Source of the DNA: Blastopirellula marina DSM 3645
GTDB taxonomy: Bacteria > Planctomycetota > Planctomycetia > Pirellulales > Pirellulaceae
Assembly (NCBI RefSeq): GCF_000153105.1
Contig: NZ_CH672377.1
Coordinates: forward strand, 407,274 to 459,500
Direction: 5' to 3'
DNA length: 52,227 bases
Each line of letters begins with the position of its first letter. Within the stretch, counting starts at the first letter, position 1. The notes beneath the pieces were generated by a model, which was not told the DNA's origin, did no database searches, and worked only from the letters and a program-made list of their open reading frames with translations. Positions 1-52,227 of this stretch are shown piece by piece. Made by a program: the position numbers and the translations under genes.

Positions 1-54
1 CTAGTTTAGAACTGCCGCTTCGCGCCTAAGACTTCGCCCGCATTCCGCAACTAT

Positions 55-228
55 CGCAGGGTGGGTGCAGCACGCAAGATTTCCGGCGGGCAAAATGGAT
101 CGACAGGGCCGATTGATTAACCCAACAACCATGCCGAACCGGCAATCGGGTTCGGCCGGTTGCGTTGAACCAAACGTGTCGATGGAAGATGGTGGAATCG
201 ATTGCGGTTTCGCTCTACCCAATCTGCG
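55..228 (-). repeat. Family B palindromic intergenic repeat, copy 1
   Basis: This is a reverse-orientation copy of a repeat of about 175 bp that recurs at 43868-44039 and 47819-47991. Both ends carry an inverted motif of the form CGYAG-n-GTGGGT (here CGCAGGGTGGGTG at the left and its complement ending in CTGCG at the right). Just inside the right end is the most conserved block, reading on the minus strand GAGCGAAACCGCAATCGATTCC. There is no transposase inside, so this is a MITE-like or structured intergenic element. It lies immediately before the small gene starting at 292 and overlaps spurious reading frames. Confidence 0.75.
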
Positions 229-291
229 ATGCTAGAAATATCTCCGTCCTTGCCCCGTGACGGTCAACGTGCTGACAAGACTGGAACTCCA

Positions 292-708
292 ATGGACTTC
301 AAAAAGCCCGTGATCGTCTACTCCGCAGCGACCAACTTCGAAGCCCTTTTGATCGTCGCAATGCTTCACACCAACGGCGTGCCCGCGCATGCGGTCGAAG
401 TCCAGTCGGGCGTCAGTCTGTGGGCACTCGGAACGATCGGGCAATTTCACAAGCCGAACATCTGGATTGACGAAGCAACCCAGAAAGAGGCCGCTGACCT
501 AATCCGAGACTTCGAAGCGAAAAGAAAATCACGCAACGCGCCTGTGAATGGCTTGGCGGACATCAAAGTCATCTGTGAAGACTGTGGAAAAACTACATCG
601 TTTCCGAATTCACTCGACGGGACGACGCAAGAGTGCCGACATTGCGCCGCGTACGTGGACGTTTGGGATTTGGGATGGGACGATGACTTTGGTGAGACCG
701 AGGACTGA
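292..708 (+). CDS. DUF2007-like putative signal-transducing protein with C-terminal zinc ribbon
   Basis: The protein has 138 residues. The first ~75 residues (KKPVIVYSAATNFEALLIVAMLHTNG region) resemble DUF2007-type small proteins, which have an alpha/beta fold and often open with a phrase like 'vy.a.n..eA.li...L...Gi.a'. Residues ~95-125 hold a CxxC...CxxC pair (CEDC and CRHC), typical of a zinc ribbon, and the tail is very acidic. The ATG at 292 is preferred over the in-frame ATG at 202 because the earlier stretch is encoded by repeat copy B1. No partner gene is evident. The same frame continues for 42 sense-looking codons after the TGA stop, so the gene may be a truncated version of a longer one. 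Function is unknown; the family assignment is moderate. Confidence 0.7.
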   Translation: MDFKKPVIVYSAATNFEALLIVAMLHTNGVPAHAVEVQSGVSLWALGTIGQFHKPNIWIDEATQKEAADLIRDFEAKRKSRNAPVNGLADIKVICEDCGKTTSFPNSLDGTTQECRHCAAYVDVWDLGWDDDFGETED

Positions 709-1172
709 ATCCATCGCGACGGAGACGACCACAACAAGGCCGTCATCCAGCTACTTCTTGCATCGCCTGAAGTTCTCGAGAAGTGCGACGATGATGGACA
801 CTCCAGGCAACGGCAGACGTTGAAGGCCGATTGATAGTGGTGGAATGGACTTCCTCTCTATCATTGAATTCGACCGCATCCATGGCCACGCAAGCCCGTA
901 GACAGAGCACGGGCGCGAGACTACGCGGAACTAGTTGAGGTCTATCCAAATTAGTAGACGCCTACGTTCGGCGACACCGCTAGTTTTCACGCAAAGACCA
1001 GACAGTTGCTGAAGGTCAGCGGCTCATAAATCAAGAAGACTCGCCATTGCCACCTCAACAATTGCTGTTATTCAATTGCACCTTTTCTGTCATTTCTGTT
1101 GACAAACAAAAACGCGTTCCTCTATTCTTGGTAAATCCTTTCTTCTATCTTTTCATACCGAAGGAGAATGCT
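709..1172. other. Intergenic region, no supported gene
   Basis: About 460 bp. The first 126 bases stay open in the frame of the preceding gene beyond its stop and could be a decayed 3' part. The rest holds only short unrelated frames. The final 100 bases are AT-rich and carry the ribosome-binding site AAGGAG at 1161-1166 for the next gene. Confidence 0.5.
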
Positions 1173-2717
1173 ATGATTTCGCGATCTTGGATCATTTGCG
1201 TTACACTTTCAGTTTGCATTTCCGCAGGATCGACTGCAGCACAATCACCGTCTTCCAATCTCGACGAGGCCGGAAAACACATAGCTGTTGAGTTGGTTAG
1301 CTTCTTAGACTCCGTTCGCCCTGCGGTCGGGAAGAACCAAATTGGCATCCTGGCATTTGGCGACATTAATAGAATCATCACACCGTCAATGGGCGATTTC
1401 CCGCTGAAACTTCAAGCTCAGACAATCGAACACTTGATAGAACAACTGATTAACAATCCAGCGACAGATCCATTAGCATCAGATTTCGACGTTTTTACAT
1501 ACTCTCAACTCGAAGCGGTATTCAGCGCCCCGGTCAGTCCAAGCGGCTTGAATGATCTCGATCTAACCGCAGCTCGTGCAGCATTGGCGAATTTCAGCCA
1601 AATCGATGTGGCAATCGTCGGGCACTTTGAGATTGATGGAAAAACACTAAAACCACAAGACATCGGCAGGACCGTAAGTGTGTCGGTAACCGCTTTCACA
1701 GCAACAGCAGCCGAGACCTTTACTTTTTCTATGACTACGAGTGATCTTCTGCCAACGACTCCAGGAGGAGGCCCTGGCCCGCAGATAGGCGATAGTGATA
1801 ACAACGGTAACGGAAGAGCTGACGTCAATTCCAACTTCATCGTCGAATTCTTCGCGCAACCAAATGGTTCAAGCACTTTTGAGCAGGTTCCACTAAAGCT
1901 AGTCACCGACGCCGGAAGCCCTCTGTTCAATACTTTTCTTGTTGTTTTAGATCGCGACCGTTTCGCTGGACAACGATATAAACTGCGAGTAAAAAACCGC
2001 GGTGGAAAACCGCACTTTATTCTTCCCGGAGAGCGAACGCCAAATGGAGACGGAACGGTGACGGTAGGCGTCATGCGTTGCCCAGATCCGCCAACCCCAA
2101 ATGCCGAAGATCGCGTGTATCTGCTCTCGAGCTATGTCGATGGCGTATCAACGATAAATCGTCGAATTACCAACTCGGCAGGAGGCCTAGAATTCACCAA
2201 AGACATTCGGCATCAGGCCTTCGTCGGACGTCGCATCCTGACACCGCCCAAAAAATGGTTTGTCAGAGAAGATGGGTTTGAAAATAATCGCTTCAAAGAT
2301 GCCAAACTGACTCCTTCGAAGCCTGGGTTGGTAGACCACAGCGAACAGGAGATTCTTGCATTTCTCAACGTGCGAGATGATGGCAGTCAAACGACCGGCA
2401 ATGTCTTCGTTCTAGGCGATGCCCAGGAATCGGTCGGAGCAGAATTCGTCTCCACGGGACGAAACTCAATAGGAATCATTTCACTCTATTTCTTCGCCGA
2501 AAAGTTGCCGAACGAGACTGGCGCTGCTGAGGCAAAAGTCCTTTCAGAAAATGCCGCTACAATCGCTGGGCCCGAGATCCCCCGCCCAGTGATCCGTGTT
2601 GGTATTAAGAATGTCTATCCAGTCCCGATAGAGACTTGGCACATCCGCTATATGTACGACGAGGGATCGGGTGATGTACCACCAGCGATACCGATTGACC
2701 TATCGCCGAATGGCTAA
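1173..2717 (+). CDS. Exported protein of unknown function with a CsgG/FlgO-like N-terminal region
   Basis: 514 residues from the ATG at 1173, which sits 6 bases after a clear AAGGAG. A longer in-frame start at 1047 is less likely because it would bury the signal peptide. Residues 1-24 form a Sec signal peptide (MISRSW, a hydrophobic core, then STAAQ). Residues ~30-190 follow an alpha/beta pattern (IGILAFGDI, LIEQLI, IDVAIVGHFEIDG) reminiscent of CsgG/FlgO-type proteins, but I cannot confirm this. The C-terminal ~300 residues are strand-rich and contain clusters such as FVLGDAQES and SIGIISLYFFAEK. The gene looks more AT-rich than its neighbours, compatible with transfer. It stands alone. The function is not recognised. 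Confidence 0.7.
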   Translation: MISRSWIICVTLSVCISAGSTAAQSPSSNLDEAGKHIAVELVSFLDSVRPAVGKNQIGILAFGDINRIITPSMGDFPLKLQAQTIEHLIEQLINNPATDPLASDFDVFTYSQLEAVFSAPVSPSGLNDLDLTAARAALANFSQIDVAIVGHFEIDGKTLKPQDIGRTVSVSVTAFTATAAETFTFSMTTSDLLPTTPGGGPGPQIGDSDNNGNGRADVNSNFIVEFFAQPNGSSTFEQVPLKLVTDAGSPLFNTFLVVLDRDRFAGQRYKLRVKNRGGKPHFILPGERTPNGDGTVTVGVMRCPDPPTPNAEDRVYLLSSYVDGVSTINRRITNSAGGLEFTKDIRHQAFVGRRILTPPKKWFVREDGFENNRFKDAKLTPSKPGLVDHSEQEILAFLNVRDDGSQTTGNVFVLGDAQESVGAEFVSTGRNSIGIISLYFFAEKLPNETGAAEAKVLSENAATIAGPEIPRPVIRVGIKNVYPVPIETWHIRYMYDEGSGDVPPAIPIDLSPNG

Positions 2718-3129
2718 TCGCTAAAGAATAAGTCCATGTCATTGATACTTTTTCAAAACAAGTAGTTGCACTAGGCAATATGCGTCGAATTTCGCATCTA
2801 CGTGGCAACGTGGCTTTGTTAGAGCTGAGCCCAAGTGAACGGAAACACTGCTTTCGGCTGCCAAGCAATTCTCTTGAAGTACATGTAAATTTTCGGGCCG
2901 ATCGTGAGCCTTCGCTCGACCTTTGACCACGGCGGAATCCGGTGAAAGAAGAAAGGATCCGCCCCAACAAACGTCAGCATCTCCGGTGAGACACATACCC
3001 AGGACGAGCGAACGCGCCCTGGGCTAGTTAAACTCAGAGTTTGGCGCCGAACCGCCCACGGTTCCCTCTCCGCTTTGCTTGCGGCCGCATTCCCTCGCTG
3101 GCGCAACGGGCTAGTGTTTAAGCTCTCCC
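2718..3129. other. Intergenic region with a family A-like repeat remnant
   Basis: No convincing gene. Bases ~2996-3117 contain two palindromic pieces. One is a hairpin around 2998-3022 (CCCAGGACGAGCG...CGCCCTGGG). The other, at ~3093-3117, is the reverse complement of the element cut by the end of the window (ACACTAGCCCG-TGCG--AGCGAGGG). The stretch is read as a decayed family A repeat between two convergent genes. Confidence 0.55.
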
Positions 3130-4461
3130 TTAGTCGATCGCTTCGATCGCGTCGGACAGTAGCGCTTCGATGTTATCGATCTTGCGCAGGTCATCAATGA
3201 TCGCGGGGTGCGCGAAGACGCGGACCTTTTTCACGTAGTCGTCGAACTGGCGTTTGGCCAAGGTTTCTACCATCGGCGAGACCTGGCCTAGCAGGCGGTA
3301 TTTGTCTTCTTTGGGCGAGAAGATCTCGATGTTGAACTGCACTTCTAATTTGATCGGCGGCGCGTCGATCAAGATTTCGTGCGGCGCGATGCGGCGGGTC
3401 ATCGTGGTGCTGAGCCGGTTGGCGAATTCGGCCGACAAGCGTTCGAGCCATGCGTAAGGCCGTCGCGCGATCAGGTCGTAGAAATCGGGGTTTTCGACAA
3501 AGCTGTATTCGAGCAGACGTTTGTAAACGCGGCGGACCGGGCCAAACAAACCGAACAGCAGATCCCGTGCAGGGCCGTTGCCGGCGGCGCCCCGCATCGA
3601 TGCGATCATCGGTTGCTCGACCTGGCGGAAGAGGGAATCGAGATCGAGCTGATCGTGCAGCATGTAGAAGGCGCGTTGGAACATCGCGGTGCCTGATCGA
3701 ACGGCGTGATGCCAATAGACTTCGCTGAACATCACGTAGCGTGCGAAAACCATCATCTCGGCGGCGGTGCGCCCTTTGTTGGTCAGCGCGAGTCCTGTGC
3801 CGGCTTGATTCAAACAGAGACTGCCGATCAGGCGCTGTTGGTCAAAGTTCAAGCCGTACGGAACGCCGGCGTGCAAACTATCGCGGCGCAGATAGTCCAT
3901 CTTGTCGACATCGATCGGCCCTGACAGCAAACTTTGCAGCACCTGCATTTTTTTGTTGCGGGGCTTCTCCGATAGCAGCGCCACCACGTCGCGCGGATTG
4001 ATCCCCCAATCATCCCGCAGGCAATCGGCGATCTCCCCTTCCAGCAAAAAGCTGTTGGCGAACATCTCGTGCTGCGGCACGTTGGCCAGCCGCAAATCTT
4101 CGATCGGATGACAAAAGGGCCAATGCCCCAGGTCATGCAGCAGGGCCGCGACGATCAGCAGCTCGGCGTCGGCCGGCGTGATGATTTCGGCGAAACGCTC
4201 ATCATGTGCAAGCTGCTGCAAATAGAGGAGCGCCGTTCGGTAAACGCCCAGCGAATGCTCGAACCGGGTATGGTTGGCCGCCGGGTAAACCAGCGAGACC
4301 AGCCCCAATTGGCTGATTTGCTGCAAACGGCGGAACTCGGGCGAGTCAATTAATTGCCGAACCCGCGGCGATAGCGGGACGTCCATCTCGGGGGGAATGC
4401 GGACGACCTGGCGTTTGACGTTGAGCCCGGCGACTTCGGGGATGTGCAAAATATCGGTCAT
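3130..4461 (-). CDS. HD-domain phosphohydrolase (SAMHD1/dGTPase-like, COG1078 type)
   Basis: 443 residues. It carries a full HD metal site: His69 (TRFEHSLG), His109-Asp110 (LLHDLGH), and the conserved IDVDKMDYLRRDSLHAG block at ~183-199 that supplies the distal Asp. This arrangement is typical of the COG1078 group of HD phosphohydrolases related to SAMHD1 and bacterial dNTP triphosphohydrolases. These are metal enzymes that remove triphosphate from deoxynucleotides, although many members have no tested substrate. It is a soluble cytoplasmic protein with no signal. It is convergent with the exported-protein gene and divergent from aspS. No strong Shine-Dalgarno is visible before the ATG. The family is sure; the substrate is inferred only. 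Confidence 0.85.
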   Translation of the reverse strand: MTDILHIPEVAGLNVKRQVVRIPPEMDVPLSPRVRQLIDSPEFRRLQQISQLGLVSLVYPAANHTRFEHSLGVYRTALLYLQQLAHDERFAEIITPADAELLIVAALLHDLGHWPFCHPIEDLRLANVPQHEMFANSFLLEGEIADCLRDDWGINPRDVVALLSEKPRNKKMQVLQSLLSGPIDVDKMDYLRRDSLHAGVPYGLNFDQQRLIGSLCLNQAGTGLALTNKGRTAAEMMVFARYVMFSEVYWHHAVRSGTAMFQRAFYMLHDQLDLDSLFRQVEQPMIASMRGAAGNGPARDLLFGLFGPVRRVYKRLLEYSFVENPDFYDLIARRPYAWLERLSAEFANRLSTTMTRRIAPHEILIDAPPIKLEVQFNIEIFSPKEDKYRLLGQVSPMVETLAKRQFDDYVKKVRVFAHPAIIDDLRKIDNIEALLSDAIEAID

Positions 4462-4669
4462 TGGCCCGGTATACCGCGCTTCAGGTCGGCTGAGAAGACG
4501 ACGAACAGGGTCCGCCTAACATGCGCAAACGGCAGTTTCCGCGAAACTTAACGGTTGGGACGCGGCGACTCGGGCCATCGCTGGCGCGGGGGAACCTTTG
4601 CGCATTGGCCGCGTCCGTCTAGAATACGTGATTTCCCCCCTACCGGCAGCCCAAATTCGGGAATCCCCT

Positions 4670-6454
4670 GTGTTACGAACGCATACTTGCGGCGAGCTTC
4701 GTGCCGCTCAAATCGGCCTTGAAGTTACTTTGTGCGGCTGGGTCGACAGCTATCGCGACCATGGCGGCGGCCTTTTTATCGACCTGCGCGACCGCTATGG
4801 CAAGACGCAAGTCGTCTTTAGCCCCGAAAGCGGCGCCGCCGTCCAAGAAGCGGCTCGCGGCCTGCGTAACGAAGACGTGATCAAAGTTCGCGGTCAGGTC
4901 AGCGCTCGCCCCGCAGGGACGGTCAACCCGAAGCTGATCACCGGGGAAATCGAAATCCGCTGCGTCGAGCTAGAAATCCTCAACAAGTGCAAGACGCCGC
5001 CGTTTTTGCCGACGCAGCAAGATATGCCGGGCGAAGATCTCCGTCTAAAGCACCGCTATCTCGACCTGCGTCGTCCGGCGATGCAAGAAACGCTGATGCT
5101 CCGCAGTCGCATCATCAAGATGATGCGCGACTATTTTGAAGAGCAACAATTTATCGATGTCGAAACGCCGATTCTGGGACGCAGCACGCCGGAAGGCGCC
5201 CGCGATTATCTGGTGCCAAGTCGCGTGCATCATGGTCATTTCTACGCACTGCCGCAGTCGCCGCAGCTGTACAAGCAGATCTTGATGATGGCCGGCTACG
5301 ATCGCTACGTGCAGGTCGCGCGCTGTTTCCGCGACGAAGACCTGCGTGCCGACCGTCAGCCAGAGTTCACCCAGTTGGACGTCGAGATGGCGTTTGTCGA
5401 CAAAGATGACGTGATCGGCATCATCGACGGCTTGGTCCAGCGAACCGCCAAAGAGCTCAAAGGACTCGACGTTCAATTGCCGCTGCCGCAAATGACCTAT
5501 GACGAAGCGATGGAGCGTTTTGGTCACGACGCGCCCGACTTGCGGTTTGGCATGGAACTGGTCGACGCGACCGACCTGGCCGCAGAGGCCGAGTTCCGCG
5601 TCTTCAAAGCAGTCGCCGAAGCAGGCAACCGCGTCCGCGGCATCAACGCCAAAGGCGCCGCCGACAAGTACTCGCGCCGCTTGATCGACGAATTGACCGA
5701 GTTCGTCTCCAACGACTTTGGCGCCAAGGGACTCGCTTGGTTCAAGTGCGAAGCGGACGGCAAATTGGCCTCGCCGATCGCCAAAAACTTTACCGAAGAA
5801 CTGTTGGCCAAGTTCAAAGACCGCTTCGAAGCTGAGCCCGGCGACTTGATCTTGATTGTCGCTGACAAGTTCAGCGTAACCTGCAAGGCGCTGTACGCAC
5901 TGCGAAAACGGTTGGCGGCCGAGCTGAAGTTGTACGATCCCAAGCAGATGCACTTCTCGTGGATCGTCGAGTTCCCAATGTTCGATCATGACGAAGAGAC
6001 CGATCGCTGGGTCGCGATGCATCACCCCTTCACCGCGCCGCGCCCGCAAGACCTAGAGCACCTGGAAAGCGATCCCGGCAAATGCCGCGCGGTCGCCTAC
6101 GACCTGGTGATCAACGGCAGCGAAGCAGGCGGCGGTACGATGCGGATCCACGACAACAAAGTGCAGCAACAGGTCTTTGGCCTGTTGGGGATGACGCCGG
6201 AAGACGCCAAAGAACGTTTCGGCTTTTTGCTCGACGCGCTGCAATATGGCGCTCCGCCGCACGGCGGCATCGCGTTGGGGATCGATCGCTGGGTGATGCT
6301 GTTTGGCGGCTTGGATAACATCCGCGACTGTATCGCCTTCCCGAAGACGCAGCGCGCCGCCGACCTGATGACCGATGCGCCCGGCAATGTCGATCGCAAG
6401 CAGTTAGATGAATTGGCGATCAAGATCTTGCGTCCCGAAGAACTGAAGAAGTAG
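4670..6454 (+). CDS. aspS: Aspartate--tRNA ligase
   Basis: 594 residues from a GTG at 4670, which gives the usual bacterial AspRS N-terminus ([12 protein letters not shown]). The in-frame ATG at 4598 would add 24 atypical residues. The order is an OB-fold anticodon-binding domain (residues ~1-110, [22 protein letters not shown]), class II catalytic motifs with [23 protein letters not shown] (motif 2), a GAD insertion domain in the middle, and the motif 3 block GIALGIDRW near the C-terminus. The length fits bacterial-type AspRS. It charges tRNA-Asp in the cytoplasm. It is convergent with the glycosyltransferase gene, with three bases between the stop codons and no visible terminator in between. 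Confidence 0.97.
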
Positions 6455-6457
6455 CCG

Positions 6458-8068
6458 CTAGTCGGCGGCTAACTTTTCGGCCCCTTTGCGGTAGGTTCGC
6501 AACTCATAATCCAGTAGCGGCGACGTGGCGATCAGTCGCCACTCGCTGTGGCTGTTGATTTGTTCGGCCAGCGGATCGCGCGAATCGACGATCAACGTTT
6601 GCACGCCATATTCGTCAAATTCGGCGTCGGCGGTGCTCCAATCGCTGGCGAATGATTTTCCGAGAAATGGCTGTTTCGCGTAATACGAAATCAGCAGGCC
6701 GTCTTGCCAACGATCGCCGATCATCGCGATTGGACCATCGACTCCTTTGCTCGCCAGCAGCTCCGAATACTTCTTGATCGCGCGTCCCGAACCACGTTCG
6801 TTGAAGACGTCGCGCAACAGGAAAAAGCCAGGCCGAGCGCAACATCCGACCACCAAATAGGCGGCCAACGCATAAGGCGCCCAGCGGCGCGTCGCGCTTA
6901 GTGATACGGTCTCGGCGTCGACGTTCAGCAGCCATTCAATAAAGGCCCACAGCTGCGCCACGCACAGCGGCAGCAGCACCGGCGCCATGTAACGGGGTTC
7001 GAACGCGACCGGCAAAAAGCCGCCGGCATAGATGCCGCACGTCGCAATCATCCAGACCGCGGCGAACTTGCTCCGCTTGTCGCCGTACAAACAGACCGTG
7101 AAGCCCGCGATCAGGATCATCGCCGGAAACAGGCCGAGCGGATCGAGCTTCCAAAAGCCGCTGAGAATCTTCTTGCCATTTTCGCGGGTATGCTGCAATT
7201 GACGCAGCAGGTTCTCTTGGGACGCGATCGGCGACCAGTCTTCAAAATCAAGTCGCTCCGGCGTCTCCCAAACGCTGTAGCGTCCCGGCTCTGGTTTTTG
7301 GATTTTATAGACGACTTTCCAATCGAAGTCTTCAATTCCAACTTGGTAGTGATTGAAGGCGCCCGAATTGGAAAAGGTAAATCGCCCATACTTGCTCGAG
7401 AGCGCACCGACCCAAGGCCCGGCGACAATCGTAAACGCGACAATCCCAATCGCCCAGCCAGCACACGCTTTGCCGAAACGAGTTTCTCGGCGATCCGCCA
7501 AATACCGCACCGCGACGCAAATGGTGAAGTGGGCCAGGAAGAAAGGAAAAGCATAAGCTTTGGCGAAAAAGGCGATTGCGCCCAGGACGCCGGCAAGCGC
7601 CGCGCAGCGCCAATCGGTCAACAGGCGATCCGAAGCGGTCAGGGGAAAATAGACCAACAGGAAACAGGCGAGCGCCACATCCGGCGTGGTCAGCGCTCCG
7701 CTCCAAACGGCGCCGGTGATCGCGGCGATCAAGCCGACGATCCATTGTCCGCGCGCATTCAATGCAAAGATTTGCGTCGTCGCCCAGATCGCGGCGGCGA
7801 CATAGCCGACGCCGAGGATGCCTTGGGCGATCCGAAACGCGACGACCGACTCGATTCCGCTGGCGATCATCGGCGCCGAAAGAGCCGGCAAGAGAGGGCT
7901 CCAATATCCCGAGGCCGCTTCCCAGAAATCACCCTGGGCGAAGTAGTCCGCTTGTTGAACGTAAGCCGCGCCGTCGGGGCCGATCGCGTACATGACAACC
8001 GGCGCCGCGAGTCCAAATATTGCGACGAAGATCGCCTGGCAAACGAGGACAATTTTCCAACGTACCAC
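6458..8068 (-). CDS. Membrane glycosyltransferase, GT39/ArnT-like (PMT superfamily)
   Basis: 536 residues starting at a GTG. The N-terminus is a transmembrane helix followed by a periplasmic loop with the acidic pair region GPDGAAYVQQADYFAQGDFWEA and then SGYWSPLLPAL, the layout seen in polyprenyl-phosphate-sugar-dependent glycosyltransferases (DxxxY, then SPL). About ten hydrophobic segments follow, and a soluble C-terminal domain of ~130 residues (KKYSELLASKGVDGPIAMIGDRW...) ends the protein. Such enzymes transfer a sugar from a lipid carrier to an acceptor outside the cytoplasmic membrane. The acceptor is unknown. It lies downstream of glgX on the same strand but is separated from it by a terminator. 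Confidence 0.75.
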   Translation of the reverse strand: MVRWKIVLVCQAIFVAIFGLAAPVVMYAIGPDGAAYVQQADYFAQGDFWEAASGYWSPLLPALSAPMIASGIESVVAFRIAQGILGVGYVAAAIWATTQIFALNARGQWIVGLIAAITGAVWSGALTTPDVALACFLLVYFPLTASDRLLTDWRCAALAGVLGAIAFFAKAYAFPFFLAHFTICVAVRYLADRRETRFGKACAGWAIGIVAFTIVAGPWVGALSSKYGRFTFSNSGAFNHYQVGIEDFDWKVVYKIQKPEPGRYSVWETPERLDFEDWSPIASQENLLRQLQHTRENGKKILSGFWKLDPLGLFPAMILIAGFTVCLYGDKRSKFAAVWMIATCGIYAGGFLPVAFEPRYMAPVLLPLCVAQLWAFIEWLLNVDAETVSLSATRRWAPYALAAYLVVGCCARPGFFLLRDVFNERGSGRAIKKYSELLASKGVDGPIAMIGDRWQDGLLISYYAKQPFLGKSFASDWSTADAEFDEYGVQTLIVDSRDPLAEQINSHSEWRLIATSPLLDYELRTYRKGAEKLAAD

Positions 8069-8131
8069 GATATTTTAGGGGGAAATTCTGGAGCGATGCG
8101 CCCACGCTAAAGGGCGTACTCCAAAAGAATA

Positions 8132-8153
8132 GCCCGCACCTTGCGGTGCGGGC
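8132..8153 (-). terminator. Rho-independent terminator after glgX
   Basis: A perfect 9-bp stem (GCCCGCACC / GGTGCGGGC) with a 4-base loop. On the minus strand it is followed by TATTCTTTT. It sits 34 bases past the glgX stop and separates it from the glycosyltransferase gene. Confidence 0.8.
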
Positions 8154-8186
8154 CATCAAATGTCGATCATTCTCGAAATATCGGTT

Positions 8187-10286
8187 TTAACGCGCGGCGA
8201 CGTAAACTCGCATCGAGCGTTCCGGCATGACGAACTTGCCGGAAGCCGGCGGGCGCGGTCCGTTCAAGTCGGGATAAACGTCGGCCGGCGGTTCGGCGGC
8301 GGTGTCGACAAACATTCGCCAGCTGGTCGCTTTGGCGACCGGCGGCAGAATAAACTGCGCCGGTGCCGCGCTGGAGTTCATGATCAACAACACGTCACGG
8401 CCGACGCCATGCGGATCATTGAACGGCTCTGGAGCCGCCAAGACGCAAGTGAGCGTCCCTTCGGCCGCATCCCAGGTGACCGCCGTTCCTAGAGCGCTGT
8501 ACCAGTTGACGTCAAACAGTCCGCGACGACCGGTCGGCTTGCCGCTCAGGAAGTGCTTCTGCCGCACCGTCGGCTGATCGCGTCGGAACGCAACCAACGC
8601 TTTGACAAACCGTCGCAGGTCGGCGTTCTTCTCGACCAGCTTCCAGTTCATGTAGGAGATTTCGTTGTCTTGGCAGTAGGCGTTGTTGTTGCCCCCCTGC
8701 GTTCGACGACATTCGTCTCCCATCAAGATCATCGGCACCCCTTGCGACAATAGCAGGGTGGTCATCATGTTCTTGATTTGTCGCTGACGAGTTTTCTCGA
8801 TGCTGCGACGACGCGTCGGGCCTTCCACACCATAGTTGTAGCTGATGTTGTGGTTGTCGCCGTCGCGGTTGTTTTCGCCGTTGGCGTCGTTGTGCTTGTC
8901 GTTGTACGACACCATGTCGTTCATCGGAAAGCCGTCGTGCGACGTGATGAAGTTAATGCTGTGGTACGGCTGACGTCCGCCTGGTTGATACAGGTCGCTG
9001 GATCCAGCCAAGCGAGTCGCCAACGCGCCAAGTTTGCCGGGATCGCCGCGCCAGAACGAGCGGAGGTCGTCCCGATAGCGGCCGTTCCATTCGGCCCAAC
9101 GCATGTTGGCGAACGAACCGACCTGGTAGGCGCCGGCGGCGTCCCACGCTTCGGCGATGATCTTGGTGTCGGCCAACAACGGGTCTTCAGCAATTGCTTC
9201 GACCAGCGGCGGATTGGGCACCAAATTGCCGTTGCGATCACGACTCAAAATCGACGCGAGATCGAAGCGGAAACCATCAATGTGATAGTTGTGGACCCAG
9301 TGCCGCAAACTATGGAAGATCATCTCGCGGACGATCGGATGGTTACCGTTGACCGTGTTGCCGCAGCCAGAATAGTTTTTGTAATGGCTGCCGCCGTTGG
9401 CCATCATGTAGTAGACCTGGTTCTCGAGCCCCTTGAAGCCGAGAATCGGTCCCATCTCGTTCCCTTCGCAGGTATGGTTGTAGACGACGTCGAGAATCAC
9501 CTCGATCCCTGCTTGATGCAGCGCCTTGACCATCTCTTTGAATTCGCGAACCTGACCGCCGGGCTCTTTGCTGGCGGCGTAACCTCGATGCGGCGCAAAG
9601 AACGCCATCGAGTCGTAGCCCCAGTAGTTGTTGCGGGTCGGCTTTTCACCGGTCATCATGTCCATGATCGGAAATTCATGAACCGGCATCAGTTCGACCG
9701 CGGTCACGCCGAGCGATTTCAGGTATGGAATCTTCTCGACCACGCCGGCGTACGTCCCGGGATTTTTGACCCCTGACGTCTCGCTGGCCGTAAAGCCTTT
9801 GACGTGCATCTCGTAGATGATCGATTCCGACAGATCACGGCGGAGATGGCGATCTCCTTCCCAGTTAAACTGGTCGTCGACCACCACGCATTTGGGCGGT
9901 CGCACGATACCGTCGAAAGCCGGCTGAAACGTTCCGGCCAAAGCTTTGGCGTACGGATCGATCAAGCGCGCTCGGCCGTCAAACAGCATTCCGCGACTGG
10001 GATCGTACGGACCTTCGGCTTGGAAGTGATAGAGCTGGCCGGCGCTGACGCCTGGAACAAAGATGCTCCAGATATCGCCCCAACGGTCGGTGTCTCGATC
10101 GAAATCGATAATTTCCGACGGCTCGGTATCATCCACCGATTTGTACATCAGCAGGCGCATCGCCGTCGCATTGCGACTGAACACGACAAACTGTACGCCT
10201 CGCTCGTGCAGCACGGCGCCGTACGGCAGGATATGAGTAAACTGTAACTCTGGGTGGGGATAAACCATAAGCATAGGTGACGACAT
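8187..10286 (-). CDS. glgX: Glycogen debranching enzyme GlgX / isoamylase (GH13)
   Basis: 699 residues counted from the Met at 10286, which follows GAAGGAG at unusually short spacing; an in-frame ATG at 10316 also exists. An N-terminal CBM48-type domain (~15-140) precedes the GH13 barrel. Conserved blocks include VYNHT, DGFRFDLA (nucleophile Asp342), KIIAEAWDA (acid/base Glu379) and INFITSHDGFPMND (Asp451), followed by the isoamylase feature MILMGDECRRTQGGNNNAYCQDNEISYMNW. It hydrolyses alpha-1,6 branch linkages of glycogen or limit dextrins in the cytoplasm. No other glycogen genes are in the window. Confidence 0.93.
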   Translation of the reverse strand: MSSPMLMVYPHPELQFTHILPYGAVLHERGVQFVVFSRNATAMRLLMYKSVDDTEPSEIIDFDRDTDRWGDIWSIFVPGVSAGQLYHFQAEGPYDPSRGMLFDGRARLIDPYAKALAGTFQPAFDGIVRPPKCVVVDDQFNWEGDRHLRRDLSESIIYEMHVKGFTASETSGVKNPGTYAGVVEKIPYLKSLGVTAVELMPVHEFPIMDMMTGEKPTRNNYWGYDSMAFFAPHRGYAASKEPGGQVREFKEMVKALHQAGIEVILDVVYNHTCEGNEMGPILGFKGLENQVYYMMANGGSHYKNYSGCGNTVNGNHPIVREMIFHSLRHWVHNYHIDGFRFDLASILSRDRNGNLVPNPPLVEAIAEDPLLADTKIIAEAWDAAGAYQVGSFANMRWAEWNGRYRDDLRSFWRGDPGKLGALATRLAGSSDLYQPGGRQPYHSINFITSHDGFPMNDMVSYNDKHNDANGENNRDGDNHNISYNYGVEGPTRRRSIEKTRQRQIKNMMTTLLLSQGVPMILMGDECRRTQGGNNNAYCQDNEISYMNWKLVEKNADLRRFVKALVAFRRDQPTVRQKHFLSGKPTGRRGLFDVNWYSALGTAVTWDAAEGTLTCVLAAPEPFNDPHGVGRDVLLIMNSSAAPAQFILPPVAKATSWRMFVDTAAEPPADVYPDLNGPRPPASGKFVMPERSMRVYVAAR

Positions 10287-10316
10287 TGCTCCTTCGTCAG
10301 ACGGGCTTCCTCGCAT

Positions 10317-10713
10317 CAGCGATTAAAAGCTAACACCCGACTTGGAGTCGTGTCGTTGAAATCACCCCTCGCTATTTTGTTTTTTGGAATCTAGTCGCTT
10401 GTTGCATCATCTGGCGAAACAATAGCTTAGGGTCAACGGTGAAGCACTGCGAAAACCTTGCCGGCTATGACAATCAATGATGTCGCCATGGCGGCAAAGG
10501 ATACGCACATCCCGCGCAATCCCTTCCACACGGATCATAGCAACGATTGCGACAGCGAAAACAATCGACTCGGCGAGAACTTCTATTTCGCGGAAATTAG
10601 CTCAAAAAACGTGGGCCAGCCCGATTCTGCATTAACTGACTCGGCTCGTTGACAATCTGGACCAGCAGCGGGAAAATGGCCTCTTTCTCCCGCAGCTTGC
10701 ACGAATAAAGTCA
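10317..10713. other. Intergenic region between divergent glgX and purM
   Basis: About 400 bp that must hold both promoters. I see no convincing -35/-10 pair, no riboswitch and no conserved repeat. A 64-codon frame at 10458-10652 has no ribosome-binding site and an unnatural composition. Confidence 0.45.
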
Positions 10714-11775
10714 ATGGCCAAAGCAACTTACAAAGACGCCGGCGTCGATCTCGATATCTACGCCGAGTCGATGTCGCGACTTCCGCGACTCGTCCGCCGA
10801 ACCCACAGCCCGCGGGTGATGAAACTTGACGGGGGATTCGCCGGGCTGTTTAAGCTCGACTTTGACAATTCTTTATTTGCCCGCAAGTACGAAAATCCCG
10901 TCCTTATTTCGTGCACCGACGGCGTTGGTACAAAATTAAAAATCGCGGAAAAAACCGGGATTCACAAGACGGTTGGGATCGATCTGGTCGCGATGTGCGT
11001 GAATGACGCCATCTGCTGCGGCGCCGAACCCCTCTTTTTTCTCGACTACATCGCGATGGGCAAGGACGACCCCGATCTGCTGGAAGATCTGGTCGAGGGG
11101 ATTACCGACGGCTGCCTGCAGGGGGATTGCGCCTTGGTCGGCGGCGAAACCGCGATCATGCCCGACATCTATAAGGTGGGGGATTATGACATGGCCGGCT
11201 TTTGCGTCGGCGTCGCCGAACGTGCGCATTTGATCGACGGCTCGGCGATTGCGGCCGGCGACAAGGTGATTGGCCTCAGCTCCAGCGGAATCCACTCCAA
11301 TGGGTTTAGTCTGGTCCGCAAAGTGGTCTTTGAACTCGCCCAACTGACCGTCGACCAGACGATCGACGAACTGGGAGAAACGGTCGGCCAAGCGCTGCTG
11401 CGACCGACCAAGATCTACGTCGCACCGGTTCGCAAAGTGCTGAACCACTACAAGGTGAAAAACGTCGTCCACGGCGTCGCGCATATTACCGGCGGCGGTT
11501 TAGCCGAGAATATCGAGCGCATCCTCCCCAAGAACGTCGACGTGCAGATCGATGGGCAATCGTGGAGTCGCCCGGCGGTCTTCCCCTGGCTGCAAAAGCT
11601 GGGTGAAATCGAAGAGGCCGAAATGGCCCGCGTCTTCAACATGGGAATCGGCCTGACCTTGATCGTCAGTTCGTACTACGCCAACAGCGTGAAGAGCCTC
11701 GTCGCCGACTGCGGCTTTGAAGCGTTCGACATCGGTGAAGTAGTCGATGGCAGCGGAAAAGTGACGATTCAGTAA
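10714..11775 (+). CDS. purM: Phosphoribosylformylglycinamidine cyclo-ligase (AIR synthetase)
   Basis: 353 residues, normal for PurM. It opens with the family signature YKDAGVDLD. The conserved nucleotide- and substrate-binding blocks follow: [50 protein letters not shown] and [17 protein letters not shown], then [16 protein letters not shown] and the C-terminal MFNMGIG-type motif (RVFNMGIGL). It converts FGAM to aminoimidazole ribonucleotide using ATP, step five of de novo purine synthesis. It is a single gene, not next to purN. Confident assignment. Confidence 0.97.
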
Positions 11776-11846
11776 ACGCGACTGAAACGGCGGCAAATGG
11801 GGGCAGAAAAGGGGGGCAGGTCCCAATTTTGCTGCGGCCCCTTTCT

Positions 11847-13049
11847 TCAGACAGGCTGCGGCTCGACGGCCAACATCGCTTCCGGCAGCGCGCTTTGCGT
11901 TACGTTTGCCGGAACCGCGAACGTCACTAACGGGGCCGCTTTCCCCACGGTTAGCGAACCGTAGGTTGACTCAATCCCCAGCGCAATCGCCGGCGTTATC
12001 GTCACCATCCGCAGAAAATCGCTAGGCGGGATTTCTGGAAAAGTCGCTGCCGCAAGGCGCACATCGCGCCAAAGCGCCAGGTCGGGATTGGAGGCGCGCG
12101 AGTCGGTTCCGATCGCCAGCGCCGCGCCCCATTGGTAAAGCTTCGCCAATGGGTGACGATCATGCCCAAAGTACTGATGCGTCCGCGGGCAATAGACCAA
12201 GGTCAGCGACGTTGGACGCTCGGCGACGTATCGCAACTCTTCATCATCGAGATAGTTGCCGTGGATCACCAGCGCATGTTGCGCTTCGGACAAGCGACGC
12301 AGATAGTCGAGCGGCCGCGTTCCCGCAGCAAAGACGTCGTCGCGCCAGACCCCAAATTTCTCTAGCAGCTCGCGAAACGGCCCGGTCTGGCGATCGAGCA
12401 GTTCTAGCTCTTCCCGCGATTCGGCCAGATGCATCGCCAGCGGAGTTTTCGACGCGGCCGACAATTGCGCCGCCGCCGAGACCACATCCCGATGAACCGA
12501 GTATGGAGCATGCGGACTCAGTCCGGCCCGTTTGCCGTTGGCGTCAGCTTGCTGCAGATGGACCTGCGCGGCCGCGATCAACTCGGCGCCGCGCTCCGGC
12601 GCAAGTCCAATCAGCTCTAAGCAGGAAACGACGCCGTCCGCGGCGGCGTACATGTCCGGGGAATAGGGAACCGTCGTGATCTCGCCCAGCGCCGCGATCC
12701 CCTGCGTTTGCGACTCTTTGATACCAGCAGAAATTGCCGCGTTTTTTTGCGCTTCCAACAGCTCGCCGGCAGCAAGCCGCCGCCCGACCACTTGTTGGAT
12801 CCAAGCGGGAAACGACATGCCGGCTTCCCCCAACGGCTGCGCGATGTCGCTGAATTCGAGATGCGTATGCGCGTTCACAAGCCCCGGCGCCAGCGCTGCA
12901 TCGCCCAAATCGATCGGCGGCTGTCCCGAGAGATTTTCGCCGACCGCGACAATTCTTCCGGCGGCGACCGTCAGCAGCCCCCCTTCGAGCGGCGGTTGAT
13001 CGACAGGAACGAGCCACTTCGCTCGATAGCAAACGGGCGCGGCGGTCAT
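11847..13049 (-). CDS. Amidohydrolase / cytosine-deaminase-like hydrolase (COG0402 type)
   Basis: 400 residues from the ATG at 13049, preceded by ACAGGACC. The frame stays open 159 bases further upstream, but that stretch is the end of repeat A1, so the longer start is artefactual. Metal ligands of the amidohydrolase barrel are visible: NAHTHLEFSD (HxH), SPHAPYS, MHLAESREE and the late Asp in IGTDSRASNPD. Such enzymes deaminate nucleoside- or pterin-like substrates. Candidates include S-adenosylhomocysteine/methylthioadenosine deaminase and the aminofutalosine deaminase of the futalosine menaquinone pathway; no neighbouring gene decides between them. Cytoplasmic, stands alone. The superfamily is sure; the substrate is open. 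Confidence 0.85.
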   Translation of the reverse strand: MTAAPVCYRAKWLVPVDQPPLEGGLLTVAAGRIVAVGENLSGQPPIDLGDAALAPGLVNAHTHLEFSDIAQPLGEAGMSFPAWIQQVVGRRLAAGELLEAQKNAAISAGIKESQTQGIAALGEITTVPYSPDMYAAADGVVSCLELIGLAPERGAELIAAAQVHLQQADANGKRAGLSPHAPYSVHRDVVSAAAQLSAASKTPLAMHLAESREELELLDRQTGPFRELLEKFGVWRDDVFAAGTRPLDYLRRLSEAQHALVIHGNYLDDEELRYVAERPTSLTLVYCPRTHQYFGHDRHPLAKLYQWGAALAIGTDSRASNPDLALWRDVRLAAATFPEIPPSDFLRMVTITPAIALGIESTYGSLTVGKAAPLVTFAVPANVTQSALPEAMLAVEPQPV

Positions 13050-13111
13050 GATTAGGTCCTGTATCACGCGTTCTGAAATGTTGTTATTGGAAATCGCGAG
13101 CGTCGATTTCT

Positions 13112-13372
13112 CTTCGTAGCCCACAGCGTCCCGTTTTGAAGTTGCGATAGTTGGCAATTGGCGAACGATCAAACACGACTGAAGGGCGTAAAACAGGGTC
13201 AGAATCAACCGTAAATCGTCACACTAGCCAGAGGCGCGAGCCGATGGGATACGGTCGGCGATCCCAATTCGGCTTGAAGTGGCCAACCGCATTCCATCGG
13301 CTTGCGCCTCTGGCTAGTATTCGCTTGGCGCGAAAAATCGCCAACTTCAAAAAACGCCAACGAGCGACGAAG
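13112..13372. repeat. Family A palindromic MITE-like repeat, copy A1
   Basis: About 260 bp. The left end (CTTCGTAGCCCACAGCG... TTTTGAAGTTGCG) is nearly the reverse complement of the right end of copy A2, and the right end (CCAACTTCAAA ... GACGAAG) mirrors it less exactly. Inside is a second palindrome, with CACTAGCCAGAGGCGCGAG on the left (13221-13239) and its near complement GCTTGCGCCTCTGGCTAGT on the right (13301-13319). There is no coding capacity. It lies between two minus-strand genes. Confidence 0.8.
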
Positions 13373-13393
13373 ATCGATGACGGCCCCGTTTTC

Positions 13394-14146
13394 CTAAGGT
13401 GCAACATCAACAATCACGCGCTGGTCTTCCCACTCGGGATTCCAACCGGCGATCGCATTCCAACTCTCTGGCAGCGGCGCCGTGACGGCGACGATCTCGT
13501 CGACCATGGGATGTTTTAAACGCAGATAACGCGCGTGCAGCGCGATATGCCGGGCCCGCTCGTCCTCACTTTGCGGTCCAAAAGGAATCTCGCCCCCGTA
13601 CGAGACGTCGCCCAAGATCGGAAATCCGCGCGACGCGCACTGCACGCGGATCTGATGGTAGCGACCGGTGTCGAGTTCAATCTCAAGCCAGGCGCCCTGC
13701 TCGGTTCGCTGGAGCACTTCGTACTTCAGCTTGGCCCAGCGTGCGCCCGGATCCGATGGCGACACGATCTCGGCCATCGCGACGTCCGGGATTTTGCGAA
13801 TCGGATCTTCCCAAACTCCCTGGTCATCCGGCGGCTGGCCGGCGACGAACGCCCAGTAAAGTTTGCGCACCAGACGCGTTTCAAACTGCTGCGAGATCCG
13901 GCGCGCCGCACGCACATTGCGAGCAAACGTCAGCACGCCGGAGACAGGTCGATCCAACCGATGGGGAACGCCGAGATAAACTTTGCCGGTCTTAAAATCG
14001 CGTTGGCGGATAAACGCTTTGAAGCGCGACTCCAGGCTATCAATATGCGGGGGGGCCTGGGTCAGTAGTCCAGCCGGTTTGGCGATACAAAAGCAGGGGC
14101 CCTGTTCGTAGAGGATATCCACGTTGGCCGGAGGGAATTCATTCAT
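13394..14146 (-). CDS. RluA-family RNA pseudouridine synthase
   Basis: 250 residues. The catalytic block HRLDRPVSGVLTFARN contains Asp65, the nucleophile of the RluA/TruC family. It is preceded by the KPAG motif (IAKPAGLLTQ) and followed by ARRISQQFETRLVRKLYWAFVAG and the late GRYHQIRVQCASRGFPILGDVSYGG block typical of these enzymes. There is no S4 domain, so it is closer to the short TruC/RluA-like group. It isomerises uridine to pseudouridine in rRNA or tRNA; the target position cannot be read from sequence. The gene stands alone, with repeat A1 just downstream. Confidence 0.9.
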   Translation of the reverse strand: MNEFPPANVDILYEQGPCFCIAKPAGLLTQAPPHIDSLESRFKAFIRQRDFKTGKVYLGVPHRLDRPVSGVLTFARNVRAARRISQQFETRLVRKLYWAFVAGQPPDDQGVWEDPIRKIPDVAMAEIVSPSDPGARWAKLKYEVLQRTEQGAWLEIELDTGRYHQIRVQCASRGFPILGDVSYGGEIPFGPQSEDERARHIALHARYLRLKHPMVDEIVAVTAPLPESWNAIAGWNPEWEDQRVIVDVAP

Positions 14147-14227
14147 CCGGCCATTATAGCGAAGTGGACGGAGATCGCGGCAGGCGGCTAGTTTTGCGGC
14201 ACCCGATAATTGAGCAGCGACTGACTA

Positions 14228-14494
14228 CTAATGGGCGACTTCGATGAAGTCCGAGACGCGTCGGACTGAAGTGAGGCGTGACACCAAGCGAACCGCCGAT
14301 AGTTTTAGCGTGTCGGTCGGAACGGTGCCGCAGAGGACGACTTCGCCGTCGCAAGCGGCGCAGTACAGGCGCGACAGTTCGGCGCGTCCGCTCGCGTCCA
14401 GCAACTGCCGAGCAGCGGTGGTCAAAATGGCGTCAGACGATGCGCGACGATCTTCGCCGGCCATGATTTCAAGTTCCGTCGAAATCGCGTTCAT
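14228..14494 (-). CDS. Small BON-domain-like protein
   Basis: 88 residues from the ATG at 14494, which follows AGGAAG with 7-base spacing and is better than the upstream ATG at 14521. Residues ~25-88 show the BON pattern: a helix (AILTTAARQLLDAS), then LYCAACDGEVVLCGTVPTDTLKLSAVRLVSRLTSVRRVSDFIEV, where the central 'gtV.L.G.V......a..........V..V.n.i.v' is the hallmark. BON domains are thought to bind phospholipid or other hydrophobic surfaces. There is no signal peptide, so if real it acts inside the cell or is recruited. Two cysteines (CAAC) are unusual. Role unknown. Confidence 0.65.
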   Translation of the reverse strand: MNAISTELEIMAGEDRRASSDAILTTAARQLLDASGRAELSRLYCAACDGEVVLCGTVPTDTLKLSAVRLVSRLTSVRRVSDFIEVAH

Positions 14495-14625
14495 TGGAAG
14501 ACTTCCTGATCCAATAGGCATGATAGGGTTTTCTCTTTTCTCTAAATTACGTCCTGAATTCGAATGCTGAGTGAATTGAGTGCGAACTTTTCGCGTATCT
14601 CACACCGAGGAACAGCCCACGAAAA

Positions 14626-14660
14626 CGAAAAACGCCGGCAAGCCAGTGCCGGCGTTTTCG
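14626..14660 (-). terminator. Terminator of the Gfo/Idh/MocA gene
   Basis: Stem AAAACGCCGGCA / TGCCGGCGTTTT with a 6-base loop. The A/T runs are built into the stem, so it can work in either direction. It lies 26 bases after the stop of the minus-strand oxidoreductase gene. Confidence 0.8.
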
Positions 14661-14685
14661 ATTTTGTCGAATCGGTGGGGTGGTT

Positions 14686-16173
14686 TTAGACCTTGCCCGC
14701 AGCCGGAACTTCGTACGGTTTGCGATATTCGCGCGACAACTGGTTGTCGGCCGCTTCGTTCCCGATAAAGGTTTCGCTCTTCGGATCCATCTTCAGGTTC
14801 GGACCAAGTTTGACTTTGTCCTTCGCCAGATCGACCTTGTTGTCTTTCAGATGGTCGGTGAAACGGCCCAACGTCGCTTTGACGTTTTCGGTCGTATCAA
14901 ACTCCTCCAAACGTTCCAGGCATTCGCCGGCCGAGACGCTTTCGCCCAACTGGTAAGAAATATTACCGGTATGGCAAAGGGCGCTGGAAAGGTGACCTTC
15001 CAGAATGTCGCCGTTCAAGCTCGAAACGTCGCGTGAACGAACGCCTTCGATAAAGTTGTCGTAGTGGTGCTGGTCGCCGCCGCCGCTAAACTCTTTGAAC
15101 TTCTTGCCATCCTTGTCGAAGGCGACGCCGCCGTTGTACGAGGAAATAACGACATAGCCGTCGGTTCCTTCGAAGATCACGCCGACGCTCGAGCCCTTAT
15201 ACTTGCGGCTGCTCTCAGGCGTCGATTTGTCGTAGACCAATCCACGAACTTCAAACACCAGCGAACTGTCGCCGTAGTTGTGAATGATGACTTGCGTGTT
15301 GGGCGTCGTGCCTGCGTCTTCGTAGCCGTAACGACCGCCGTAGCTGATCACCTGCGAGCTTAGTTCGTCAACGCCCAAACCCCAGCGTGCGATATCCATT
15401 TGATGGATGCCTTGGTTGCCAAGGTCGCCGTTACCGTACGGCCATTGCCAGTGCCAATCGTAATGGAACTGCTTGCGCGTCACCGGACCCAATTGAGCCG
15501 GCCCCGACCACAAATCGTAGTCGACCGACGCCGGAACCTTGTAGTCGCCAACCGGTCCGATCGAGGCCCGCGGCTTGTAGCAAAGGCCGCGAGCAACTTT
15601 GACTTCGCCGATGCCGCCGTTTTGCACAAAATTGATCGTGTCGATCATGCCGGGGTTCGAACGGCTTTGCGTACCGGCCTGACAGATCTTGTTGTATTTA
15701 CGGGCGGCTTCGACGATGCGGCGACCTTCGCTCACATTGTGGCTGACCGGTTTTTCGACATAGACGTCTTTGCCGGCTTGCAGCGCCCAGATCGCGGCCA
15801 ATGCATGCCAGTGATTCGGCGTCGCGATGGTGATGATGTCGACGCTGTCGTCTTCCAACACCTTGCGCAGGTCGGTCGCGATTTGCGGTTTCTTCCCTTG
15901 CTTGTCAGCGACTTGCTGGGCGCGGCGAGCGGCCACGTCCGAGTCGGCGTCGCAGATGTAGACGTATTCCGTATCTTTGCGGTTGAGCATTCCGCCCACG
16001 TGCGACATGCCGCGACCATTCACGCCGATCGTTGCGACCCGCAGTTTTTCGTTCGGGCTGCTGCTTTGCTTCGGCTCATCGGCCATCAGCGGAGATGCAG
16101 CGCTGGCCGCAACTGCGGCGGCCGATGCGAACATCGATTGTTCCAAGAATTGACGACGAGACTTCAAAGTCAT
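14686..16173 (-). CDS. Exported Gfo/Idh/MocA-family oxidoreductase
   Basis: 495 residues from the ATG at 16173, preceded by GGAG at 6-base spacing; an earlier ATG at 16185 is weaker. The N-terminus is a Tat signal (KSRRQFLEQSMFASAAAVAASAA). Then comes the Rossmann fold (VATIGVNGRGMSHVGGM), the NAD-binding family motif with catalytic lysine (VYVEKPVSHN), and a C-terminal alpha/beta domain. Large families of such exported NAD(P)-dependent sugar or polyol oxidoreductases are typical of Planctomycetes and are thought to help with polysaccharide breakdown. The cofactor would be bound before Tat export. The substrate is unknown; the neighbours do not help. Confidence 0.88.
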   Translation of the reverse strand: MTLKSRRQFLEQSMFASAAAVAASAASPLMADEPKQSSSPNEKLRVATIGVNGRGMSHVGGMLNRKDTEYVYICDADSDVAARRAQQVADKQGKKPQIATDLRKVLEDDSVDIITIATPNHWHALAAIWALQAGKDVYVEKPVSHNVSEGRRIVEAARKYNKICQAGTQSRSNPGMIDTINFVQNGGIGEVKVARGLCYKPRASIGPVGDYKVPASVDYDLWSGPAQLGPVTRKQFHYDWHWQWPYGNGDLGNQGIHQMDIARWGLGVDELSSQVISYGGRYGYEDAGTTPNTQVIIHNYGDSSLVFEVRGLVYDKSTPESSRKYKGSSVGVIFEGTDGYVVISSYNGGVAFDKDGKKFKEFSGGGDQHHYDNFIEGVRSRDVSSLNGDILEGHLSSALCHTGNISYQLGESVSAGECLERLEEFDTTENVKATLGRFTDHLKDNKVDLAKDKVKLGPNLKMDPKSETFIGNEAADNQLSREYRKPYEVPAAGKV

Positions 16174-16280
16174 TGGGCGCTCCAATTAGGTGGGCAAAAA
16201 GAATGCGCGTAAGGTAGGGATAAGTGCAAAAGCACCTCCCCTATGATAAACGATCTCGGCTCAATTGGAAATCATTACGC

Positions 16281-17099
16281 TCATGATTTTTTGGATTGTC
16301 GGCCTGCTGAGCCGTCAAATCCAAACCGCGTGACCAGCCAATCGGCCCAGGTCGGCGCCAAGCGATCCAACCAGACGAGCCCCTTCCCGCCGAGGCTCAA
16401 GATCACTTCGTGCTTGCCGGATTGAACCGCCTTAATCGCCGACTTGGCGACGTCAGCAGAGGTCATCGCCCCCTTCCCCTTGGCTGGCTGACGACCCGAC
16501 TTTTCGATCACCGCGCTCGAAAACTCACTCTCGGTCGTGCTGGGACTGACCAGAATGACATCAATCCCCTCGCTAGCAAGTTCAGAGCGGAGCGCATCAC
16601 TGAAACCGTGGATCGCAAATTTGCTAGCACAATATTCGCTTTTCGCCGGCACGGCGCGGTGGGCCAAGATCGAAGAAATGTTGCAGATCGCCGGCGATCT
16701 GCCGCGGCGCAAAGCAGGGAGAGCCGCGCGGATTAACTCAACTGGCGCAAAGAAGTTGACCTCCATCACCTGTCGCAGCCGCTCGGGAGATCCGTCGGCA
16801 AAGGGACCGAGCGCCCCGATACCGGCGTTATTAATCAGCAGATCGAGTCCCCCAAAATGCTCATCGGCGGCGCTGACCAACGCGGTTCGCAGCGCCCCGT
16901 CGCAGATGTCGCCGGGGACAATCACCAATTGCTGCGGCGCCGCGACTTCGGCGGCCAACTCTTGCAGACGATCTTCGCGCCGCGCGGTGGCGACCACTTT
17001 GGCGCCGGCGGCGAGCAACTGCCGCGTCAGTTCTCGGCCAATTCCGCTGGAAGCGCCGGTGACGATCGCTCGTTGATCACGCAGTTGTCGACGCGCCAT
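16281..17099 (-). CDS. Short-chain dehydrogenase/reductase
   Basis: 272 residues. It has the SDR nucleotide motif TGASSGIG (14-21), NNAG at 90-93, catalytic Ser142/143 (NISS) and the YxxxK pair Tyr156-Lys160 (SEYCASK). After the core there is a basic C-terminal extension ending in SAGRQSKKS. The arginine after the first strand (ATARRED) suggests NADP(H). It oxidises or reduces a carbonyl or alcohol substrate, not identifiable here. Only two bases separate it from the hflX stop, so the two form an operon with hflX first. Confidence 0.9.
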   Translation of the reverse strand: MARRQLRDQRAIVTGASSGIGRELTRQLLAAGAKVVATARREDRLQELAAEVAAPQQLVIVPGDICDGALRTALVSAADEHFGGLDLLINNAGIGALGPFADGSPERLRQVMEVNFFAPVELIRAALPALRRGRSPAICNISSILAHRAVPAKSEYCASKFAIHGFSDALRSELASEGIDVILVSPSTTESEFSSAVIEKSGRQPAKGKGAMTSADVAKSAIKAVQSGKHEVILSLGGKGLVWLDRLAPTWADWLVTRFGFDGSAGRQSKKS

Positions 17100-17101
17100 C
17101 G

Positions 17102-18430
17102 TTAGGCGACTTCTTCGATCGGATCTTGATCCTCGGCCGTCGTTTCGGTCGGCACATGATCACGAATCACCGTATCGGGATCATCGATACGGCCGAGAAA
17201 ATGGGCCGGCAAGCGACAATGGATCCGCATCCGCGTCTCGCTATAGGTTTTCGAGACGACTTCTCCGTGCGACGCCAGGTAGGCCATCAAGCGGCCGTTG
17301 TCGATGCCGGTTTCGACATCCACATCGCGAAAACTGCGGCTCAACGCGTCGCTGACCGCCAGCGCGAATTTCTCGCGACCTTCGCCGGTCTTGGCGCTGA
17401 CCAGCAGTGCGTCGGGATAGCGCTGCAGCAGCACTTCCAGCGTATGCTGATCGGTGACGGCGTCGATCTTGTTTAAGACCAACAGCGCATCCTTTTCTTC
17501 AATCCCAATTTCTTCCAGCACTTCGTAAACGGCGCTGATCTGATTGACGACGTCGGCATTGCTGGCGTCAGCGACATGCAACAGCAAGTCGGCCTGACGC
17601 GCTTCTTCGAGCGTCGCTTTAAAACTGGCGATCAAGCGGTGAGGCAAATTGCGAATGAATCCTACCGTATCGCTCAGTAACACTGGCCCCCAGTGAGGAA
17701 GTTGCCAGCGCCGCGTCCGCGTATCCAGCGTCGCGAACAACTTGTCCTCGGCCAGAACCTGCGCTTCGGTCAGATAGTTCATCAACGTGCTTTTGCCGGC
17801 GTTGGTGTAACCGACAATCGAGATGGTCATGACATTGCGCCGCGAAGCGACTTCCCGTTCGCGCCGACCTTGGACTTTCGCCAGGTCGTCTTTGAGATCG
17901 CGAATTCGCTTTTCGACCAACCGGCGATCGACTTCCAATTGCTTTTCACCCGGCCCACGCATGCCGACGCCCATCTTGATGCGGTCCAAGTGGCTCCACA
18001 TCCGTTTGAGCCGGGGAAGCGCGTATTGCAACTGGGCGAGTTCAACCGCGAGACGCGACTCATAGGTTTGCGCATGCGTCGCGAAGATGTCGAGAATCAG
18101 CTCGGTCCGATCGATCACCTTCAGCCCGGTCCCCTGCTCCAGGTTACGAGTCTGGGCCGGCGAAAGCTCGTTATCAAAGATGATGACGTTGGCTTCCGAC
18201 GCTTCGGCGCACAGCTTTAACTCTTCGACTTTGCCGGAGCCTAGATAAGTCGCCGTCTCGGGCTTATCGCGCCGCTGCGTCATTTTTCCGACGACATCGG
18301 TGCCGGCGGTTGTCGCCAGCCCCGCGAGCTCATCAAAGGGATCGTCGCCGACGATCGTCTCGGGGAGGATGACTTTGACCAATACCGATTTTTCTTCGGC
18401 GACGCTTTGTTTCCGTTCTCGTTGAGTCAC
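17102..18430 (-). CDS. hflX: GTPase HflX
   Basis: 442 residues from a GTG preceded by GAGG at 5 bases. The N-terminal HflX domain (~15-190) includes DELAGLATTAGTDVVGKMTQRRDKPETATYLGSGKVEEL and the glycine-rich linker MGVGMRGPGEKQLEVDRR. The G domain has G1 GYTNAGKST (207-215), G3 DTVGF and G4 NKID. HflX binds the 50S/70S ribosome and splits stalled ribosomes under heat or antibiotic stress in characterised bacteria. It is cytoplasmic and cotranscribed with the SDR gene. The usual hfq-hflX linkage is absent. Confidence 0.95.
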   Translation of the reverse strand: MTQRERKQSVAEEKSVLVKVILPETIVGDDPFDELAGLATTAGTDVVGKMTQRRDKPETATYLGSGKVEELKLCAEASEANVIIFDNELSPAQTRNLEQGTGLKVIDRTELILDIFATHAQTYESRLAVELAQLQYALPRLKRMWSHLDRIKMGVGMRGPGEKQLEVDRRLVEKRIRDLKDDLAKVQGRREREVASRRNVMTISIVGYTNAGKSTLMNYLTEAQVLAEDKLFATLDTRTRRWQLPHWGPVLLSDTVGFIRNLPHRLIASFKATLEEARQADLLLHVADASNADVVNQISAVYEVLEEIGIEEKDALLVLNKIDAVTDQHTLEVLLQRYPDALLVSAKTGEGREKFALAVSDALSRSFRDVDVETGIDNGRLMAYLASHGEVVSKTYSETRMRIHCRLPAHFLGRIDDPDTVIRDHVPTETTAEDQDPIEEVA

Positions 18431-18553
18431 GCGGCCTCGGGATACCGTTGGAAGGAATTGAAAAGTAGTTCTGTCATTATCTTATCCCACCACGAGAAAC
18501 CTCCAAGAGTCTCTTGCGGCGGAAGTGGAGGGACGCCGCCCCCCGAATTAGGT

Positions 18554-19441
18554 TCACGCGGCGTTCGTCAAGCGATATTTTCGCGTGACTTCCTTAAACC
18601 GTTCTACCAAACGACTTTGAAACCGGTAAGGATTCCAGGCCATTGCGATGGTTCGCTGCGGTTTTGGGGCGCTAAGCGAACTATAAATCCTTCGCTCGTC
18701 ATGATCCAGACGGCGAGCCATCTCCGGCACCATCGAAACGCCGTGCCCTAACGCGACCAGCTCTTGCACCGTGGCCAATTGACTCGTTTTCTCGACCGAA
18801 ACCGGGTGAAACGACTTCTGCCGGCAGAACGAGACGATGTTATCCGACAAACAATGCGCCTCATCCAGCAAGATAAAGGGATAAGGTCGCACATCGGCGA
18901 TCGTAATCCGCTTTTTGGTCGCCAGCGGGTGCCCAGCTGGCATCGCCAACAGCAATTCTTCGTCAAACAGCGTTTCGACCTCAATATGCTGCATCGAAAT
19001 CGGCAGCGCCAACAGCGCCACATCAATTTCTCCCTGCGCGACCCGCTGCAACAATTTTTCGGTCACTTCTTCCTGGACGGTTAGGGTCGAATCGGGCGAA
19101 GTCGCCGCGAACGCTTGTAACAGCCCCGGCAGAAAATAAGGGGCGATCGTCGGGATGGCGCCGATCCGAATGCGGCCGGTTCGCCCGTCGTCGGTAATCT
19201 CGGACTTCGTATCTTCGATCAGCGACAAGATCTGCTCGGCCCGCGACTGCAACAGCCGGCCCGCTTCGGTCAATACGACCGATCGGGTTTGCCGCTCAAA
19301 GACCGGTTGCCCCAACTCTTCTTCCAATTTGCCAATCGAGCGACTCAGCGCCGGCTGCGAGACCAGCAGATCTTCAGCGGCCCGAGTGAAGTTCTTCCAC
19401 TCGGCCACTTTCAAAAAATAGCGTAACTGACTGATTTCCAT
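18554..19441 (-). CDS. oxyR: LysR-family hydrogen peroxide sensor OxyR
   Basis: 295 residues from the ATG at 19441, giving the standard start [14 protein letters not shown]. The N-terminal winged helix-turn-helix (~1-60, [27 protein letters not shown]) is followed by the LysR effector domain. The block [16 protein letters not shown] carries Cys197 and Cys206, nine residues apart, matching the redox pair Cys199/Cys208 of E. coli OxyR (GHC...FC). Peroxide oxidises this pair to a disulfide and turns on catalase and other defence genes. It is divergent from katA, with a tandem operator of OxyR geometry in between. Confidence in OxyR over a generic LysR protein rests on the two cysteines and the context. 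Confidence 0.88.
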
Positions 19442-19474
19442 CGTTTCTCTCGCCCGTTTCCACCAATAACCAAT

Positions 19475-19511
19475 ACGCATTGTAAGCATCCCAGTAATGC
19501 ATTGGAAGCAT
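19475..19511. promoter_or_regulatory. Tandem operator with OxyR geometry
   Basis: Two 15-mers, ACGCATTGTAAGCAT (19475-19489) and ATGCATTGGAAGCAT (19497-19511), are separated by 7 bases, so they repeat every 22 bp. Each has palindromic 4-base arms 7 apart and the inner T-N3-A. The known E. coli OxyR motif (ATAG-N-T-N3-A-N-CTAT, twice, 7 apart) has identical geometry with different arms. It lies 33 bases upstream of the oxyR start and 180 bases upstream of katA. Confidence 0.75.
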
Positions 19512-19565
19512 AACGAGAGTCGAGCGACAATCTAGCAAAGCAAGCCAGACGACGAGCCAGCTGCT

Positions 19566-19657
19566 CTTCGCAGCTCGCAGCGCGAGTTTGGAGGCTGCGT
19601 CTTTCCCCGGCTTAGTGAAATAACGCAACTTCAAAACTCCCGCGGCGGACTACGAAG
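19566..19657. repeat. Short internally deleted family A repeat, copy A3
   Basis: 92 bp. The left end starts CTTCGCAGCTCGCAGCGCGAG and the right end finishes CAACTTCAAAA...GACTACGAAG, matching the terminal inverted repeats of copies A1 and A2. The inner part is reduced to a fragment containing GGCTTAGTG, also found in A2. It sits between the OxyR-type operator and katA. Confidence 0.7.
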
Positions 19658-19691
19658 AAAAAAATCACCCTACATCCTTTGGAGACAAAAA

Positions 19692-21491
19692 ATGCATCTT
19701 CGATCTTTCGCAACAGCCGCGCTCTTGGCGGCGCTCACCATCACCTCTGGTTATGCGGCGGCGCCCACACTGACCGAAGATGGGGGCCAACCGGTTGGCG
19801 ACAATCAAAATTCGCGCACCGCCGGGCCGCGCGGCGGGATCCTGCTCGACAATTTTCACCTGATCCAAAAGCTGGGCCGATTTGATCGCGAGCGGATTCC
19901 AGAGCGCGTCGTCCATGCTCGCGGCGTTGGGGCGCATGGTCAATTTGTCAGCTACGACGATTGGTCGAAGTTCACCAAGGCCGATCTCTTCTCGAGTCAA
20001 GGAAAGACGACGCCGGTCTTTTTGCGCATCTCGACCGTGATTCATCCGAAAGGCTCGCCCGAGCAACTGCGCGACCCGCGCGGGTTCGCCGTGAAGTTTT
20101 ATACCGAGCAAGGAAACTGGGACCTGGTCGGCAACAACCTGCCGATTTTTTTCATCCGCGACGCGATGAAGTTCCCGGACATGGTCCATTCGCTGAAACC
20201 ATCGCCGATCACCAACCAACAAGATCCGAATCGCTTCTTCGACTTCTTCAGTCATGTGCCGGAGAGCACGCACATGCTGACGATCTTATATAGCGACCAA
20301 GGGACGCCGACCAACTTGCGACAGATGGACGGGTTTGGCGTCCACGCTTTTAAATGGGTCAACGCCGCCGGCGACGTGACCTACGTGAAGTTCAACTGGC
20401 GCAGCATGCAAGGCTTGAATCCGGCTACGGCCGAAGAAGCGGCCGCCGCTTCGGCGAAGAACCATAGCGGCATGACCGCCGATCTGTACGACTCGATCAA
20501 CCGCGGCCAATATCCGGAGTGGGAACTGGGCGTGCAGATGCTGAAGCCGGATCAATTGGATGACTTCGATTTCGATCCGCTCGACGCGACCAAGATTTGG
20601 ACCGGCGTGCCGGAGATCAAAGTGGGCAAGATGACGATCAATCGCGTGCCGAGCAACTTTTTTCAATCGACCGAGCAAGTCGCATTCTCGCCGGGCATGG
20701 TCGTGCCGGGAATTGAGCCGTCGGAAGATCGTTTGCTGCAAGGTCGTCTCTTCTCGTACGCCGACACGCAGCGCCATCGCATCGGCGCTAATTACTTGAC
20801 GCTGCCGATCAATCGCCCGCAGGTCGAGACGGTCAACATCAACCAAGACGGCGACATGAACATGGGCGCAACGACCTCGGACGTCAATTTCCAGCCGAGC
20901 GCCATGCCCGACACGCCGCGTGAAGAAGAGTCGTACGAATACAGCCAGGCGCCGTTGTCGTCGCAAGTCGTGCAGCAGCGGATTGCGAAGACCCTCAACT
21001 TTCAGCAAGCAGGCGAACTTTATCGCAGCTTTGACAAAGACGCTCAGGCCAACCTGGTGAAAAACTTCGCCGGAGACTTGTCGCAGGTGAAAAATCGCCA
21101 AATCAAGTTGCGGATCCTGAGCTTCCTGACGCAGTCCGATCCTGAATATGGAGAACGCGTGACGGCAGCGGTGGGCGAGTCCGCCGACGACGTGCAGCGG
21201 ATGATCACAGCGAACGAAAACGTCGAACCGACTCGTTGGACCAAGATCGAATTGCCGGACGCAGCGCAAGCCGACAAGGCGACGATTCACAACAGTTCGG
21301 TTGCGCCGATCCGCTATCAAACCCGCGCCGGAGGATCGGCCTGGAGTAAGACCTTCACGCTGATGCCGCGTCAGTCGCATCGCTATGACGCGGCGCTCGA
21401 CGTGCGGGTGGTCGACAAGCAAGTTGGCGCCGCGCAAAGCGTGACGCTCGGCAAGCTGGTCGATCTGTCCGAAGCGGACGGCGACAAGTAG
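19692..21491 (+). CDS. katA: Exported haem catalase
   Basis: 599 residues; TTGGAG precedes the ATG. Residues 1-23 form a Sec signal peptide ending GYAAA, so the enzyme is predicted in the periplasm. Catalase landmarks are distal His75 (RVVHARGVGAHG), catalytic Asn at 148-149 (DLVGNNLPIFFIRDAMKFPD) and the haem-ligand Tyr356 in GRLFSYADTQRHRIG. It breaks down hydrogen peroxide to water and oxygen. The C-terminus extends ~90 residues beyond a minimal small-subunit catalase and ends in a strand-rich segment. It is divergent from oxyR and followed by an ankyrin gene, as in several bacterial catalase loci. Confidence 0.95.
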   Translation: MHLRSFATAALLAALTITSGYAAAPTLTEDGGQPVGDNQNSRTAGPRGGILLDNFHLIQKLGRFDRERIPERVVHARGVGAHGQFVSYDDWSKFTKADLFSSQGKTTPVFLRISTVIHPKGSPEQLRDPRGFAVKFYTEQGNWDLVGNNLPIFFIRDAMKFPDMVHSLKPSPITNQQDPNRFFDFFSHVPESTHMLTILYSDQGTPTNLRQMDGFGVHAFKWVNAAGDVTYVKFNWRSMQGLNPATAEEAAAASAKNHSGMTADLYDSINRGQYPEWELGVQMLKPDQLDDFDFDPLDATKIWTGVPEIKVGKMTINRVPSNFFQSTEQVAFSPGMVVPGIEPSEDRLLQGRLFSYADTQRHRIGANYLTLPINRPQVETVNINQDGDMNMGATTSDVNFQPSAMPDTPREEESYEYSQAPLSSQVVQQRIAKTLNFQQAGELYRSFDKDAQANLVKNFAGDLSQVKNRQIKLRILSFLTQSDPEYGERVTAAVGESADDVQRMITANENVEPTRWTKIELPDAAQADKATIHNSSVAPIRYQTRAGGSAWSKTFTLMPRQSHRYDAALDVRVVDKQVGAAQSVTLGKLVDLSEADGDK

Positions 21492-21514
21492 TCGATCCGC
21501 CGTTCCCAGTTCCA

Positions 21515-21550
21515 GGCGTTCTGGCGCCTATAGCGCCGAACGCCGTTTTC
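21515..21550 (+). terminator. Hairpin between katA and the ankyrin gene
   Basis: GGCGTT-C-TGGCGC-CTATA-GCGCC-G-AACGCC folds into an imperfect stem, followed by GTTTTC. The short T-run suggests a leaky terminator or an mRNA-stabilising hairpin that would keep ankyrin expression below catalase. Confidence 0.5.
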
Positions 21551-21586
21551 TTCGTTGGCAAGTTCTATCTACGGAGTCACCACGCC

Positions 21587-22252
21587 ATGTTCACCCTCCT
21601 GCGCTTCGCGGCCAAGTTTTCCCTGGCTTCCGCCATGCTGGCGGTTGTCGGCATGATCGCGCTGCTGTCGCTGACTCCTGCAGAACCATCACCACCGCTG
21701 GTCAGCGCTGCCGGCATTACGCTGGATGACGAAACGGCGGCGCTGCTGGTTGACCTTGTGTTTCAAGCGGCGCGCGATGATGACGCGGTGACGATCCATG
21801 AGTATCTGGGCGCAGGGTTCTCGCCCAATGTGCGCAGCTCGCGCGGCGATACGCTGTTGATTGTCGCCAGCTATCACGACAGTCGCGACGTGGTGGATCA
21901 ATTGTTGCTGGCGAAGGAGTTGGATCTGGAGGCCCGCAACCGGATGGGCCTGACCGCAGTTTCGGCGGCGGCGTTCAAAGGCTTTGACGAAACGCTGACG
22001 CGGCTAATTCGCGCCGGCGCCAATGTGAACTCGGCCAACGGCATGCAACAAACGGCGATCATGTTCGCTGCGCTGGCCGGCAAGAGCAGTACGGTCGAGA
22101 TCCTGAAACAAGCCGGCGCCAACGCAGCCGCATCCGATGCGTTGGGCAATACGCCAGCGTCGCTGGCAGCCAATCAGGGGGCGTATGCGGCCTTAGCCGC
22201 CCTTCGCAGCCGATCCGAGTCGGATCATGCCGATATTGCGGCGGAGAAATAA
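21587..22252 (+). CDS. Membrane-anchored ankyrin-repeat protein next to catalase
   Basis: 221 residues. An N-terminal transmembrane helix or uncleaved signal (~residues 10-32) is followed by about four ankyrin repeats; the clearest are SSRGDTLLIVASYHDSRDVVDQLL, NRMGLTAVSAAAFKGFDETLTRLIRAGANVN and ALGNTPASLAANQG. In Pseudomonas aeruginosa (ankB by katB) and Campylobacter (an ankyrin gene by katA), such proteins are needed for full catalase activity, and haem delivery has been proposed. The position 95 bases after katA suggests the same role here. It probably faces the periplasm, where the catalase is exported. The ankyrin fold is sure; the role is inferred from neighbours. Confidence 0.88.
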   Translation: MFTLLRFAAKFSLASAMLAVVGMIALLSLTPAEPSPPLVSAAGITLDDETAALLVDLVFQAARDDDAVTIHEYLGAGFSPNVRSSRGDTLLIVASYHDSRDVVDQLLLAKELDLEARNRMGLTAVSAAAFKGFDETLTRLIRAGANVNSANGMQQTAIMFAALAGKSSTVEILKQAGANAAASDALGNTPASLAANQGAYAALAALRSRSESDHADIAAEK

Positions 22253-22366
22253 GGTCAACACGCGGTGGTTCGTTGTGTGACGAATTTCTGCGGGATATAT
22301 TTGAGTTACGACTCGTTCTTCTTGAAAACCCCGTAGTAACGCACTCCATCAGAGGACTTCTCACGC

Positions 22367-23266
22367 ATGACTCGCATTGATCGCCGCTCCTTTCTGCAGT
22401 TCTCGGCCGCCGCCGCCGGCGCCTTCGTGTTGCCGACCTCGTCGCTCTTGGCCGCTGACGCCAAAGCCCCGTTCAAGATTTCGCTCGCCCAATGGTCGCT
22501 GCACAAAGCGTTGAAGGGCGGCAAACTCGACAATCTCGACTTCGCCAAAGTCGCCAAAGAAGAATGCGGCATCGAAGCGATTGAATACGTCAATCAGTTC
22601 TTCGCCGGCAAAGCCAAAGACGAAAAATACCTGGGCGAAATGATCTCGCGCAGCGACGACTTGGGCGTCAAACGCCTGCTGATCATGATCGACGGCGAAG
22701 GGGATCTCGGCGCCAGCGACGACGCCAAACGAACCGCAGCGATCGAAAAGCATTACAAATGGGTCGAAGCGGCCAAATTCATGGGCTGCCATTCGATTCG
22801 CGTGAATGCTCGCACCGACAAGAAGTACGAAGAAGGGATGAAGCTCGCGGCCGATGGACTTCGCCGCTTAAGCGAATTCGCCCAGCCGCATGGGATCAAC
22901 GTCATCGTCGAAAACCATGGCGGCTTGTCGTCGAACGGCGAGTGGCTGGCCGGCGTGATGAAGACGGTCGATCTGCCGAACTGCGGCACGCTGCCTGACT
23001 TCGGCAACTTCCACGAATACGACCGCTACAAAGGGGTCGAAGAAACGATGCCGTTCGCCAAAGCGGTCAGCGCCAAGAGCCACGACTTCGATGCGGAAGG
23101 GAACGAAACCCGTACCGACTACTTCAAGATGATGGATATCGTCGTCAAGAAGTTCAACTATCACGGCTACGTCGGCGTCGAATACGAAGGGAACAAGCTG
23201 CCGGAAGTCGAAGGGATCATCGCGACCCGCAAACTTCTGGAACGTTGCGCCGAGAAACTTGGCTAA
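22367..23266 (+). CDS. Exported sugar phosphate isomerase/epimerase-like TIM-barrel protein
   Basis: 299 residues. A Tat signal ([17 protein letters not shown]) leads into an AP-endonuclease-2-type TIM barrel: [14 protein letters not shown], a helix-strand pattern ([34 protein letters not shown]), the metal-ligand strand [10 protein letters not shown], then [13 protein letters not shown] and the final [20 protein letters not shown]. This family interconverts or cleaves sugars, inositols and related compounds, and is commonly Tat-exported in Planctomycetes. The substrate cannot be told. It is not in an obvious operon with the ankyrin gene (114 bases apart). Confidence 0.87.
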
Positions 23267-23705
23267 CCCAACTTTGCTAGCACCTTAAGTGCCATGCTCT
23301 TTCGAAGAAGACGCCGTAAGAGCATCGCGCCAAAAATCTAGCGACAGACGTCCGAAACATCTCAGCCCGCCCAAGCCGCCACTTGGCCGGGCTTTTTCAT
23401 GCGCGAAGCCGGCAACCGGGAAACTTTTTGAACTATTTTGGACAAAATTGGCGTTCGAAACGGGGACAGTACCCTCGATCAGAAAATGAGGGTTGCTTAA
23501 AAGTTGTGCAACTCGACCCCTGCCCAAAAAAGAGGCGCGACTGCCACCAAAACATGCAAGCAATGCTGTCAGCTGTAAGTGCTTGCACTGCAATCACTTC
23601 GATGCTGGTCTTGACTCGATGGCAAGGATTCTGGGATACCCTTTACCGTTGCGTTCACGGCGAAGGACTGAACGCCAATTTCCAATCGAAAGGAAGGAGC
23701 CCGAT
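23267..23705. other. Intergenic region with terminator and possible promoter
   Basis: About 440 bp without a gene. It begins with a terminator (listed separately). Around 23459-23530 there are hairpin-prone fragments containing GGGGACAGTACCC. A weak promoter-like pair, TTGACT (23611-23616) and GATACC (23635-23640) with an 18-base gap, may serve the gene at 23706, whose start is preceded by AGGAAGGAG. Confidence 0.4.
23364..23397 (+). terminator. Rho-independent terminator of the TIM-barrel gene
   Basis: AGCCCGCCCAAG / CTTGGCCGGGCT forms a stem with one mismatch, directly followed by a T-run (GCTTTTTC). It lies about 100 bases after the stop codon. Confidence 0.8.
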
Positions 23706-24305
23706 ATGCCCGATTTCCACCAACACGGCGGAGCTTACGCCAACCCGAGCCAGCCGCAGACCGGCTATCCCCAAAACAACCCGTACGCCGCCGCGGCCCC
23801 GCAGCGACTAACGTCGCAGCCGAGCCCGCTGTCGTCGTCACCGCTCGCGTCGACCCCGACCAACCCGCCGATGCCGACCAATCCCGGCCCAGTCGCTACG
23901 ACAGCGACGATGGCGCCGCAAGCTTCGGTCGCTGAGAAGAAGCAGGAAGCGCTGCGAGTCGCTCGCGATCTGTTTCGCCAGTCGCCGGACTGGGTCACCT
24001 TCTTCCGTGAGATCCTCGGAGTCGAAGGGGTCGTTCGCCGCCTGTTCAACGTGCCGGAACAACTGAACGACTTCGAGCATTGCGAAGAGTACGGCGAAAT
24101 CCAGCTGATGATCGCCAAGCTGCGCGAACGAACCAGCGTCCAGGCCGAATCGAAAGAGCCGACCCGCGTGATCACGGTTCGTCTGCCGAAAAGCTTGCAC
24201 GAGTCGCTGCGGGTCGAAGCCCACACGCGTCGCACCAGCATGAACAAGCTTTGCATTTCCAAGCTGCTTCAGGTCGTCGATGACTCGATGATTCCGAACG
24301 ACTAA
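23706..24305 (+). CDS. Ribbon-helix-helix protein with proline-rich N-terminus
   Basis: 199 residues from the ATG at 23706, preceded by AGGAAGGAG; the frame is open further upstream but without a good start. Residues 1-75 are low-complexity and rich in Pro, Gln, Thr, Ala and Ser, probably disordered. Residues ~80-145 are helical (AEKKQEALRVARDLFRQSPDWVTFFREILG...). The C-terminal ~45 residues fit the Arc/HicB-type ribbon-helix-helix: a strand (TRVITVRLPKSL), then ESLRVEAHTRRTSMNKLCISKLLQ. It may bind DNA as a dimer. No toxin-like partner lies adjacent, so a HicB antitoxin role is unlikely. Function unknown. Confidence 0.8.
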   Translation: MPDFHQHGGAYANPSQPQTGYPQNNPYAAAAPQRLTSQPSPLSSSPLASTPTNPPMPTNPGPVATTATMAPQASVAEKKQEALRVARDLFRQSPDWVTFFREILGVEGVVRRLFNVPEQLNDFEHCEEYGEIQLMIAKLRERTSVQAESKEPTRVITVRLPKSLHESLRVEAHTRRTSMNKLCISKLLQVVDDSMIPND

Positions 24306-24568
24306 CGCCGCCAGGTCTTCCGAAAGTCACTCGATTACGCCACGGGCGGCGAATTTTGGCACGGACGCCAACTCGAGGTTGATCTACGGAAGCCCTGACA
24401 GACTCGCTCCTTTCGGGAAATACTCGCGCCCGCGGCTGACACGTCGGTCCGCCGCGGCGCGATTTCCTGAGGCGAAGATCGATCGTCCCCAAAAAACGAT
24501 TGACTTTCGCCCTGCTCCGCGATAACCAAAAGGGATAGTTCCTTGTCCCCATCGTGGGAGAAATTCAG

Positions 24569-24925
24569 ATGGCGAAACAAGATGCGGCGGTGGCTGACGC
24601 CCCCGCGACTCAATCCGACACCAAGACCGACGCACGCAACCAGACGAAGCGACAGCCGCCGTACGTCGTGATCTTGCACAACGACGACATCAATACCTTT
24701 GACTTTGTCATCGAGACGCTGCGCAAAGTGTTTGGCTACGAGCTGGAGAAATGTCTCCAGCTGACGATCAACGTCCACAAACAAGGCCGCAGCGCAATCT
24801 GGAGCGGCGCCCTGGAAGTCGCCGAGCTCAAGGTCGACCAAATTCGCTCACGCGGCGCTGACCCACAGATGAAGAGCAAAGGCGCGCTGCCGCTGAGAGT
24901 CACCCTCGAACCGCTGCCGCAATAG
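24569..24925 (+). CDS. clpS: ClpS-family adaptor protein
   Basis: 118 residues from the ATG at 24569, seven bases after GGGAGA; a GTG at 24554 is an alternative. After a ~30-residue flexible polar tail comes the ClpS core: PYVVILHNDDINTFDFVIETLRKVFGYELEKCLQLTINVHKQGRSAIW. It shows the N-degron pocket HNDDxxTxxFV (here DDINTFDFV) and the family VHxxG. ClpS binds the ClpA/ClpC N-domain and delivers proteins with N-terminal bulky residues for degradation. No clpA or clpC gene is adjacent. The last ~40 residues are longer and more basic than in the E. coli protein. Confidence 0.85.
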   Translation: MAKQDAAVADAPATQSDTKTDARNQTKRQPPYVVILHNDDINTFDFVIETLRKVFGYELEKCLQLTINVHKQGRSAIWSGALEVAELKVDQIRSRGADPQMKSKGALPLRVTLEPLPQ

Positions 24926-24961
24926 GTCCGACCGCGGCAAGTCGCCGGCGCCCCCATTTCT

Positions 24962-25199
24962 CTTCGCAGACTGCTGCGCCCGCTTTGAAGTTGCGATTAT
25001 TGCATGGCTGGAAGCGATAGCCCTGCTATCGGAGCGGCGCAACCGTACACTAGCCAGAGGCGCGAGCCGATGGAATGGGGCCAGCCACTTCAATCCGCGC
25101 CAGGATCGCCGACTCTATCCCATCCGCTCGCGCCTCTGGCTTAGTGTTTTAGTGGTTCGAAAAGGCGAAATTTCAAAGCGGGCGCTGCGGGCTACGAAG
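24962..25199. repeat. Family A palindromic MITE-like repeat, copy A2
   Basis: 238 bp, the best-preserved copy. The outer 34-base arms, starting at 24962 and ending at 25199, are inverted repeats with about six mismatches (cores GCGCCCGCTTTGAA and TTTCAAAGCGGGCGC). The inner arms are ACTAGCCAGAGGCGCGAGC at 25051-25069 and its near complement GCTCGCGCCTCTGGCTTAGT at 25125-25144. It lies between the converging clpS and aroA genes and contains no gene. Confidence 0.85.
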
Positions 25200-25252
25200 T
25201 GAAATGCTCGCCCAGTCTTGCCAACGGCACTGCTTCGAAACGGACTCTAGAA

Positions 25253-26536
25253 CTACTGAAACTCAACGCCGGCCAGTCGCGACAGGTCTTCAAAGTAATT
25301 TGGGTACGTCTTGCCGGTGCAGGCCGGGTTCAAAATCACGACTCCCGGCTGCCGCAGTCCGACCAAGGCCAAGCTCATCGCCATCCGATGGTCGTTGTAG
25401 GTCTCAATTTCGGCGGGCTGCAGCCGGGAAGGAACGATCGTTAGCCCGTCCTCTAACTCTTCGACAACGGCCCCCAGCTTGCGCAGTTCGCACGCTAGAT
25501 CCCCGATTCGATCGGTCTCTTTGTGGCGATTATGAGCGACGCCGGTCACCGTGGTCGGACCATCCGCAAACAACGCGACTGCAGCCAGCGTTTGCACCGT
25601 ATCGCTGATCGCATTCATGTCGACGCAGATGCCGCGCATCCGACTGCCGACCACTTTGATCGAGTTGGGCCCGTATTCGACCTGACAGCCCATCTGCTCT
25701 AGGCATTCGCAAAAAGCGACGTCTCCTTGCAGCGCGTCGCGCGATAACCCTTCGACGGTAACACTGCCGCCGGTGATCGCCGCCGCCGCCCAAAAGTAAC
25801 TCGCGGCCGACGCATCCGGCTCAATCGCGTACTGGCGGCCCACATATTTGCCGTGCGGAATCACCAATTTGGTCAAATCACCAGCGTCGACGTTGACGCC
25901 AAAATCGCGCATGACGGCGGTCGTCATATGCACATACGGCTTCGAGACCAACTCGCCGACCACTTCCAGCGATACTCCCTGGGCGGCGTAGGGCGCCGCC
26001 ATCAGCAGCCCGCTGAGATATTGGCTGCTGATGTCACCGGCGATCTGGGCGACTCCACCGACCAATCCGGACGTTTCCACGACGACCGGCGGACAGCCGT
26101 TCTCCGCTTCGCTGCGGCAAGTGACGCCGAGCGCCGAAAGGGTTTCGAGCAAGTCGCGAATCGGGCGTTCTCGCATCCGCTGGACGCCGTCCAGTCGATA
26201 GCGCCCCTTTCCGGCGGCGACCATCGCCGTGAGAAAACGAATCGTCGTGCCGCTGTTGGCGACAAATAGATCCGCGTCGGACGACGGAATCACCCCGTCG
26301 CAACCGGTGACATCGATCACCTTAGCGCGGCGATCATGCTGCACGTCGATCCCCAGTCGCCGGAGACTGTCGATCATGACATGCGTATCCTCGCTCTCCA
26401 AAGCGCCGGTCAGCGACGATTTTCCCTGGGCCAGCGCGGCGATCACCAAGGCGCGATTCGTCAAACTTTTCGACCCCGGCGGAAGGATCGAACCGAGAAT
26501 CGGCGGCGAAGGGGCAATCTCAATACGACTAGTCAC
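25253..26536 (-). CDS. aroA: 3-phosphoshikimate 1-carboxyvinyltransferase (EPSP synthase)
   Basis: 427 residues, standard length. It carries [19 protein letters not shown] (substrate lysine), the phosphate- and shikimate-binding block [41 protein letters not shown], and the C-terminal [19 protein letters not shown] and [12 protein letters not shown] signatures. It joins shikimate-3-phosphate and phosphoenolpyruvate in aromatic amino acid synthesis. It is a single gene on the minus strand with a hairpin-rich gap upstream. Confidence 0.97.
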
Positions 26537-26655
26537 AGGCTCGTCTCAAAGGGTATGCAGGAAAGTCCGCCGCTATTTTAGCGAAAATCAGCCGCGACAG
26601 CAGCGTGGGAATCAGCCCCATAGCGGTTTTCAGCGAGCCGCCGAAGTCACAGAAA

Positions 26656-26705
26656 ATGGGGGTTAGGCCCCAATTTCGCGGCGAAATTGGGACCTCACCC
26701 CCCAT
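26656..26705. repeat. Long near-perfect inverted repeat between aroA and the porin gene
   Basis: ATGGGGGTTAGG and CCCCAATTTCGC are followed by the complementary GCGAAATTGGG and CCTCACCCCCCAT, giving a stem of over 20 bp with two mismatches and almost no loop. A related half-element lies at ~11812-11836 (GGCAGGTCCCAATTTTGC). It lies 54 bases after the porin stop, so it may also act as that operon's 3' hairpin. Confidence 0.65.
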
Positions 26706-26758
26706 ATTTCGCACTCCCCACTTTCTCTCTCCGTTTTCTCGGTTCGCGACTCTCTTTT

Positions 26759-28483
26759 CTAAAAGAGGATCGTCTGCGAGACCGAAATGCCGTCGCGACG
26801 ATAAATCTGCGTGTCGGAGAAGTTCACGACGCCGAGCACTTCAAAAAACGACCGCTGGCTCGTCTTTCGAAGGTAACGCAGTCCCAATCCCCAGACCGGA
26901 TCGCCGGTCGGCGCCTCGTAGGCGATTTCCGGAATGATCGACTCATCTTCGTGGTGGCGAAAGTACTGCACGCCCAACGCGACGCCGCTATTGGGACCGA
27001 CGGTATTTCCGGATGCGATTTGCACCAACGGATCGACTTCAAACGCCGTGCGCAGGCGGTTGTAGTTACCGCTTCCCGCCGGGTTCCAGCCGTCGCGAGC
27101 ATAAAAGGCGTTGCAGTAATAAACGCAATGATCAATGCCGAGAAATTCGTGATCAAAATAGCGAGTCAGGTTACTCTCGAACACGAACAACTGCCCTGAG
27201 CCGATGCCGGCTTCATCGCCAAACTTGAACATCGCGCGGCCGGCGATCGTCACGGGGCCGTAGAATTTGGTTCGGCTGTAGGCCAAAAACTGCTGGTCGC
27301 GTCCCGGCGCATCCGGCGTGTTGACGGCCAAAGCGCTGAAGACGTGAAATTCCCGATCATAGTCGGCTTGAATGTTAACGCCATACAAACCTGAATCGGG
27401 ATCGGCCGTATTTCGCACGTCGGTCGCCGCGTAAATCCCCTGGACGTTGATATTGCTGACGTTGCCCAGATAGATCGTATTTTTATTGACGACGACGCCT
27501 AACATTTCGTCGTTCATCAACAGACCATTGTGCAGCGCAAAGGGAAATCGCCCGGCGGTGACGACGACGTCGCGGACAGCGAACGGACTGAAAAATCCGC
27601 CGAAGATGCTATCCAACTCTCCTTCAAACCAATAGCGGGTCGGTTCGCCGGTCGAGTTGTCGACGTATCCTTCCGGATCGTTGAAGCGGTAATACGATCC
27701 GCCGGTGTTCCCCTTGCCTATCGGTCGAAACTGGAGATGAAACCGCTCGGTCCCGGTCAGCTGTAAATCGAAATCCGCAATCAACTGATGCGCCAGCGCG
27801 TCTTGCCGCGTCGTCCCTTGCTTGAACGCCAGCGCGGCGAACTCGTAGCTTCCATAGCCGACAAAGCGCGGCTCCCAATTGTTGTATCCGCGCAACCAGG
27901 TCAGATCCCAAACGCGAATCGGATCGTTCCCCAAAAACTCGGCGAACCAGGTGACCGGCATCGGAGCAACTTCATCTTCCGGCAAGCGAAGCAGTTGATA
28001 ATGCTCCCCTTCCCCTTTGCACGGCCATCCCAATCGATCCCCTTCAGGCGAATAGAGATACGATCCGCCGTGATTCCACAGCTCTTCTTCCAACGGAGGC
28101 AAATATTCGTCCGCAGGATCAGGCGTCTCAATCGATTCCGGCAGCGGAATCGATGTGTCGAAGTAGTCTTCGGTGGGCGCCAGCAGTCGTTCGGGCGATC
28201 TCAACGGAGTGGGCGACACCGAAGCGATTCGCACCGGCTGGGTTTCCGCCGAACCGTTCGAGGTAAACCTGGGGGCGGCTTCTTCTTCCACATGTTGCGT
28301 TTGTTGCGACGACGTGGTCAAGCGATCTTCGCGACCACGGACCGGATTGATCGGAACCGCCGTCGTCACCGCCCAGACGGGAAGCCGATCGGGAATCTGA
28401 GCGACGACGATAGACGGGAACGGCGTCAACCCAACTGCGGTCAACGCAGCGGCGACAAATTTGCGGATCGTGGTAATTCTCAC
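26759..28483 (-). CDS. Predicted outer-membrane beta-barrel coupled to a multihaem cytochrome
   Basis: 574 residues from a GTG. The N-terminal signal peptide ends in VVAQ, followed by ~80 polar, proline-rich residues. From ~residue 150 the sequence alternates in beta-barrel fashion (FHLQFRPIGKGNTGGSYYRF, VVVTAGRFPFALHNG, NINVQGIYAATDV, VTIAGRAMFKFG) and ends in SVSQTILF, an aromatic C-terminus suitable for outer-membrane assembly. A CVYYC pair lies at ~455. Its GTG overlaps the TGA of the cytochrome gene by four bases, so the two are translationally coupled. Possible roles are an electron conduit, as in porin-cytochrome complexes, or a plain porin; sequence alone does not decide. Confidence 0.75.
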   Translation of the reverse strand: MRITTIRKFVAAALTAVGLTPFPSIVVAQIPDRLPVWAVTTAVPINPVRGREDRLTTSSQQTQHVEEEAAPRFTSNGSAETQPVRIASVSPTPLRSPERLLAPTEDYFDTSIPLPESIETPDPADEYLPPLEEELWNHGGSYLYSPEGDRLGWPCKGEGEHYQLLRLPEDEVAPMPVTWFAEFLGNDPIRVWDLTWLRGYNNWEPRFVGYGSYEFAALAFKQGTTRQDALAHQLIADFDLQLTGTERFHLQFRPIGKGNTGGSYYRFNDPEGYVDNSTGEPTRYWFEGELDSIFGGFFSPFAVRDVVVTAGRFPFALHNGLLMNDEMLGVVVNKNTIYLGNVSNINVQGIYAATDVRNTADPDSGLYGVNIQADYDREFHVFSALAVNTPDAPGRDQQFLAYSRTKFYGPVTIAGRAMFKFGDEAGIGSGQLFVFESNLTRYFDHEFLGIDHCVYYCNAFYARDGWNPAGSGNYNRLRTAFEVDPLVQIASGNTVGPNSGVALGVQYFRHHEDESIIPEIAYEAPTGDPVWGLGLRYLRKTSQRSFFEVLGVVNFSDTQIYRRDGISVSQTILF

Positions 28484-30453
28484 GGCGCCACCTCAATCAC
28501 GCCGGTCCACGAATCGATCACGACGATCTCCAGCAAGTGCTTCAAGTGCGGAGTGCCGATATGATCCAACAGCGTCGGCGGCAGGTGACGGAAGTTCAAG
28601 CGAACGTCGACTTGGTAGGTTCCCGGACAGTCGGGCGAAAACTTGTACGTTTGTCCGCGCGTCGCCAACGGCGGCAAGCTCCCTTTGGCGATCCGAAACG
28701 TGCCGGGACGACCAAACGACGCGGACAACCCGTTGTTGGGTCTCAGCACATTGACCGGCAAAATGTTTCGATTGACCGACAACACGACCGTGCGATCGGT
28801 CCCCTTGTTCGACAACGCGACAAATTTGTTCTGGAAGTTCAAGAGATCGTGATCGTACGGAATTTCGCCGGTGAGAACCTGATGACTGTGATCGTCGCGC
28901 AGATCCGCGTTGTTGTCTAAGTCGCCCGACGCGAAGACGACGCGACCTTGCGGATCGCGGATGGTGATCGCCACCCAAACCTGGCGTTCGGCCGTAAAGC
29001 CGGTCGGCAAGCTATGTCCGGCCATGATGCTTTCGACATCGACGCGGACGTCGGTCTTACGGCCCACTTTGGCGGTCGCCGGCGAATTGACATGGATCAC
29101 CGCGGCGTTGCGGAGCACTTCGTAGCGCTTTGCATCGGCGATACGCAGCGAGCGTCGATTCTTTTTCCGCAGCGCCACCAAGGTTTCCTTTTGGTACGGC
29201 GTCAGATTGTCCCAGTCGCGATAGTCGGTTTCGTACATCCAATCCAGTTTCTCGGGAAACTCGGTATCCGGCAGCAGCGAGTAGTCAGGGCCGGCGAACG
29301 TGTGATCCGTCAAATTGCGCAGCGGCAATGTGTTTTGCGACACGCCTGGCAAAACGGCCGCATAGCCGAGCGGACGATTGCAATCGGCGACGGAGACGCC
29401 TTGCACGGGGCCCATGTGACACGACTGGCAAGTCTGCCCTTGCTTGGCGGCGGGACTGTTTTGCCATTCGCTGAACGCTTCTTCCAAGCGAACGCCGTCA
29501 GGGCTGGTCACGTCATGACACTCGCCGCAGAACTGCGACGATTTCATATAGGGAAATCCGCTCGCCGGATGCGTACCGGTGTCAGGTCCACTGACCGAAT
29601 CGTCAAACGGCCCGAACATGCACGCGTCCAACACCGCGCCAGGCGTCACCGGAACGCGTCCCGACGCTTTTAAGTGAGTCGTATTGCGGCGATGGCACGT
29701 GACGCAGGTGACCCCTTCGAGCGAAATCCGCGAACGATGCACGTTACGCGTGCTGCCGGTCTCGCCCATCGCGATGCCGATCGGCGTGTGACAACGCGTG
29801 CAAAAGGTGCCGATCGTTCCGCCTGTCCGCTCGATCAACGTCAGCGTGAACGCTTCGAAAATCGGGCTCTGCTGAGCGTAGGCGTGCATCGAGCGCGACC
29901 ACTCGTCATATTGCTTGGGATGACACGTTGCGCACTGCTGGGCGCTCGGGAAATCCATTTCGGTGACCGGCGGCTTGCAATGGATCGGCAGCGTAAACTC
30001 CAGGGCGCCGTTGGTGATCCAGCGTTGGATCGTTTCCAACTGTCCGGCGCTCAACCAGGCCGATTTTTCCGGCGGCATTTCTGGACTGCGGGGCGCCGTC
30101 GAAACGGCCGTTTGATGGACGTTCCAGTTGACGTATTCCCACAACATTGAATCTTGGGGACTGCCGGGAACGATCAACTTGTGCCCAAATTTCTCGGCGT
30201 CGATCATCGCTGCGTAGCTGGAGAGATCGATTCGATCCGATTCGGGGCGATGGCAAGCCGCGCATTTGTTCTGCAGAATCAGATAGACGTCGGGCCAGTC
30301 GCAATCATAGGGATAATTGCCCGGCGTAATGGTATGCGGGACCGCAACGGCTTGCTGCTGGGCCGGCACGATCAATGACCCGATGGCCAGCGCGGCTACC
30401 AAGAACGCAATCAAGCCAAATACGCGGCGACTCCGCACAATACGTTGCAACAT
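28480..30453 (-). CDS. Hexahaem cytochrome c with planctomycete-type N-terminal domain
   Basis: 657 residues from the ATG at 30453, which places a signal anchor (FGLIAFLVAALAIGSLIV) at 12-29; the frame is open 43 codons earlier. Six CxxCH haem sites start at Cys64 (CAACH), 174 (CATCH), 218 (CTRCH), 250 (CVTCH), 309 (CGECH) and 342 (CQSCH). Residues ~55-155 resemble the planctomycete cytochrome c domain (IVPGSPQDSMLWEYV, PEMPPEKSAWLSAGQLETIQRWI). Residues 170-360 look like a cytochrome c554-type multihaem domain. The last 250 residues are haem-free and strand-rich. It is expected in the periplasm or at the outer membrane, moving electrons. It is the first gene of the pair with the beta-barrel. 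Confidence 0.9.
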   Translation of the reverse strand: MLQRIVRSRRVFGLIAFLVAALAIGSLIVPAQQQAVAVPHTITPGNYPYDCDWPDVYLILQNKCAACHRPESDRIDLSSYAAMIDAEKFGHKLIVPGSPQDSMLWEYVNWNVHQTAVSTAPRSPEMPPEKSAWLSAGQLETIQRWITNGALEFTLPIHCKPPVTEMDFPSAQQCATCHPKQYDEWSRSMHAYAQQSPIFEAFTLTLIERTGGTIGTFCTRCHTPIGIAMGETGSTRNVHRSRISLEGVTCVTCHRRNTTHLKASGRVPVTPGAVLDACMFGPFDDSVSGPDTGTHPASGFPYMKSSQFCGECHDVTSPDGVRLEEAFSEWQNSPAAKQGQTCQSCHMGPVQGVSVADCNRPLGYAAVLPGVSQNTLPLRNLTDHTFAGPDYSLLPDTEFPEKLDWMYETDYRDWDNLTPYQKETLVALRKKNRRSLRIADAKRYEVLRNAAVIHVNSPATAKVGRKTDVRVDVESIMAGHSLPTGFTAERQVWVAITIRDPQGRVVFASGDLDNNADLRDDHSHQVLTGEIPYDHDLLNFQNKFVALSNKGTDRTVVLSVNRNILPVNVLRPNNGLSASFGRPGTFRIAKGSLPPLATRGQTYKFSPDCPGTYQVDVRLNFRHLPPTLLDHIGTPHLKHLLEIVVIDSWTGVIEVAP

Positions 30454-30649
30454 CTTGAGAATCCATCCCTTGAAGTTCCATCCATGAACGGCGCACCGGG
30501 GCTTGGCGCACGCATTCAGTAGGAATTTTCGGCCGATTCTCTTTGTAAATTTGCTGCAATAGAAGTTCGCGGCGCGATGCATGCATCACACGCGACTCGC
30601 TCAATCGAAAGAGGTGGTGGAAACCGCAAAACCCGATCGAGAGGGGGAT

Positions 30650-33199
30650 CTATAAAGACTGCTGCAACTGTTCGACCTGTTCCACAAGTCCCTTATTGCG
30701 GGCCTTTTTCGCGGCAACTGCCGCGGTTTCGGCGACGGTGACCGCCTCGTCGCGACGTCCCGCTTTCAGCAAACGAGGTGCTAGCGTCAACGCATACTTG
30801 GCGACCCGCTCTTGTTGCAGCGCGCCCTCGCTAGCCGCTGCTAGCTGATATGACTTGAGGTCCCACTCCAGCGGATCGATCGAGAATCGCTTCGCCCAGT
30901 CGAGGACGATCTCGTTGCACAGCGGCAGTTCGCCCCCCTTGGCCGCTTCAGCCAGCGCGTAGCGGAAAGTCACAAATTGCAGCTGGGCGTCATCGTCGAT
31001 CGACTTACCTTCGCTGAGCAACTTTTTCGCAAGCTCCGTGTGGTCGCTCGCACGCTTCGCATTGGCGAACGCAGTCGCCCACTTCTCTTGAAACTGGGCG
31101 GTAGCCGCGGTCAGCGACGAGTCGCTGGGAACTGCGACCTGCACCAACAAATCGTCGGCCAGATTGTAATTGTCGGTCGCGACCAACGGCAGATCGCCAA
31201 GGTCGGCGCCGGCTTGTTTCGCCTCGTCCCACATGGCCGCCGCACGTTCGACTCCGCCTTTTGGCGCAACCAACAAGTAGGCGCCGCGGATCATTTTGGA
31301 CTGAGCGTCGTCGTCGGCCAGTCCTTCGGTCGCAAAGTGCATCGCCAGGCCAGCCGGCAGATCTGCGAGCGTGTAGCGTCGATTCTCGCCGTTGACGCGA
31401 ATCACCAGATAGTCGGCGCGATTTTCCACAATTCGTGCGACCGTCGGACCAACGGTCAGATCGGTATCAGCAGTTAAACCAGCCAGCTCTTCACTGACGG
31501 CGGCCCAAAAAAGCCCTACCTGGTCGGCTAACTTTTGCAGCCGCGCGACTTTTTGTTGGTGAGCAGGCAACTCGGCCAGCGGCGTCGCTTCGGCCAGAAT
31601 ACGCTGCGCATCATCGGGTCTGCGCTCGACGAGCGCTTGTCTGGCGGCGGTCAGCATTTGGCCTAACTGGATCACAGGCGATGATTCGCCGTTCATCTCT
31701 GCAACCATCGCCGGTGAAGTCGACTCAGGAGTCGCCGCCGGATCTTCGACCGATGTCATGACCGGCGCAGCGCCGCGCCGGCTCGGAGCGTATCGGCTCT
31801 TTTCATCGGCGAGAGCGATGTAGCTCGAAATGTCAGCGCCTTGGGCGGCGGCCGCTTTCCAAACGTCCATCGCATGTCCCTGGTCCGCGATATCGGAGAA
31901 CAGGAGAAACGAACCCTCCACCAACTTCTTTTGGGCGTCATCACCCGCGAGACTGTAAAGCGCCAGCGCCCGCCGCAAGCCTTCCGGCAGATTGGCCAGT
32001 TCGTACGACTTGGATTGGCCTGCAACGCGCAACACGAGATGGGTCGCGGTTTTGGAAGCGACCGTAAAATCGGTCGAACCGACCTGCAATTGTTCGCCCC
32101 CTTGCAGCTTTTCCAGCGAGCTGTCGATCGCCTTTTGAAAGGCGACCAGATTCTTGGCGAGTTGATCGACGCGTTGAAACTCGGCTTCGCCTTGATCGGT
32201 TTTGTTCAGCGATGCGGCGCCGGCGAGAGTCGCTTGGGCCGCCCCAAAATTCTTCGCCGCTAACTGCCGCCAAGCTGTTTCGATCGTCGTCTGAAGTTGT
32301 TTCTTTTCGGTCGCGGTCGGTTGCGGCTTGACCGGAGGTTTCGGCTTGGGCATTTCGCCCATCGCTTCCATCCGCTCGTCGGGATCCCCCAGACCTGGAA
32401 TCGAACCGGCCAATTCTTCCGCCGTGGGGCGTTTGCCGGGCTGTCGCAGCGGCTTCTTTGCTTTCTTGAGTTCGACAACGTCGGTCGACGCATCCATCAC
32501 CGGCGAGACCGGCGCAACCGGATCCGCGTCGGCGACTTCCTGGGCTTGCTGGTTGGATTGCCAAACGACAAAACCGCCGACGGCGCCGCCGACTAACAAG
32601 AGCCCGAGCAGAGCGGAGACCCAAAACATCCCGCCCCCCCCTTTGGCGCGTGATTTAGCGCGTTTGGCGGTCGAAGCGCCACGGCCGCTCACTTGGACCG
32701 GGGCCTCGCTACCGCTAGGCGCCGCTTGGGCAGTGCTGCCGACTCCCCCAGGACCTGCGCCGTAGCCTACCCCCTGAGAGGCCGGGTAACCAGCCGGCGC
32801 CATGGGATTGGTTTGGCTCGGCTGCGCGGTGGGAGCATAACCGGCGTTTCCACCGTAGGGGGCTCCTCCGTACGGAGCGCCGCCATGTTGCGCGCCGCCG
32901 TGCTGGGATCCGCCGTATTGGGCGTAGTACTGCTGTAGTTGCTGGTCGTAGATTCCCTTTTGCGCCGGATTCTGCAAACAGGCGCGTGCCGCTGTGATCT
33001 CTTGCAAGATTTGCTGACGCGAACCTTCCTCGGCGCCCCCATGCTGCGTTTGCACGCGCAGGAAGGCCTGCTCTCCCTGGGCCGAAATCAGCTGCGGATC
33101 GGTCTCGAAAGTCCGCAAGCCAAGCAGCGTGTAATAGTCAGGGCGGCCGTAAACGGAAAGTCCCAGCCAGCGGTAATACGGATTATTAGGATCGGTCAT
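30650..33199 (-). CDS. J-domain-like membrane protein with duplicated periplasmic region
   Basis: 849 residues from the ATG at 33199 (an in-frame TTG lies 9 bases upstream). Residues ~5-95 resemble a degenerate J-domain (PYYRWLGL, YYTLLGL, ITAARACLQNPAQKGIYDQQL) without a clear HPD. Then come a Gly/Tyr/Gln-rich linker with repeated GGAPYGG/QHGGA units, a basic stretch, and one transmembrane helix at ~190-212 (FWVSALLGLLLVGGAVGGFVVW). The large remaining part contains two copies of a ~150-residue unit at ~315-466 and ~523-676 (shared pattern: LVLRV.G....Y.LA.LP.GL, then DDAQ.K...G..LL). The protein appears to be planctomycete-specific; the role is unknown. Confidence 0.8.
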   Translation of the reverse strand: MTDPNNPYYRWLGLSVYGRPDYYTLLGLRTFETDPQLISAQGEQAFLRVQTQHGGAEEGSRQQILQEITAARACLQNPAQKGIYDQQLQQYYAQYGGSQHGGAQHGGAPYGGAPYGGNAGYAPTAQPSQTNPMAPAGYPASQGVGYGAGPGGVGSTAQAAPSGSEAPVQVSGRGASTAKRAKSRAKGGGGMFWVSALLGLLLVGGAVGGFVVWQSNQQAQEVADADPVAPVSPVMDASTDVVELKKAKKPLRQPGKRPTAEELAGSIPGLGDPDERMEAMGEMPKPKPPVKPQPTATEKKQLQTTIETAWRQLAAKNFGAAQATLAGAASLNKTDQGEAEFQRVDQLAKNLVAFQKAIDSSLEKLQGGEQLQVGSTDFTVASKTATHLVLRVAGQSKSYELANLPEGLRRALALYSLAGDDAQKKLVEGSFLLFSDIADQGHAMDVWKAAAAQGADISSYIALADEKSRYAPSRRGAAPVMTSVEDPAATPESTSPAMVAEMNGESSPVIQLGQMLTAARQALVERRPDDAQRILAEATPLAELPAHQQKVARLQKLADQVGLFWAAVSEELAGLTADTDLTVGPTVARIVENRADYLVIRVNGENRRYTLADLPAGLAMHFATEGLADDDAQSKMIRGAYLLVAPKGGVERAAAMWDEAKQAGADLGDLPLVATDNYNLADDLLVQVAVPSDSSLTAATAQFQEKWATAFANAKRASDHTELAKKLLSEGKSIDDDAQLQFVTFRYALAEAAKGGELPLCNEIVLDWAKRFSIDPLEWDLKSYQLAAASEGALQQERVAKYALTLAPRLLKAGRRDEAVTVAETAAVAAKKARNKGLVEQVEQLQQSL

Positions 33200-33626
33200 G
33201 ACGGACAAATCATCGTGAAGGTGGGCGGGAATATGTCAGTGGGGCGGCGTCACGACGGGGAATGCCTCTTCTCCGTAGACGACGATGCGCGGGCAAAAGT
33301 TTTCTCGACCTGGCTCCCCAGACCTTTGGGGGCGGCGGATCTATCCAAACTCTATCATAGTCGGGGGCGCCATTTCCTCGCAAAAGCGGCGTCGTGCGGC
33401 AATACGACTAATTCTTTTTCACCCAAATATCCACTCAGGTTTCGCACAAATTTTTACTTAAATCTGCCATAATCCTCTTTATCGATAAATCGCCCGCGGA
33501 CGAGAGCAGCGCTTCGCCTCCAAAGTTTCCTGAAAACTTTTTTGGGGCGCACGTCGTCAAGGTTGGTGATTAGCAAGAAGCGGTGCACATGGGCAGCCCG
33601 CAAGTGATCAGGCATTAGGTAGAAAT
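33200..33626. other. Intergenic region between divergent large genes
   Basis: About 430 bp without a gene. An AT-rich stretch at ~33440-33490 contains CATAAT (33467-33472), a possible -10 for the alpha-2-macroglobulin gene, but no good -35 is seen. Confidence 0.35.
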
Positions 33627-36600
33627 ATGAACCAGAGAATCACCGTAAGGTTTCGCTTCGTCGACACTGCAATACTTTTGGCCATCGTCGGCGTGATGGG
33701 TGCGCTGCTGGTCGGACAATTAGGATCGCTCGCTGTGCAAGCTCAACCGATCGACTTCGCGCAACTCGACAAGCTGTATAAAGACGGCAATTACAAAGAA
33801 GCGTACGAACAGGGGCGCCCCCTCTTTTTGAACGCCGACAGCGACGCCGACGAGATTCGCACGCATCTCTACCAAATGATTAGCGCATTGCAGCAATTGG
33901 CCCGCGTCGACGAGCAGGCCGATTTTCTTGAAGAGGTGGTCGCCGCACATCCCGAAAAATGGCGCGTCTTGGCGGCCGTCGCGACGCAGTATCAAAGCGT
34001 CCAGCACTATGGGCAAATGATTGACAACCAGTTCGTCCGCGGCGGTCGACGAAATCGCGGCCAATGGACCAACAGCATCGAGCGTGATCGCGTTCGTTCT
34101 TTGCAGCTTTATGAACAAGCGCTCCCCTTGGTGGCCAAAGACGACCAAAAGGGAGAGGTCGCAAGTTTCTATCAAGCGCTGGCGCAATTTGTTCTCAGCG
34201 GACGCAGCCACAACGAATCTTGGCGCCTGCAGTATCTGACCGAAACCGACGAGCTGCCGGACTACGAAGAAGGCTACGGCCGCGGCGGACAAGCGCAAGG
34301 AGCCCCCGTCGATGAAACCGGGAAACCGATTTACTATTCGGAGCCCAAGTCGTGGGAAGCAGCGGCCAATGACGGCGAGCGCTGGCGTTGGGCCCTAGCG
34401 ATGACCGTCGAAAATTCGGCGAGCCTGAAAGGATACGCGTTACGCCAACGGGCCGATTTCGCCCAGCAGCAATTTGGCGTGCAGACGTTGCAGCGGTTCG
34501 GCTTTTGGCCCCGCGGCGGTCAGCCACAAGATGAAGGCGCCGACACCGGAACGTACGCGCTGCACACGCTGAAAGAAAACGAAACGATCGCGCGTCTGGC
34601 CAACGGGATCAAGCGATTTGAATTGCCCGACGAATTCAACCATATCGCGCTTTACAAACAAATCATTGCCGACCAATCCAGCTACGCCGAGTCGACCTAC
34701 GATCAACTGGCCAGCATCTTCGAGAATCGCCGGCAATATCCTCGCGCCGCACAGCTCTGGCGCGACGTGATCGCCAAGCATGGCCCCGGCGGCAACAACT
34801 ATCGCCAACAGCGTCTGCAACAAATCGTCGGCAATTGGGGACAGTTCCAAGGGGGCGAGATCGCGCCCGCCGGACAAGGCGCCGAGCTGCAATATTTGTT
34901 TCGCAACGGCAAAAAAGTGAGCCTGACCGCGTCGCCGATTGATGTCGAAAAGCTGCTGACCGATGTTAAGAACTACCTGAAGTCAGACCCCAACCGCGTC
35001 GACTATCAACAAATCAACATCCAAGACATCGGTTCGCGCATCATCCATCAAGGAGACGAACAATACGTGGGCGAGCCGGTCGCCAACTGGAGCGTCGACC
35101 TCGCGCCGCGCGAGCAGCACTTCGACAGCCGCATCACGATTCAGGCTCCGCTGCAAACGGCCGGCGCCTATCTGATCAAAGCCAAAATGGAGGATGGCAA
35201 CGAGTCGCTCGTCGTCGTCTGGGTGGCTGACTCCGCGATCATCTCCAAACGACTCGACAAAGGAATGTTGTACTATGTCGCCGACGCCGTAACCGGCAAG
35301 TCGTTGGCCGGCGTCAATGTCGAGTTCTTTGGCTTTCGCCAAGACAACATTCGCGGCACGAACAAGTTTCGCATCACCACCAAAAACTTCTCGAAGAAGA
35401 CCGACGCCAACGGCCAAATCAAATTTGATGAGCCTGCGGAAAAAGACAATATGCAGTGGGTCGTGATCGCGCGTCCCAACCAGCGCGGTCTGGCTTACAT
35501 GGGATTTCAAGGAATCTGGTACGGTCAACGACACGATCCGGAATACAACGCGACCAAAGCGTTTTTGATCACCGATCGCCCTGTCTATCGCCCTGATCAA
35601 ACGGCCAACTTCAAATTTTGGCTCGGCCACGCGCAATATGACAAAGAAGGAGCGAGCGAGTTCGCCAACCGCCAGTTCAGCGTCAGGATCAACAATCCGC
35701 AAGGAGACAAGGTCTATGACAAGCAACTGACGACCGACGAGTTTGGCGGGCTCGTCGGCGAGTGGCCGATCCCCAGCGACGCCAAACTCGGCTCCTACAC
35801 GGTCTACACCGATCACGGCGGCGGAAACTTCCGCGTCGAGGAATACAAGAAGCCGGAGTTTGAAGTCAAAATCGACGCGCCGACCGAACCGGTCATGTTG
35901 GGCGAAAAGATCGAAGCGACCATCACCGCCAAATACTTTTTTGGCGCTCCGGTCACCAACGCCAGCGTTAAATACAAGATCATGCGGACCGATTATCGGC
36001 AAGATTGGTATCCGATCGCGCCCTGGGATTGGTTCTATGGCAACGGCTATTGGTGGTTCGCCTATGACTACAACTGGTATCCCGGCTACTCTCGCTGGGC
36101 TGGCTGCATGCGGCCTTATCCCTTCTGGCGTCCCTTCCCGCAAACTCCGCCGGAACTCGTCGCCGAGCAAGAGGTAGAGATCGGCCCTGACGGCACGATC
36201 AAGGTCGAGATCGATACCGAGTTGGCCAAAGCGATTCACGCCGACAAAGACCATAAGTACTCGATCACCGCGGAAGTCCGTGACGAGTCGCGACGCACCA
36301 TCGTCGGTACCGGCGACGTCTTGGTGGCGCGACAGCCGTTCAAGGTCTTTACCTGGCTCGATCGCGGTTACTACCAAGTAGGCGACGCCGTCCAGGCGAA
36401 TATCAAAGCGCAAACGCTCGACGGCAAACCGGTCTCCGGTCCCGCCGATCTGGTCCTCTACAAGATCACCTACGACAAAGACCGTAACCCGGTCGAGACC
36501 GAGGTGCAATCGTGGAAAACCAACGTCGGCGCAGAAGGGGTCGCCAACCTGCAGATCAAAGCTTCCGCCGCCGGACAATATCGTCTCTCAGCGACGGTGA

Positions 36601-39600
36601 CCGACTCCCAAAAGCATGCGATCGAAGGGGGTTTCATCTTCACGATTATCGGAGAAGGCTTCGATGGGTCGCAGTATCGCTTCAACCATCTCGAACTGAT
36701 TCCTGACAAGAAGGAATACCAGCCCGGCGACACCGTCAAGCTGCAGATCAACACCGATCGCCCCGGCACGACGGTCCTCCTCTTCTTGCGACCGACCAAC
36801 GGCATCTATCTGCCGCCGCAACGACTGGAACTAGCCGGCAAAAGCAGGGTCGTCGATGTCGGAGTCGTCAAAAAGGATATGCCCAACTTCTTTGTCGAAG
36901 CGCTGACGATCTACGACGGTCAGGTCCATCAAGAGACGAAAGAAATCGTCGTTCCGCCTGAGAAGCGCGTGCTGAACGTCGCCCTCGCTCCGAATTCTGA
37001 AAAGTACAAGCCCGGTGAAGAGGCCAACGTCAAAATTACGCTGACCGATCATACCGGCGAACCGTTCGTCGGCTCGACCGTCGTGTCGATCTATGACAAA
37101 GCGGTCGAGTATATCTCAGGCGGCTCAAACGTCGGGGATATTCGCGAGTTCTTCTGGAAATGGCGCCGACACCACCAACCTTCGCTCGAAGACAGCCTCT
37201 CCAAAGCGTCGTACAACATCTTCCTGCCCAACCAAATCGGCATGAGCTTCCTCGGCGTCTTCGGGCAAGGCGTCGCGGACGAGCTGAGCGATGCCGGCGG
37301 CTTTGGTGGAGGCGGCGATAAGCAAATGATGGCCGAGGGGATGGCCATGCCGATGGCCGCGGCGCCCGGCAGGCTGATGGCTCGCGGCGCGATGGCCAAA
37401 TCAAGCATGGCGCTGGACGCCGTCGAAACGCAAGCGAACGAGGTCGGTGGCGAAGCCGCCGCCGCGCCGCCGATGGTCGAAGCATCCGTGCGGACCAACT
37501 TTGCCGATACGGCGCTGTGGGTCGGCGCGCTGACGACCAACAAGCAGGGAGAAGCCGAAGTCTCCTTAAAAATGCCGGAGAATCTGACCACTTGGAAGGT
37601 CAAGACTTGGGCGATGGGCAACGGCACGCGTGTCGGTTCCGGCGAAGCCGAAATCATCACCACCAAGAACTTGCTGATTCGTTTGCAAGCTCCCCGCTTC
37701 TTTGTCCAAACTGACGAAGTCGTCCTGTCGGCCAACGTCCACAACTACCTGAAGACGGCCAAAGCGGTGCAAGTTTCGCTAAAAACGCCTGGCGGTTTGC
37801 TAGAGCATCTTGATCCGTCCGAGCAGACGGTCAAGATCGAAGCCGGCGGCGAACTACGCGTCGATTGGCGCGTGAAAGTATTGTCGGAAGGGACCGCCGT
37901 CATTCGCATGAAGGCGCTGACCGATGAAGAATCGGACGCCGTCGAGATGAGCTTCCCGGCCAAAGTCCACGGTCTGCTAAAGACCGAATCGTGGGCCGGC
38001 GCCGTTCAGCCCGAAGTCGATATGGCGACGCTGACCGTCACCGTACCGCAACAGCGCCGCATTGATGACAGCCGTCTGGTCGTCCGCTATACGCCGACCT
38101 TGGCCGGCGCGATGGTCGACGCGTTGCCTTACATGGTCGACTATCCGTATGGCTGTACTGAGCAAACGCTCAACCGCTTCCTGCCGACCGTCATCACGCA
38201 AAAAGTGCTGCTCGATATGCAGCTTGACTTGAAAGCGATTCAAGAGAAGCGAAACAACCTGAACGCCCAAGAGCTGGGAGACGCCGCCGATCGCGCCCAA
38301 CAATGGAAGCGATTTGAGCGAAACCCCGTCTTCGAGATCGAGACCGTCCGCAAGATGGTCGCCGACGGCGTGCAGCGCCTGACCGACATGCAAAACGCCG
38401 ACGGCGGCTGGGGCTGGTTCTCCGGCTACAACGAACGGAGCTATCCGCATACCACCGCCGTGGTCGTGCACGGGCTGCAAGTCGCTCAAGAGAACGACGT
38501 CGCGATCGTCCCCAGCGTGATTAACGGCGGACTCGATTGGCTTTCGAGCTATCAGGCGACCGAAGTGCAGAAACTGCAAAACGCCGACGGCCAGAAGCAT
38601 CCCTGGAAGACGACCGCCGACAATACCGACGCGCTCGTCTACATGATCCTGGTCGACGCCGGTCGCGAAAACCGTGCGATGCGAGACTTCCTCTATCGCG
38701 ATCGAACCCATTTGTCAGTCTACGCCAAAGCGATGTACGCCCTCGGCTTGCACAAGATGGCCGACGCCGACAAGTTGGCGATGGTGCAGCGCAACATCGA
38801 GCAATACCTGGTCACCGACATGGAGAACGAGACCGCCTACCTGAAGATGCCGGAAGACAACTACTGGTGGAACTGGTACGGCGATCCAATCGAAGCGAAC
38901 GCCTACTATTTGAAGTTGCTCACCAAGGTCGATCCCAACAGCAAAACTTCGCCCCGCTTGGTGAAGTACCTGCTGAACAATCGGAAGCACGCGACCTACT
39001 GGAAATCGACGCGCGACACCTCGTTGTGCATCGAAGCGATGTCCGACTACTTGCGGGCAACCAATGAGTTGAAGCCCGAGATGACCGTCGAGATTTGGAT
39101 CGACGGCCAGAAGAAGGAAACGACCGAGTTCACCAAAGAGAATCTCTTCACGGTGAACAACACGTTTGAATTGGTCGGCAAAAATGTCACCGGCGGCGAT
39201 CACAAGATCGAAATTCGCCGCCAGGGAGAAGGCGCCGTCTACTTCAACACCTATCTCACCAACTTCACGCTCGAAGACTTTATCACCAAGGCCGGCTTAG
39301 AGGTGAAAGTCGAACGACGTTACTACAAGTTGGTCCCGGAAGAAAAAGCAGTGAAGGTCGCCGGCGATCGGGGCCAAGCCGTCAATCAACGCGTCGAGAA
39401 ATATCGCCGCGAACCGCTGGAAACCGGCGCTCAACTGACCAGCGGCGATCTAGTTGAAGTCGAACTCGTGCTCGAGTCAAAGAACGACTACGAGTACGTC
39501 ATGTTCGAGGACCAAAAAGCGGCCGGGTTTGAAGCCAAAGATCTGCGCAGCGGATACAACGGCAACAGCCTGGGCGCTTACATGGAACTGCGGGACGACC

Positions 39601-39776
39601 GCGTCACGTTCTTCGTTCGCCAATTGCCGCGCGGCAAGCATAGCCTGACCTACCAACTGCGGGCCGAAATCCCCGGCAAGTTCAGCGCGTTGCCCGCCAT
39701 CGCCGAAGCGATGTACGCTCCGGAATTGGTCGGCAACTCGAACGAAATGAAGGTAACGATCATCGACCAACAGTAG
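33627..39776 (+). CDS. Giant alpha-2-macroglobulin family protein with thioester motif
   Basis: 2049 residues. A signal peptide (~1-40, ending AVQAQ) has no lipobox, unlike the E. coli lipoprotein homologue. Residues 40-450 are a helical TPR-like preface. MG-type beta domains follow, including the macroglobulin block TDRPVYRPDQTANFKFWLG. A Tyr/Trp-rich insert sits at ~788-835. A Met/Ala-rich flexible segment (~1233-1265), ahead of the conserved ADTALWVGALTTNKQGEAEVSLKMPENLTTWKVKTWAM, may serve as bait region. The thioester PYGCTEQTLNRFLPT has Cys1510 and Gln1513, so covalent trapping chemistry is intact. Family members trap proteases that attack the envelope. There is no adjacent penicillin-binding protein 1C gene. 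Confidence 0.93.
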   Translation: MNQRITVRFRFVDTAILLAIVGVMGALLVGQLGSLAVQAQPIDFAQLDKLYKDGNYKEAYEQGRPLFLNADSDADEIRTHLYQMISALQQLARVDEQADFLEEVVAAHPEKWRVLAAVATQYQSVQHYGQMIDNQFVRGGRRNRGQWTNSIERDRVRSLQLYEQALPLVAKDDQKGEVASFYQALAQFVLSGRSHNESWRLQYLTETDELPDYEEGYGRGGQAQGAPVDETGKPIYYSEPKSWEAAANDGERWRWALAMTVENSASLKGYALRQRADFAQQQFGVQTLQRFGFWPRGGQPQDEGADTGTYALHTLKENETIARLANGIKRFELPDEFNHIALYKQIIADQSSYAESTYDQLASIFENRRQYPRAAQLWRDVIAKHGPGGNNYRQQRLQQIVGNWGQFQGGEIAPAGQGAELQYLFRNGKKVSLTASPIDVEKLLTDVKNYLKSDPNRVDYQQINIQDIGSRIIHQGDEQYVGEPVANWSVDLAPREQHFDSRITIQAPLQTAGAYLIKAKMEDGNESLVVVWVADSAIISKRLDKGMLYYVADAVTGKSLAGVNVEFFGFRQDNIRGTNKFRITTKNFSKKTDANGQIKFDEPAEKDNMQWVVIARPNQRGLAYMGFQGIWYGQRHDPEYNATKAFLITDRPVYRPDQTANFKFWLGHAQYDKEGASEFANRQFSVRINNPQGDKVYDKQLTTDEFGGLVGEWPIPSDAKLGSYTVYTDHGGGNFRVEEYKKPEFEVKIDAPTEPVMLGEKIEATITAKYFFGAPVTNASVKYKIMRTDYRQDWYPIAPWDWFYGNGYWWFAYDYNWYPGYSRWAGCMRPYPFWRPFPQTPPELVAEQEVEIGPDGTIKVEIDTELAKAIHADKDHKYSITAEVRDESRRTIVGTGDVLVARQPFKVFTWLDRGYYQVGDAVQANIKAQTLDGKPVSGPADLVLYKITYDKDRNPVETEVQSWKTNVGAEGVANLQIKASAAGQYRLSATVTDSQKHAIEGGFIFTIIGEGFDGSQYRFNHLELIPDKKEYQPGDTVKLQINTDRPGTTVLLFLRPTNGIYLPPQRLELAGKSRVVDVGVVKKDMPNFFVEALTIYDGQVHQETKEIVVPPEKRVLNVALAPNSEKYKPGEEANVKITLTDHTGEPFVGSTVVSIYDKAVEYISGGSNVGDIREFFWKWRRHHQPSLEDSLSKASYNIFLPNQIGMSFLGVFGQGVADELSDAGGFGGGGDKQMMAEGMAMPMAAAPGRLMARGAMAKSSMALDAVETQANEVGGEAAAAPPMVEASVRTNFADTALWVGALTTNKQGEAEVSLKMPENLTTWKVKTWAMGNGTRVGSGEAEIITTKNLLIRLQAPRFFVQTDEVVLSANVHNYLKTAKAVQVSLKTPGGLLEHLDPSEQTVKIEAGGELRVDWRVKVLSEGTAVIRMKALTDEESDAVEMSFPAKVHGLLKTESWAGAVQPEVDMATLTVTVPQQRRIDDSRLVVRYTPTLAGAMVDALPYMVDYPYGCTEQTLNRFLPTVITQKVLLDMQLDLKAIQEKRNNLNAQELGDAADRAQQWKRFERNPVFEIETVRKMVADGVQRLTDMQNADGGWGWFSGYNERSYPHTTAVVVHGLQVAQENDVAIVPSVINGGLDWLSSYQATEVQKLQNADGQKHPWKTTADNTDALVYMILVDAGRENRAMRDFLYRDRTHLSVYAKAMYALGLHKMADADKLAMVQRNIEQYLVTDMENETAYLKMPEDNYWWNWYGDPIEANAYYLKLLTKVDPNSKTSPRLVKYLLNNRKHATYWKSTRDTSLCIEAMSDYLRATNELKPEMTVEIWIDGQKKETTEFTKENLFTVNNTFELVGKNVTGGDHKIEIRRQGEGAVYFNTYLTNFTLEDFITKAGLEVKVERRYYKLVPEEKAVKVAGDRGQAVNQRVEKYRREPLETGAQLTSGDLVEVELVLESKNDYEYVMFEDQKAAGFEAKDLRSGYNGNSLGAYMELRDDRVTFFVRQLPRGKHSLTYQLRAEIPGKFSALPAIAEAMYAPELVGNSNEMKVTIIDQQ

Positions 39777-39811
39777 ATGATCAGTTGCCGATCACATCGA
39801 GCAGTGACGTA

Positions 39812-39848
39812 AGCTGGGTTAGGCGACAGGCGTAACCCAGCTTTTTTT
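39812..39848 (+). terminator. Rho-independent terminator of the alpha-2-macroglobulin gene
   Basis: AGCTGGGTTA / TAACCCAGCT is a perfect 10-bp stem around an 11-base loop, followed by seven T residues. It starts 36 bases past the stop codon. Confidence 0.92.
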
Positions 39849-39962
39849 GTGTTGGAATACGACGAGAAAAACCATATTTGCAGACACAAAGGGGACGGGG
39901 GCGGTATTCCCCCGACTCTTTTTCTTGCTCGCTCCGGCTCGTCCCAATTGCGTTTCACCAGC

Positions 39963-41381
39963 TCAGTTGCTAATTGCAAAAACGAGCATCAGACGATGGG
40001 CGTCCCCCGTCGCCCCATCGAGCGTTTCCTTGCGGCCGTAGAGGTATTCTGTCCCCAGGAACATGTTTTGGCCCTCGGAATCGGGTTTCGACGAGTTAAA
40101 CAATTTAAGGTGACTCACTAAGTTGACGGCAACATAGTCGCCTGCTCGATAAGGAGAAGTTGCAGGTGCGCGGGGTGCTGTGCTGTGCAAGTCGACATGG
40201 CTGTACGTGATCGTGCTGCGAAGATCATCAGTCCAGTTATGCGTGTATCCGCCATAACAAGCAAAGACTGGGAGCGCTTCGAGCGAACCGCTTGTATTCA
40301 CCATGGCGTCGCCCGTATCAGGGGCGGCGTTCAAATCGACAATATAATGCGAGATCCCTTCCCCATAGGTGATAGAAAACATCACCCTGTCCTGCGCGGT
40401 CAACGCCGGGTTAAGCTGCATCCGATACGCTCCACTCAATGCGAGCCCCCAGCCAAATTCGCTTTCGTCCAAAGCCGCCGGAGTCTCCAACGCCAAGCTG
40501 CGAAATACGGACCCTAATTGCACATGCCACCGCTCGACGAACTTACCGTTCACACAATCTCCCACGACATACTGAGGAGCGAAGATAAAGTCTGGTAAGT
40601 AAGCGAAGCGACTCTCGTTGGCGGCGGTATAGGAAATCTCGGGGATTGGCTGTTCAATGCTCGCGACCGCCTTGAAACCATCTTCTCGCTGCGAGAAAAA
40701 GTCATAGCTAAGCCGTCCTTGACCATTCGTAATGCCCGCGTCGAATACGGTGACCCGTGCGCTTGGGCCGGCAATATCGATTGTTTCCGGAACGGCTGAC
40801 GGGTCCGAGAAGGCTGAATCGGAGACGCCGATCGTAAATCCGTTGATCGTGCCAACGACGCTTCGTACGGCAAAACCGGTGGAGACCGAGTTATCCCCGA
40901 TCGATAACTCCGCATTGTCGAGAACGAGGTCCGCGTGAGCACTGGCCCTGTAGGACGAAGTAGCCGGGGAGTAGGCGCTGAGTCGCAACGCGCTTCCATT
41001 CCCTTGAAGGCTGGCGCGTGCGTTTGTTCCGTAGTATGGCTGACCCGCGACCGGAATTGCCGAGGGGAGAAACATGCCGTTCGCGAATGGCGCCAGACGC
41101 GTGCTGTCGCCAAATACTGCAGCCCGCGCTAGATAGTTGGAGTTAATCGTTGAGTCAATCAGGTAGCTGGTGTACGGCGCCGCCTTATCGTCTGAGGGAG
41201 CATACGCCATTACTGTTTGCGAGCTCGTCACCGGGGAAGGCGGAAGAACCAATAGATCGTTGATGTTCTGACCGAGGGCTAGCTCAAGTCTTACGCCAAG
41301 ACAAGCGAGCGCACTCAGTACCACCAGGAACGCAGGCCGAATAAAGCTTCTTGCAACAAAGTGTGAAAGCAGTGCTACCAT
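39963..41381 (-). CDS. DcaP-like outer-membrane porin
   Basis: 472 residues. The N-terminus has a long signal (IRPAFLVVLSALACLGVRLELALGQ). The central region matches the DcaP-like pattern: a flat strand-turn succession with DLVLDNAELSIG, VRSVVGTINGFTIGVSDSAFSDPSAVPETIDIAGP, then alternating strands (GRLSYDFFSQREDGFKAVASIEQP, DFIFAPQYVVGD). The C-terminus has barrel strands (YTHNWTDDLRSTITYSHVD, GDYVAVNLVSHLKLF, FLGTEYLYGRKE) and ends LMLVFAISN. DcaP proteins are trimeric channels for anionic small molecules. It is convergent with the alpha-2-macroglobulin gene. The family call is fairly secure; the substrate is unknown. Confidence 0.82.
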   Translation of the reverse strand: MVALLSHFVARSFIRPAFLVVLSALACLGVRLELALGQNINDLLVLPPSPVTSSQTVMAYAPSDDKAAPYTSYLIDSTINSNYLARAAVFGDSTRLAPFANGMFLPSAIPVAGQPYYGTNARASLQGNGSALRLSAYSPATSSYRASAHADLVLDNAELSIGDNSVSTGFAVRSVVGTINGFTIGVSDSAFSDPSAVPETIDIAGPSARVTVFDAGITNGQGRLSYDFFSQREDGFKAVASIEQPIPEISYTAANESRFAYLPDFIFAPQYVVGDCVNGKFVERWHVQLGSVFRSLALETPAALDESEFGWGLALSGAYRMQLNPALTAQDRVMFSITYGEGISHYIVDLNAAPDTGDAMVNTSGSLEALPVFACYGGYTHNWTDDLRSTITYSHVDLHSTAPRAPATSPYRAGDYVAVNLVSHLKLFNSSKPDSEGQNMFLGTEYLYGRKETLDGATGDAHRLMLVFAISN

Positions 41382-41972
41382 TTTTAGTCCGCCTTTAAAT
41401 GTGACGCTCTACGTTCTTCATTGCCAAGGTTTCGGCTACACACATTGGGTATCGGCGTCGCAACTGCTGGGGGTACACGTTTTTCCGGATACGTGAAAGC
41501 TAGCCAATCATAAAACGGCGGTCTAACGAACGGACAAGTCAGCGAATGTCGCACTGACAAAGGCGCGGCTGCAGATGACACGCCTTCCTGAGTTGCGCTG
41601 GGCCGAAGAGATTTTGGAAACGCCTATAGTGACGTCGGGCCTGGGCGCCGTCGCCACATCTTATGGCGACAAATGGGATCGACGGGCAGGTAGTGGCGCA
41701 TCCCACGAAAACTTGACCAACCGACGGGGCGATACTCAAGCCGATCGCCATGCAAATTCATTGCCACCCAAGAACGCGGCAATGCCTTCCCCATGAGAAC
41801 TTCGTTGCATGGAGGAATTCCATCCTCAATACAGTCAAAGCCAAAGGGGGCCCTTGAAAACAATGACCCCCGTCCTTCTACGTTTTCTATGGCTTTGCTC
41901 GAAATATCCAAACGCATTCATTGCCGCAAAGACGTGGCGATGGGGCCCGGTGACGGCATTTTTTGCCCCGCG
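41382..41972. other. Intergenic region with no supported gene
   Basis: About 590 bp. Several overlapping frames of 60-97 codons exist on both strands, but none has a ribosome-binding site or a recognisable sequence. It could be decayed coding sequence. Confidence 0.45.
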
Positions 41973-42452
41973 TTATCTCCCCCTGCGGGATCGGCTCCGT
42001 TTTGACGAGAGGTCAAAATCAAACGTGTTTGCGCCTGGCTGCACGTCCGCTTCCAGTTCGCTCTGCACGTTGTAGCGAGCGGGGATTCTCGGCTTCCCTG
42101 ATTTGGCGCGGCGCTTGACTTGGGGAAGTTCGGCGTCCGGTTCCGCTTCGTCAGGCTCATCCGCTTCTTCGCTCGGTGCGATCTCGACGCGATTGTGGCC
42201 GAGCTTGGTCCCTCGCGTACTGCGAATGTAGGTCAGCTCGTACTTTCCCTCCGCATCCGTCTGGCCATGGGCCGGGCGGCCGTTGTCGGGTTGAAAGACG
42301 ATCGCCACGCCGCTGAGCGGATCGCCGTCCAGCGTGACGGTTCCACTGACTTGACCCAGTTCAGGTTGATCACTCGGAGCGCTGCAGCCTGACAGACTTA
42401 GGAGGAGCACCGACAAGGCCGCCGCCAGGCGCCCAGTTGGGTTTGACTTCAT
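41973..42452 (-). CDS. Lipoprotein with carboxypeptidase-regulatory-like domain (module 1)
   Basis: 159 residues. A lipoprotein signal ends in the lipobox LSGC at ~20-23. Residues ~33-85 form the transthyretin-like or carboxypeptidase-regulatory fold: VSGTVTLDGDPLSGVAIVFQPDN, then GQTDAEGKYELTYI and GTKLGHNRVEI. An acidic linker (EEADEPDEAEPDAE) leads to the family ending IPARYNVQSELEADVQPGANTFDFDL. Such small lipoproteins typically follow DUF1559 genes in Planctomycetes, as here (102 bases downstream). It is probably anchored in an envelope membrane. The role is unknown; a structural partner of the pilin-like protein is a guess. Confidence 0.88.
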   Translation of the reverse strand: MKSNPTGRLAAALSVLLLSLSGCSAPSDQPELGQVSGTVTLDGDPLSGVAIVFQPDNGRPAHGQTDAEGKYELTYIRSTRGTKLGHNRVEIAPSEEADEPDEAEPDAELPQVKRRAKSGKPRIPARYNVQSELEADVQPGANTFDFDLSSKRSRSRRGR

Positions 42453-42506
42453 AATACAACTCGCAATGCGGCTGATTGATCGAGGGTGATTTCAGCCTAG
42501 AAACGT

Positions 42507-42531
42507 GCCGCGCCACGGTCAGCGGCGCGGC
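42507..42531 (-). terminator. Possible partial terminator between pilin and lipoprotein genes
   Basis: GCCGCGCC / GGCGCGGC is a perfect 8-bp stem with a 9-base loop, 24 bases after the DUF1559 stop. On the minus strand it is followed by ACGTTTCT, so termination would be weak. Such an element could set a pilin excess over the lipoprotein. Confidence 0.45.
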
Positions 42532-42554
42532 TTGTTCGCCATCCATTCTGCGGA

Positions 42555-43529
<975 letters not shown>

Positions 43530-43867
43530 TTCAACAACTCTTCAGTAACAGATGAAAAACAATTGCCTTGAACAGAGCGTCGAAGCACGGTTGGCGGTTG
43601 CTTGGGCGTCGACGCAGGCAATAGAACAAAGCCGATTGCCGTCGCACAATCGTTCTTCACGCAGACTGACGACAATTCATCGAAACCTAATAAAACGCCG
43701 TGCAAATGCGGAACTTGTTGGGGGCTTTGGCGCAGTGAAGAGAAGGGTTTCTGCGCGAAAGCGCGAGCACGCCGGCGCCGTGGTCACGACTTCAAGATCA
43801 TCGCTGCAGTCAGAGAATTAGCAGCGGCGCAGCCCACGAAAATCCAACCACCCAATGGCGCCGGTCA
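43530..43867. other. Upstream region of pilin module 1
   Basis: About 340 bp without a supported gene. It should contain the promoter of the minus-strand module; I cannot single one out. A 132-codon plus-strand frame crossing it runs into repeat B2 and has no ribosome-binding site. Confidence 0.35.
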
Positions 43868-44039
43868 CGTAGAGTGGGTGGAGCGAAACCGCGATCGATT
43901 CCACCATCATCCAACGACAAGAGCGGGTTGCGCAACCAACCGCACCCCGATGGCGAATCCGACGCAGTCGGTGGGTTGCGCAAGCGGCGGCGTCGCTTGA
44001 GATTGGACACCGCCGTTCGCTTGCCGCACCCACGCTACA
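43868..44039 (+). repeat. Family B palindromic intergenic repeat, copy 2
   Basis: About 172 bp. It starts CGTAGAGTGGGTGGAGCG and ends with GCACCCACGCTAC, an inverted repeat. Internal blocks shared with copy 3 include GATCGATT, GGGTT(G/A)CGCAAGCGGCG and GAGATTGGACACCGC. No gene is inside. Confidence 0.85.
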
Positions 44040-44081
44040 TTACTGGGGACCGCGCTATTTATGCGTTCCTGGGCGCTCTGG

Positions 44082-44528
44082 CTACTTCGTCTTTAGATCG
44101 AAGTCGATGGTGTTGCTGCCGGAGTCCACTTGGGCAGTCAACTCCGTTTTTGCGTTGTATTTGGTGGGAATGGTTTCTTTCCGCGCCGCGACCAAGGGCT
44201 GGCCCCCTTCGCCGCCACCGGCGTCGGCAGCAGACGTAATGCGAACTTGGTGTTCTCCCAAGACGGCTCCATTTCGGCTTGCTGTAAAGATAAGTTCATA
44301 GCGTCCATTGGCGTCGGTAAAGCCTACTGAGGGGCGTGCGTTGGCAGGCTCAAAGGTAACGACAGCTTTGTCGATGGGCTTCCCGTCCAGCGTGACGACG
44401 CCGGTCACATAACCCGTTTCCGGGCCTGGCGGCTGAGAACAGCCGACGGTAACCGCAGCCAAAACTAGCGCGAAGACGCCTGACGCGCGTGCATGCGAGA
44501 TCAGAAATTGTTGGCAAGTCGTGATCAA
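44082..44528 (-). CDS. Lipoprotein with carboxypeptidase-regulatory-like domain (module 2)
   Basis: 148 residues if it starts at the TTG at 44528, ten bases after GGAG; the frame also allows a TTG at 44597. A hydrophobic stretch (SGVFALVLAAVTVGC) ends in a lipobox-like VGC. Then come VTGVVTLDGKPIDKAVVTFEPAN, VGFTDANGRYELIF, GAVLGEHQVRI and the ending IPTKYNAKTELTAQVDSGSNTIDFDLK, paralogous to the protein at 41973. It lies downstream of the second DUF1559 gene and likely belongs to the same transcript. Membrane-anchored; function not known. Confidence 0.85.
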   Translation of the reverse strand: MITTCQQFLISHARASGVFALVLAAVTVGCSQPPGPETGYVTGVVTLDGKPIDKAVVTFEPANARPSVGFTDANGRYELIFTASRNGAVLGEHQVRITSAADAGGGEGGQPLVAARKETIPTKYNAKTELTAQVDSGSNTIDFDLKTK

Positions 44529-44657
44529 TGGATTCAGTCTCCGATGGAAGCCGGAACGCGAATTCCTCGGTCCGGCGATACGAGTAGAACAGTTCAAGAG
44601 CAGGGCCTTCGACTTTCGTAATCGAGGCCGGCTGGGGAAAGTCAGAATGGGCGCGGA

Positions 44658-45677
44658 TTAATATTCGCCGATCACGTTTCCATCGGACATGCTGCCGAGA
44701 AATTCCATGATCGTATCGGTGGTTCCGCTGGCGTTACTCGCGGTGGTTTCCGATAGGAAGCGAACCGACCCATCCGCAAAGCAGACCTGGACTCCGCCGG
44801 GGTGCAGACTGCTTAAACCAGACTCCTCCCACTTCGGATAGGAATCTGCATGTTCCCAAATCTTATTCGGAGAGTGATAAGTCGTTACCAGAATTCTGCT
44901 CGCCCCTTGATCGGCCATGCCGCCCCGGTCTCGATGAGCCGGACCGCCGCCGTTGTAGTCGCGGGTCGCGAACAGTTCGCCCGCCAGATAGTCGGTCGTG
45001 TTGATGCGATAACAGCGCTCGCCCACCATCACCGTGTTGCTGCTGCCATCAGTAATGTCGCGCAGCCGCGTGTCGCTGTTTCGATAGAAGATGCCGGTCG
45101 CGCCAGTCGTACCATCGTTGAAGTTCGTCGCCTGATCCGCGCGAGCTAACGCCGAGCTATTGATGCCGAGATAGTTGGACAAAGAATGCCCTAATTCCGT
45201 CGACCCACCGTTCTGGATACAGCAGCCGGCGCATTCGGTGGTGCTGCTGAAGTCGGGGCCGATATCGGAAGGACAACGGAACGCCGCGTACCGCGATTGC
45301 ATGACCGCTTGCTGCGTGTCCAAGACGTTGGACGGAGAAGCCGGGCCGACATTCAACAGGTCGTGCACATTTCCCATTTCCATAAACGGCAGGGTCAACG
45401 CGGCCCACGACCAATGCCCCTTGTTGTCAACCACTTCCGTGCGGCCCGAAATGTCGACATAGCCAGAGGGGAACGAGCCGAACGTGTCATGATAGTTGTG
45501 CAGAGCAAGGCCGATTTGCTTCAGATTATTCGAGCACTGCATGCGGCGGGCCGCCTCACGCGCCTGCTGCACTGCCGGCAGCAACAGCGCAATCAAGACC
45601 CCGATAATAGCGATCACCACCAACAACTCGACCAGTGTAAAACCATTTCTGGCCATGCGAGATACGCGAGACGACAT
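44658..45677 (-). CDS. DUF1559 type IV pilin-like protein (module 2)
   Basis: 339 residues from the ATG at 45677; an upstream frame of 56 codons lacks the features of a prepilin leader. The leader is MSSRVSRMARNG, then [33 protein letters not shown] and [18 protein letters not shown] cysteine pair (ECAGCC) lies mid-protein, and the C-terminal [17 protein letters not shown] motif is typical of DUF1559. It is a paralogue of the protein at 42555, diverged in the middle. The lipoprotein gene follows after about 130 bases (from the preferred TTG). Confidence 0.95.
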   Translation of the reverse strand: MSSRVSRMARNGFTLVELLVVIAIIGVLIALLLPAVQQAREAARRMQCSNNLKQIGLALHNYHDTFGSFPSGYVDISGRTEVVDNKGHWSWAALTLPFMEMGNVHDLLNVGPASPSNVLDTQQAVMQSRYAAFRCPSDIGPDFSSTTECAGCCIQNGGSTELGHSLSNYLGINSSALARADQATNFNDGTTGATGIFYRNSDTRLRDITDGSSNTVMVGERCYRINTTDYLAGELFATRDYNGGGPAHRDRGGMADQGASRILVTTYHSPNKIWEHADSYPKWEESGLSSLHPGGVQVCFADGSVRFLSETTASNASGTTDTIMEFLGSMSDGNVIGEY

Positions 45678-46120
45678 AAGAAAATTGCCTACAATAAAGG
45701 AATTAATACAGGGGGGGGCCGCAAGAACCGACTGACGCCTGCGTCTGGGAAAGGAAAATTTAAAATTCAGAATACAGACAGGAACTCGCTTGGCCTGACG
45801 CGTTGAAAGCAACTCTAATAGCGCATCCCTGCTCTCAAGCAGCATCTAGCGAGGGACGTTCCTCACGAAGCAGTCGAACGGTCCACACCCAGTTTACCAT
45901 AACAAATCTCAACAAAATGTGAAATTTAGCACCCCCCGCCAGACAAGCGGAATTCTCCCCCCCTGTTTTCTGTACGAGGTTTTTGGCAAGAACCACCAGA
46001 ACGCCCCGCTTGGCGTTTCGCTTTCTCCGCCCCCGATCAGCCGCAGGGCCTTCGCCCCGGTTTCTGCTGCGAACTCCTTTGCAAGCAACAATCGGCCGCA
46101 AAAACCTCCCCCAATAGAGG
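45678..46120. other. Intergenic region upstream of the promoter at 46121
   Basis: About 440 bp without a supported gene. It contains runs of C and G (45711-45718 and ~45931-45962) and serves as the shared upstream region of the divergent pilin and ATPase genes. Confidence 0.4.
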
Positions 46121-46149
46121 TTGACACGCCGCCCCACCGATAGTATAAA
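46121..46149 (+). promoter_or_regulatory. Near-consensus sigma-70-type promoter
   Basis: TTGACA at 46121-46126 is a perfect -35 box. The -10 is TATAAA (46144-46149) after exactly 17 bases. It points toward the ATPase gene 195 bases downstream, giving a long leader with room for regulation. Confidence 0.78.
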
Positions 46150-46343
46150 TTTGTACAGTACTTCGAGCGACGGCTCGGCCCTGCTTTTCTGCGTTTGTTC
46201 TGGCGCCTGCGGGATGCGCCGGAGTCTAGTTGCGTAAGACGTTTGGCCTGGGGATGGGGCTGAGCGTCGGAGTGTTGGTTTGCCCCGATTTTGGGCGTGC
46301 GGCTCTGCTGCGCCTGCGGCGAACCACGGGGGGGGAAATTGAG

Positions 46344-47789
46344 ATGTCAATCGTCATAAACGAGCCTTCTTTCCAACCAACCAATCCAACGCCATCGAAT
46401 GACGCGACTTCGCCGGAATCGGATGTTGCGGAGAAGCGGCCGGATCGCCGCGACCATTTGCGCTTGGCCGATTCTGATTCCGAAGAGGAGCGGCGTTCGG
46501 GCCCCGAAGAAGAACCTTTAGAGGGGCTGACCACGACCCAATTATTAGCACGGAAAAAACCGCGGGCCTGGTTGTTGCCGGGGATGCTGGCTCGGCATGA
46601 AGCGGCGGTGATTTTGGGGCCCCGTAAAAGCATGAAGACCTCGCTGGCGGTCGATCTGTGCGGCGCGCTCGCGAGCGGCGGCAAGTTTTTGGGCCAATTC
46701 GCGGCCGAGCGGGCCTTTCGCGTCGGCTTTGTCGGCGGCGAAGGCGCCGAGCCGGTGGTGACCGACCTGGCGCCGCGCTGGAGCGCAGCGGCGGGTGTCG
46801 ACTTGTCGACGCTGGATCGGCTGGTCTGGGGGCTGAACATGGCGGAGCCGGGCGATCCGGTGAATGTGCGGCGGCTGACCGCTTGGATCGAGCGACACCA
46901 GTTGGAAGTGGTGCTGATCGACGCGGCCGATTTCTCGACCGCGACGCCGCGGGCCCAGACCCGGCAGCTGCGCGAGCTGGTGCGGTGCTGTTTGGAAGCC
47001 GGCGCGACGCCGATTCTCTGTTGTCCAACGCGCAAAGAGTCGCCGCCGCGGGCCTTAACCGCCGCCGATCTCGCCAGCGCCGCCTGTACGGCTGTCGCGC
47101 GGCAATGGCTGCTAGTCAATCGCCGCCAAGCGTTTGAGCCGGGGAGCGGGCGACACCAGTTGTGGTTGACGCTGGGGGGCGGCGCCGGGCAAAGCAGCCT
47201 GTGGGGAGTCGACATTGATGAAGGAGCAGCTGGTCGCAAGTGGGAAGTACAGTTGCGCGACGTGCCGGCCATCGCAGAAGAAACGGCCCAGTTGGCCGCC
47301 AAGGCGCAAGCCGATCACTTGCGGTGGAAACTGCGGGGCGTGATGTCGCAGATCGACCCGGCTCAGGCGACCAAGCTGAAGATCCGCGAGCAAAGCGGGA
47401 TGAGCGGCGCCAAGTTCGGCCTGACTTGGCAACGTCTGGTCGACGCCGGCGAAATCCGACTCGCTTCCAGCAGTGATCCCTCCATGCGCCAGTGGGAGCC
47501 CCGTTATCGCCTGGTCGATCTGGCCGAATTAAGCGATGACGATGCGGCCGATTTCGACCCGCTCGACGAAATCTTCCCCACCTTCACCACCGCCGAACTA
47601 TTGGCCTACGCCGAAAAAACTGCGCCGCCGAGTCCATTCCAGCAGGCCGACCAGCCGAGTCGTCCTGCGAGCGAAGCCGAGAAAATTTCACGCGCGAGTC
47701 CACTCGAAAAAAAGTCGCCGCCGAGTCCACTCCACGCTGCCCGCAAGTCGCGGAAGCGCCGGGCGAAGGTGCGAAAAAGGAGAAGGTGA
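46344..47789 (+). CDS. RepA-like AAA ATPase with basic C-terminal tail
   Basis: 481 residues from the ATG at 46344, preceded by GGGGGA; upstream in-frame starts lack support. Residues 1-60 are acidic and disordered. Residues ~65-300 form a RecA-type ATPase of the RepA/AAA_25 kind: Walker A GPRKSMKTS (Gly92-Ser100), a PRFVGGEGAEP-like sensor strand (FRVGFVGGEGAEPV) and Walker B VEVVLIDAADF. Residues ~340-400 look like a winged-helix region (IREQSGMSGAKFGLTWQRLVDAGEI). The C-terminus repeats PPSP/ASPL units and ends in a strongly basic tail (RKSRKRRAKVRKRRR), suited to nucleic acid binding. RepA-like ATPases are hexameric helicases of plasmids or mobile elements, but this one lacks such neighbours. 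Confidence 0.8.
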   Translation: MSIVINEPSFQPTNPTPSNDATSPESDVAEKRPDRRDHLRLADSDSEEERRSGPEEEPLEGLTTTQLLARKKPRAWLLPGMLARHEAAVILGPRKSMKTSLAVDLCGALASGGKFLGQFAAERAFRVGFVGGEGAEPVVTDLAPRWSAAAGVDLSTLDRLVWGLNMAEPGDPVNVRRLTAWIERHQLEVVLIDAADFSTATPRAQTRQLRELVRCCLEAGATPILCCPTRKESPPRALTAADLASAACTAVARQWLLVNRRQAFEPGSGRHQLWLTLGGGAGQSSLWGVDIDEGAAGRKWEVQLRDVPAIAEETAQLAAKAQADHLRWKLRGVMSQIDPAQATKLKIREQSGMSGAKFGLTWQRLVDAGEIRLASSSDPSMRQWEPRYRLVDLAELSDDDAADFDPLDEIFPTFTTAELLAYAEKTAPPSPFQQADQPSRPASEAEKISRASPLEKKSPPSPLHAARKSRKRRAKVRKRRR

Positions 47790-47818
47790 AGCGGCGACGA
47801 TTGTTGCTGCAAAAGTCG

Positions 47819-47991
47819 CGTAGAGGGTGGGTGGAGCAAAACCGCGATCGATTTTACCATCCTCCAATGACAGGACCGGTTTGCGCAAGCCACCGAACCC
47901 AATCGTCGCTCTGACCCAATCCGTGGGTTACGCAAGCGGCGACGTCGCTCGAGATTGGACACCGCAGTTCGCTTGCTGCACCCACGCTACG
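47819..47991 (+). repeat. Family B palindromic intergenic repeat, copy 3
   Basis: 173 bp, direct orientation like copy 2, just after the ATPase stop. The ends CGTAGAGGGTGGGTGG and CACCCACGCTACG are inverted. Internal similarity to copy 2 is high, including GGTTACGCAAGCGGCG and GAGATTGGACACCGC. Confidence 0.85.
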
Positions 47992-48294
47992 TTACTGAAG
48001 TTGCTGGTCACCGATGGACGTTCCGGCGCGAACCCCCTCTCCAAGAGTTCTCTCCTTTCATTGGAAAGCGATTTCGACAAGCCGCCGCGCGGATTCACCA
48101 AAACTTCAAGCCAACGTGAACGGTTTGCGGATTTGGCGATGTCGCGGCGGCGAATCTTGGCAGAGAGCGAAATACCGGCCAAGAAGGGACGATTGTGTGC
48201 CTTTGACCGTGTGACCTACTTGTTCTCTTCACCAATTTCTCGCGGTGACCAACCTTGCGGCGACGCCCCAAGGAAAAGGTTCGACCACGAAAAG
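47992..48294. other. Intergenic region before the tRNA-like element
   Basis: About 300 bp with no supported gene. Short frames on both strands have no ribosome-binding sites. It precedes the putative promoter at 48295. Confidence 0.4.
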
Positions 48295-48324
48295 TTGCTG
48301 TCAAAATCGCAGATGTGTTATGCT
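48295..48324 (+). promoter_or_regulatory. Possible promoter of the tRNA-like/HNH transcript
   Basis: TTGCTG (48295-48300) and TATGCT (48319-48324) are 18 bases apart. Transcription would begin near 48332 and include the tRNA-like structure in the leader of the HNH gene. Moderate match only. Confidence 0.42.
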
Positions 48325-48403
48325 AAGGGCCTGACTTCGCTCCCCTCCTCACCCCAACTGGGGTCGGAATGCAGCCCTACAAAAGTTCCTTGATCGAGCC
48401 CAA

Positions 48404-48473
48404 ACGACTGTAGCTCAACCAGGCAGAGCGCCCGTAGAAGCGGTTAGAAATCGGTTCGAACCCGATCAGTCGT
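48404..48473 (+). ncRNA. tRNA-like structure with truncated anticodon arm, just upstream of an HNH gene
   Basis: Seven-bp acceptor stem ACGACTG (48404-48410) / CAGTCGT (48467-48473), perfect. TA, then D-arm GCTC-AACCAGGCA-GAGC (48413-48429) with the conserved GG in the loop. T-arm ATCGG-TTCGAAC-CCGAT (48450-48466), perfect with the canonical TTCGA loop. The 20 bases between D and T arms (48430-48449) are too few for a normal anticodon arm plus variable loop; the best fold is a 3-bp stem CCG/CGG closing TAGAAG. No CCA is encoded. A tRNA mimic or degenerate tRNA is suggested. The element ends 28 bases before the HNH start codon. Confidence 0.75.
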
Positions 48474-48501
48474 CATCGACAATAACCTCAGGGAGAGATG
48501 G

Positions 48502-49095
48502 ATGTCGGCAATCCTCGAGCGCCCAACGCTCGTCCTCAATCGAAACTGGCAACCCGTAGGCGTCGCCTCGGTGGCCCGCTCGTTGACCAAGGTCTTCAGC
48601 GGTACGGCGCGGATCGTCGATCCGCTCAGCTACCAACTGTACGACTGGGAAGATTGGTCGCAACTTGTCCCGAACAAGGACGAGCCGTTCATCTCGTCGC
48701 AACGGTTGAAGATTCGCGTTCCGGAAGTGGTCACGCTGGTCAACTACGATCGCGTCCCGCGTAACACGGTGACGTTCAGCCGTCGTAACGTGTTCAAGCG
48801 CGACAACTACACGTGCCAATATTGCGGTTCGCGACCAGGAAGCGAAAGCTTGACGATCGACCACGTCCTGCCGCGTGCCCAAGGGGGCGAGTCGAGCTGG
48901 GAGAACTGCGTGCTGGCGTGCGTCGAATGCAATCATTCGAAAGCGAACCGTACGCCGCTGCAAGCACGAATGCCGTTGCACTCGATCCCGGTCCGCCCCC
49001 GCTGGTCGCCGGTTTACGCCGCACGCCGCGTACGGATCGAGTCGTGGGCCAAGTTCATCAGCGAAGCCTACTGGGATACCGAACTGGGCGCCTAG
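48502..49095 (+). CDS. HNH endonuclease preceded by a tRNA-like leader
   Basis: 197 residues from the ATG at 48502; AGGGAGA sits about 6 bases before. Residues 1-95 form a conserved N-terminal domain (LVLNRNWQPVGVASVARSLTKVFSGTARIVD, DWEDWSQL). The HNH/zinc region spans 100-150: Cys105-Cys108 (CQYCG), Asp120-His121 (IDHVLPRAQGG), Asn135, Cys140-Cys143 (CVECN) and His145, a complete beta-beta-alpha metal nuclease. The C-terminal stretch has VRPRWSPVYAARRVRIESW. This is the widespread stand-alone HNH family, not linked here to an intron, phage or CRISPR. A tRNA-shaped element lies directly upstream. The nuclease fold is sure; the cellular role is unknown. Confidence 0.92.
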   Translation: MSAILERPTLVLNRNWQPVGVASVARSLTKVFSGTARIVDPLSYQLYDWEDWSQLVPNKDEPFISSQRLKIRVPEVVTLVNYDRVPRNTVTFSRRNVFKRDNYTCQYCGSRPGSESLTIDHVLPRAQGGESSWENCVLACVECNHSKANRTPLQARMPLHSIPVRPRWSPVYAARRVRIESWAKFISEAYWDTELGA

Positions 49096-49122
49096 ACGCT
49101 GCTGGTAATATGAAAAACGCAA

Positions 49123-49157
49123 ACAGCCGTCCGAGTCACTCGGACGGCTGTGTTTTT
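49123..49157. terminator. Bidirectional terminator between HNH and caspase-like genes
   Basis: ACAGCCGTCCGAGT / ACTCGGACGGCTGT is a perfect 14-bp stem with a one-base loop. A T-run (GTTTTT) follows on the plus strand, and AAAAACGC precedes the stem, giving T-rich sequence on the minus strand. It serves both convergent genes. Confidence 0.93.
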
Positions 49158-49184
49158 AGCGAACGACGAATCTTTGGCGCCAGG

Positions 49185-50789
49185 TTAACTTTTCTTGGCG
49201 ACTGCCGGCGGCGTTTCGGCAAGATATTGCGATTCGAGCTTCACGAGTCGCACGTAATCTTCCCAGACCGTCGCATCCGCCGTTACGGCCAGATTGATCG
49301 CGAGAGCGCGGGTTTCTAACCAGTACTTCAGACGTTCGAGTTTCACGACATCCAGTTCATGCTGCTCGCGTTTCGCATCGAGCTCTTCAATCGCGCCGTT
49401 TAGCTCCTTCACCTTGGCGTAGTTCTCATTCTCGAGAATCGCTTGCTTTACCGCGTCGGCTTCTTCGGTGAGTAAGCGAGCCGTTTCGGGGTGCCAGGGG
49501 CTGCCGATCGCGGGCCAGCGATGCTGGATCGCTTTGGAGATTTCACTTTTGGCGGTCCCGAGCTCCTTTTTCTTCTCGCGGAGGTCTCCATCAGCGCCTT
49601 TCTTTTCTTCGCTGATCCGCTTCATCGCTGCTTCGACCTCTTTGCCGCGATCGGCGCCGACCAGCTCGAACCGCTGGCTGAGACCTTCGATCACCGCTCG
49701 TTCACTGGGACTGGCCGACATTAACAACACGTCAACCGGAGAATGGATCGACAACAAACCGTCTCGGCCGGTGGTCGCCGAATAGTGTCGCAGAAGAGCG
49801 TCCGAGGTCCGCGTCGGAATGTCGATCGTGTCGGCGTTCAATACGGTATAGGCATGCGCCTCCAACAGCGAGCTGCGTCCGTCCTGATCAAAATCAGGTC
49901 GCGTCACCGACTGCCCAGTGCGGGTCTCTCCGGTCAGCGCTTCCCAGAAGTAGGAAGAGTATTCGCGATACTCGGCCTGCTGGATGTTGGGGGTACAGCC
50001 GGCGGCGACACGATCCGGCACCGTCGAGAAGAACCCGCAGCGGGGATGATCGGCCAGCCCATTTTCTGGATCGCCCCCTTTGAAAATCAAGTTGCCGAAC
50101 CCGCCGCTATAACATTGCACCATCACCGCGATCACCGGCGCGTCGACCGGCAGCTCATCCAGCTTTTCGGTCCACTCGGTCACGGTCATCTCGTGGGAGT
50201 TCCAAAGGTGCGTCCGATTGTTGACCAACGGCTTAGCCCGCTTCTTCGGCTCTTCTTCCTTCGCATCGCCTTTCTCCGTCGGCTCCGATTTCTTTTCGGT
50301 TTCCGCAGGCTTTTCTTTCGTCGGCTTCGAGCGTCCGCCGTGCCCAGTAAAATAGAAGACCAAGCGATCATCGGCCGAGAGCCGCTGCGAGAGATCTGCG
50401 AGCGACTTTGCAATCACTTCCGGTTCGGCGGCGCCGCTGACGCCGGGGATCGAGCTGGATCGATAGTTGAACTGAATCCCGTTGCTGGGCCCCACGATCT
50501 CGGCCAGCAGCGTGCGGATATCTTCGTCGTCGCGCGTGACATCTTCGTACTGCAGATCGGCCTGGGGATTGTCGCCGTCGTCAAACAGGATCTGATGCTC
50601 GAGTTGATCCAGCCCCAAACGAGCAAGAGACCGCTGGAAGTAGAGAACGTTATTCTCCAACGAGATCTGACTGCTCTTCGCGACAGGTCCTCCTCCCACC
50701 GTGAAGAAGTGATCGGCGGCTTGGGCCGACGCCGCATGCAGCGCCAGTAGGCCCAGCCCTACGCACAAAGTAGATGTCATTCGAACCAT
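49185..50789 (-). CDS. Exported caspase-like (clan CD) cysteine peptidase with C-terminal coiled coil
   Basis: 534 residues from the ATG at 50789, seven bases after AGG. A Sec signal (~4-24, ending ASAQAAD) is followed by a clan CD fold: DDRLVFYFTGHGG with His150, and VIAVMVQCYSGGFG with Cys226. Between them lies a highly charged Lys/Glu insert (~155-185) in place of a short loop. Residues ~380-505 are rich in charged heptads (EVEAAMKRISEEKKGADGDLREKKKELGTAKSEISK) and likely form a coiled coil. Peptidases of this clan (legumain, caspase, metacaspase) cleave after specific residues. The signal points to the periplasm or outside. It stands alone; the substrate is unknown. Confidence 0.8.
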   Translation of the reverse strand: MVRMTSTLCVGLGLLALHAASAQAADHFFTVGGGPVAKSSQISLENNVLYFQRSLARLGLDQLEHQILFDDGDNPQADLQYEDVTRDDEDIRTLLAEIVGPSNGIQFNYRSSSIPGVSGAAEPEVIAKSLADLSQRLSADDRLVFYFTGHGGRSKPTKEKPAETEKKSEPTEKGDAKEEEPKKRAKPLVNNRTHLWNSHEMTVTEWTEKLDELPVDAPVIAVMVQCYSGGFGNLIFKGGDPENGLADHPRCGFFSTVPDRVAAGCTPNIQQAEYREYSSYFWEALTGETRTGQSVTRPDFDQDGRSSLLEAHAYTVLNADTIDIPTRTSDALLRHYSATTGRDGLLSIHSPVDVLLMSASPSERAVIEGLSQRFELVGADRGKEVEAAMKRISEEKKGADGDLREKKKELGTAKSEISKAIQHRWPAIGSPWHPETARLLTEEADAVKQAILENENYAKVKELNGAIEELDAKREQHELDVVKLERLKYWLETRALAINLAVTADATVWEDYVRLVKLESQYLAETPPAVAKKS

Positions 50790-51052
50790 GGCAAACCTGT
50801 TCTCATAGAAGTCAGATATTTTGACAAATAACTCGCGACGCCCAGCCAACGTATCGCGATAACATGCGGTCATCAGCGCCGCGCTGCTGGAACCAACTAG
50901 ATCCGCAGCAGAAAGTTTCGCGCTCCGGCGAATGATGCGGCGAGTTTCCTGCGACGTCGGACGAGCTCAATCGGCGATAGAAGTCCGGCGCACGACGCAT
51001 GGTCAACAAGTCACGATTGTAACTTGTGTGTCTATGCAATGCAGTTTTTGGT

Positions 51053-51520
51053 TCAATGATTTTGCGAAGAATTCGCAGTAAGCGTCACAATGTCATCCGC
51101 CGCGACCTGTCCTGCTTGGATCACCATGGCGAACCAACCGGCGAGCTTTTCGCGATTCGGACGCGTCTTTCCGCTCCGTGGATGTTGCACGTAACAGGGC
51201 GCCCAGCGGCGCGTGAGACGAACGATCACTTCGCCCAGTCGAAGCTCGGCGCCGGCGTCTAATTGACCAAGCCCCACGCCGGCGACCGTGATGTTTTCGC
51301 CCACGCTTCCCGGCGGCGCCGGCTCCTCATCGATCGGCAATTGCTCGTAAAGCTCGACATCAAACAGGCTCACGGCCCGCTCGTTCGTCTCGTGCTCTAA
51401 ATAGCGATGCTTATCGCCGACAATCCCCTGCGGCGTCAGCTCGATCGCTGCGACCGAATAGCGCGGAATGCCACCCGACGTCGAAGTGCAAACGGCGATC
51501 ACCCTGCCTGTCGCATTCAT
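51053..51520 (-). CDS. MOSC-domain protein
   Basis: 155 residues covering a whole MOSC domain: GIVGDKHRYLEHETNERAVSLFD (the early GxxGDxH), then PGSVGENITVAGVGLGQLDAGAELRLGEVIVRLTRRWAPC with the conserved Cys109, and a final ADDIVTL strand. MOSC proteins bind molybdenum cofactor or carry sulfur through this cysteine; stand-alone small forms include YiiM-type enzymes that reduce N-hydroxylated compounds. It begins six bases after kptA, so the two likely share a transcript. Functional link to RNA repair is not known. Confidence 0.9.
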   Translation of the reverse strand: MNATGRVIAVCTSTSGGIPRYSVAAIELTPQGIVGDKHRYLEHETNERAVSLFDVELYEQLPIDEEPAPPGSVGENITVAGVGLGQLDAGAELRLGEVIVRLTRRWAPCYVQHPRSGKTRPNREKLAGWFAMVIQAGQVAADDIVTLTANSSQNH

Positions 51521-51526
51521 TTTGAG

Positions 51527-52075
51527 TTATTCCAAAATACTTAAGTAAGCAGGGGGAACTTCGTCCGTCAGCCAAACTTGGTTGGGCGTCACGTAAAACG
51601 AATAACCGTCGGCATGCATTCGTCCCGCCGCGATTTGCAGCAACACCGGCTTGCCCCGTCGTTGTCCGACGGCGCTGGCCGTTTGTCGATCGTGATGCAG
51701 GTGAACGTGATGACGCTTCATTTTTTTCAGCCCTGTCTCCAAAATGATCGCGACCGATTGCTCCGGCGTTCCATGCAACAGATACTCAGGCGGCGCGGCA
51801 GCTTCGTAGCCCAGCTCCACTTCAATCGAATGCCCTTGCACCGCGCGGATGCGCAGCCCGTCTGAGGAGAACATGAACCGCTGCTTGTCATTTCGCGTCA
51901 CGACTTCTTGCAGCTGCGCTAACGTCAGCGGCCGACTTTCGCGCCTGATCGCGGCGAGCAACGTGGCCACTTCGACCCAACCCTGCTCATCGAGTTCGAT
52001 CCCAATTTTATCGGGCTGATGCCGCAGCACCAAGCTAAGAAATTTGCTCGTCTTCGCGAGCTGTTTATCATCCAT
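51527..52075 (-). CDS. kptA: RNA 2'-phosphotransferase Tpt1/KptA
   Basis: 182 residues from the ATG at 52075; the frame is open for 38 more codons, but that upstream stretch overlaps a family A repeat. The N-terminal winged helix (SKFLSLVLRHQPDKIGIELDEQGWVEV) contains the catalytic Arg18-His19. RFMFSSDGLRIRAVQGHS supplies the next arginine, and the ADP-ribosyltransferase-like half has LLHGT, VHLHHD and GRMHADGYSFYVTPNQVWL. The enzyme removes an RNA 2'-phosphate using NAD+, which in eukaryotes completes tRNA splicing. Its purpose in bacteria is unclear. It is first in a two-gene operon with a MOSC protein. Confidence 0.93.
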   Translation of the reverse strand: MDDKQLAKTSKFLSLVLRHQPDKIGIELDEQGWVEVATLLAAIRRESRPLTLAQLQEVVTRNDKQRFMFSSDGLRIRAVQGHSIEVELGYEAAAPPEYLLHGTPEQSVAIILETGLKKMKRHHVHLHHDRQTASAVGQRRGKPVLLQIAAGRMHADGYSFYVTPNQVWLTDEVPPAYLSILE

Positions 52076-52104
52076 CGCTTTCACGGTATCTCTGGTTACC
52101 GTTT

Positions 52105-52227
52105 CTATTTTGAAAGTTTGAAGTTGCGTTATTTGGCATTCACGAAGAATAGAACACGGACGCCACGGATAAATCACGGCCAGAATCAACCGAACATCGC
52201 CACACTAGCCCGCTGCGCAAGCGAGGG
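52105..52227. repeat. Family A repeat, copy A4, cut by the window edge
   Basis: TTTGAAGTTGCG near 52117-52128 and the shared block CAGAATCAACCG (also in copy A1 at 13200-13211) lead to CACACTAGCCCGCTGCGCAAGCGAGGG at the edge. The right arm lies outside the window. The left end overlaps the upstream region of kptA. Confidence 0.65.

Follow-up and report, generated by a model that had tools for sequence, protein, structure and literature searches.

What is a tRNA-shaped sequence without an anticodon doing directly in front of an HNH endonuclease gene? An earlier note had described such a leader, with a shrunken anticodon arm, in the window (the whole stretch of DNA analysed here, 52,227 nucleotides), and this description was confirmed by gene calling, model matching and folding. 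ARAGORN called a single tRNA-type gene in the 52-kb window, the plus-strand element at 48404-48474, as 'tRNA-???' with a 2-nt anticodon 'ga', and cmscan of positions 48300-48530 gave the element 42.1 bits (E = 5.4e-8) with the Rfam tRNA model RF00005, whose gathering score is 29. It went unreported in a gathering-mode Rfam scan of the whole 52 kb with fast filters, and its place was absent from the output of a whole-genome RF00005 search. The minimum-energy fold of the element is a four-arm cloverleaf with a 7-bp acceptor stem (48404-48410/48467-48473), a D stem (48413-48416/48426-48429) whose loop contains GG, and a T arm (48450-48466), so the acceptor, D and T arms of the RF00005 cloverleaf are all present, and the 5-bp anticodon stem, 7-nt loop and anticodon of that model are all missing. 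A 4-bp stem (48432-48435/48440-48443) with a 4-nt loop replaces them, and the distance between the D and T arms is 20 nt, just as the note had counted, into which no arm with a 5-bp stem and a 7-nt loop fits. The folding energy was unexceptional (z = -1.63; 12 of 200 shuffles were equally good). A scorer for the acceptor, D and T arms gave the element 21.5, compared with a best control value of 19.0 among 330 stretches of 200 nt, which were drawn from inside orthologous HNH genes and are hence non-independent.

The absence of an encoded CCA, also pointed out in the note, is real but no peculiarity: none of the 28 other tRNA genes checked in the window's genome (G000) encodes CCA, so its absence from the element means nothing. 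A C follows the discriminator base in 27 of the 28 housekeeping tRNA genes of this genome, and the element lacks this C. In 22 of the 28 (L198-L225) the following bases are CTT, which also stands there in 10 of 14, 12 of 19 and 8 of 10 array tRNAs (L228, L229 and L230, respectively); CTT is a conserved 3' trailer of tRNA genes in place of encoded CCA. The features of the locus are collected in Table 1.

Table 1. Features of the HNH locus, in window coordinates.
Feature	Positions	Strand	Basis and remarks
Conserved HNH unit (leader, tRNA-like element, HNH, terminator-like hairpin)	48275..49163	+	blastn blocks against congeners
Putative promoter (TTGCTG, 18-nt spacer, extended -10 TGTTATGCT)	48295..48324	+	read from sequence
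tRNA-like element without anticodon	48404..48474	+	ARAGORN, RF00005, RNA fold, covariation; position 73 is C at 48474
Shrunken arm replacing the anticodon arm (CCGU-AGAA-GCGG)	48432..48443	+	RNA fold; region varies among sub-lineages
27-nt spacer with Shine-Dalgarno AGGGAG (48490-48495)	48475..48501	+	read from sequence
HNH endonuclease of tRNA-array type, 197 aa	48502..49095	+	PF01844 1.3e-14, PF14279 1.4e-13; orthologues in tRNA arrays
Terminator-like hairpin closing the HNH unit	49123..49151	both	13-pair stem, T-rich tails on either strand

The element is not a relic confined to one strain. It precedes the HNH gene by 25-27 nt at all 14 loci (13 of them distinct) of the window's genus and its sister group, namely four genomes of the window's genus and ten sister-group places (nine genomes of one genus and the MAG L036), where L036 and L246 are identical and possibly one organism, and L001-L005 are the same places as L006-L009. 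HNH identity across the 14 loci is 82-100%. Read by eye, the anticodon region forms a stem of about 4 bp with a loop of 3-4 nt in the window's genus and longer hairpins, mostly of 6-9 bp with loops of 4-12 nt, in the sister group, and an anticodon was seen by eye in none of the 14 elements; a loose automatic rule fitted a chance 5+7 arm in L009, L014, L036, L247 and L023, where by eye there is no anticodon. The element of congener G001 (L009 1349-1473) carries about 54 extra bases in this arm, in which the small hairpin occurs for a second time (GTCCGTTTGACGG / GTCCGTTTTGACGG), and this insert has no matching place elsewhere among the loci examined. The trailer after position 73 reads ATCG in the window's genus and TT in the sister group. 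At L037 and L248, with 80% HNH identity and similar upstream regions, the element has shrunk to an acceptor-like hairpin. A quick HNH tree (FastTree, 112 rows) united the 12 element-bearing rows and L037 in a 13-row clade (support 98), with L037 grouping with the sister group (support 84), so its reduction to a hairpin looks secondary; the next larger clade noted (43 rows, support 95) includes array loci as well as loci with a lone tRNA-His. In the window and in L235, the one sister-group locus read, HNH has a convergently oriented MOSC gene nearby, and the locus thus looks vertically inherited.

That the element still works as a tRNA, either with its odd anticodon arm or after restoration by splicing, is scarcely credible. 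The insert of about 54 bases in G001 and the presence of the RNA-repair gene KptA in the window could be read in its favour, but the 20 nt between the D and T arms in the window leave nothing to splice out, the sister-group hairpins lack, by eye, a normal 7-nt anticodon loop, and a normal tRNA-His(GTG) is present.

If decoding has been lost, the question becomes whether the remaining shape is maintained. We aligned the cores of 12 rows from the 14 loci, omitting L007 (core identical to that of L006) and L246 (identical to L036); L006 and L008 count once, leaving 11 distinct cores. Across these, the acceptor stem plus -1:73 was 97.7% paired, and six of the eight pairs of this end stem had changed on both sides. 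None of 500 shuffles, which do not keep relatedness, reached six doubly changed pairs or the covariation score, and slid controls gave at most two such pairs; the number of further pair types was ordinary (132 of 500 shuffles were as high). The T and D stems are nearly invariant, the covariation coming from the end stem alone, and mismatches occur at the outer pair of the T stem in 9 of 11 rows and at that of the D stem in 5. The earlier argument that conserved stems speak against simple decay, with compensating changes in the acceptor and T stems as its check, is upheld for the end stem, with its six doubly changed pairs; the T and D stems barely vary. Identity between the two groups, taken from 12 of the 14 loci (3 x 9 = 27 pairs), was at the shuffled level in the 120 nt upstream (0.48 vs. 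0.49), the anticodon region (0.42 vs. 0.42) and the spacer (0.50 vs. 0.47), whereas the 37-nt core, consisting of the acceptor stem, the 5' D strand and the T arm, reached 0.70 against a shuffled value of 0.50. The saturation of the flanks, the preservation of the core and the doubly changed pairs argue for selection on a non-decoding tRNA shape rather than for plain decay. The element has thus, very probably, lost the anticodon arm and with it decoding, but its tRNA-shaped core has been kept by selection.

A functionless, decaying tRNA pseudogene is accordingly quite improbable, even though several observations would suit it. The tRNA array of the window's genome is itself decaying, with odd or broken tRNAs; the elements have lost their anticodon and 3' trailer; L037 and L248 retain just a hairpin, and L049, L028 and L097 hold damaged remnants at the same place. 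Degenerate tRNA clusters, whose partially degraded members are thought to have been acquired, are described in many Planctomycetes in a report whose main text makes no mention of HNH (PMC4807772). In contrast to the degraded members of such clusters, the window's element appears to be kept by selection, and a pseudogene old enough to lie amid saturated flanks should lack stems, not retain a core with six doubly changed pairs.

The origin of the element was sought in the surroundings of related HNH genes. Orthologues with about 56-69% identity sit inside tRNA arrays in many other Planctomycetes, and in the clearest of these arrays a tRNA-His ends about 20-30 nt before HNH and a tRNA-Trp begins about 630 nt past the HNH start. 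The window's own HNH gene is not embedded among tRNA genes, the element standing alone beside it in the ARAGORN output. Our survey covered 80 of 583 HNH relatives, a viral set of 80 of 332 and a further set of 30 loci, with the HNH places of G231, G021, G194, G174, G191, G328, G197, G011 and G190 left out, and 157 loci were retained from 160 distinct ones after removing 3 with <130 nt upstream. A tRNA-His lies ≤160 nt upstream of HNH at 41 of the 157 loci (24 of the 41 have at least three tRNAs around), another tRNA lies upstream at 9, an anticodon-less tRNA shape at 16 (13 of the two groups plus L023, L088 and L097), and nothing was detected within 160 nt upstream at 91. At 13 of the 157 loci a lone tRNA-His stands before HNH, the only tRNA detected from -700 to +1500. 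These ARAGORN counts are lower bounds for presence and upper bounds for absence, since our own scanner found a few extra tRNAs; the tRNA-His that it found at L083 was counted as 'other tRNA' and that at L041 as none, and some loci have <700 nt upstream. The expectation that orthologous HNH genes would carry the element upstream was borne out throughout the two groups and failed at the 91 loci where no tRNA was detected. Since the element is absent from most HNH orthologues, it is no obligatory partner of the protein. Among the loci examined, the anticodon-less form occurs in the two sister groups and in three scattered cases only.

Arrays with this HNH gene extend beyond chromosomes of Planctomycetes. 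On viral contigs, at least one tRNA lies near HNH at 15 of 80 loci (80 of 332 relatives), including L265, whose HNH identity is 64% and whose 32 tRNAs are the largest number among the matches listed, and on a Nostoc plasmid 24 tRNA genes come after an HNH gene with 37% identity. Among the protein genes of mycobacterial tRNA arrays, that of an endonuclease, often of HNH type, is reported to be the most widespread, and the arrays of M. avium have one HNH in conserved form, according to the accounts consulted (PMC5966550, PMC12803027). The tRNA array units with HNH of Mycobacterium chromosomes, plasmids and phages and of Nostoc/Anabaena plasmids resemble the planctomycete arrays in which orthologues of the window's HNH often sit between tRNA-His and tRNA-Trp; they differ in that the HNH gene of the window's genus stands apart from the array, accompanied by one non-decoding tRNA-derived element.

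The pair G-1:C73 is the hallmark of tRNA-His and its main histidine mark. Both bases are present in all 10 sister-group elements, and the pair is found in none of the four of the window's genus, which have A-1 with C73 in three cases and A-1 with T73 in L009. Together with tRNA-His as the usual neighbour of HNH elsewhere, the G-1:C73 of the sister group suggests that the element descended from a tRNA-His. It is probable that the element is a former array tRNA-His that was kept with HNH when the gene parted from its array in the ancestor of the two groups. One trait sets it apart from its presumed forebears: of the tRNA-His genes adjacent to HNH, 40 of 41 have a C after position 73, vs. 0 of 14 elements. 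The candidate explanation that the element is the sole tRNA-His of its genome was rejected by a tRNA-His(GTG) of housekeeping type at G000:C2:118486-118559 (L201), whose presence left decoding by the element free to be lost.

Array remains with odd or broken tRNAs occur in the window's genome at C1:1833837-1835210 and C2:3329955. The surrounding stretches (L192, G000:C1:1832000-1837500; L193, G000:C2:3329500-3330500) hold remains of a divergent array, with odd anticodons (e.g., ATG read as His) and one broken member. The anticodon ATG instead of GTG was also observed in a lone tRNA-His before HNH at L363 (G229:C1:431000-432950). An array-type tRNA-His in each of the congeners G001 and G002 is directly followed by an RNA ligase gene (L228 9275-10166 and L230 3994-4886; the PF09414 domain was searched in G002), with Ro60 (TROVE/vWA) nearby, the tRNA-His there adjoining an RNA-repair gene instead of HNH.

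Damage to the HNH neighbour is also seen in independent cases. L088 and L023, with 18 and 5 tRNAs, each have a tRNA-His-like gene in which an insert has destroyed the anticodon and the acceptor stem is perfect; L097 is a more broken version, and L049 and L028 show plain damage at the same place. A fate peculiar to the HNH neighbour was not established, since 17 of 472 other tRNA-shaped array hits also lack a 5+7 arm, a count obtained from distinct array-locus hits with a relaxed, loose loop rule and including some scanner artefacts; inserts in anticodon arms thus occur at other array positions too, and the cases beside HNH are no proof of a special fate. A short hairpin insert, GGGCACCGAC-(few bases)-GTTGGTC, recurs in planctomycete tRNA arrays (L021, L023, L052, L064, L070, L071, L101 and L265), several times within tRNA genes and in either orientation, and has the look of a miniature mobile element that inhabits such arrays.

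The surroundings of the element define a compact unit. The blastn blocks against G001 (L234) and G002 (L238) both begin at 48275 and run through HNH, and the preceding 8.5 kb of the window is unmatched in these two congeners; G003 (L237) is similar to the window further upstream of 48275 as well. The right edge is not a break, as genes downstream are also common to congeners. The plausible promoter mentioned in the earlier note held up in part: its extended -10 TGtTATGCT (hexamer 48319-48324) is shared with L037/L248, whose HNH loci are 80% identical, but it is a weak match, and a consensus sigma-70 scan found no promoter there. The HNH gene opens with an in-frame ATG at 48502, 27 nt past the end of the element, and GGGAGA occurs in the spacer of all 14 element-bearing loci. 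With a spacer of 25-27 nt and little room for a promoter in it, the unprocessed HNH mRNA should include the element. The lowest-energy fold of 48330-48515 suggested that the 5' leader masks the ribosome-binding site, an idea rejected because leader/RBS duplex energies were non-significant at all 14 loci (17 to 184 of 200 shuffled leaders were as good).

Several further observations concern these flanks. In G002 (L008 1341-1416), a long inverted repeat 3' of HNH is probably a terminator; its matches to the mir-4672 model, found on both strands, are surely fortuitous. A KptA/Tpt1 RNA 2'-phosphotransferase gene (PF01885, 1.6e-50) lies at 51527-52189 on the minus strand, 2.4 kb downstream of HNH; its neighbours in G001 resemble, by eye, NAD salvage genes, and no KptA is evident beside HNH in the sister-group locus L235. 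Similar intergenic stretches at about 43810-44010 and 47606-47962 of the window appear to be a dispersed repeat of the genome, and their chance ORFs read alike (e.g., 'MGGAKPRSI..PSSND', 'MSNL.RRRRLRNP').

The encoded protein retains four cysteines, H121, N135 and N144 as invariant residues in an alignment of 55 relatives, and its AlphaFold model has a mean pLDDT of 87. The model resembles solved HNH domains of Cas9 and of a Geobacter nicking enzyme over the HNH part only (TM-score by query about 0.3). A guide-RNA reading, in which the protein would be an IscB/Cas9-like HNH, is unsupported, because the matches to IscB (53.9 of 175 bits) and Cas9 (50 of 375) fall far below the cut-off and the likeness in fold is confined to the HNH domain.

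Why would such a shape be kept in a leader? RNase P and RNase Z recognise the tRNA elbow, and RNase Z acts on CCA-less pre-tRNAs, as stated in the source consulted (PMC4810234). Because the end formed by the acceptor, T arm and elbow is kept and the decoding end is lost, a processing signal is the simplest reading, and we tentatively favour, at somewhat less than an even chance, a bacterial 't-element' that acts in cis within the HNH leader as a signal for processing. Under this proposal, transcription would start near 48331 and run through the element, the tRNA-shaped part of the leader would fold, RNase P would cut at 48404 and tRNase Z perhaps after 48474, and the product would be an HNH mRNA with a 27-nt leader carrying the Shine-Dalgarno sequence. 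The lack of the trailer C in all 14 elements implies that 3' processing may differ from that of tRNAs and weakens the proposal; the reduction of L037/L248 to a hairpin and the 91 of 157 HNH loci without a detected upstream tRNA also count against it.

The same loss of the trailer C slightly strengthens both decay and a tRNA-mimic operator, in which the HNH protein or another tRNA-binding protein (a synthetase, Ro60 or an RNA ligase) would bind the leader and control translation. Operators that mimic tRNA are known (thrS). A tRNA shape directly before the start codon would suit such a role, the recurrence of lone tRNA-His/HNH pairs (13 of 157 loci) hints at a link between the two, and a lost 3' trailer agrees with cutting of the leader having ceased at that point. 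We nevertheless regard an operator as rather doubtful: most HNH orthologues are without any such element, the predicted pairing between leader and RBS never exceeded chance, and the loss of G-1:C73 in the window's genus runs contrary to binding by HisRS. Control through synthetase binding, one of the possibilities raised in the earlier note, hence finds little support, since the pair is kept in the sister group and not in the window's genus.

The lone tRNA-His genes before HNH at 13 of 157 loci also underlie the idea that the bacterial t-element is at once a functional partner of its gene: HNH and a tRNA-His-shaped RNA would form a two-part unit, where the RNA, having shed all decoding in this lineage, would be kept only as a scaffold read by the HNH protein or by tRNA-processing enzymes and HNH expression would report tRNA-processing capacity or tRNA damage; this we consider unlikely. 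Very unlikely, in our view, is a free trans-acting small RNA with a tRNA-like body, acting as a decoy for tRNA-cleaving enzymes or as a partner of Ro60 in the manner of a Y RNA, its place upstream of HNH being incidental. Proposals of tRNA arrays as anti-defence devices (PMC12803027, as far as consulted) and the adjacency of Ro60 and RNA ligase to an array-type tRNA-His in G001 and G002 speak for it, but an element without an anticodon is no bait for an anticodon nuclease, and the 27 nt to the HNH start bind it to the mRNA. Nor did 48300-48530 yield a match to Y RNA or YrlA models up to E 10, the Rfam matches at that limit being just RF00005 and two weak snoRNA matches. The bacterial Y RNA (YrlA) tRNA mimics have a tRNA-like body and no decoding role; the element shares this non-decoding body and differs in having no such match.

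With the processing signal as the preferred reading, the closest working analogue is found in plant mitochondria, where t-elements, tRNA-like structures in mRNA UTRs, are proposed RNase P substrates, and where cox1 with its t-element was unaffected by RNase P knock-down, according to the parts of the report consulted (PMC4368725). The window's element is likewise tRNA-shaped and non-decoding and, as the 27-nt spacer suggests, probably part of an mRNA leader; in contrast, the window's element is bacterial, apparently derives from a real tRNA-His gene, and its processing is only proposed. The tRNA-Other of Bacillus cereus, a tRNA relic outside translation and a proposed tRNA-like part of a larger RNA according to its source (PMC3399842), bears a Trp anticodon and lies at the flank of a genomic island, whereas the window's element has no anticodon and leads a protein gene.

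Co-transcription of tRNAs with a protein gene that follows them directly, and their release by tRNA processing, is familiar from thrU-tyrU-glyT-thrT-tufB of E. coli, where the tRNAs are functional, unlike the non-decoding element here. A literature search of titles and abstract beginnings found no described case of a tRNA-derived leader of an array HNH gene. Beyond what the earlier note had proposed, the analysis identified the HNH gene as that of tRNA array units, an ordinary tRNA-His as its usual neighbour elsewhere, and the restricted distribution of the anticodon-less form.

The element looks like a tRNA gene that has passed beyond the loss of decoding, with its shape still under selection, in the leader of a bacterial protein gene, and it offers a natural experiment on the tRNA parts that are important apart from decoding. 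It also illuminates the HNH gene found in tRNA array units, so far unexplained, indicating that the link between HNH and tRNA-His can outlive the array.
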